Below are positions 1 to 30,152 of a stretch of 30,152 bases of DNA, one piece after another; position 1 is the stretch's first letter; every line of letters begins with the position of its first letter. The stretch lies in IMG/VR virus record IMGVR_UViG_3300002231_001581, positions 1 to 30,152 of that record. One strand, given 5' to 3'. The notes beneath the pieces were generated by a model. That model worked only from the letters and a program-made list of their open reading frames with translations. It was not told the origin of the DNA and did no database searches. Origin of the DNA: a virus. A program made the position numbers and the translations under genes.

Positions 1-1
1 T

Positions 2-1054
2 ATAGATTCTGGTGTAGTGACGTATGCAAAGATTCAGAACGTGTCTGCCACCGACCGGATTCTTGGCCGGGATTCGGCGGGAGCTGGAGTAATAGAGGAA
101 ATCACTCCTGCTAATCTCAAGATCATGTTGAGTCTCAATAACGTTGAGAACACCGCTCTTTCGACGTGGACTGGCAGTGCAAACGTTAGCACTCTCGGTA
201 CGATTACAACCGGCACGTGGAATGCCACGACTATCGATGAAGGTAAGCTCGATCTAACCCTTACAACGACGGCTCTTAATGCTTCTGGGGTGACAACAAC
301 GCTTGGGACCATAGCTGGCACACTAGACGCTGGGTCGGCCACGAGTCTTGAAGTTCCCAACAGTGCTGCGCCTACGGTTGATGCTGCCGGCGAGATTGCC
401 GTTGATACGAATCTGTTCTCAGCCGGCCAGGGTACGATCGTTGTTTATGATGGCATGACTGCTCTTAACGTTGTGACGACGACCGATACACCGGGCGATA
501 ATGAGATTCCTAAATATGATTCGGCGATAGGCACAGTGACATGGGAAGCTGATGCTGGTAGCACATCCACAATGGATGCTATTGTGTTAATGCCTGCCGA
601 CATGAATTTACCCGCGTCGAATCCTGCTACTGTTGATCTTGGTACGACGCAGCACATGATTATGTTCGATGACACAACAAACGAAAGCGGTAATTGGACG
701 AATATTCCAGTCAACAACTACCAAGGCGGAAGTCTGACAATCACAATCCAATACACAATGGCTTCTGCAACATCTGGAGCGGTCGTTGTAAAGGGTGAAT
801 TGTGGGCTATGACACCCGGCGATGCTGCTGATGTTGATACCGAGAGCTATGGTACAGCGGTGAGTACGACTGAAACTGTACCAGGTACGGCAGGCTATCC
901 GGGTAGCTTCACGATAACTTTTACGGCGGCCGCTGAACTCGATAGTGTTGCCAACGGTGATATGCTGGCTATCCGTATTACTCGCGATGCAGCGAATGTG
1001 TCAGATACCGCAACAGGCGACTTGGAAGTGAGGACCATATTGTGCACAGAGTAA
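2..1054 (+). CDS. Tail fibre protein, C-terminal part (5' truncated by window edge)
   Basis: The frame is open to the left edge, so the in-frame GTG at 17 is internal and the real start lies outside. The visible 350 residues begin with the block VTYAKIQNVSATDRILGRDS, a hallmark of phage tail-fibre shafts, followed by LGTITTGTW-type strand repeats typical of trimeric fibres. The last 140 or so residues are Ser/Thr/Gly/Ala-rich with alternating hydrophobics, consistent with a beta-sandwich tip. No intramolecular chaperone (peptidase S74) motif is seen at the C terminus. The protein should sit at the distal tail and take part in host recognition. G+C is about 50 percent, higher than most genes downstream of 4.5 kb. 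It overlaps the next gene by 13 bases. Role is inferred from family patterns; the receptor is unknown. Confidence 0.82.
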   Translation: MDSGVVTYAKIQNVSATDRILGRDSAGAGVIEEITPANLKIMLSLNNVENTALSTWTGSANVSTLGTITTGTWNATTIDEGKLDLTLTTTALNASGVTTTLGTIAGTLDAGSATSLEVPNSAAPTVDAAGEIAVDTNLFSAGQGTIVVYDGMTALNVVTTTDTPGDNEIPKYDSAIGTVTWEADAGSTSTMDAIVLMPADMNLPASNPATVDLGTTQHMIMFDDTTNESGNWTNIPVNNYQGGSLTITIQYTMASATSGAVVVKGELWAMTPGDAADVDTESYGTAVSTTETVPGTAGYPGSFTITFTAAAELDSVANGDMLAIRITRDAANVSDTATGDLEVRTILCTE

Positions 1055-3411
1055 CGGCATTTGTTGTTCTCCTGTTTGCGTCTGCGGCATGGGCCATCGA
1101 CTTCGATGGCGTAGACGATTACGTGTCGATTCCTACAACCAATATGGGGTTGAGCAATAGCAGTGCGTGTACCGTCGCACTGTGGGTGAAGAACGACACG
1201 GACAACGATCTTGACGGTTTCTTCATGCTCAACCCGTCGTCTGGCAATAACAGCTATCTGCTCTGCATCTATTTTCAAACGGATGCAAACAACAGCCTGC
1301 TTGTGACGACAAATGGCGGCGGTAGCGGTAAAGGAGCCAAACCGTCAAGCAACTTTGACGACACCACGTGGAACCACGTTGTTGTCACAAAAGCGTCGGG
1401 CACGACAGTGCAGCCCATCATTTACATCAATGGCGTATCGAATAGTGTTGCATCTTCTTCCGGCTTAACCGGTTGGGCAACGAACGTGTTGCATCTTGGC
1501 CGGGGAGTAAATGCCTCGTATTACTCGAATTGTAAAATGGAAGATGTCCGCATCTACAACCGAGTGTTGTCCTCGAACGAGATTCTATCTCTGTATGGTG
1601 CTACCAGGGCAACCGCACTAAAACGTGCACGTGGTGCATTAGCGTCTGGTTTAGTGGGTTGGTACGAGATGCATGATGCAGCCATTGGAGCGGATGTCTC
1701 TGGCACCGGGACAGTACATGATTCGACCGGCAAAGATCACGGCGACGGCATTGATGGGGCAGATGGTTCGCTCATTGTTACTGAGCCGGCGTCAAATCAT
1801 GATGCGCCACCAGCACCTCCACCGCCACCCGGCAGTAATGATCCAATACTGGCTCCCTCGTTTGCGAATCAATCAGATAATACGTGGATCAGTGTGACAC
1901 CCGGAACGATTGGCAATCGTACTGGTTGGGAGAATAACGTACTCCAGATCGCGATTGGTATCTACGATCCTGACGGCGATACGCTGTCCCTGAACACGAT
2001 TGGGTTGCCAACCGGGGCAACCTGCACTGCCGACACCGACGAATGGACTTACACCGGTTCGCTCTCATGGCTTGACGCGCAAACTCGTGAATTGTATGAC
2101 GGCAGTTCTTACTGTCACTATCTCTTTGAATGGACGCCGAGCTATACGCAGAGCGGAAATCATGTTGTCACGTTTACTGCGAGTGATGGCACGAATACGG
2201 ACGCTGAGACAATCACTATTACCATCACCGATTTAACTGCGCCTACTAGTGTGCCGGTCTGGTCCGATTTTACATACGCTGGCGCTTTTCGGTTGCCGAA
2301 GAACGATGGATATCCTGCCCCAAATGACACGTTTGCATATTCACGTGGTTATTTTGCTTTTTATCCGAGTGGCGATAGCGGGGCGGGTTCAATTTACTAT
2401 CCGGCACATATTAACAGCGACGGAAAGTTTAGCGAGGTCGATATACCGAGTCCTTTGGGATCGGGCACTGATCCGAGCACGTATCCATACGCGAGTGTTT
2501 TGCGGCCGTTCGATCTGTTGGCGGGGCCGTACGAAGCAACGATGAGTACGCGATATCCCGGCTTTCAATGGGAGACTAATGGTGTTGCCTGTATGCAGGT
2601 GCCTGGCCTGACAGGTTATCGTCTGTTTTGGATTATTCGGCGCTACTACAATACTGGCTCAGTTGATTACGAATCGCATGGTGTGTCTGATGTCGATATT
2701 GCCACTCCCAACGCGGTTGGCGTTTGGAATATCGGGCCTGGATATGACAACAATCTCTCGTCACTCTATCTGTCACCAATTGATCCGACCTGGGCTGATG
2801 CAAATATCAGCGGTTATCGCTTGCTGACTGGCGCCTCTGGTGTGGCGGGTCAAGGTACGAGTTCATTCGGTCCGTGTGCGATAGCGATTAAGCCATGGGA
2901 TGGCGTCGGTGGTTGGCCAGCAGATCAGGCCGATACGCCTGGCAAGGATCTAGTCTATTATCCATCGTCGAACAAATTTGATAATTGGAGCCAGGCTGAT
3001 CGAGCGCACGGAGCGGCCTGGGTGCAGTTTACCTCAAAGAATTGTTTTCTGGCTGTTGTCATGCGCGGGTTAGGTCCTGAGATGTATGCGAATAGTTGGG
3101 AGTATCCGTATTGGCCAGGTGGAGACCCACTGAATGGTGATCACGGTTTCCATGGAATGCCATACATGCAACGCGTCTATCTCTATGACCCCGCTGATTT
3201 GGCGTCCGTAGCTGCCGGGTCGAAGAATCCTTATGACGTTGTGCCTTATGAGAGTGCTGATATCACGGCGCGAATGACACGTCGTGCATTTCTCGCACCA
3301 AAAGCGTGTTTCGATCCTGGAGGTCGGCTGTTTATGACGGACCAACAAGGTGATTCAACACAATCGCAGTATTCTAACTACCCGGTGATTTTTGTGTGGA
3401 CTACGCCGTAA
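1042..3411 (+). CDS. Secreted LamG-like / Ig-like multidomain protein
   Basis: The GTG start has a GAGG about 8 bases upstream, inside the end of the fibre gene. Residues 1-18 form a clear Sec signal peptide (MHR, hydrophobic core, cleavage after AWA). Residues about 19-185 look like a LamG/concanavalin-type jelly roll (FDGVDDYVSIP, WNHVVVTK, GRG, MEDVRIYNRVLS). A proline-rich linker lies near 250-262. Residues about 265-395 resemble an Ig/cadherin-like domain (YDPDGDTLS, FTASDG). The remaining roughly 390 residues start with FTYAGAFRLP, a block I associate with uncharacterised secreted proteins of environmental bacteria, perhaps beta-propeller-like. No catalytic motif is recognised. Virion proteins normally lack Sec signals, so this may be exported by the infected cell, or be a surface adhesin carried as cargo. 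Composition matches the fibre gene. Confidence 0.75.
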   Translation: MHRVTAFVVLLFASAAWAIDFDGVDDYVSIPTTNMGLSNSSACTVALWVKNDTDNDLDGFFMLNPSSGNNSYLLCIYFQTDANNSLLVTTNGGGSGKGAKPSSNFDDTTWNHVVVTKASGTTVQPIIYINGVSNSVASSSGLTGWATNVLHLGRGVNASYYSNCKMEDVRIYNRVLSSNEILSLYGATRATALKRARGALASGLVGWYEMHDAAIGADVSGTGTVHDSTGKDHGDGIDGADGSLIVTEPASNHDAPPAPPPPPGSNDPILAPSFANQSDNTWISVTPGTIGNRTGWENNVLQIAIGIYDPDGDTLSLNTIGLPTGATCTADTDEWTYTGSLSWLDAQTRELYDGSSYCHYLFEWTPSYTQSGNHVVTFTASDGTNTDAETITITITDLTAPTSVPVWSDFTYAGAFRLPKNDGYPAPNDTFAYSRGYFAFYPSGDSGAGSIYYPAHINSDGKFSEVDIPSPLGSGTDPSTYPYASVLRPFDLLAGPYEATMSTRYPGFQWETNGVACMQVPGLTGYRLFWIIRRYYNTGSVDYESHGVSDVDIATPNAVGVWNIGPGYDNNLSSLYLSPIDPTWADANISGYRLLTGASGVAGQGTSSFGPCAIAIKPWDGVGGWPADQADTPGKDLVYYPSSNKFDNWSQADRAHGAAWVQFTSKNCFLAVVMRGLGPEMYANSWEYPYWPGGDPLNGDHGFHGMPYMQRVYLYDPADLASVAAGSKNPYDVVPYESADITARMTRRAFLAPKACFDPGGRLFMTDQQGDSTQSQYSNYPVIFVWTTP

Positions 3412-3431
3412 TGTGACTAAAGGACCTGCAA

Positions 3432-3845
3432 ATGAATGATAATCTGCTGCTTCAATTGGGCGTCGGTGGTATCATCGCGTTATTGGTATTGAAGTCTGTT
3501 TTCGATTTTTTGCAGACAACTAAATTTGTTAAGAACGGGCGACCTTCAGTTGAGGAGCTATTGCGCCAGGTCGTCGCAACAAACAGTGCCTTGGCAGAAC
3601 AGATGCAAGTGCTGGTCCAAGAGACGCATGATTTGTGGATGTGGCACTCGCAAACAGACGAAGAGGGCGTCAAGGTGTGGTATGTGCGGAAGTCACTTGA
3701 AAATGCAATCATGAAATTGGCAGATAATGTGGACCGCGAGATCGGCCTATTGGAAAGGCTGGACCGGCGGCTGGAGAGGGTTGAGGAGAGAATGGAAACG
3801 AGGGCTAAAAACAGGTCACGTACAGATGCTAATGCGTCGAGTTAG
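3432..3845 (+). CDS. Small membrane protein with coiled coil, holin-like candidate
   Basis: This 137-residue protein has one N-terminal membrane segment (about residues 9-26, LGVGGIIALLVLKSVFDFL) followed by a hydrophilic helical region. The last third is strongly charged with heptad-like Leu/Ile spacing (ENAIMKLADNVDREIGLLER) ending in a basic tail, suggesting a coiled coil. An AGGAC motif sits 8 bases upstream of the ATG. Size and topology fit several phage membrane proteins, including class III-like holins and XhlA-type accessory proteins, but no family-specific motif is visible. It is the first of three consecutive short genes with membrane or export signals, which suggests a lysis group. 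No endolysin is visible in the window, so the lysis role is inference. Confidence 0.6.
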   Translation: MNDNLLLQLGVGGIIALLVLKSVFDFLQTTKFVKNGRPSVEELLRQVVATNSALAEQMQVLVQETHDLWMWHSQTDEEGVKVWYVRKSLENAIMKLADNVDREIGLLERLDRRLERVEERMETRAKNRSRTDANASS

Positions 3846-3870
3846 GGTTTCTCAGGAAAGAGGTGATGAA

Positions 3871-4383
3871 ATGAAACGGGACAAAGGCGAATTGATCAGC
3901 ATTATTACCGGCACTGTGTGTGTAGCAGTGATGGGGAGCTTCCTGATTGCAGGAGCTCCACGAGCAACGCCACGGGCAAGGCCGACACACTCAATTCCGA
4001 CGGCAGTCACAAATGCAACGGGCACTGAAGAAATCATAATCGGGTATCCGACTGAATGGGACATGATCGTGCTAGATGCATTCTGGACGCAGTACCGACA
4101 ACCGGACGCGATTCCTGTTGTGGACGCCCAAGGCAATCCGGTGCTCGATGCTCAGGGCAACCCAACAACTCGTGCAGTGACTGCTGCGGACAAGGAGGCG
4201 TTTCTCCAAAAGCAGGTAACTGCTTACATGTTTGCGATCGTCGAGGCATATTTGGTTGAACACGGCGAGACGCCGACCGGAAACAGCGTGAGCGAGAAAC
4301 GTACTAGCACAAAGACTGCTCTCGATCAGCTCAAACAACTCGAAAAGGTTCACGTCAGGACGAGAAAGCAGAGGAAACCATGA
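3871..4383 (+). CDS. Single-pass membrane protein, possible inner-membrane spanin
   Basis: The ATG at 3871 is preceded by AGGAAAGAGG, an excellent ribosome binding site, so I prefer it to a longer form reaching back to 3727 inside the previous gene. The 170-residue product starts MKRDKGEL and has one membrane segment (about residues 8-27) followed by a Pro/Thr/Arg-rich stretch and a helical domain. A short internal duplication, VDAQGNPV then LDAQGNPT, lies near residues 89-104. The C terminus is basic. N-in, C-out topology and a 4-base ATGA overlap with a downstream exported protein are what an i-spanin/o-spanin pair would look like, but no long periplasmic coiled coil is evident. A neutral reading is phage membrane protein of unknown function. 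Confidence 0.6.
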   Translation: MKRDKGELISIITGTVCVAVMGSFLIAGAPRATPRARPTHSIPTAVTNATGTEEIIIGYPTEWDMIVLDAFWTQYRQPDAIPVVDAQGNPVLDAQGNPTTRAVTAADKEAFLQKQVTAYMFAIVEAYLVEHGETPTGNSVSEKRTSTKTALDQLKQLEKVHVRTRKQRKP

Positions 4384-4772
4384 AGAAGATGATGTTTGGC
4401 ATTATACTCTTGTGTGCATGCTGTGCGATTGGCGCTGACGCTCCGAAGTTGAAGCCAAAAGCTCCGGACTGGCGGGAGATGGCCGCGACGACTGAAGGGC
4501 GGGCGGTGTTGGTGATGGCATTGATTAAAGGTAATAATTTGGAGGAGATTGATGCTTTAATTGCTGAGCCTAAGTCAATCTATAAGATGTGGGATTACTT
4601 TGCACAAGTTGCTAATTTATCTGATTCTACGCCTGAGCAGAAGGCGCAACATTATTTGGGAACTTTGAAGGTACTTCATTGGCAGACAGGCCAGCAAGCT
4701 GTACAAAATGCGGCATCGCAAGAGTTTGATGCTGAAATGGGCTGGGGTGTCAAGGTACAGACAGGTAAGTAG
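4380..4772 (+). CDS. Small exported protein, possible lipoprotein
   Basis: The 130-residue product begins MKKMMFGIILLCACCAIGADA, a signal peptide. Cysteines at the end of the hydrophobic core could act as a weak lipobox (LCAC), or signal peptidase I could cut after ADA. The mature part is about 110 residues, helical and without known motif. Start and previous stop overlap as ATGA, implying translational coupling. The gene is odd in composition: its first 140 or so bases use GC-rich codons like the fibre region, while the rest changes to TTA, AAT, GAT and ATT codons like the downstream genes. This could be an old recombination joint or an assembly joint. Function unknown; o-spanin is one option given the coupled membrane protein upstream. 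Confidence 0.6.
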   Translation: MKKMMFGIILLCACCAIGADAPKLKPKAPDWREMAATTEGRAVLVMALIKGNNLEEIDALIAEPKSIYKMWDYFAQVANLSDSTPEQKAQHYLGTLKVLHWQTGQQAVQNAASQEFDAEMGWGVKVQTGK

Positions 4773-4775
4773 GCT

Positions 4776-5483
4776 ATGACTACATATACTCTAAGAGCAT
4801 TAAGTTATGAGGGAGAAGCCCTCATAGCAGAGTTGGTATCTGTTTCGGATAGCTTAGTAGGTGCTTCGTCTAGTACTACGCCTATGACAAATGCTCCTGG
4901 AGCGTATGATTTTACTTTTACTGGTTTATCTGTTACTGGGTTACATATTTTACGTGTGCTAGATAACAGTAATCCTGCTTCTCCAGGGGGATTGTTTTCT
5001 CTTTATTATGATTTACAAGATACTTTTGATGTACAATATGATCTTACTACTAAGATGCTTCTACTCATAGACGATATTAAAGCAAAAACTGACACTTTAG
5101 GAGGAGGTTCTATTGAGGTAGTGTCTCCCGTATCTATTTCGGGGGGAGAAGTAACTTTAGTTGTAGGAGCTGCTTATTATGCTGTAGATGGCAGGTCCTT
5201 AGATTTTTCTCCTGCAAATGATGGAGATTGGCCAAATTTGACGGGAGCTACTATTACGTTTAGTATAAGTTGGCGCGGGCTTCAACAGCTAGAAGTTTCT
5301 GGTGCCGTAGTAAATCCTACTACTAATAAGTTGGTGCGTGTAGAGTTATCTTCGGCTAATACTTCTTCTTTGTATCCTCATCAACCTGGACCTCAAGTGT
5401 TTGCCCTGGAGGCTGTTTTGGCAGATTCAAACAAGGTGTCTCTCATACCGGAGGGAACTGTCATAGTAATTGGAGATAATTGA
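4776..5483 (+). CDS. Probable virion beta-protein (tail or baseplate associated)
   Basis: This 235-residue protein is rich in Ser, Thr, Gly and Val and lacks signal peptide or membrane segments. Residues about 1-75 look like an Ig-like module (GAYDFTFTGLSVTGLHILRV). A short helical stretch follows (residues about 88-105, MLLLIDDIKAKTDTLGG). The C-terminal half (YYAVDGRSLDFS, WPNLTGATITFSI) resembles the N-terminal beta domain of baseplate upper proteins (BppU-like) of some siphoviruses. It begins 4 bases after the previous stop and is the first gene wholly in the AT-rich composition. It is the last gene before a strong promoter and so closes the distal-tail region. The structural role is inferred from fold-like patterns and position. 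Confidence 0.55.
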   Translation: MTTYTLRALSYEGEALIAELVSVSDSLVGASSSTTPMTNAPGAYDFTFTGLSVTGLHILRVLDNSNPASPGGLFSLYYDLQDTFDVQYDLTTKMLLLIDDIKAKTDTLGGGSIEVVSPVSISGGEVTLVVGAAYYAVDGRSLDFSPANDGDWPNLTGATITFSISWRGLQQLEVSGAVVNPTTNKLVRVELSSANTSSLYPHQPGPQVFALEAVLADSNKVSLIPEGTVIVIGDN

Positions 5484-5491
5484 TTTTCTAC

Positions 5492-5520
5492 TTGACATTT
5501 CTAATGTATTTTGGTATAAT
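5492..5520 (+). promoter_or_regulatory. Consensus sigma70 promoter with extended -10
   Basis: TTGACA at 5492-5497 and TATAAT at 5515-5520 are both perfect matches, separated by exactly 17 bases, and TG-G at 5512-5514 adds an extended -10 element. It fills the 43-base gap between the genes at 4776 and 5527. Seven bases after the -10 comes an A at 5527 that is also the A of the downstream ATG, so the predicted transcript has no leader. It should drive the exonuclease/glycosyltransferase cassette strongly from host RNA polymerase. Confidence 0.85.
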
Positions 5521-5526
5521 GGGTCT

Positions 5527-6108
5527 ATGGAAAGAGCCCTATTTACAGATGATAAAATCGTAATTTTTGACTTAGAGTTCACTGATTCTAATGAGGGCCT
5601 ACCTGAAATTTTTGAGATAGGCGCCATCAAAGTAGATAGGTCTCTTAATGTTTTATCTACTTATGATACTTTAGTTAAGCCCACTTATTTAGATAAATTT
5701 ACCCTTTATAACACAGAATTATCTTCTATAAATAGAGAAGATTTGGAGTCTTGTGGTAGTTGGCAGGACGTGTGGCGGTCTTTTGCTGCATTTACACATT
5801 TTCAACATTTAAGATTATGTTCCTGGAATGCACCTTCGGATATTTCGGTTTTACGCCAAGCTTATTCCAGTATACATATTGGATTTCCACACAATTATAT
5901 GTGTATAGAGGCTGCTACAGTATTTGATACTGGTGCAGCTTTTTTAGGTTATAGTAAGCAGAGTAACTCTTTGGATAAACTTGCAAAAGATTTTTTAGGG
6001 AAGGAGCAAGTACATAGAGCATTAAAAGATTGCTATTTGATATTGGGACTATTTAACTTTTTATTGCAGGAAGAAACGGACTGTTCCTTCAATTTACTGG
6101 AGTTTTGA
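5527..6108 (+). CDS. DEDDh 3'-5' exonuclease (DnaQ-like)
   Basis: The 193-residue product carries the full DEDDh set: Exo I FDLEFT (D15, E17), Exo II WNAPSDISVL (D105) and Exo III HRALKD (H163, D168). Such enzymes remove nucleotides from DNA or RNA 3' ends using two metal ions, acting as proofreading subunits or free-standing nucleases. It is a single-domain protein with no polymerase attached. I choose the ATG at 5527 over the in-frame TTG at 5470, because the latter lies upstream of the promoter and inside the preceding gene. The ATG has no Shine-Dalgarno sequence and coincides with the predicted transcription start. It is the first gene of the accessory cassette. Substrate and whether it serves replication or defence are unknown. 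Confidence 0.88.
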   Translation: MERALFTDDKIVIFDLEFTDSNEGLPEIFEIGAIKVDRSLNVLSTYDTLVKPTYLDKFTLYNTELSSINREDLESCGSWQDVWRSFAAFTHFQHLRLCSWNAPSDISVLRQAYSSIHIGFPHNYMCIEAATVFDTGAAFLGYSKQSNSLDKLAKDFLGKEQVHRALKDCYLILGLFNFLLQEETDCSFNLLEF

Positions 6109-6110
6109 AA

Positions 6111-6551
6111 GTGCGCTATGATCTTTCGTCTTTATCTTTGGAAGAGCGAGTGTTTTGGCATAGTAGGAGAGTGGAGAAGGAGCTGCCTGCCCATCTTTTT
6201 GTAGAACAATTTGTTTCTGCTTATTCTACTAAGATACTAGAAAATATTTTAGCTCAAGTTAGAAAAGAGCGGGCCTATTTGTCGGTACTTATTTTACTTA
6301 AAAATAACTCTAAATTTTCCGCTCTTTACGTAGAATGTGTTCAGAAGAAGAAGAAACTTAATAAACTTAGTGCTCAGAAATGTACATTACTGTGTGATAA
6401 GATTAAAGGAAAGTTTTTTAATAATCGTAGATTTCAGGCTCTTGAGGGAGAATTGCGGCAAGCAACCAGGGAGTGGGAAAATGTTCGGGGGCAGCTAAGA
6501 GAAATGTGTAAAATTTTGGGTTTAACTTGGGAGCAGTTATATGTGGATTGA
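6111..6551 (+). CDS. Hypothetical helical protein
   Basis: I place the start at GTG 6111, which has GGAG 8 bases upstream, rather than at TTG 6105 where the spacing would be only 2. The 146-residue product is highly charged and almost entirely helical by pattern, with a lysine cluster (QKKKKLNKLSAQK) and likely coiled-coil stretches in the second half. I do not recognise a family. The arrangement of a middle 'IL-charged-F-x-AL' segment resembles the protein at 7722-8213, which could mean distant kinship. It overlaps the next gene by 11 bases and belongs to the promoter-driven cassette. Codons are AT-rich like its neighbours. Confidence 0.65.
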   Translation: MRYDLSSLSLEERVFWHSRRVEKELPAHLFVEQFVSAYSTKILENILAQVRKERAYLSVLILLKNNSKFSALYVECVQKKKKLNKLSAQKCTLLCDKIKGKFFNNRRFQALEGELRQATREWENVRGQLREMCKILGLTWEQLYVD

Positions 6552-6957
6552 GTTTTTTGTGCGAAAGCTATTGAAGAGGTTGCCTAGTGTCTGGCTTCCA
6601 GTTTCTTACGGAGAAGCTTTTGACAGGTATATTATACTTTGTCTGAAAAAAGATAGATTAGGGGATAAGTTTGATGACTCTGAGTTAGTCCAGGTAGAAA
6701 AATGGCTTAAATGTCAGGGTCTTTTTGCTAAAACGTTGGAAATTCCTGAGATAGTTACGCAGACTATTTTGTTGTCACAGGTTAATGCTACTTTATGGGA
6801 CCTTGAAATACTTGCCAGGAGAGATGACCCTGTGGAAACAATTGGGGCTGTGGTTAAAGAGATTCAGGCGTGTAATGCGAAACGAGCTCTAATTAAGCGG
6901 AGCATAGATTTGTTGCTTAATTGTCCTTTTTCTGAGGTTAAAGATTACTCCGAGTGA
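6541..6957 (+). CDS. DUF6165-like protein
   Basis: The 138-residue product matches the pattern I know for DUF6165: an N-terminal 'SYGE-x-DRYIIL-x-LKKDRL' segment, a central 'LSQVNATLWDLE' segment and a late 'CNAKRALIKRSID' segment ending in an acidic 'VKDYSE'. DUF6165 proteins are small helical proteins often encoded near glycosyltransferases and surface-polysaccharide genes; their biochemical role is not established. That context holds here, with several glycosyltransferase genes downstream in the same cassette and a GT9 gene at 21819. A GGGAG lies about 9 bases before the ATG, within the preceding gene. Assignment is by motif memory only. Confidence 0.55.
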   Translation: MWIEFFVRKLLKRLPSVWLPVSYGEAFDRYIILCLKKDRLGDKFDDSELVQVEKWLKCQGLFAKTLEIPEIVTQTILLSQVNATLWDLEILARRDDPVETIGAVVKEIQACNAKRALIKRSIDLLLNCPFSEVKDYSE

Positions 6958-7322
6958 TGATTATGTTAGATACTTCTTTAAGTGTGCAGGAAAGATTTGA
7001 GTATTTACGTGAGCATCTCCCAGAGGTTGGAGATATTTTAACTTCTAAATATCCTAATGAGAAGATAGGTGTTTTTGTGGAGATTCATCCGGGGGAGGGG
7101 AAAACTTCTAGGATAATGTATGTGCATGCTTTAATAGATAGGGAACGTACTGGATGGTATTTAACTAATAATTCCGGAGGAGTGAAAGTTTTAGTTGCTC
7201 CAAGGTCTCAACAGACTCTTTGTTCTGAGGCATCAGGCAATTTGGAGAATTTACAGGTGCAGGCTGTGCGTGTTTTGAGGCGGAGTCAGAGTGGGAAGGC
7301 TTTAGTTGTTGAGGTGGTCTGA
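6957..7322 (+). CDS. Hypothetical protein, beta-rich C-terminal half
   Basis: The likely start is ATG 6957, whose A is shared with the previous TGA stop (TGATG); GTG 6954 and ATG 6963 are alternatives, and none has a strong ribosome site. The product of about 121 residues has a short helical beginning (VQERFEYLREHLPEVGDIL) then mostly alternating beta-like segments (KIGVFVEIHPGEGKTSRI, GWYLTNN, VQAVRVLRR, ALVVEVV). I recognise no family and no catalytic motif. It ends in a TGATG overlap with the next gene, so the two are probably translated together. Confidence 0.6.
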   Translation: MIMLDTSLSVQERFEYLREHLPEVGDILTSKYPNEKIGVFVEIHPGEGKTSRIMYVHALIDRERTGWYLTNNSGGVKVLVAPRSQQTLCSEASGNLENLQVQAVRVLRRSQSGKALVVEVV

Positions 7323-7717
7323 TGGAAGAACTCAGAGTTAGGTTTTATACTTCTAAAGAATTGCCTAGAGAAATTAGAGGTTCTTTTAGGTTTGAAGAAG
7401 ATCCTTACCTCATGAAAGAAGGTAGTAATACTTATAAGTATCTTCTTGATTTAGAAGTAATTCATTATAGAGATAGTAAACATAGTGCTGGAATTATTTT
7501 AGCGCAACATGTTGAAGGAGACCTAGCTTATCTATCGGACGTTATTTTGGATGTAGATTCTTTTACTGTAGCTAAGTGGAATTTTGCAGATACTTTTAAG
7601 GGAAAGCAGCGAGAGTCTGAAGTAGTAAAACAACGCGGAGATGTTTTTGCTTGGTTAATTTGGAATAAGCCGGGCACGCTGACTGTAGTTGCCGATGATT
7701 CGGTTATATTTAGGTGA
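7322..7717 (+). CDS. Hypothetical protein
   Basis: This 131-residue protein starts at an ATG sharing its A with the stop of the gene before, with GAGGTGG just upstream as ribosome site. The sequence alternates charged and aromatic residues in a mixed alpha/beta pattern (YKYLLDLEVIHYRDSKHSAG, LAYLSDVILDVDSF, FAWLIWNKPGTLTVV). No membrane segment, signal peptide or known motif is visible. It sits in a run of small unknown genes between the exonuclease and the glycosyltransferases. No function can be assigned. Confidence 0.6.
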   Translation: MEELRVRFYTSKELPREIRGSFRFEEDPYLMKEGSNTYKYLLDLEVIHYRDSKHSAGIILAQHVEGDLAYLSDVILDVDSFTVAKWNFADTFKGKQRESEVVKQRGDVFAWLIWNKPGTLTVVADDSVIFR

Positions 7718-7721
7718 AATT

Positions 7722-8213
7722 ATGGACAAGAAATTGTTGGATACTTTGAAAGTTAGGCTAACTGAGTTAAAAGATCGTGAGTTAAAATTAGAGATTATTT
7801 TAGCAGTACGAAAATACCCAGAATTTCGAGATGCATTAGTAGACATTGCTCTTAGCTTGAATGAGATTAAGTTAGCGAGTACTCAAGCTAAATTTCTAGG
7901 GAAGAAGGGGGGAACTGAGGTAAATAAGCTATTAAAGTTGAGAGATTTTTACGCAGCAAAATTGGAATATTTTAAGGAAAAGAGTTTACCAAGGAGCAGT
8001 AAGTTATTTACTACTTATAAAACTAAATTGGCTGAGGTAGATGAAGCTCTGAAAAATGATTGCTGTGATAAGAAAGATTTGAGAGTATACGCTAATTTGC
8101 ATAAGGCAAAACAAGGTCTCAAACAGAAGTTAGCTAAATATTCTGCTCTATTTGAGACGGCTCAAGTAGATATTTCCAGAGTATTAGTTTCGATAGTTAA
8201 GTATTTGGAGTAG
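7722..8213 (+). CDS. Hypothetical helical protein
   Basis: I choose ATG 7722 because AGGTG lies 7 bases upstream; an upstream in-frame TTG at 7689 would sit inside the previous gene without a ribosome site. The 163-residue product is lysine-rich and almost wholly helical, with several likely coiled-coil stretches (DTLKVRLTELKDRELKLEII, RDFYAAKLEYFKEK). A Cys pair (NDCCDKKD) lies near residue 115. No family is recognised, though its general layout resembles the protein at 6111-6551. It may be a structural or protein-interaction component of the cassette. Confidence 0.62.
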   Translation: MDKKLLDTLKVRLTELKDRELKLEIILAVRKYPEFRDALVDIALSLNEIKLASTQAKFLGKKGGTEVNKLLKLRDFYAAKLEYFKEKSLPRSSKLFTTYKTKLAEVDEALKNDCCDKKDLRVYANLHKAKQGLKQKLAKYSALFETAQVDISRVLVSIVKYLE

Positions 8214-8217
8214 TGTT

Positions 8218-8544
8218 ATGCCGGAAGAAGAAACTGTACAAGATCTTATGGCCTCGTTGCAACAAACTTTTATGGCTGCTGAAGGAAAATTTCAGGTAGC
8301 ATGTGATTCTCCCGGTATACCCAACTTAACTTGGGTTTTGGACATGTTGATACGACATCAACAACGATTGGTACAATTACAGTTACAGGTGATAACGCAC
8401 GAATGCTTTATTGCTGCTTTTAGAGAGTATATTGGGGAAGATGAAGTTTTTATGTCTAAGGTTAAGGAGATGTTGAAAAACGAGGAAGAGAAGTTAGGTA
8501 AAAAATCTTCAGTAATCTTATCGGGGAAGAAGTATGAATCTTAA
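8218..8544 (+). CDS. Hypothetical small helical protein
   Basis: The 108-residue product begins MPEEETVQDLM and is helical throughout, with a Gln-rich middle segment (HQQRLVQLQLQV) and a lysine-rich end. GGAG is about 8 bases upstream of the ATG. It overlaps the next gene by 11 bases, so the two are likely co-translated. There is no membrane segment and no recognised motif. Function unknown. Confidence 0.6.
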   Translation: MPEEETVQDLMASLQQTFMAAEGKFQVACDSPGIPNLTWVLDMLIRHQQRLVQLQLQVITHECFIAAFREYIGEDEVFMSKVKEMLKNEEEKLGKKSSVILSGKKYES

Positions 8545-9409
8545 TGTGTATTACCTTGCTATATCGGGACTCCAGAAGGCAGTTAGAAGAAATTTGGTTG
8601 AGCAAGCGGTGATCTTGGGGAAGATTGCTTGGAATTTGGACAAATTTAGGCTCTATCAGAGAGTGCACACGATTGCATTCGAGGAGTGCGGGACAGATAT
8701 TACAATTCTTGGGTGGCTGTACGAGGAGCGTTTCGGTGCTAAAGAGTGGGATGCACTAGAGTCTTTAATTCGGAGGATGGCACTCTCGGAGCATAAGTGT
8801 AATGAGACCGTAGCATTAAAATTTATCCTCGATTCTCAAGAGGAATTGGTGGATGCAGCAAGTGATGCTAGGTTAATAGAATTACAGGAATTATGGCCTA
8901 CTCACGGATTTTTGGCTTATACTTCCCTGGGATTTCCAGCGGAGGAGGAGTGGCTTTTAGAGCTTTGTGAGAGGAAAAGCTCAGCCGATAGGGAGAAGTT
9001 ACTATGTGGAGTGCCCTATCTTTTTTGGGAGGAAGCAGGTTCGAAGCAGGTGTCAGATTGTGCTAAAGGGTCTCTTTGGCGGGGGCTTATTCCTCTTAGT
9101 GCATTTGATTTCCATACCTCCATTGGAAAATTTGCCATAAAGAGCTTTTATTACGATAGTAGCGAATTCCAAAGCTTGTGCTCTATTGGAGATGCCGGAA
9201 AATTTATTTTTAAGAATGAGGGAATGCTTATAAGTACTCGTAAAGCCTTTAGACTACCTTTAAGGGATTATTATCCTAAGAGTGCTAGGCATATCTCCTC
9301 TTATTCTAACCCGGAGTTTTTTGAGAAACTAAACAAAAAAAGATGCCTGGTTTTCAAGCGAAACTTTTCGGCAGAGTACGAGGAGTTTTCTAAGCATGCT
9401 CCTTGTTAG
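8534..9409 (+). CDS. RarA/MgsA C-terminal-like domain protein
   Basis: The first 65 or so residues (YYLAISGLQKAVRRNLVEQA, then FRLYQRVHTIAFEECG) resemble the C-terminal module of RarA/MgsA-type clamp-loader ATPases, whose typical form is 'ISALHKSIRGSDPDAALYWL... RRLIRIASEDIG'. There is no Walker A or B motif, so the AAA+ engine is absent and this is a stand-alone 291-residue version. The rest is helical, followed by an unassigned C-terminal part with aromatic and basic clusters (FRLPLRDYYPKSARH). RarA acts at stalled replication forks and stabilised DNA ends; a phage homologue lacking ATPase could interact with the host or phage replisome. It lies in the same cassette as the exonuclease. The resemblance is by eye and needs a profile search. 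Confidence 0.42.
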   Translation: MNLNVYYLAISGLQKAVRRNLVEQAVILGKIAWNLDKFRLYQRVHTIAFEECGTDITILGWLYEERFGAKEWDALESLIRRMALSEHKCNETVALKFILDSQEELVDAASDARLIELQELWPTHGFLAYTSLGFPAEEEWLLELCERKSSADREKLLCGVPYLFWEEAGSKQVSDCAKGSLWRGLIPLSAFDFHTSIGKFAIKSFYYDSSEFQSLCSIGDAGKFIFKNEGMLISTRKAFRLPLRDYYPKSARHISSYSNPEFFEKLNKKRCLVFKRNFSAEYEEFSKHAPC

Positions 9410-9424
9410 TCAAATCATATTTTT

Positions 9425-10207
9425 ATGAGTATTTCATATTTAATTCCTGCTTGGAAAAAGCCCTTTATTTATTTGAGACTTGCCTTGGCTAGTCTCAGAT
9501 GTTGGGATAACTGCTCCGAAATAGTGGTAATTGGTAAGAGTTGCCGGGGAGAGGAAGAAGAATATACTAGGTTAATTAAAGAGTATAGTACTACTTTTTA
9601 TGAAGTAGTAAGTATGCCCATTTTTAGTAAGGCGCAGCTTTTGAATGCTGCTTTCAAGAGAAGTAGTGGACAATTTGTGGTTATTTATGACGCAGATTTC
9701 GTGGCTACTGAGAGGTTTGTGGGGTATTTGTTTGAGCATTCTTTTGCTGCGATGAATTACAGCCAGTGTAGGCTTTCCAAGGAAGCTTCAAAGATCCTGC
9801 TTAAAAATTACTATATTGAGGGTTTTCCTGGTGCTTTGCGTAAAAAGTCCTACGGCTCTCCTCCTGTAAAGGGGCTGTATAGTTATGCTTCTACAAGTCC
9901 TCCTACGATATTATCACGGGAGGTGTATGCGGAAATAGGGGGTCTATGTGAGAAGATAGTTGGGTGGGGTTCCGAGGATACTGATTTATGCTGGATGCTT
10001 GAGCAACGTGGATATACACCTAGAAAATACCGAGAAGGAATAAAGGATGCCTTTGTATATCATCTGTGGCACGAGGGCCGGGGAGTGGGGAAGAGGCTAG
10101 CATCTAGTGTTAAAATGCAGAGAAGAAAGAAGATGCTAGCCGGAAAAATTTTACAAGGTAATTTAGAAGACTGGGGTAATTTATGTGTAGTTCCACTTGC
10201 GACATAA
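9425..10207 (+). CDS. Family 2-like glycosyltransferase (GT-A fold)
   Basis: The 260-residue product has a GT-A layout: an N-terminal 'ISYLIPAWKKP' strand, a DxD motif in VVIYDADF (D89, D91) for metal and sugar-nucleotide binding, and a GWGSEDTDLCWML segment (residues 180-192) matching the acceptor-side 'GWGGEDxDL' motif of galactosyltransferase-type (Glyco_transf_7C) enzymes. A basic C-terminal helix follows. It should transfer a sugar from an NDP-sugar to an unknown acceptor. No Shine-Dalgarno sequence is visible before the ATG, unlike most neighbours. An NDP-sugar epimerase at 11852 could supply its donor. Family placement is good; the donor and acceptor are not known. Confidence 0.8.
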   Translation: MSISYLIPAWKKPFIYLRLALASLRCWDNCSEIVVIGKSCRGEEEEYTRLIKEYSTTFYEVVSMPIFSKAQLLNAAFKRSSGQFVVIYDADFVATERFVGYLFEHSFAAMNYSQCRLSKEASKILLKNYYIEGFPGALRKKSYGSPPVKGLYSYASTSPPTILSREVYAEIGGLCEKIVGWGSEDTDLCWMLEQRGYTPRKYREGIKDAFVYHLWHEGRGVGKRLASSVKMQRRKKMLAGKILQGNLEDWGNLCVVPLAT

Positions 10208-10416
10208 TGTATGACAGTGATTTTTTGCATATTTTGCGAAAAATAAATGGTGAAGTTGGCGGGAGGGGGCTAGATAACCGATTGTATATTTCATGTCCAA
10301 AACATCCTGGAGCACCTTCTAAGGTTTATTATGAAGATGGTTCTTTGGTGGTAATTTGTAGTCTGTGCAAGACTAAATATTTGGTGGCAGCCGTGGCTGG
10401 GGGAGAGTCGTCATGA
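10183..10416 (+). CDS. Small zinc-ribbon protein
   Basis: A protein of up to 77 residues with a CPKH at residues 38-41 and CSLC at 59-62, spaced as a zinc ribbon with short beta segments between (SKVYYEDGSLVVICS). Two starts are possible: ATG 10183, with a G-rich stretch upstream but a 25-base overlap with the glycosyltransferase, or ATG 10207, which shares a base with the preceding TAA. It overlaps the following gene by 4 bases. Small zinc ribbons of this kind often bind nucleic acid or serve as protein adaptors; here the role is unknown. Confidence 0.6.
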   Translation: MCSSTCDIMYDSDFLHILRKINGEVGGRGLDNRLYISCPKHPGAPSKVYYEDGSLVVICSLCKTKYLVAAVAGGESS

Positions 10417-11855
10417 GATATTTGCTGCTGCCTCGGATAAAGATTACGGATGGTACGGATAGTTTTACTCTAGATCCTATGAACTTGATTAAGTATTTTT
10501 CGGAATTTGATCCAAATGCCTATTTTTATTTGTGTGTGCACGAGAAACATTGTGAGGATACCTCTTGGATACTTAATTATGGTATTACAGTAGAACAGGC
10601 TAAAAAAATTTGTTTTGTTCCTATGGAGCATTGCTATTTAGGATCGGTGAATCGCTGTGGCCGAAGAGCTTCTTACGGGTATTTGTCTGCACTCGCGGCT
10701 AAAATCGGGCCGAAGGATAGATATGGACAGTACTTGGATGTAGTAATTTCTGAGTCTTTGGTGGGAGTAGAGATATTACGAGCTAAAATAGAGGGCTTAT
10801 GGCAGAAAGGATATACTTATAGGGTGCCTTTTATTGGCTGGGTTCATTGGAATCCTGTTCCTTCTTGGTATACTTCGTATTACAATGAATTTGATGCTTA
10901 TTCTGAGTTAGTAGGAGGGCTATTTTGTGATGGCTTAGTATTTGGGTCATTACGGCAGCAGGATGACTTTTTTACGGAGTATACTAAATTTTTTAACGCT
11001 TCTACTTTGGAACATTTACAAAATAAAAGTATTGCGTCAAATTTGGGGGTGGAAGTAGAAAAAATTAAGAGAAAGAAAGAGTTTTCTGCTCTTCCTACTG
11101 TGTTATGGAGTGGCTATGCATCAGAGGATCTGTCTAGTGTAAAAAAGCCCTTGATTAAACTGGCGGGACTGGGGAAGATTAAGGTGATTTTTCAATTTAT
11201 AGACAAAGACTTGCCCAAAGATGCGGAGGAGGTGCGGGGGCATAAAAATGTAAAAGTAGAAGGCCGGATAGCTCCTTATGGAAAATACTTAGAATTTTTG
11301 AATAAAGCAGACATATTTGTAGCTCTGTCTCAGAATATTAAGCGTTTGACTTATGGTCGGCGTTGGGGGGAGATGATAGCAGCAGGATTGTTGCCTATTG
11401 TATCACGAGATATTGCAGCTACTTTTCTTCCAGAAGAGTACCCTTTTGTGTTAAGTCCTAGGGGAGATTTAGAGGAGCTACTTAGAGCAGCCCTGATGTG
11501 TAAGAAGGCCCAAAAGAAAAGCCTGCTTGATGAAGTATATGCTCATTTAGTAGAGCATCATTTCATTCGGAAAACTTTGAGGCAATTTTATGGGTTTGTG
11601 TGTTCTAAGGTAGCAGAAGCCCGGAAGGGAGTAGATTATGGAGTGCTTGAGGAGTCTTTTGTTGAAGGATTGGGGGGAAGAGCTAAGATAACGCATTCAG
11701 AAGCAGTAGAGGCCGTAGGGCAGTGCATGCAGTCTCCTCTAGGAATAGCGAAGCATTCTATGTACTCTTCTAGGTATATTCGGGCAAGTATTCTTCATCA
11801 GGGGTATTGTGATATTGGCGGGCAGGAGCCTATTTACGTTAGGGCGGAAGCATGA
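10413..11855 (+). CDS. GT-B-like glycosyltransferase with extra C-terminal domain
   Basis: The 480-residue protein has a GT-B-like plan: a variable N-terminal half (acceptor side) and, from about residue 225, a Rossmann-like half beginning PTVLWSGYAS. It ends in YGRRWGEMIAAGLLPIVSRD followed by YPFVLSP, which corresponds to the donor-site region of GT4-type enzymes, where a Glu and 'A-x-G-x-P-V' are conserved. After about residue 424 comes an extra segment (KITHSEAVEAV, then SRYIRASILHQGYCDIGG) that recurs at the end of the protein at 12820-14283. A GGGGGAGAG precedes the start, which overlaps the zinc-ribbon gene. Donor and acceptor are unknown. The enzyme class is inferred from the C-terminal half. 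Confidence 0.65.
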   Translation: MRYLLLPRIKITDGTDSFTLDPMNLIKYFSEFDPNAYFYLCVHEKHCEDTSWILNYGITVEQAKKICFVPMEHCYLGSVNRCGRRASYGYLSALAAKIGPKDRYGQYLDVVISESLVGVEILRAKIEGLWQKGYTYRVPFIGWVHWNPVPSWYTSYYNEFDAYSELVGGLFCDGLVFGSLRQQDDFFTEYTKFFNASTLEHLQNKSIASNLGVEVEKIKRKKEFSALPTVLWSGYASEDLSSVKKPLIKLAGLGKIKVIFQFIDKDLPKDAEEVRGHKNVKVEGRIAPYGKYLEFLNKADIFVALSQNIKRLTYGRRWGEMIAAGLLPIVSRDIAATFLPEEYPFVLSPRGDLEELLRAALMCKKAQKKSLLDEVYAHLVEHHFIRKTLRQFYGFVCSKVAEARKGVDYGVLEESFVEGLGGRAKITHSEAVEAVGQCMQSPLGIAKHSMYSSRYIRASILHQGYCDIGGQEPIYVRAEA

Positions 11856-12823
11856 AAATACTAGTGACCGGCGGTGCGGGGTTTATTGGGTCTCATCTAT
11901 GCAATCGCTTGCACTCTCAGAAGCACGCGGTGGTAGCTTTCGACAATCTTTCGGGGGGAAGGAGGAGTAACTTAAATTCTAAAGTACCTTTAATTGTAGG
12001 AGATATTAGAGACAGGTGTCTGGTAGATAGTTTGGTTGCTGAGCATGAGTTCGATGTAGTTTATCATCTAGCTGCTTATGCGGCGGAGTGTCTTAGTCAC
12101 TGGATACGTTATTACAATTATGAGGTAAATTTGCTTGGAAGTATAAATATTCTAAATGCGTCAATTAAGTATGGCGCCAAGAAATTTATATTTACCTCCA
12201 GTGCCGCTGTTTATGGTGATATTGAGACCCCATTTAAGGAAACAGATACTCCTTGTCCAATCGATCCCTATGGCATAGCCAAGCTGGCTGTCGAGAGAGA
12301 TTTGGCTTGTGCTAATGCTATTTTTGGGTTGGATTATACTATTTTTAGATTGCATAATGTTTTTGGTCCTAGGCAGTCTACCGTAGATAGATACCGTAAT
12401 GTTATCGGTATCTTTATGCACAAGCTTGCTAAAGATAAGCCATTGCCTGTTTTTGGTTCTGGTATGCAAACTAGATGTTTTACTTATATAGATTACGTGA
12501 TTGATGCATTTTTGGCTGTACTTCATAGAGACGTTCAGGCCAGGGTGATTAACCTAGGCTCGGATGAAGAGTGTGCTATAATAGAGCTCGCTAGTAAGAT
12601 GTGTGATATTTCAGGTAAACTACGGCACATGGAATTTTTACCCGCTAGGCATGAAGTACCTGCGGTTAGATGTGATCATTCTTTAGCCTATGCTCTTTTC
12701 GGAGCCCCTACGATTTCTTTTGAAGACGGTTTACGGGAAACGCTGTCTAAAATAGAGACTGGCCAAGTCTCTAAATTTTATGGTTTAGAGCTTACAGAGG
12801 GCTTGCCTGAGAGTTGGAAATGA
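11852..12823 (+). CDS. NAD-dependent sugar-nucleotide epimerase/dehydratase (extended SDR)
   Basis: A complete 323-residue extended short-chain dehydrogenase. It has the dinucleotide-binding TGGAGFIGSH (residues 6-15), DIRD, YHLAA, the FTSSAAVYG serine region and the catalytic YGIAK (Y140, K144), then the RLHNVFGPRQ and FTYIDYVIDAF segments typical of UDP-glucose 4-epimerase relatives. It interconverts or dehydrates an NDP-sugar in the cytoplasm. GalE-like is the closest guess, but the exact substrate cannot be read from sequence. It lies between two related glycosyltransferase-like genes, overlapping both by 4 bases, so it most likely provides their donor sugar. Confidence 0.88.
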   Translation: MKILVTGGAGFIGSHLCNRLHSQKHAVVAFDNLSGGRRSNLNSKVPLIVGDIRDRCLVDSLVAEHEFDVVYHLAAYAAECLSHWIRYYNYEVNLLGSINILNASIKYGAKKFIFTSSAAVYGDIETPFKETDTPCPIDPYGIAKLAVERDLACANAIFGLDYTIFRLHNVFGPRQSTVDRYRNVIGIFMHKLAKDKPLPVFGSGMQTRCFTYIDYVIDAFLAVLHRDVQARVINLGSDEECAIIELASKMCDISGKLRHMEFLPARHEVPAVRCDHSLAYALFGAPTISFEDGLRETLSKIETGQVSKFYGLELTEGLPESWK

Positions 12824-14283
12824 CTAGAGTTTTATACATTCCTCATACATCTTCTCCTGAGAGATTGGTTACTGATCATTGTTATGGTTGGGCTACCTCA
12901 TTCTTTAGGACGTGGTTGGACAAAGAGCCTTATTTGAATTTATATTGGCTCGTTCCTCGGGGTGCTCCTGTAAAACAGCGCGAGGTTTTCTCATGTTTTT
13001 CAGGGAAGGAGTTAAGAGAAAGAGTTAAGTTAATAGAGGTAGATACTAACATTACCCAGGTGCTGGAGCAGTCTACATATCCCCAAGAGTTGATCAGAGA
13101 CTTTAATGCTAATAACGGAAAATACTACTTTGATATTTTATTTTGTGAAAAGCCTAGTATTTTGGGGTGGTTTTTTAACAATGCTGTGATATATGCTTAT
13201 CGAAGGAAGGCGATTACCGTAGTATTAAATGTGCATTATGCAATTAACAGCAAGGATAATATATCAGTAGCTGAGGAGTTTGAGGCGTCTTATTATGCAA
13301 ATGCCGCTTTTGCTAATGCCTATCTTTTCTGTAATGATCCACGTGCTAATATAGATTCTCAATCTAGCTTGGCTCTTCGCTTGAAGAAATATTTTGCTCC
13401 TTCAAAAGTGAGCGATATGTTGGCCAAGCCCAATTGGGTAAAAATAAATTCAGATATTCCTGCTTTACAAAAATTGGCCGAGAAGCGAGATATTTCTGGA
13501 GATGAATTTAGAATTCACTTTGGATTTAGCATAAGTAACTTATTTAATTTCAAAGTGCTCCTGAAGTTTTTCTCTTCTTTTAGAGTGATATTACCGTTGA
13601 AGTGGGTGATTACTACTCCCAGTGGTAGTTTGGGCCGGGGAGGAAAGAAGCCTGAAGAATGGCTGGAAGTGCATTTGGAGTGTCCACGAGAAGAATTTTT
13701 TCGTATAGCTCTGCGGAGTCATTGTTTTGTGTGCTGGCCTTCTGTGTTTAGCTCTGGCTTGAATCACGGAGGAGTAATGGAAATGGCTCGTTTGGGAGTT
13801 GTACCTGTATTTTACAGTAAAGCATTGCCCTGGCCCTGGTTTGAGCTATGGCCTGATTATCCGTTTCAATTTTCGGGAGAAGAGGAGTTAGCTGCTTTAT
13901 TGAAGTATATTAAGGAAAATTTCGGGGGAGAGAGGGTTAAAGAAACAGCAAGAAAAAGTCAAGAAATAATAGATCATGTCTTTGAGGAGAGAGGACACCG
14001 ATTCATTATTGATCAGGTAACTGCTTTACAGGAGAAAGCTCCGAAGTATGCTTATAATGCCTTCTCTGCATTGATACATCATTTTCCTCATAGAATAACA
14101 ATGCGGGATGCGGTGAAGGTTATCAAAGAGGAGTCTGATACTTCTAAAGATTTGGATAAAGTGACGTGGGTAACTTGGTTTAAGACTGGCACAAAGTTGG
14201 ATTTGCGTCAGTATATGTTATCTCATGGCTGGCGGGATATTGGAAACGTAGATAGCGTGGTATTTGAGCGTGTAGATGGTTAA
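12820..14283 (+). CDS. GT-B-like glycosyltransferase with extra C-terminal domain
   Basis: The start at ATG 12820 overlaps the epimerase stop (ATGA); a TTG at 12814 is less likely. The 487-residue protein has a GT-B-like plan, with a segment HCFVCWPSVFSSGLNHGGVM followed by EMARLGVVPVFYSK and YPFQFSGEEELAALL. This aligns by eye with the region FVALSQ ... GEMIAAGLLPIVSRD ... YPFVLSP of the protein at 10413, so the two look like divergent paralogs. The last 63 residues (RITMRDAVKVI ... DLRQYMLSHGWRDIGNVDS) repeat the C-terminal domain of that protein. Substrates are unknown. The pairing around an epimerase suggests successive steps in building one glycan. Confidence 0.6.
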   Translation: MTRVLYIPHTSSPERLVTDHCYGWATSFFRTWLDKEPYLNLYWLVPRGAPVKQREVFSCFSGKELRERVKLIEVDTNITQVLEQSTYPQELIRDFNANNGKYYFDILFCEKPSILGWFFNNAVIYAYRRKAITVVLNVHYAINSKDNISVAEEFEASYYANAAFANAYLFCNDPRANIDSQSSLALRLKKYFAPSKVSDMLAKPNWVKINSDIPALQKLAEKRDISGDEFRIHFGFSISNLFNFKVLLKFFSSFRVILPLKWVITTPSGSLGRGGKKPEEWLEVHLECPREEFFRIALRSHCFVCWPSVFSSGLNHGGVMEMARLGVVPVFYSKALPWPWFELWPDYPFQFSGEEELAALLKYIKENFGGERVKETARKSQEIIDHVFEERGHRFIIDQVTALQEKAPKYAYNAFSALIHHFPHRITMRDAVKVIKEESDTSKDLDKVTWVTWFKTGTKLDLRQYMLSHGWRDIGNVDSVVFERVDG

Positions 14284-14313
14284 GCCTAAAAAATTTTCGT
14301 ATGAGGCAATGTA

Positions 14314-15063
14314 ATGACTGTTACATCTGACAAAGTAATTCGGGAAGTTGTCATGCTTCCTATTGAGTTACTCCATCCAAATGAATGGAACCCTAACGAG
14401 GAGCCTGCTCACACATTTGATACTCTTGTTGAAGAGATTAAAACTGATGGATTCAAAGATCCTCTTACAGTAGTTCCCGATTTTGCGGAGGAATTTGGAG
14501 AGGGGCATTATATTATAATAGGAGGCGAACATCGTTATCGAGCAGCTAAGGTTCTGAGCTATGAGCAGCTTCCTTGTTATATTGAGGATTCGTGGACTGA
14601 AGAGGAGGCTAAGCTGAAGACAGTTAAGTTGAATCTTTTGCGCGGAGAACTTAATCCGGCTAAGTTTACCAAATTGGTGCATGATCTTGAGCATAGGTAC
14701 GATTTTCAACAGTTGCCGGATTTATTTGGGTTTTTTAGCCTTAAAGATATGGCTAAATTTATGCTTGAGGATAAGAGTAAGAAAGAGAAGACTTTTTTAG
14801 ATGGATTGATGGAAGAGGCCCGGAAGGAGAAGTTTGCAGTAGATTCTTTAACTGATATAGTAGCTACTATTTTTTCTACGTCTGCTGCTACTTTAGACCA
14901 AGACTACCTCTTTTTTACTTATAAAGGGAAAACTCATTTGGTAGTACTTTGTGACAAGACTGTATTTGATACAGTTAAAAAAGTAGTACAGTATCTAGAG
15001 ACTAGTGGTGAGTCTATAAACGAGTTTGTTGGGAATGCTTTGAAGAACGAGTTAGGAAGATAA
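14314..15063 (+). CDS. ParB-like domain protein
   Basis: The 249-residue product starts with a ParB/Srx-type domain: LPIELLHPNEWNPNEE, then a helix EIKTDGFKDPLTVV, and the signature GEHRYRAAK (residues 71-79). In ParB this fold binds CTP and loads DNA clamps; phage versions next to terminase genes are common and are thought to act in packaging or as small nucleases or regulators. The C-terminal 100 residues are helical and unassigned, without the classical ParB HTH. GAGG is 7 bases before the ATG. It directly precedes the small terminase, suggesting a packaging-related role. Confidence 0.8.
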   Translation: MTVTSDKVIREVVMLPIELLHPNEWNPNEEPAHTFDTLVEEIKTDGFKDPLTVVPDFAEEFGEGHYIIIGGEHRYRAAKVLSYEQLPCYIEDSWTEEEAKLKTVKLNLLRGELNPAKFTKLVHDLEHRYDFQQLPDLFGFFSLKDMAKFMLEDKSKKEKTFLDGLMEEARKEKFAVDSLTDIVATIFSTSAATLDQDYLFFTYKGKTHLVVLCDKTVFDTVKKVVQYLETSGESINEFVGNALKNELGR

Positions 15064-15624
15064 ATGGCTGAACTGAGTGAAGCAGAGCTTATTCCTGCTG
15101 AGCATGATGTGAAGATGCGTAAGGCTTATGAATTACATGAGCTGCAAGGAATTCCCGTGTTTTCTATTGCCAAGGCTCTGGGAGTAAGTAAGAGTACGAT
15201 ATATAATTGGTTGCAGGAAAAGAAAAGAGAATTCCGGGAAACTCTAGAAACTCAATCAAAGGCTGATATTATTTCGGAGTCTCTTCAATTCCTTCAAAAT
15301 TTGAAACTGATGGCTTTGTATGAGGCCACTCAGGGAAATCCAGACGAAGATATAGAAGTGGCGAAGTCTGGTCTCGTAAAAAGAAAGAAGTCTGATTATA
15401 AGAGGAAGCTAGATTTTTGGATTTTGGCTAAGAATATTGAAGGTATGAAGCTGGACTTAATGAAAGACACAGGTATTTTGCCTAAGGTTTTAGAGCATAT
15501 TTATAGAACTATTTCCGAGGAGAGGATGGAAGCTTCTACTGTAGAAGTGGAATCTGAGAGGTCTGAGGAGGAGATTCAAGAGAGTATTATACGTCTCTTA
15601 TCTTCTACGAGGAGTCTTGTGTAA
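15064..15624 (+). CDS. terS: Terminase small subunit
   Basis: The 186-residue protein has an N-terminal helix-turn-helix (about residues 30-51, VFSIAKALGVSKSTIYNWLQ), a charged middle coiled-coil region and an acidic Glu-rich C-terminal tail. This is the usual build of a small terminase, which binds the packaging site and recruits the large subunit. It starts immediately after the ParB-like stop and shares a base with the large terminase start (TAATG). AGGAAG precedes the ATG. The call rests on layout plus position, since the subunit is poorly conserved. Confidence 0.75.
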   Translation: MAELSEAELIPAEHDVKMRKAYELHELQGIPVFSIAKALGVSKSTIYNWLQEKKREFRETLETQSKADIISESLQFLQNLKLMALYEATQGNPDEDIEVAKSGLVKRKKSDYKRKLDFWILAKNIEGMKLDLMKDTGILPKVLEHIYRTISEERMEASTVEVESERSEEEIQESIIRLLSSTRSLV

Positions 15625-17297
15625 TGACGGTTGAACTTTTGCGCGACCTAACTAAGCGAGAACTTGTTCGAGCAGAGAGGTTAGTACGTATACGCAAAAA
15701 ACGCTTAGACTTTGCTCTCGATTGTCATATAAACAGCCGGGGAGAGAAGTTAAATTTCAAAGATTATCCACATATTAGACAGTTATACGAAAGTACTGCT
15801 CCTAACATTGTTTTGCAGGGAGCTGTTCAATCTTTCAAAAGTGAGTGGGCCATTGTAGACCATTTTGCAGCAGCTTTTACAGGGTTATCTGTTTTTTACA
15901 TAGTGCCCAAATATGAAATTCGGACTACCTATGTGCAAAACAGAATAAATAAGGTGGTAGAAAATGTGCATGAGTATAAGAGCATTGTAGGAGCAGGTTT
16001 TTTTGATTCAGTGGCCTTGAAGTCATTTGGAAGAGGCACGATTAAGTACGTGGCTGCTTCGGTTATAAGTGATATGAAGGAATTTCCTGCTGATGCTCTA
16101 TATGTTGATGAAGTGGATCAATGCAATGCAGACAATGTGCATTATGCCGTAGACCGCTTGATGGCCTCGCCTTATAAGTTTAAGCGTTACTTGGGGAATC
16201 CTACGATAAAAAATCGGGGAATAAATGCCCTGTTTTTAGACTCTAATCAGCAAGAATGGCATTTCAAGTGTCCTTGGTGTGGGAAACCTGTAGAGGCTTC
16301 ATGGTTTGATTCAGTTGTACAAGAAGTATATGATAAAAGTGGAAATGTTTCAGATTACATTTTACGGGATACTGAGTGGGAACCTGGATGTGGCAGGGAT
16401 ATTTATTTGATTTGTATTCAATGTAATGGAGCAGTTGATCGGGGAGATTTTCGGGGGGAGTGGATTTCTAAAGGGGAGGGCGGTTTAGAGGGATATCATA
16501 TTTCAATGTTATGTAGTTCTCTTAATAGCATTGCTGGTATGTGGAGTCGTTTTAAGAAGGCTTTATACACTCCTCTTAGATTACAACAGTTCTATAATTC
16601 TGATTTGGGATTGCCTTATTCTGCTGCGGGTAGTAAGGTTACTCTGGATGTATTGTTAAATTGTGTTGAGCCTTCTTACAAAGTTTTGATTTTTGATGAT
16701 TATGCTTGTATTGCAGATGATGCCCATGTTGGGCCTTGTAGTATGGGAGTAGATGTTGGAGCTAACTTTGATGTGCGTATTTCTTATATAGAACCCCGTG
16801 GTCAGCGTCGTTTGGTATACGTAGGGAAATTTCCAGTAAAAAATCCTGAGATTATTCAGGATTTAGTAGAAAGATATAATGTTGTTTGTTGTGTAATGGA
16901 TGCTATGCCTGAATCGGCATTAGTACAGGATTTACAGGAAAAGCTGCCTTGTGATACTTGGTTGTGCACTTATAGAGGGGCGGGAAGGGGGACTAAGAGG
17001 AAATATGATAATATTAGTAAAATAATTGGAATAGACCGTACTGAGGCCCTTGACAGGTCCTATGCGGATATGGTAAAAAGATATAATATATTACCTGCTA
17101 ATTTTGAGGCTATGTTGGGGGGAACTTATGTAAATGAGCTTTGTGCTTCAGTAAGAGAAGTAATAGAAGATTCTAATGGCGCCTTTAGGTATGAATGGTC
17201 TAAGGGAGTAGATCATCATTTTCATGCTGATACGTATGATAGATTAGCAGCAGAAATGCTTACGGATTCCGTGTTATCGGATGTGGTAGTTGCCTAA
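15624..17297 (+). CDS. terL: Terminase large subunit (GpA-like, with zinc ribbon)
   Basis: The 557-residue motor protein has a deviant Walker A (QGAVQSFKS, residues 65-73), a Walker B ALYVDEVD (D162, E163) and RNase H-like nuclease residues in GVDVG (D377), CVMDAMPE (D426) and HFHADTYD (D536). Between the two domains is a Cys4 insertion (CPWC at 216-219, CIQC at 264-267) as found in lambda GpA-type large terminases. It pumps DNA into the prohead and cuts concatemers. GAGGAG precedes the start. Length is somewhat short for GpA (about 640) but all catalytic elements are present, so it should be functional. Confidence 0.93.
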   Translation: MTVELLRDLTKRELVRAERLVRIRKKRLDFALDCHINSRGEKLNFKDYPHIRQLYESTAPNIVLQGAVQSFKSEWAIVDHFAAAFTGLSVFYIVPKYEIRTTYVQNRINKVVENVHEYKSIVGAGFFDSVALKSFGRGTIKYVAASVISDMKEFPADALYVDEVDQCNADNVHYAVDRLMASPYKFKRYLGNPTIKNRGINALFLDSNQQEWHFKCPWCGKPVEASWFDSVVQEVYDKSGNVSDYILRDTEWEPGCGRDIYLICIQCNGAVDRGDFRGEWISKGEGGLEGYHISMLCSSLNSIAGMWSRFKKALYTPLRLQQFYNSDLGLPYSAAGSKVTLDVLLNCVEPSYKVLIFDDYACIADDAHVGPCSMGVDVGANFDVRISYIEPRGQRRLVYVGKFPVKNPEIIQDLVERYNVVCCVMDAMPESALVQDLQEKLPCDTWLCTYRGAGRGTKRKYDNISKIIGIDRTEALDRSYADMVKRYNILPANFEAMLGGTYVNELCASVREVIEDSNGAFRYEWSKGVDHHFHADTYDRLAAEMLTDSVLSDVVVA

Positions 17298-17308
17298 AGG
17301 ACCTAGAA

Positions 17309-17731
17309 ATGCCTTTTGCGGGTTATAAGAACTTTGCGGACTGTCTTCGTAAAGTGCGAGCAAGCGGCAAGAGTAAGGAATCTGCACAGCGGATTTGCGG
17401 TTCTTTGTATTGGAAATACGAGGGCAAGCGCAAGTCTGCACAGCTTTTAGATGAAACAGTGCTTGAAGTTCTAAAAGGAAGTAAGACGTCTTTTGTCATA
17501 CAATCTCTTATTTTTCCAAAAAAATATTGGAATAAACAATCGGCTCTAAAATGGGCCTCTAGTCACAATTTCAAGTCTAGTACTGTGCGTGAAACTGGGG
17601 ATTCTTGGAGAGTGCGGCAACGTTCTCCAGAGGATTTCCAGTTTTTTCGTACTTTGTGCTTAACTCCTTCTCATCTGAAGTCTTCTGACACTGCTTGTCG
17701 AGTTAAAGCTGTGGGGGGGAGGTTGAAATAA
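17309..17731 (+). CDS. Small conserved phage protein next to portal
   Basis: Two parts are visible in 140 residues. The first 38 (AGYKNFADCLRKVRASGKSK ... YWKYEGK) match a short motif seen in many phage head-region proteins. Residues about 60-130 (FVIQSLIFPKKYW, SALKWASSHNFKSSTVRETG, SWRVRQRSPEDFQ, RTLCLTP) match a conserved unit I have seen encoded near portals and proteases in environmental phages. It has no enzymatic motif. AAGGACC is 8 bases before the ATG, and it overlaps the portal start by one base. Its role is unknown. Confidence 0.7.
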   Translation: MPFAGYKNFADCLRKVRASGKSKESAQRICGSLYWKYEGKRKSAQLLDETVLEVLKGSKTSFVIQSLIFPKKYWNKQSALKWASSHNFKSSTVRETGDSWRVRQRSPEDFQFFRTLCLTPSHLKSSDTACRVKAVGGRLK

Positions 17732-19392
17732 TGTCATTGGCTAAAACTCTTTCTCAAACCTATGATGCAAGTGTAGTGGATCAGGCATTTATTGTGGGGG
17801 AGGAGGCTATATCAACTTTAGACATAGCAAAGAGTAGTTTAGCCCATTCTATGCTTGGATTTGATGCCTCTAAGATTCATCATGAAACAGATAATTCCGG
17901 GTTACTCGACGTATCTAAGTCTATTAAAGAGTCTACTCAATCTTTAGATGAAATAGGTCAGCAGGCTCTTGGCTTAACTCAGGTTGTAGAGCCCCCTTAT
18001 TCTCCTGAGTTATTATCCTCTTTTTTGGAAGTGGACGAGACTCATTATCGCTCTGTTCAAACTAAAGTATCTGATTCTATTGGCAGAGACTATGCGCTCA
18101 GGTCAATTTTACCTATAACGGCTAAAGATGAGTCGGGAACATTCTCTCAAGAAGAAGTAGATATTGAAAGTTCTTTGGTAGAATCTTATATTTCACGATG
18201 TAATGACATTTTAGGTTTTCGGGGGGTATTGCACAGAGCTGCGATGGATTTTGAGGCAGTAGGATGGGCTGCTCTTGAGGTAATCCGTTCGCGGGATATG
18301 CGTATAAATAAATTGGATCATATTCCTGCGTCACGTGTTCGAGTTTTGCGGGGGTGGAGAGGTTTTGTTGAAGCTGTGGGAGGAGGTAAGGTAGTATATT
18401 ACCAGAATTTTGGAGAAAAAGTAGTTTCTAGACGAGGTGAGTCTAGTAGTTTCTATGATCCGGCTAAAGATGGGACTATCCCATCTACTCATTTGGAGTG
18501 GAATTTTATTGACAGGAATTCGGGGGAGACTACAAGAGATTTTTCTAAAGCAGCTAATGAGGTGTTATGGATACCTAAACACCATAGTAATACTATTTAT
18601 TATGGATATTCTGATGTTATTTCTTCTTTGGGAAGTATTTTAGCTAACGTACATATTCGAGATTATTTGCTTCAATTTTTTGATCACAATACTATTCCTC
18701 GTTATGCTATTATTATAAAAGGGGCACGTGCTTCACCAGATGTGTTGAAGGCTATTACTGAGTATTTCTCTACTCACATTAAAGGCAGGGCGCATAAGAC
18801 TCTTGTTATACCTATTCCTACCACAAGAGGAACGGTAGAAGTTACCTTTGAGAAGCTGGGGTCTGATTCTGAAGAGGGTTCTTTTCAGGAGACGCGGAAA
18901 AATAATGCTCAAGCTATTATGACAAGTCATGGGGTATCGCCTGCTATCATAGGAGTGCAGGATGCCGCTAATCTTGGTTCTGGGAAAGGCTTGTCTCAGG
19001 CAGAAATATACAAGGACAGGATAATTGCACCCTTACAACAATATTGGGCGCGTGTTCTTAGTCGTTTGTTTAGATTAGGTCTGGGAGTAACCAAGGTAGT
19101 TATAGCTTTTGATCCCTTGGATATTAGGGATAAAGAAGCTGAGATGCGTAGATATACGCAATATCTTGATAGGGGAGTGTTGAACATAAACCAGGTGCTA
19201 AAACTTACAGGATTAGGTAATCCAATTCCGGGGGGAGATAGGAATTTTATTAGATTGAGTAAAGGTATAGTATTTATAGATGAGCTGGAAGACTTAGCTA
19301 GTCAGTTGCCTCAAAGAGACACAGGAATGCCGGATGATTTGACCAATAGAGGCAAACAACGCGAATTGGCAGACAACCTAAAGATAGTGTGA
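17731..19392 (+). CDS. Portal protein
   Basis: The 553-residue product follows the terminase and has the pattern of a portal: an acidic, variable N-terminal part, the wing and clip region, and a late helical stem with SHGVSPAIIGVQDAANLGSG followed by an amphipathic stretch (SQAEIYKDRIIAPLQQYWAR) typical of Phage_portal/HK97-SPP1-type proteins. The dodecameric ring is the DNA gate and the site of terminase and adaptor binding. A GGAGG lies upstream. The C-terminal 100 residues (VLNINQVLKLTGLGNPIPGG) are also normal for the family. The unusually long N-terminal lead of about 90 residues is variable in such proteins. Confidence 0.88.
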   Translation: MSLAKTLSQTYDASVVDQAFIVGEEAISTLDIAKSSLAHSMLGFDASKIHHETDNSGLLDVSKSIKESTQSLDEIGQQALGLTQVVEPPYSPELLSSFLEVDETHYRSVQTKVSDSIGRDYALRSILPITAKDESGTFSQEEVDIESSLVESYISRCNDILGFRGVLHRAAMDFEAVGWAALEVIRSRDMRINKLDHIPASRVRVLRGWRGFVEAVGGGKVVYYQNFGEKVVSRRGESSSFYDPAKDGTIPSTHLEWNFIDRNSGETTRDFSKAANEVLWIPKHHSNTIYYGYSDVISSLGSILANVHIRDYLLQFFDHNTIPRYAIIIKGARASPDVLKAITEYFSTHIKGRAHKTLVIPIPTTRGTVEVTFEKLGSDSEEGSFQETRKNNAQAIMTSHGVSPAIIGVQDAANLGSGKGLSQAEIYKDRIIAPLQQYWARVLSRLFRLGLGVTKVVIAFDPLDIRDKEAEMRRYTQYLDRGVLNINQVLKLTGLGNPIPGGDRNFIRLSKGIVFIDELEDLASQLPQRDTGMPDDLTNRGKQRELADNLKIV

Positions 19393-19402
19393 GGAGATGG
19401 AT

Positions 19403-20758
19403 ATGGCAAAGGATAAATCACTGCATGAGCTAGTTTATGCTGATGCTCCTTTTTCTATAGAGGTAATGCGTACTCCTGAAGATAGCGTGGTAGTAAAGGG
19501 GTTTGTGTCTGTAGAAAAGGAGGACAGAGATCAGGATATTGTTCCTCCGGAAGCATTTGATGTGGCTACTTACATGGCCGCTCCGGCGGTTTTGGTTAAT
19601 CATCAGCTCTGGATTGATCAGCGCGGTAACCAAGTATCTGTAGGTGTTCCGCTGAAATTAGTGCCTGTTAGGCTGGAAAATATTCCGGGAGATAAGGAAA
19701 ATTTTGCGGTAAAAGATTTGAAGACTAAACAAGTAATTGATACTTATCCTAAAGTGAAAGTGCCTAGATTGAAGAATAAAGATCGAGGACTGTTTACTGT
19801 AATTAAGGTAACTGATCCTGATGTTAAACAGAAAATTCTTGCCGGAGAGATAGGGGGTTTTTCTTGGAGAGGACTAGCGAAAACTGCTTATAGGGTAAAT
19901 AAGCAGAATGAAGTAGAGCGTGTGTTTGATGCTATTGACTTGTGGGAAATAAGTTTTACCAGTGTGATTGATAATCCTTACTCTACTTTCACGGTGTCTA
20001 AGGCACTGCATTGTCTCAAACTAGATAAGAGTACATTTGAGTCTCCTGATGTTGCGAAAGAGTACCTTTCTAAGCATGGTTTGGATATATCTACTCTTAG
20101 GGAGACAGATGAGGCTTATTTTAGTTCTCAGGCTTCTCCAGGAAGTGTGAATTTGAACAAACTTGTTTGTATGAAGATGGCTGATGGAGTTAGTGCCGTT
20201 GCTGGGCCTTTGGCCGAAGATTATCTAGGAGTAAATAATGAAGTATTATCAGAGGAAGATTTGAAGGTTGTTTGTAGTATGGGTTTACCAAACAAAGGAA
20301 AGGACGGTACTATGCCAGAAGAAACAGTTGTTGCGCCTGAAAAGACCGAGGTGTCTAAGGGAGAGGATCGTAGTGAGGCTATGAATTTTCTTGTTGACCA
20401 TGTGTCAGAGAAAATTGCTGAAGGATTTCAACCAGTATTTGAGAATATTGTAACTGTTCTCAAGTCTGTTGGCGAGAGTATTACGAGTAAGAAAGAAGTG
20501 GAGACCGTTAAAGAACCGGAAGAAAAAGAGGAAGTAGAGAAGTCTGTTGTGTGGAATAAGTTAGCTGTTTTGGCGTCTACTCTCAAAGAAACTCAAGAGC
20601 AACTTGCTAAAGTAACCGAGATTGCAGAATCTGCGGAAACTAAGGCAGAAGTTGTGTCTAAGTCTGCTCCTACACATTCTACGCGTGAGGAGACGCTTGA
20701 GTCTAATGAGAAGGATCCGAATGCAGTGTTTGATTCTGTATTTCCTTTTATTAGATAG
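19403..20758 (+). CDS. Prohead protease with long C-terminal scaffold-like tail
   Basis: I use ATG 19403, six bases after GAGGAG; ATG 19397 would have no spacing. In the 451-residue product, residues about 14-195 form an HK97-type serine protease: GFVSVEKEDRDQDIV, catalytic His in VLVNHQ (H67), catalytic Ser in GGFSWRG (S154) and the family block EISFTSVIDNP. The rest is acidic and lysine-rich with coiled-coil stretches (LASTLKETQEQLAKVTEIAE) like a scaffolding or delta domain. No separate scaffold gene is seen between protease and capsid, so one protein probably both scaffolds and digests the prohead interior. The gene lies between portal and major capsid genes, as expected. Confidence 0.85.
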   Translation: MAKDKSLHELVYADAPFSIEVMRTPEDSVVVKGFVSVEKEDRDQDIVPPEAFDVATYMAAPAVLVNHQLWIDQRGNQVSVGVPLKLVPVRLENIPGDKENFAVKDLKTKQVIDTYPKVKVPRLKNKDRGLFTVIKVTDPDVKQKILAGEIGGFSWRGLAKTAYRVNKQNEVERVFDAIDLWEISFTSVIDNPYSTFTVSKALHCLKLDKSTFESPDVAKEYLSKHGLDISTLRETDEAYFSSQASPGSVNLNKLVCMKMADGVSAVAGPLAEDYLGVNNEVLSEEDLKVVCSMGLPNKGKDGTMPEETVVAPEKTEVSKGEDRSEAMNFLVDHVSEKIAEGFQPVFENIVTVLKSVGESITSKKEVETVKEPEEKEEVEKSVVWNKLAVLASTLKETQEQLAKVTEIAESAETKAEVVSKSAPTHSTREETLESNEKDPNAVFDSVFPFIR

Positions 20759-20766
20759 GAGTTACT

Positions 20767-21765
20767 ATGCCTATTGACATCAAACTTCCTTTGGAAGAGA
20801 TGGTCAGTAAGTCAGCTATCGATGCTACTTCCTTGCCTAATTCTATTTTGAATCGGCAACAAGTATTAAGATTTATTGACTTGGTGATTGACTACTCTGT
20901 TCTGTTGAAGCGAATTAGAGTAGAGAAAGTTAATGCTCCAAAAGGCGAGCGGGCTAAGTTGGATCTTGGTAATATTGTTACTGAGGGTGCTAGCACTACG
21001 AGCATAGCAACTACACGCACGCCTACTGAAGCGGTAGTTTCCTATGATCTTGTGAAGTACCGAAGTGCTTTTGATCTTCGCACCGATTTCTTAGAAGATT
21101 CGATTGAAAAGGCGCAGGCTCGTGATACGATTCTCAATATGTTTACAAAACGTATTGCGATCGACAGTGAGCTTGCTGCTATTCAAAGTGATAATTCCTT
21201 GACAGTCGGTGACGGTCAGACTGATAGCAACAATTTGCTTGGAGTGAATGACGGATTCACTCAAACTTTGGTTGATAATGTTCCGTCAGCTCAGCAGATT
21301 GATGCGGCGGGAGCTGCTCCTTCTACGGCATTGTATTATGCTATGAAGAGAGCAGTTCCTGCTCGTTTTAGAGTTGCTAAGCCTGATTATGTTTGGATTG
21401 CTCCTTCGGGACCCGCTGATAAGCACTTGCTTGATTGGTCAACTAGAGCTACTGGAGGTGGCGATGTTGCCTATGAGACTGGTTTGCGTCCTGGACCGTG
21501 GGGTATAAAAATGCTTGAAGTTCCTTTGATGCCTGAAGATTTGTCTTATGGCACATCTGGAACTGATGGCTCTCAAATCTGGCTCTCGCCTTTGAAAAAC
21601 TTTGTGTATTTCATTGGACGCGCGGTTACAATCGAATGGAGCCGTGAGCCTCGTCAGGACATGTGGCAATCTACTATTCATTACCGTGTTGACTTTGAGA
21701 TAGAAGATCCGAATATGGTAGTTATCGCTAAGAACGTTGCTATGTCTGGGAGTGACTATAGCTAG
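20767..21765 (+). CDS. Major capsid protein
   Basis: The 332-residue protein has features of an HK97-fold capsid subunit: an N-arm and first helix (LNRQQVLRFIDLVIDYS), a beta hinge with TEAVVSYDLVKYRSAFDLR, a spine-like helix (IEKAQARDTILNMFTKRIAI) and a final P-domain strand with TIEWSREPRQDMWQSTIHYR. GGAG is upstream of the ATG. Position after the protease is decisive. Its G+C is clearly higher than its flanks (about 48 percent in two lines counted by hand) with more CGN arginine codons, as expected for a highly expressed gene. There is no long cleavable N-terminal domain, so the scaffold is probably supplied by the protease fusion. Confidence 0.88.
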   Translation: MPIDIKLPLEEMVSKSAIDATSLPNSILNRQQVLRFIDLVIDYSVLLKRIRVEKVNAPKGERAKLDLGNIVTEGASTTSIATTRTPTEAVVSYDLVKYRSAFDLRTDFLEDSIEKAQARDTILNMFTKRIAIDSELAAIQSDNSLTVGDGQTDSNNLLGVNDGFTQTLVDNVPSAQQIDAAGAAPSTALYYAMKRAVPARFRVAKPDYVWIAPSGPADKHLLDWSTRATGGGDVAYETGLRPGPWGIKMLEVPLMPEDLSYGTSGTDGSQIWLSPLKNFVYFIGRAVTIEWSREPRQDMWQSTIHYRVDFEIEDPNMVVIAKNVAMSGSDYS

Positions 21766-21774
21766 CTCCTCTCA

Positions 21775-21811
21775 GGGGTAGTCCGGGAAAGGATTGGCGA
21801 CTACCCCTTTT
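21775..21811 (+). terminator. Rho-independent terminator after the capsid gene
   Basis: GGGGTAGTC at 21775-21783 and GACTACCCC at 21799-21807 form a perfect 9-bp stem around a 15-base loop, followed by TTTT. The T-tract is short and interrupted (TTTTATGTCTT), so it may be leaky. It ends transcripts after the capsid gene and would set lower expression for the genes that follow. Confidence 0.75.
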
Positions 21812-21818
21812 ATGTCTT

Positions 21819-22955
21819 ATGTTTAACTATATATCTGATATGAAAGAGCCTGCGAATCATTACTTTGAGGGAGCAACTTCTGTTTGTGCTAAATGTTTTG
21901 GTGGAGTAGGAGATGTCCTGATTTCAATTGGAAGTACTGCTGCTAAATATGGAAATATTACTGCTGCGGTTAAGCCTAGTCAGTACGAACTTATTAAGCA
22001 TATTGAGGGAGTTAATGAAGTTATCTCAGTAACTGAGTTAAACTCTCCTGAAGTTAGAAGTAAGTATGATGTTCTGATAAATTTTGACTTCACTTTTAAT
22101 ACTCTGAAGACTCTAAAGGGAGAAGATTATTATACTTTAGTGGCACGAAAATTGGGCGAAGATACGGTTACTCCGGGAAAACTTTTAGCACAGAAATGTC
22201 AGACAGAGCTTATTGCTGCTATTCATCCGAGTGCTAGTAATCCTAACAGATTGTGGAAAGACAGTAGATGGGATCAGGTTGCTTATCATTTAGCTTCCTG
22301 TGGATTGGATGTAGTTTGGTTAGGTACGAAAGATGAATATGGTTTTAATGATTATACTAATGGAATTTACTGTTTGAGTGATACGACTGAAGATTTATTG
22401 GGACAAGTCCAGTTTTTAGCTAAATGTTCTTACTTTTTGGGAGTAGATTCTGGTTTTGCTCATGTTGCGGGACTTCTAGGCGTGCCGGGTAAAGTACTAT
22501 TCTTTAATACTGAAGCAAGACATGTGATAGCTCGGTATTCTACTTTATTTGGAATAGATGCCTATAAAGGGGAAGTTCCTACTAGAAGTCTTGATCCAGA
22601 AGATAAGTTTTCTAGAAAGTATGCTAAAGACCTTTCTGTAGATGATGTTATTGATGAGTTACCTTTTCAACCACGAGAAGAGAGGGCTAAGTTAATTAGA
22701 CTTGCGAAGAAAAAAGGTAGGCATGTTGTTCATGTTTCTGGAGATGGAGAAAGAAACAATAAGTGTATTCGATACTTACAGAAATATTTTGATCTTGTAG
22801 ATGGTTATAGTGATAAAGGAGTGAATCTTATCTTTGGCTTAGACGAGTGTGTTTTAGACAGCCCTAGCTGTAGTGCTCGCGTACAGGCTGATGAGCCTGA
22901 GAAAGTTAGATATGCTATAAGAGAGTTTTTTGCTATGGGAGATATTGATGGCTAG
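21819..22955 (+). CDS. Glycosyltransferase family 9 (heptosyltransferase-like)
   Basis: The 378-residue product has GT-B features of family 9: an N-terminal glycine-rich GGVGDVLISIGS (the 'GDxL' motif), IHPSASNPNRLWKDSRWDQV, and the donor-site block YFLGVDSGFAHVAGLLGVPG. Family members add heptose or related sugars to lipopolysaccharide core and to some proteins. Two starts are possible, ATG 21819 or ATG 21840, neither with a ribosome site. The last 75 residues are an extra, unassigned module. Location between the capsid and a probable decoration gene is unusual and suggests capsid- or virion-directed use, though cargo is also possible. Donor and acceptor are unknown. Confidence 0.8.
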   Translation: MFNYISDMKEPANHYFEGATSVCAKCFGGVGDVLISIGSTAAKYGNITAAVKPSQYELIKHIEGVNEVISVTELNSPEVRSKYDVLINFDFTFNTLKTLKGEDYYTLVARKLGEDTVTPGKLLAQKCQTELIAAIHPSASNPNRLWKDSRWDQVAYHLASCGLDVVWLGTKDEYGFNDYTNGIYCLSDTTEDLLGQVQFLAKCSYFLGVDSGFAHVAGLLGVPGKVLFFNTEARHVIARYSTLFGIDAYKGEVPTRSLDPEDKFSRKYAKDLSVDDVIDELPFQPREERAKLIRLAKKKGRHVVHVSGDGERNNKCIRYLQKYFDLVDGYSDKGVNLIFGLDECVLDSPSCSARVQADEPEKVRYAIREFFAMGDIDG

Positions 22956-23238
22956 TGCACTTGCTGGATATGCTCTTACTACTACAGAAGAGGCTATTTT
23001 TGTGGCTTCTAGTGATGGAGGTAGATGTACAGAGTTCTTTGTACATTGTAGAACAGGATCAGCGAATCCTGCCTTGGTAAATGTTCCAGGTTTGCATGTT
23101 TCTGGAGAATTTGCGGGAATACCTGCTGGGGAGAGTGTGATATTCAAACTAGGTACTTTGGGCATTGCCCGTGTGAATGCTAAAGGTAGCGGAGGAGCAG
23201 CTACGATTGATGCTGGAGTATCTGCTAGAACACCCTAG
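22948..23238 (+). CDS. Probable capsid decoration or head protein
   Basis: The start is ATG 22948, with GGGAG about 7 bases upstream, overlapping the GT9 stop by 8 bases. The 96-residue product is beta-rich and Gly/Ala-rich (EAIFVASSDGGRCTEFFVHC, ALVNVPGLH, GIPAGESVIFKLGTLGIARV, GAATIDAGV). Small beta proteins of this size in this position are often capsid cement or decoration proteins, and the block 'NVPGLHVSGEFAGIPAGESV' recurs in such phage genes in my memory. No catalytic motif. The structural call is inference from size, fold pattern and position between capsid and adaptor genes. Confidence 0.5.
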   Translation: MASALAGYALTTTEEAIFVASSDGGRCTEFFVHCRTGSANPALVNVPGLHVSGEFAGIPAGESVIFKLGTLGIARVNAKGSGGAATIDAGVSARTP

Positions 23239-23274
23239 GTGTTTTAGCTTGCTTTCGGTTAGAGGGAGGAGTAG

Positions 23275-23958
23275 ATGTCTAATTATGCCACTGTGTCTGA
23301 GTTAAAGCTATTTAAGATAGGCACAGCTATAGTAAATTTGTCTATGTTTTCTACTACAGAGTTGCAAGATGCCCTAGACTTAGCTGAAGAGATAATAGAA
23401 AAAGTTATGGGGAAGACTTTCTATTCTACTACGGCTACTCATTACTTTGATGGCAGTGGCTATACTCGGCAATTCTTTTATCCGGATGTAGTTGATCCTT
23501 TATTGTCTGCAACTTCTGTAGTGCGGGTAGATGATGATGATACTACGCTGTATACTTTTACAGAAAATATTGATTTCAAAGCATATCCTTACTACTTGGA
23601 GTTAATATCTTTAGTGTCTACTCGATATGCTACTGAGGCTTCATGGGCAAGAGGAGTAAAGAATATAAAAATCACGGGGTCTTGGGGTATGTCCTCTACC
23701 CCGAAGGCTATTGTTAAAGCAACAAAACTTCTTGCCCTGGAAAAGCTGATTCCAGGAAGTACGAATTCGACTAGAATAGGTATAGATTCCATAAATTGGG
23801 CAGAGTGGGATGATTTTACTATCAGATTTAAGCCTGCTGCGGGGGAAGGGGATTTAACGGGCATAGCAGAAGTAGATGTTCTGTTAAAGGATTATGTGCT
23901 GGATCCTACACTGTTCTTGTGCGTTCCTATAGAAAAACAATTGTACGAGAGCGTGTAA
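23275..23958 (+). CDS. Head-tail connector protein (adaptor 1, gp6/gp15-like)
   Basis: The start follows a very strong GAGGGAGGAG. The 227-residue product begins with helices typical of connector proteins (ATVSELKLFKIG, LQDALDLAEEIIEKVMGKTF), then a beta region (THYFDGSGYTRQFFYP, TLYTFTENIDF) and a final helical segment (TPKAIVKATKLLALEKLIPG). This is the layout of HK97 gp6/SPP1 gp15-like adaptors that bind under the portal ring. It is longer than the minimal family (about 100 residues) through the middle beta insert. Function is assigned from pattern and gene order. Confidence 0.72.
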   Translation: MSNYATVSELKLFKIGTAIVNLSMFSTTELQDALDLAEEIIEKVMGKTFYSTTATHYFDGSGYTRQFFYPDVVDPLLSATSVVRVDDDDTTLYTFTENIDFKAYPYYLELISLVSTRYATEASWARGVKNIKITGSWGMSSTPKAIVKATKLLALEKLIPGSTNSTRIGIDSINWAEWDDFTIRFKPAAGEGDLTGIAEVDVLLKDYVLDPTLFLCVPIEKQLYESV

Positions 23959-23959
23959 G

Positions 23960-24331
23960 ATGATACCCAATTTTGGGCTCAGACATCTTATGGATGTATA
24001 TTCTTTATCAGAGTCTGATGATGGCTTTGGAGGAATTGCTACTTCGGATACTCTGGTTTATTCTGACTTACCATGTCGCATTTCTTGGATGACTAATGAA
24101 GACGAGCAAGAGCTCTTTGGAGATGTTTCTGCTAATAGAATACGTGTTTTGATTGGCTCGGATTATACCGTTGTTAGGTCTCATATCTTGGTTTTGTCTA
24201 AGAATTCTCCGCCTGCTCCTATAAATTTATCTGAGAGATTTCGGGTATTGTTTGTAAAGAAGCAGGTAGACCATACTGGGAATATTCATCATTCAAGTAT
24301 AATAGCCGAGTACGAGGATGTAGATACGTGA
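23960..24331 (+). CDS. Head-tail joining (stopper) protein
   Basis: The 123-residue protein has the beta-barrel pattern of the Phage_H_T_join/SPP1 gp16 group: FGLRHLMDVYSLSESDDGFG, DLPCRISWMTNEDEQELFG, then RIRVLIGSDYTV and RFRVLFVKKQVDHTG. These proteins close the channel below the adaptor until tail attachment. It follows the adaptor by one base and overlaps the next gene by 4 bases. No abnormality is seen. Confidence 0.78.
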   Translation: MIPNFGLRHLMDVYSLSESDDGFGGIATSDTLVYSDLPCRISWMTNEDEQELFGDVSANRIRVLIGSDYTVVRSHILVLSKNSPPAPINLSERFRVLFVKKQVDHTGNIHHSSIIAEYEDVDT

Positions 24332-24819
24332 AAATTACTTTCGATGATCATAAGTTGAAAGTTAAAGGTTTTGCTCCCATTTTTTGGGGGAAGTTGCGGG
24401 AAGCTTTGAAGGAAGTAGCAGATGATGTATTGGTAGATGCTATTCGAGAGAGAATAGTTGCTAATAAGTCTGTGTATAAAGGAAATTTAGTAAATTCAAT
24501 AGAGTCACGTTTGAAAGGTATATATCCTTTCATAACTTTGGAAGTAGGGTCTTTTGATGTTCCTTATGCTCTTGCTGTGGAAGAAGGCACTGGTCCTAGG
24601 CATGTGTCTTATGCTGCTATATTAGATTGGGTGTTACATGGTATGGCTTTTCAAGGAGTCAGTGCGAACGCTGCTCCTATAATAGCTTCCAGAATTGTAC
24701 AGCATATTGAAAATGAGGGGTCAGATCCTCATCCATTCTTGGCTAATACTTTTGAAGCTCGTAAAGAAGTCTTCCGGGACGAGGTATTGAGAAGAACTAA
24801 GAAGAAGTTAAAGGGATAA
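24328..24819 (+). CDS. HK97 gp10-like tail completion protein
   Basis: A GTG start overlaps the preceding TGA (GTGA). The 163-residue product has an amphipathic helix with LREALKEVADDVLVDAIRER, then VANKSVYKGNLVNSIESR, a beta part (ITLEVGSFDVPYALAVEEGT) and the late PHPFLANTF motif, all characteristic of HK97 gp10/neck proteins. It completes the neck between head and tail. The segment around residues 93-135 (SYAAILDWVLHGMAFQG) is longer than in minimal members. Confidence 0.8.
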   Translation: MKITFDDHKLKVKGFAPIFWGKLREALKEVADDVLVDAIRERIVANKSVYKGNLVNSIESRLKGIYPFITLEVGSFDVPYALAVEEGTGPRHVSYAAILDWVLHGMAFQGVSANAAPIIASRIVQHIENEGSDPHPFLANTFEARKEVFRDEVLRRTKKKLKG

Positions 24820-24821
24820 TA

Positions 24822-25271
24822 ATGTCTCAGAAACTTCTTATTAAGCAAATATTGACTACTCTTAGAAGTGATACTACTTTATGCAGTTTAACTGGGCATT
24901 CTTCTACTAACATACGAATTGCTAGGGATAGTCCTCCTGTTAAAGCACGTACTCCCTTTTTAGGAGTGTCAATATTTGATTCCTTCCCGCTACTAGTGGT
25001 AGATGTGAGTAATTTGCAGCGTGCTAGAGTATGGTTTAATTGTTATGCTGCGGTAGAACTTACCGTGATAGACATTGCAGACAGAGTAGAGAATCTTTTC
25101 CATACAAATTCTGCAAATAACACGAATTACTACGATTTTAGCGGGGGAGGAGTGAGTACAAGAATGACTTTATTTAGATCAAGAAAAAGGACAGAGTATG
25201 ATGATAAAACGGACGTTTGGAGTACGTTGCTTCAAGCGGATGCTATTTGGGTAAATAGTGCTTGTCCATAA
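24822..25271 (+). CDS. Tail terminator protein
   Basis: The 149-residue protein begins with a helix (KLLIKQILTTLRSDTTLCSL) followed by a beta sheet in which TPFLGVSIFDSFPL and RARVWFNCYAAVELTVIDIA alternate, as in gpU/gp17-like tail terminators that cap the tube. Position between the gp10-like protein and the tube protein supports this. Sequence conservation in this family is low, so the call rests mainly on order and fold pattern. Confidence 0.65.
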   Translation: MSQKLLIKQILTTLRSDTTLCSLTGHSSTNIRIARDSPPVKARTPFLGVSIFDSFPLLVVDVSNLQRARVWFNCYAAVELTVIDIADRVENLFHTNSANNTNYYDFSGGGVSTRMTLFRSRKRTEYDDKTDVWSTLLQADAIWVNSACP

Positions 25272-25285
25272 AAGGAGATAATTCT

Positions 25286-25768
25286 ATGGCGGCAAATGCA
25301 AATAATATTATCCTCGGTGCTGCGTCTTTTTCCATTGATGGGACGGATGTGGGATATACTCAAGGAGGAACAACTTTTGCTCACGAAAAAACAATGACGG
25401 AGGTGGAAGCCGATCAAGATGCTGGGGTAGTGCGGGTTGCTCGTGTTTTGGAGAAGATGACGGTTAGTACGACTTTTCTTGAGTCTACTCTCAACTTGAT
25501 CAGATTAGCTTTTATGTATCCCTCAGCTAACTTGGTGAGTTCTACTCTAACTTTGGGATACAGCGATACTTGTTGGGTAGATGAAGTCCAGATTATTCTA
25601 GTGGGCAAGTCTCCCAGTTGTGGTACTCGAACAGTTACCTTTCCTAAGTGTGTGTCTATGGGTAATATTTCGTATGCAATGCAACGGGACAATCCAACTG
25701 TCCTCGAAGTCGAGTTTACAATCCTGAAGGATACTTCGGGGAATTTTGGGACTATAGTCGATACCTAA
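25286..25768 (+). CDS. Tail tube (major tail) protein
   Basis: ATG 25286 has AGGAG 8 bases upstream and is preferred over a TTG at 25262 inside the previous gene. The 160-residue product has the tube-protein pattern NIILGAASFSIDGTDVGYTQ, EKTMTEVEADQDAG, then VEFTILKDTSG at the end, with alternating beta strands that stack as rings. It should be one of the most abundant virion proteins. It is shorter than many major tail proteins and has no added Ig-like domain. No RNA or frameshift oddities. Confidence 0.8.
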   Translation: MAANANNIILGAASFSIDGTDVGYTQGGTTFAHEKTMTEVEADQDAGVVRVARVLEKMTVSTTFLESTLNLIRLAFMYPSANLVSSTLTLGYSDTCWVDEVQIILVGKSPSCGTRTVTFPKCVSMGNISYAMQRDNPTVLEVEFTILKDTSGNFGTIVDT

Positions 25769-25812
25769 GAGTAAGAGTAGTAGATGCGTGTTAACAGGTA
25801 CAAGGTGGTAAG

Positions 25813-25842
25813 TGCAAGCGTTTGCATTTCTTTAGAAAGAAA
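25813..25842 (+). promoter_or_regulatory. Paired inverted repeats before the 25854 gene
   Basis: Two symmetric elements lie in the 85-base gap. TGCAAGCGTTTGCA (25813-25826) is a near-perfect palindrome centred on CG. TTTCTTT-AG-AAAGAAA (25827-25842) follows directly and ends at the ribosome binding site of the next gene. They could form small hairpins affecting translation or be an operator. The first resembles LacI-family operator sites, but no such regulator is in the window. Function unknown. Confidence 0.4.
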
Positions 25843-25853
25843 GGACGGTAGTT

Positions 25854-26225
25854 ATGGGACATGCTTATTCGACTCTTGAGGGAGGATTCAGTGATTTCAC
25901 GGTTACCAAGTCTAATCCTTCAGGCAATATTGTTCGGTTTACAGTCACAGATACGGCTAATTTGCTGACCGATGATCCTAAGCTGCTTAGGAGCGTACTT
26001 TGTGATGCAATTGACCAATGGATTGCGTTGGAGCGTGCTGATCTGGACACTAACGGTGATTCCAATGTGAAGGGTTCGGACGAGTATCGTGAGAGTGGGG
26101 ATGGATTTAGCCAGTTTGATTTTAATTTGGCGAGCAAATATGCTCAGGTTACTCTGACTGCGTTGACTAACATTTCTTCAACTGGAACACTTACAGTAAG
26201 CATTGCGTATGCTGATGCCGTGTGA
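25854..26225 (+). CDS. Hypothetical tail-region protein
   Basis: This 123-residue protein has no recognised motif. It starts MGHAYSTLEGGFSDFTVTKS and is mixed alpha/beta with Ser/Thr-rich strands at the end (TLTALTNISSTGTLTVSIAY). AAAGGAC precedes the ATG after an unusually long intergenic region. Codon use is more GC-rich than neighbours and resembles the capsid and tube genes, which hints that the product is made in quantity and may be a virion component. Position directly after the tube gene supports a tail role, but this is inference. Confidence 0.6.
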   Translation: MGHAYSTLEGGFSDFTVTKSNPSGNIVRFTVTDTANLLTDDPKLLRSVLCDAIDQWIALERADLDTNGDSNVKGSDEYRESGDGFSQFDFNLASKYAQVTLTALTNISSTGTLTVSIAYADAV

Positions 26226-26240
26226 TTTGAGGTAAAGAGT

Positions 26241-26519
26241 ATGAGTGATCAAGATAGAGTAGAGTTTTCTACAAAAGATTTGAACCAAGCAGCTTTTATT
26301 TGGTGTCAATCAGATGCAGAGCTGCTAGGATTGGATCAAAGCGGAGATAGTCCGACTGTGCATTTTAGGTTGTCCGTGCCTATGTGCAGAGATGAGCTAT
26401 CTTCGCTTCTTTTTAGCTATGCTAACGGGAAGACTTCGGTTGATCCTTTAGCATTTGCGCAAAATCAGAGTAAATTGCGGGACTTCTTGCATTTGAGTAA
26501 ACGGAGACGAAGTACATGA
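26241..26519 (+). CDS. DUF5659-like small protein
   Basis: The 92-residue product has the pattern of DUF5659: FSTKDLNQAAFIWCQSDAEL at the start, a beta strand with VHFRLSVPM, then FSYANGKTSVDPLAFAQNQS and an ending 'LRDFLH' helix with a basic tail. These proteins are common small companions of phage tail genes, with no known biochemical role. It overlaps the chaperone gene by 4 bases (ATGA), which suggests co-translation. Assignment is by pattern memory. Confidence 0.65.
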   Translation: MSDQDRVEFSTKDLNQAAFIWCQSDAELLGLDQSGDSPTVHFRLSVPMCRDELSSLLFSYANGKTSVDPLAFAQNQSKLRDFLHLSKRRRST

Positions 26520-26896
26520 CTGATATAGATAGGATGTTAAATACGGGTAAGAAAGTTACTCTGAAATACTTGGGAGAAGTTACTGTTAAGGAACTCTCTC
26601 TTGAGTCTGTTTTACGTTTAGCAGGAGAATTGCGTCTTATTTTGGCGGAGTTTGAGGGGGCTCCGGAGGGGAGAGAGTTTATATTAGACTTGCTGAGTAA
26701 TCCTCGTACAATTACTGCTTTGAAGACAATTGCGGCTGCTTGTACTGGGTTGGAAGTATCTTCTTTGGATAACCTAGGTGTTACTGACTGGCTTCGGCTA
26801 ATAGCTGCTTTCAAAGAAGTTATAGACTGGGAGGAGCTGAAAGAACTTTTTTTCACGATAGTTCCGAAGGAGACGTTTCAGAACGTAAATCTGTAA
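26516..26896 (+). CDS. Tail assembly chaperone, short (G-like) form
   Basis: The 126-residue helical protein (GEVTVKELSLESVLRLAGEL, LIAAFKEVIDWEELKELFF) lies between the tube-region genes and the tape measure, where lambda G-like chaperones sit. Near its end is a TTTTTTC slippery heptamer read as T-TTT-TTC. Ribosomes that slip there by -1 would continue into the downstream reading frame and make a longer GT-like form. G-type proteins bind the tape measure during tail assembly. The helical make-up, small size and overlap with the second open frame support this call; sequence identity to characterised G proteins is not evident. Confidence 0.78.
   Translation: MTDIDRMLNTGKKVTLKYLGEVTVKELSLESVLRLAGELRLILAEFEGAPEGREFILDLLSNPRTITALKTIAAACTGLEVSSLDNLGVTDWLRLIAAFKEVIDWEELKELFFTIVPKETFQNVNL
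26848..26854 (+). promoter_or_regulatory. Programmed -1 frameshift site TTTTTTC
   Basis: In the chaperone frame the codons read CTT TTT TTC, giving the canonical slippery heptamer T-TTT-TTC. The -1 frame is open from 26788 to 27186 with no usable start or ribosome site for its own product, so a shift here would fuse both frames into a protein of about 223 residues. The position just before the tape measure gene is where most siphoviruses carry such a site. Confidence 0.82.
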
Positions 26897-27186
26897 CTGA
26901 GCTAGCAATTTTGGTGGATACGTTTGCATCAGAGTATGGGTGGTCTACGCATGTAGTTCTTAGTCATACTCTTTTTCAATTGGCCTCTCTACGCAAAGCG
27001 GGGGAGTTTCGATCTAACTTAAAGTTCCATAAATTAGCAGGAGTATTGTGTGTAGCTCAAAGTGGGGACAGGAGTGCGTTTGATAGGTATATGGCTGCTG
27101 CTTTTCCTTTAGAGGGTGTGGAAGTTCGGACCGACAATGCTGAGAGCCAGCTTGTTCCGGCAGGTATGGTGTATACGTCTTCCTAG
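26854..27186 (+). CDS. T part of the frameshifted tail chaperone (GT-like)
   Basis: This part is in the -1 frame relative to the gene at 26516 and would be read only after frameshifting. It adds about 110 residues starting HDSSEGDVSERKSVTELAIL, followed by FASEYGWSTHVVLSHTLFQL, a block typical of the T domain of tail chaperones. An in-frame TTG at 26911 is a poor start and has no ribosome site. The extension gives the GT form that binds the tail tube protein as well as the tape measure. It ends 12 bases before the tape measure start. Confidence 0.75.
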   Translation, partial: HDSSEGDVSERKSVTELAILVDTFASEYGWSTHVVLSHTLFQLASLRKAGEFRSNLKFHKLAGVLCVAQSGDRSAFDRYMAAAFPLEGVEVRTDNAESQLVPAGMVYTSS

Positions 27187-27198
27187 ATAGGTGTTGAC

Positions 27199-30152
27199 AT
27201 GGCTGATACTCTAGGCAGTGCAGTACTAAGAATAGAAGTACACTTAGGAAATGCTATTACGTCTATTGATAAAGTCAATAAGACGTTAAACAAGATGCAG
27301 CGTATTTCTAAGTCTATGAACAAACACCTTAAAACTATAGGTACGTCTATAGATAATCTGGGGAGACAGTCTAGCAGTAGCAGTAAACAATTACATAGTT
27401 TGAGTCAGGCAGCTTCTTCTGCTGCAAAAGGTTTCAATCAGTTTACATTAGCTGGTCGTTATGTGGCTAGATTTGCTAAGCAGGTTGGTGTATCTAACAA
27501 AAGTGTTCTAAATTTCATAAAAACTTCGGGGAAGGCTGCGAATGCTGTAGCTACTTTTGGCGTATCTGCCTTGAAAAGTAAGTCCCAATTAGGGCAATTT
27601 CAGAGTTCTTTACGTATGTCTGGTAGGCATCTACAGATGCTTAGCAGACGAATCGCCCTAGCTGGAGCTGCTATATTGGCAGCTTTTATACCAATAGTGC
27701 TGGAAGGATCGAAATTTGAGAAAACTATGTCTGCTGTTAGGGCTGTTGTAGAGCCTACGGCAGAGATGTTTGATAAATTATCTGTTAAAGCCCAGAAATT
27801 GGGTGCTAGTACGATCTTTACAGCATCAGAAGTTGCTGATGCTATGCGTTTCTTGGGCTTGGGTGGCTTAAAAGCGCAGCAGGTTTATGAAGGTGTTGGA
27901 GCTACGCTGGAGCTGGCAGCAGCGGGAGGAATAAGTTTAAGTGAAGCTGCTGATACTACTATCAATAGTTTGAACGCTTTCAGGCTTAGAGCTGTTGACT
28001 TGACTAGAGTGGCTGATGCTTTAGCTGCTGCTCAGGCAAATACTAATACTACAATTAGGCAAGCTGCTGAAGCTCTAAAATATGCTACTCCTTCTGCGGC
28101 AGCTTTGGGTCAAACTATTGAAGATACTGTTACTGTAATTGGTGCTCTGGCTAATACGGGTATGAGGGCATCTATTGCAGGTTCTGGTTTGAACCGGATG
28201 TTGAATGTTCTTACCGGTCAGGCTAAAAAAGCTACAGAAGTTATTAGAAAATATGGTTTGACTTATGATGACATAAATCCTCAAATTAAATCTGTTGTCG
28301 ATATTATAAATACTTTCCGTAAGGTTAGTTTGTCTGCTGGAGATGCTTCAAAACTATTCGGTATGCGTGCTTCGCGTGCTGTGAATGCTTTGATGAACAT
28401 TTCGGCGGAGGCTATGGCACGAATTAGAGATTCAATTGAGAATAGTTTTGGCGATGCTCTAGAACAGTCTACTATTAGAATTGACAACTTCGCTGGAAAG
28501 ATTGTTGAGTTCAAGTCTCGTGTTCAAAGTATTTTCATAGGAATTTTCAATAGTTTCAAGAACCCTCTTACAGATTTTATAGCAAATGTGAACGATACCT
28601 TAGAATCTATCAGTGATTTTATTGGTAGAAATAAAGCACTTGTTGCTTCTTTAGCTCAAGTGGTGGCTATTGTTGGAGTTAGCTTGCTGGCTTTGGCAGC
28701 ATTGACGGCAGCTCTTGGGCTGGCTGCGACAGTGGCTGCTGTATTTGTGGGAGCTCTGGCTGCCGCTGGTATAACTATGGGGGCGTTTGCTGCTGCTTTT
28801 GCTGGAGGAATTGCAGCTATAACAGGACTTGCTGCTGCCATATCTTTAGCGCTAATGCCTGTCATTGGATATATGATAGCAGATTTCCAATCTGGTAATA
28901 GTGTTATAGTTGAGTTCTTTTCTAATTTCATGGATGGGGTTAGAGATGCTATAACTGCTGGAAAGTCTTGGGGAGAGTACTTTACTGATCTTTCAGATAA
29001 GTTTAAGCAAATACGGGAAAGTAACGCTTTACTTGGGGAGATATTTGGAAAATCCGGAGAAGAGGGATCAAACTTTGCAAAAGTTCTCGGTAAGATTGCC
29101 GGAGCAATGCTTGAAGTTTATGAGGTAGGGCTTAAGTTAGGTATATATGCAGCAGGGGGAGCTGCTCGGAAAGTAGCTCAGAAGAAAGAGATTGAGGATC
29201 TTTTTCTGTATTTAGCTGTTCAAGCAAAGTTGGCTAAGCAAAAAATAGAAGTTACTAAAGAAGCTCTTGCTGCTGGTGAGATTTCGCCGGGAGAAGCGGA
29301 AAAGAGGATAGAGGAAGAAACTAAGAAGATTGAAGACTCTCTGAAAAAACGTCGTCAGATAATCCGAGATATTGGACGTTCTCAAGAGCCCTCCAAGATT
29401 CCTTTCTATAAGGGAGTAACAGCGTATAAATATGCAGGTCTTTTTTCTGAAGAAGATGCGGCTGCTGCTAGGAAACTGACAGATGAGCAGATTGCTAGTC
29501 TAGAAAGTTTAGACGAAGTTATTACTACAACTACAGAAGCTGAGGATGCTTTATCTGATGAACAGAAGAAAGCTAATGATATAGCCCGTGATTTTCTGAC
29601 TACCCACAGTCGTGTTGCAGCAGAGTATCAGAATGTAGCTAAGAAAGCTCAGACTTTTACTTCTGTTTTAGAGACTCAAGGTAAGATTCTTCCATTACAG
29701 AAGATAGAGCTGGCTAAAATTGCAGACGAGTTAAATAAGGGTTCGCTGACTAAGCAAGACTTAATTGATATTACGAAAAAGCATATAGATCAAATTGAGC
29801 TGGAGATAGCTCAGCACGAAAAAGCTAAGGCTGGTATACAGGGCGAGGGGGAAGCTGCTCTATTTTTACGACAGGAATTTGATCATGTTATAGCACGCCT
29901 TGAGAAAGCTAAGACGAGTCTGGAGGAGAACTTAAAATCTGTAGATAACTTGGCTGGTAGTACTAAGATTCTAACGGAGGAGCAGTATAAAGCAGCAAAA
30001 GCAGATGCGGAGAGAATTAAGACTTTGACTAAGGGAGAAGAAGCTCTTAAGAGTATGGAGAAGGCTGAAAAGTCTTATACTGACTCTCTTGAGAAACTGC
30101 GTAATACTCGTATTTCTGGCTATGCTTCTGAGTTAAGAGCTATTGATGAGCA
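27199..30152 (+). CDS. Tape measure protein, N-terminal 984 residues (3' truncated)
   Basis: The gene starts at ATG 27199 with AGGTG six bases upstream, and remains open to the right edge, giving at least 984 residues. After a helical, Ser/Lys-rich start comes a membrane-like segment (about residues 153-170), then a region about 172-400 matching the TP901-type tape measure core: FEKTMSAVRAVVEPTAEMFD, LGASTIFTASEVADAMRFLG, AAAGGISLSEAADTTINSLN, ASIAGSGLNRML. A long Ala/Gly-rich hydrophobic stretch follows at about 485-565. The rest is charged coiled coil. Such proteins set tail length, occupy the tube and help DNA pass the host membrane. The length seen already corresponds to a fairly long tail. 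Confidence 0.92.
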   Translation, partial: MADTLGSAVLRIEVHLGNAITSIDKVNKTLNKMQRISKSMNKHLKTIGTSIDNLGRQSSSSSKQLHSLSQAASSAAKGFNQFTLAGRYVARFAKQVGVSNKSVLNFIKTSGKAANAVATFGVSALKSKSQLGQFQSSLRMSGRHLQMLSRRIALAGAAILAAFIPIVLEGSKFEKTMSAVRAVVEPTAEMFDKLSVKAQKLGASTIFTASEVADAMRFLGLGGLKAQQVYEGVGATLELAAAGGISLSEAADTTINSLNAFRLRAVDLTRVADALAAAQANTNTTIRQAAEALKYATPSAAALGQTIEDTVTVIGALANTGMRASIAGSGLNRMLNVLTGQAKKATEVIRKYGLTYDDINPQIKSVVDIINTFRKVSLSAGDASKLFGMRASRAVNALMNISAEAMARIRDSIENSFGDALEQSTIRIDNFAGKIVEFKSRVQSIFIGIFNSFKNPLTDFIANVNDTLESISDFIGRNKALVASLAQVVAIVGVSLLALAALTAALGLAATVAAVFVGALAAAGITMGAFAAAFAGGIAAITGLAAAISLALMPVIGYMIADFQSGNSVIVEFFSNFMDGVRDAITAGKSWGEYFTDLSDKFKQIRESNALLGEIFGKSGEEGSNFAKVLGKIAGAMLEVYEVGLKLGIYAAGGAARKVAQKKEIEDLFLYLAVQAKLAKQKIEVTKEALAAGEISPGEAEKRIEEETKKIEDSLKKRRQIIRDIGRSQEPSKIPFYKGVTAYKYAGLFSEEDAAAARKLTDEQIASLESLDEVITTTTEAEDALSDEQKKANDIARDFLTTHSRVAAEYQNVAKKAQTFTSVLETQGKILPLQKIELAKIADELNKGSLTKQDLIDITKKHIDQIELEIAQHEKAKAGIQGEGEAALFLRQEFDHVIARLEKAKTSLEENLKSVDNLAGSTKILTEEQYKAAKADAERIKTLTKGEEALKSMEKAEKSYTDSLEKLRNTRISGYASELRAIDE

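Follow-up and report, generated by a model that had tools for sequence, protein, structure and literature searches.

A consensus extended -10 promoter abuts the start codon of a phage exonuclease gene and predicts a leaderless message

The window, by which we mean the whole 30,152-nt stretch of viral DNA analyzed here, carries an intact gene for a DEDDh 3′-5′ exonuclease directly behind a promoter-like sequence (Table 1). The predicted protein matched PF00929 (RNase_T; 2.5e-21, 77.4 bits, cut-off 24) and the PHROG family phrog_192, “DNA polymerase exonuclease subunit” (1.8e-23), and all of the DEDDh motifs (D-E, D and H-D) were present, with D15, E17, D105, H163 and D168 invariant in an alignment with the proteins of relatives. 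No phage relatives were found for the gene immediately upstream. Behind the exonuclease gene, 3′ of which we found no good terminator, the overlapping genes mostly carry Shine-Dalgarno (SD) sequences, and homologs of genes 6105–7322 keep this order behind the exonuclease in one related phage, G001, and largely also in two others, G003 and G007. The window belongs to a tailed phage, with terminase, portal, protease, capsid and tape-measure genes downstream of the exonuclease, and this phage is distant from everything in the phage records searched.

Several other features of the window were recorded. Third-position GC changes from about 0.5 (17–4772) to about 0.3 (4776–30152), with the boundary at 4772/4776, where GC skew rises; the genes to the left of this boundary encode a LamG tail-fibre-like protein and short membrane or signal-peptide-like proteins, and together they resemble a host-interaction and lysis module that has been exchanged. 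Directly after the capsid gene (20767–21765), a hairpin formed by GGGGTAGTC and GACTACCCC and followed by TTTT (21774–21812) is likely a terminator, and gene 21819 (glycosyltransferase family 9) begins a few bases past it without an SD. Sugar genes lie within or beside the structural region (9425–14283 and 21819–22955), comprising a glycosyltransferase-like gene at 9425, an NAD-dependent epimerase gene at 11852 and the glycosyltransferase gene at 21819.

Table 1. Features at and around the exonuclease gene (positions in the window)
Feature	Position	Strand	Remarks
Upstream gene	4776..5483	+	Stops 8 nt 5′ of the promoter
SD-like GGAGGG	5450..5455	+	14 nt before TTG5470; -10.6 kcal/mol
Alternative in-frame start TTG	5470..5472	+	Adds 19 aa; not favoured
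-35 element TTGACA	5492..5497	+	6/6 consensus match
Extended -10 TGG TATAAT	5512..5520	+	TG (5512-5513) plus 6/6 (TATAAT 5515-5520)
Discriminator GGGTCT	5521..5526	+	6 nt, T at -1; pyrimidine at -1 typical of the class
Predicted transcription start, A of the start codon	5527	+	7th base after the -10; population test
DEDDh 3′-5′ exonuclease gene	5527..6108	+	193 aa, intact; Pfam PF00929, phrog_192, catalytic residues
Four downstream genes (6105, 6541, 6954, 7322)	6105..7717	+	Overlapping or abutting head to tail

The initial annotation had described TTGACA and TATAAT elements at full consensus, 17 bases apart and with TG before the -10, and had placed the A of the exonuclease ATG seven bases past the -10. 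Both descriptions were accurate: the match is 12/12 at 5492–5520, with TTTCTAATGTATTTTGG as the 17-nt spacer, and the A lies at 5527. Six bases separate the -10 from the ATG (5527–5529), with a T/A step at -1/+1, and this distance falls within the 6–8 nt by which a leaderless gene with a sigma70-type promoter is recognized; an AUG start and the lack of an SD, both found at the exonuclease gene, are likewise marks of leaderless genes. The promoter sits in a 43-nt intergenic gap, and no other site in the whole 30,152-base record has fewer than two mismatches. Under a second-order Markov model, 0.005–0.01 sites matching at 12/12 with a 17-nt spacing are expected per 30-kb window on both strands, and when the TG is included the expectation, as a product estimate, drops below 0.001 per window. 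At the other gene starts of the window, no sequence in the leaderless geometry scored above 8/12. No convincing terminator was found 5′ of the promoter, and an Rfam search gave no match. Middle and late phage promoters of the SPO1 type have the form AGGAGA-N17-TTTNNNTTT or CGTTAGA-N18-GATATT; neither motif is present in the window, and this identity was rejected.

We scanned IMG/VR viral contigs for perfect extended promoters, and the counts that follow are samples among the matches listed. ATGs at the same gap of 6 were compared with control ATGs at gap 12, a spacing that leaves little room for an SD, and a frame of at least 60 codons was scored as open. Among the matches listed, 75/137 gap-6 ATGs opened such a frame vs 28/104 at gap 12 (p = 1.5e-5), and with stricter removal of duplicates the counts were 74/136 (55%) vs 28/104 (27%; p = 2.3e-5), while 8% of nearby ATGs in other frames did so. 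A pyrimidine occupied -1 in 85% of the gap-6 sites vs 38% of the gap-12 sites among the matches listed, an excess that would be expected of transcription beginning at the A. In a sample drawn blind to the ATG, gene starts were commonest 25–40 bases downstream of the promoter, that is, with leaders, and about 3% of the promoters had a gap-6 ATG, a number near background, with 4/4 of these opening at least 60 codons (again among the matches listed). Since gap-6 ATGs more often open long frames and more often follow a pyrimidine, genes that start without a leader behind a perfect promoter seem to form a genuine minority class; the support for this is statistical and falls short of proof for the 5527 site. 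Family tallies among the matches listed often returned DNA polymerases, 5′-3′ exonucleases, ligases and UvsY for genes in the leaderless geometry, with a more mixed leadered set, which hints at frequent replication functions among the leaderless-geometry genes of viral contigs.

Searching viral contigs for exact peptides of the exonuclease, the terminase and one other protein returned no relatives, nor did a search of genome contigs with the exonuclease. An alignment of the terminase proved too divergent, and the portal led to relatives at just 24–29%, whose fetched DNA held no exonuclease match. The capsid protein yielded seven relatives (62–68%), and G001, G003 and G007 were used for the exonuclease comparison. 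G001 (102 kb) has 12 promoter sites with no more than one mismatch; they all lie on the coding strand, from 2 to 94 kb, and a reversed control gave 0; the remaining six relatives have one such site or none each. Because these near-perfect sites range so widely, a promoter of this kind marks no single timing class, and the suggestion in the initial annotation that it is early or constitutive was not supported.

The initial annotation had also proposed asking whether the promoter–ATG spacing is kept in related phages, and we found that it is kept at the exonuclease of none of the relatives. G001 has a perfect extended promoter 397 nt 5′ of the exonuclease ATG, separated from it by a small SD-led gene, and its exonuclease has an SD-like AAGGG of its own; in G003 and G007, no promoter of at least 10/12 was found within 600 nt of the exonuclease, and a strong terminator-like hairpin (z -4.9 and -5.5) with a U-rich tail lies directly before the exonuclease ATG (minus strand, about 2052), which has no SD. 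Given the upstream promoter in the first and the hairpins in the other two, what is kept among the relatives is likely a transcription boundary just 5′ of the exonuclease unit rather than the spacing. Two further promoter sites in G001 also show the gap of 6 before an ATG. The first leads into an ORF of at least 175 codons; at the second (2305–2450), the perfect extended promoter is followed by a frame of 21 codons, and the stop of this frame overlaps the start of another, 68 codons long, possibly a leaderless leader peptide with coupled translation. In G003, two small genes (48558 and 49129, minus strand) have TATAATCAGGRCATG and adjoining sequence in common, with weaker -35 elements.

Upstream, the exonuclease frame stays open as far as a stop at 5467, which leaves two possible starts, TTG5470 and ATG5527. 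At the ATG, the best SD duplex reaches -3.3 kcal/mol at a 2-nt spacing, in line with the earlier claim that an SD is missing; the accompanying claim that almost all other genes have good ribosome sites holds for most of them (about -5 to -12 kcal/mol), with genes 9425 and 21819 as exceptions that also lack an SD. Translation from TTG5470 on a read-through transcript, using the GGAGGG upstream to give a 212-aa protein with the promoter motif inside the coding region, would draw on a strong SD-like sequence, on a TTG that overlaps the end of the upstream gene, as many genes here do, and on the lack of an upstream terminator, which makes read-through conceivable. However, 14 nt is a long distance from SD to start, and the 19 extra residues (LEIIDFLLDISNVFWYNGS) have nothing similar in G001, G003 or G007, whose exonucleases are 37–38% identical. 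In these three, 5–11 residues precede the conserved V-[IV]-F-D strand with no common N-terminal extension, and further phage homologs start, by their annotation, 3–17 residues ahead of the aligned region; a longer N-terminus conserved through the promoter, which the initial annotation had named as contrary evidence, was thus looked for and not seen. The TTG start would also leave a 12/12 extended promoter ending exactly at an ATG unexplained, and we consider it quite unlikely. Because relatives and homologs start near the first strand and lack such an extension, ATG5527 is likely the exonuclease start, judged by sequence comparison. We also considered, and dropped, a weak hairpin that read-through RNA could form around ATG5527, as this start is among the more accessible ones.

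It could instead be that the promoter is real and mainly serves the downstream cluster, with little leaderless translation of the exonuclease and with the overlapping genes dependent on ribosome sites of their own. The conserved order of these mostly SD-bearing genes would suit this arrangement, as would G001, in which the promoter first serves the small SD-led gene; yet service to the cluster is compatible with a leaderless start, and the population test indicates that gap-6 ATGs do open real genes, so that we regard poor translation of the exonuclease as unlikely. That the consensus match arose by chance and has no promoter activity seems very improbable: the region is AT-rich (37% GC), but the low expected number applies before the TG, the intergenic position and the ATG spacing are required, and G001 bears many such sites, all on one strand.

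We therefore favour, with good though incomplete confidence, a genuine extended -10 promoter that yields a leaderless exonuclease message and a transcript running into the cluster. Transcription would start at A5527, presumably with the host’s main sigma factor, on the assumption of sigma70 use; the exonuclease mRNA would begin with its own AUG, a ribosome would bind this 5′ AUG directly, and the same transcript would continue through the overlapping genes behind. The leaderless mRNA foreseen by the initial annotation is still a prediction, and we judge leaderless expression likely because of the geometry, the T/A at -1/+1, the comparison of start codons with relatives and the population test; a 5′ end a few bases off A5527 would give a short leader. 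The exonuclease gene is the first in a cluster of overlapping genes that is conserved among relatives, so the promoter probably serves the whole cluster, and the proposal that the gene is expressed apart from the late operon found no support, with no good terminator behind the gene, overlapping genes next to it and their order preserved.

Most of the few well-known leaderless phage messages come from repressor genes. In the telomere phage PY54, the cI and cro mRNAs are leaderless, RACE having placed their 5′ ends at the AUG (PMC4488713), and lambda cI transcribed from PRM is cited there as a leaderless phage mRNA. Our site resembles these in having a phage promoter with the start codon, as predicted here, at +1, no leader and no SD. 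The lambda and PY54 cases are repressor genes of temperate phages, whereas ours is a DNA exonuclease that heads a gene cluster and whose leaderless message is predicted. TA-led leaderless bacterial genes have a -10 box about 12 bp before the start codon and, in low-GC genomes, a TG before the -10 (PMC3160421), and our site shares both the distance and the TG; those genes are cellular and were found by their -10 signal, whereas this gene is viral and its -35 is perfect too. The exonuclease is thus another, predicted, member of the established leaderless phage mRNAs.

The single site at 5527 is ordinary biology. More tentatively, and as something less likely than not, we suggest that perfect host-type promoters ending exactly on a start codon recur in metagenomic phages as a selected layout, serving DNA-metabolism genes (polymerases, exonucleases, ligases and UvsY) and not mainly repressors, unlike the textbook examples. 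Together, the site and the survey suggest that phage DNA uses this layout repeatedly, and perhaps often for replication genes; if so, it would bear on gene calling, where starts lack an SD, and on how phages keep their replication genes translated while the host initiation machinery is disturbed.

Follow-up and report, generated by a model that had tools for sequence, protein, structure and literature searches.

A predicted winged-helix-like C-terminal domain shared by two phage GT-B glycosyltransferases encoded beside a ParB-like protein

Introduction

Phage T4 encodes alpha- and beta-glucosyltransferases that glucosylate hydroxymethylcytosine. The enzymes described here are like them only in the outcome that we propose, a sugar on DNA acting against host nucleases; in contrast to the T4 system, no hydroxymethylase candidate was detected in the 11 named complete phages that carry enzymes of the present type. 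To our knowledge, neither T4 enzyme has a separate appended winged helix. MshA, BshA and PglA (GT-B, Glycos_transf_1) have the same catalytic fold as one of the proteins studied here (GT2), but these solved enzymes comprise about 370-395 residues and are without a winged-helix tail.

Closer counterparts are the glycosyltransferases of Arthrobacter phage Kitkat (gp88 and gp93), DanielleIgnace (gp97), Stenotrophomonas phage DLP3 (gp102), RcDurkin (gp21) and JP1_004, which belong to PHROG 30253 and 28978. Like the two proteins of this study, GT1 and GT2, they combine a GT-B core with a GxxD-containing C-terminal tail and have a ParB-like gene close by; nucleotide-sugar genes are found near several of them, as in our locus. 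Their records, as far as examined, annotate them only as glycosyltransferase or hypothetical and do not describe the tail.

Results

Organization of the locus

The stretch of DNA analysed (the window) is a 30,152-base IMG/VR virus record, a fragment of a tailed phage. GT1 and GT2 are separated by a nucleotide-sugar gene and followed by a ParB-like gene and the terminase genes:

8534-9409, + strand: protein recurring in the same cassette (BLASTP E=5e-6 to KarBoss protein L012:1980-3101)
9425-10207, + strand: GT-A-type glycosyltransferase (PF02709, E=7.5e-6)
10413-11855, + strand: GT1, 480 amino acids
10413-11621, + strand: catalytic part of GT1 (E=2.5e-13 with the HMM of cores of other phages; weak match to phrog_28978, E=1.8e-4)
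11622-11852, + strand: predicted winged-helix-like C-terminal tail of GT1, residues 404-480, including the segment first noted (11685-11855)
11852-12823, + strand: NDP-sugar epimerase/dehydratase between GT1 and GT2 (PF01370, E=2.9e-55)
12820-14283, + strand: GT2, 487 amino acids
12820-14040, + strand: GT-B catalytic part of GT2 (core HMM, E=1e-28; Foldseek matches to GT-B enzymes)
14041-14280, + strand: predicted winged-helix-like C-terminal tail of GT2, residues 408-487 (tail HMM, E=6.5e-4)
14314-15063, + strand: ParB-like protein, conserved neighbour of the glycosyltransferase (PF02195, E=2e-8; phrog_26387, E=3e-41)
15064-15624, + strand: putative terminase small subunit with HTH (phrog_2538, E=1.4e-5)
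15624-17297, + strand: terminase large subunit (phrog_675, E=4e-73)

The epimerase resembles one in the cassette of Rhizobium phage TM16 (E=3e-13), and the KarBoss relative of the 8534-9409 protein is encoded upstream of the KarBoss glycosyltransferase. Pfam and NCBIfam searches with the 8534-9409 protein gave no match; it resembles what we take to be a stand-alone RarA/MgsA C-terminal region, and a short IP..A.D.HT.IG stretch is common to it and TM16. The sequence of the GT-A-type enzyme has no tail of the GT1/GT2 type. Directly upstream of GT1, a small ORF (10208-10415) encodes paired Cys/His residues (CPKH...CSLC) that appear zinc-ribbon-like by eye; at one related locus, L026, a larger Cys-rich protein (5755-6435) is encoded directly upstream of the glycosyltransferase. 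A further glycosyltransferase gene of the window (21819-22955), GT9/heptosyltransferase-like (PF01075, E=1e-8), directly follows the probable major capsid gene (20767-21765).

GT1 and GT2 share a C-terminal domain

The original prediction, made from the sequence of the window, held that GT1 and GT2 end in a common domain. Both segments were found in place and with the letters given: residues 425-480 of GT1 (11685-11852) read KITHSEAV...SRYIRASILHQGYCDIGGQEPIYVRAEA, and the C-terminal end of GT2 reads RITMRDAV...KLDLRQYMLSHGWRDIGNVDSVVFERVDG. Each segment forms the central part of a larger C-terminal winged-helix-like domain, which extends about 20 residues further towards the N-terminus than had been proposed (about residues 404-480 in GT1 and 408-487 in GT2).

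Taken alone, the pairwise similarity of the two tails is marginal. BLASTP gave no match in the tails. Smith-Waterman comparison with shuffled tails gave p values of 0.003-0.009 for hand-picked tails and 0.04-0.13 for longer segments. We then used a matrix and profiles of tails and cores constructed without either window protein. With a 26-column matrix derived from 25 other phage glycosyltransferase tails, from which the most divergent ones (VH2 and V-YDF132) were left out, the GT2 tail ranked first and the GT1 tail fourth among 17,978 positions in the ORFs of the window. An initial tail HMM, whose alignment was poor, detected neither of the window tails. An HMM of eight tails from other phages, searched against 3,998 proteins, gave E=6.5e-4 for GT2 and E=1.7 for GT1; when GT2 was added, GT1 became the best match outside the existing family members (E=0.12), and this match fell on the tail. 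By sequence, therefore, the GT2 tail is significant, whereas the GT1 tail judged by tail sequence alone is marginal, and GT1 was joined to the tailed family because of its core (below) and its modelled tail fold.

That the two tails are alike by chance would agree with pairwise statistics that vary with the choice of segment and with the E value of GT1 against the profile lacking GT2. The ranks obtained with the independent matrix, the membership of both cores in one family, the same modelled topology and a best viral fold match of the GT1 tail to a Kitkat glycosyltransferase make this exceedingly improbable. Profile, core and model evidence agree on a common C-terminal domain.

Direct searches of 50,697 phage records and IMG/VR with either glycosyltransferase or either tail yielded no matches or chance matches. 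A search seeded with the alignment of the two tails, which had been suggested as a check, likewise returned no confirmed match.

The catalytic cores belong to one tail-bearing family

GT1 and GT2 showed no Pfam match and no meaningful NCBIfam match. An HMM of tail-free cores detected both, GT2 at 1e-28 and GT1 at 2.5e-13. Because the two proteins are both matched by a profile free of the tail, they are distant relatives within a single family, and the tail is ancestral to it. Transfer of a module between two unrelated enzymes is thereby ruled out. As judged from these comparisons, the tail is an inherited architecture of a phage GT-B glycosyltransferase family and is carried throughout it.

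A Glycos_transf_1 match was obtained for 12 of the 22 aligned family members. The alignment contains only two invariant columns, one of which is the Asp of G[WYF]xD in the tail (D467 in GT1, D473 in GT2); apart from a few positions, the tail is strongly divergent. In Foldseek searches the modelled core of GT2 matched GT-B enzymes including MshA, BshA and PglA (E 1e-6 to 1e-9), and also plant UGTs. The E-x7-E motif of GT4-like retaining GT-B glycosyltransferases is incomplete in both proteins: the second Glu is kept (E320 in GT1, E321 in GT2), but the first, which most relatives retain (EDFS...E), most Kitkat/DLP3-type enzymes among them, is absent. The catalytic mechanism of GT1 and GT2 may differ.

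Predicted fold of the tail

In a full-length AlphaFold2 model of GT2 (mean pLDDT 76.9), the GT-B core extends to about residue 406 and is followed by helices and strands at H410-421, E425-427, H428-438, H451-468, E471-473 and E481-484; residues 440-458 are of low confidence (pLDDT below 50). The GT1 tail, modelled separately with AlphaFold2 (mean pLDDT 77), showed H6-17, E22-24, H25-36, H50-59, E62-64 and E71-74. The order of elements in both tail models is a1-b1-a2-a3-b2-b3, that of a winged helix with the wing between b2 and b3, although the models rest on 21-22 divergent sequences with common relatives in the alignments and are not fully independent. The modelled tails of GT1 and GT2 thus agree in order rather than showing unrelated folds, and they lie outside the GT-B core rather than forming an integral part of it.

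Foldseek comparison of the GT1 tail with the PDB returned mostly winged-helix domains, among them YcaQ/AlkX, forkhead proteins, MukE-MukF, Rok, the cullin WHB domain and BlaI (E 0.13-0.7, TM about 0.5-0.6). No PDB match was individually significant (best E=0.13, none with E<0.001), no Pfam wHTH family matched the tails above the cut-off, and the tail profile, run against PDB sequences, had no significant match. These proteins are like the tail model in the order of elements and overall shape, with no sequence relationship. Of the two folds suggested for the tail, a small winged-helix unit agrees with both models and with most of the neighbours; a ribbon-helix was ruled out by the modelled order. 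On the basis of the models, the tail is winged-helix-like by topology, which means likeness of fold, not demonstrated homology to known winged helices.

Among viral structures (BFVD), the best match to the GT1 tail was the 501-residue glycosyltransferase of phage Kitkat (A0A140G6R4, probability 1.00, E=7e-3); lower matches were a glycosyltransferase of BeatusComedenti, a relative of Kitkat, and several DNA-binding proteins.

The tail could be a structural or oligomerisation element of the enzyme family with no role in targeting. Within the material examined, it always occurs at the C-terminus of family glycosyltransferases and on nothing else, and a proposed check for the tail on other kinds of protein turned up none. 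The sequence divergence would fit the same explanation, as would the approximately neutral net charge of both tails, which also counts against docking on DNA but is by itself uninformative on DNA binding. We nevertheless consider a purely structural role distinctly unlikely, since the models show a separate winged-helix order and the GT-B enzymes matched by the core model, MshA and BshA, manage without such an element.

Conserved association with a ParB-like gene

A weak tblastn match (E 0.1-0.4) led to the glycosyltransferases of two named phages, VH2_2019 of Vibrio and DanielleIgnace of Arthrobacter; in both, a ParB-like gene directly follows the enzyme gene, as it does after GT2. Using the ParB-like protein as bait, we found relatives in named phages of Arthrobacter, Rhodobacter, Stenotrophomonas, Agrobacterium and Vibrio, and the glycosyltransferase search added Rhizobium; carriers of the tailed family thus occur among phages of six host genera. 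In IMG/VR, 36 loci with a ParB relative were recovered. A terminase-bait search of IMG/VR gave no match. Of the full-length glycosyltransferases encoded beside ParB, nearly all carry a related tail at the C-terminus. For 31 loci with a ParB relative, 1.8 kb or more of upstream sequence was available; 22 of these have a glycosyltransferase gene within 3 kb upstream, and L048 has one just downstream. Some ParB relatives (L028, L030, L041 and L043) had no glycosyltransferase; the occurrence of the ParB-like gene without the enzyme counts against docking on DNA.

The named Vibrio, Stenotrophomonas, Rhodobacter (RcDurkin), Agrobacterium and Rhizobium phages have the same gene order: sugar genes that vary, the glycosyltransferase, the ParB-like gene, a small terminase candidate and the terminase. 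The sugar genes recurring before the glycosyltransferase, in varying sets, encode a PIG-L deacetylase, a WbqC-like protein, an epimerase, an aminotransferase and a methyltransferase. In the Arthrobacter phages, the glycosyltransferase and ParB genes are together and the annotated terminase gene is not adjoining. At locus L026, the glycosyltransferase gene is surrounded by ParB, a DNA methyltransferase gene and genes that by eye look RuvC-like and clamp-like, and the listed stretch is without sugar genes.

Nucleotide-sugar genes in the cassettes would also be expected if the enzyme altered a host polysaccharide, as proposed by the authors who annotated the DLP3 glycosyltransferase as RfaB-like (PMC7326821). 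We regard modification of the host surface as very improbable: the link to ParB and terminase recurs in phages of hosts as unlike as Arthrobacter and Vibrio, and there is no annotated flippase or polymerase in the cassettes seen.

Two further observations were made at these loci. The glycosyltransferase gene at L020:5920-7299 contains an in-frame TAG at 6991-6993; the tail is encoded past it, where the frame continues open. DLP3, one of the cassette phages, has a tRNA gene with a CTA anticodon (L069:9181-9254), and a suppressor tRNA is reported in the papers on DLP5 and Summit, which makes amber readthrough a possibility for phages of this group. In Arthrobacter phage Mufasa8 (L013), a distant ParB-like relative is encoded inside a 7-deazaguanine-type cluster (queuine tRNA-ribosyltransferase, QueC, QueD and GTP cyclohydrolase), another link between a ParB-like protein and DNA modification.

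Possible DNA modification in carrier phages

The cassette is present in both DLP3 and DLP5. DLP3 DNA resisted all 15 restriction enzymes used (PMC7326821), and DLP5 DNA resisted 32 of 36, the other four cutting it (PMC5834331). This is correlated evidence from two close relatives, not proof. The genes common to at least five carriers are ParB, portal, capsid, terminase, tail and replication or recombination genes, along with several whose function is not known; none was recognised as coding for a known base-modification enzyme. ThyA-type hydroxymethylase and QueC families were absent from 11 named complete carriers; a search for hydroxymethylation or deazaguanine synthesis as the origin of the acceptor gave no candidate in these phages. 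ThyA was matched only in a 178-kb relative, where it looks like an ordinary thymidylate synthase and was discarded as a hydroxymethylase. ThyX relatives were found in some carriers only, and a Tet_JBP search of the carriers was without a match, with a control that was likewise silent. With no hydroxymethylase or QueC candidate, the resistance of DLP3 and DLP5 could have another cause.

That no acceptor pathway on DNA was found would also agree with glycosylation of virion proteins. Under this explanation, the enzyme would decorate capsid or tail proteins and the tail would bind capsid, terminase or the ParB-like protein. Packaging and structural genes adjoin the cassette, the recurring deacetylase, aminotransferase, methyltransferase and WbqC-like genes are equally expected for a protein-linked glycan, and winged helices that bind protein exist (cullin WHB). 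Against it stand the ParB-like neighbour, which points to DNA, the DNA-gene context at L026 and the restriction-resistant DNA of DLP3 and DLP5. We treat virion-protein glycosylation as a serious rival, if a rather unlikely one.

Discussion

Our tentative preference, held at a little short of even confidence, is that the tail docks on DNA or on a partner and belongs to a glycosyltransferase that modifies phage DNA. Docking is favoured because winged helices usually bind nucleic acid or protein, because ParB-like and packaging genes are neighbours, and because DLP3 and DLP5 DNA is resistant; among the fold neighbours of the tail are winged helices that bind DNA (forkhead, Rok, BlaI) and one that binds protein (cullin WHB). 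DNA as the target and the tail as the docking part are both inferred. The tail would bring the transferase to phage DNA, or to a ParB-like or packaging partner sitting on DNA, and dock it there; the neighbouring nucleotide-sugar enzymes would supply the sugar to be put on phage DNA; its addition might be timed to replication or packaging; and the sugar would block host nucleases. The broader proposition of a widespread, undescribed phage DNA-glycosylation system, made up of a winged-helix GT-B enzyme, a dedicated ParB-like protein and terminase and putting amino sugars on phage DNA by a route independent of known hydroxymethyl-base synthesis, seems doubtful to us.

A literature search, which omitted most subscription and non-commercial-licence papers, turned up no account of a phage glycosyltransferase with a winged-helix tail, and the novelty of the architecture is provisional. 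A conserved domain of nucleic-acid-binding type on a sugar transferase ties the sugar cassettes of phages to their DNA in a concrete way that can be tested. Tailed glycosyltransferases could account for restriction resistance of the DLP3/DLP5 type despite the missing base-modification genes of known kinds. The C-terminal GxxD tail together with the ParB-like neighbour provides a sequence mark that separates these glycosyltransferases from those acting on host-surface sugars.
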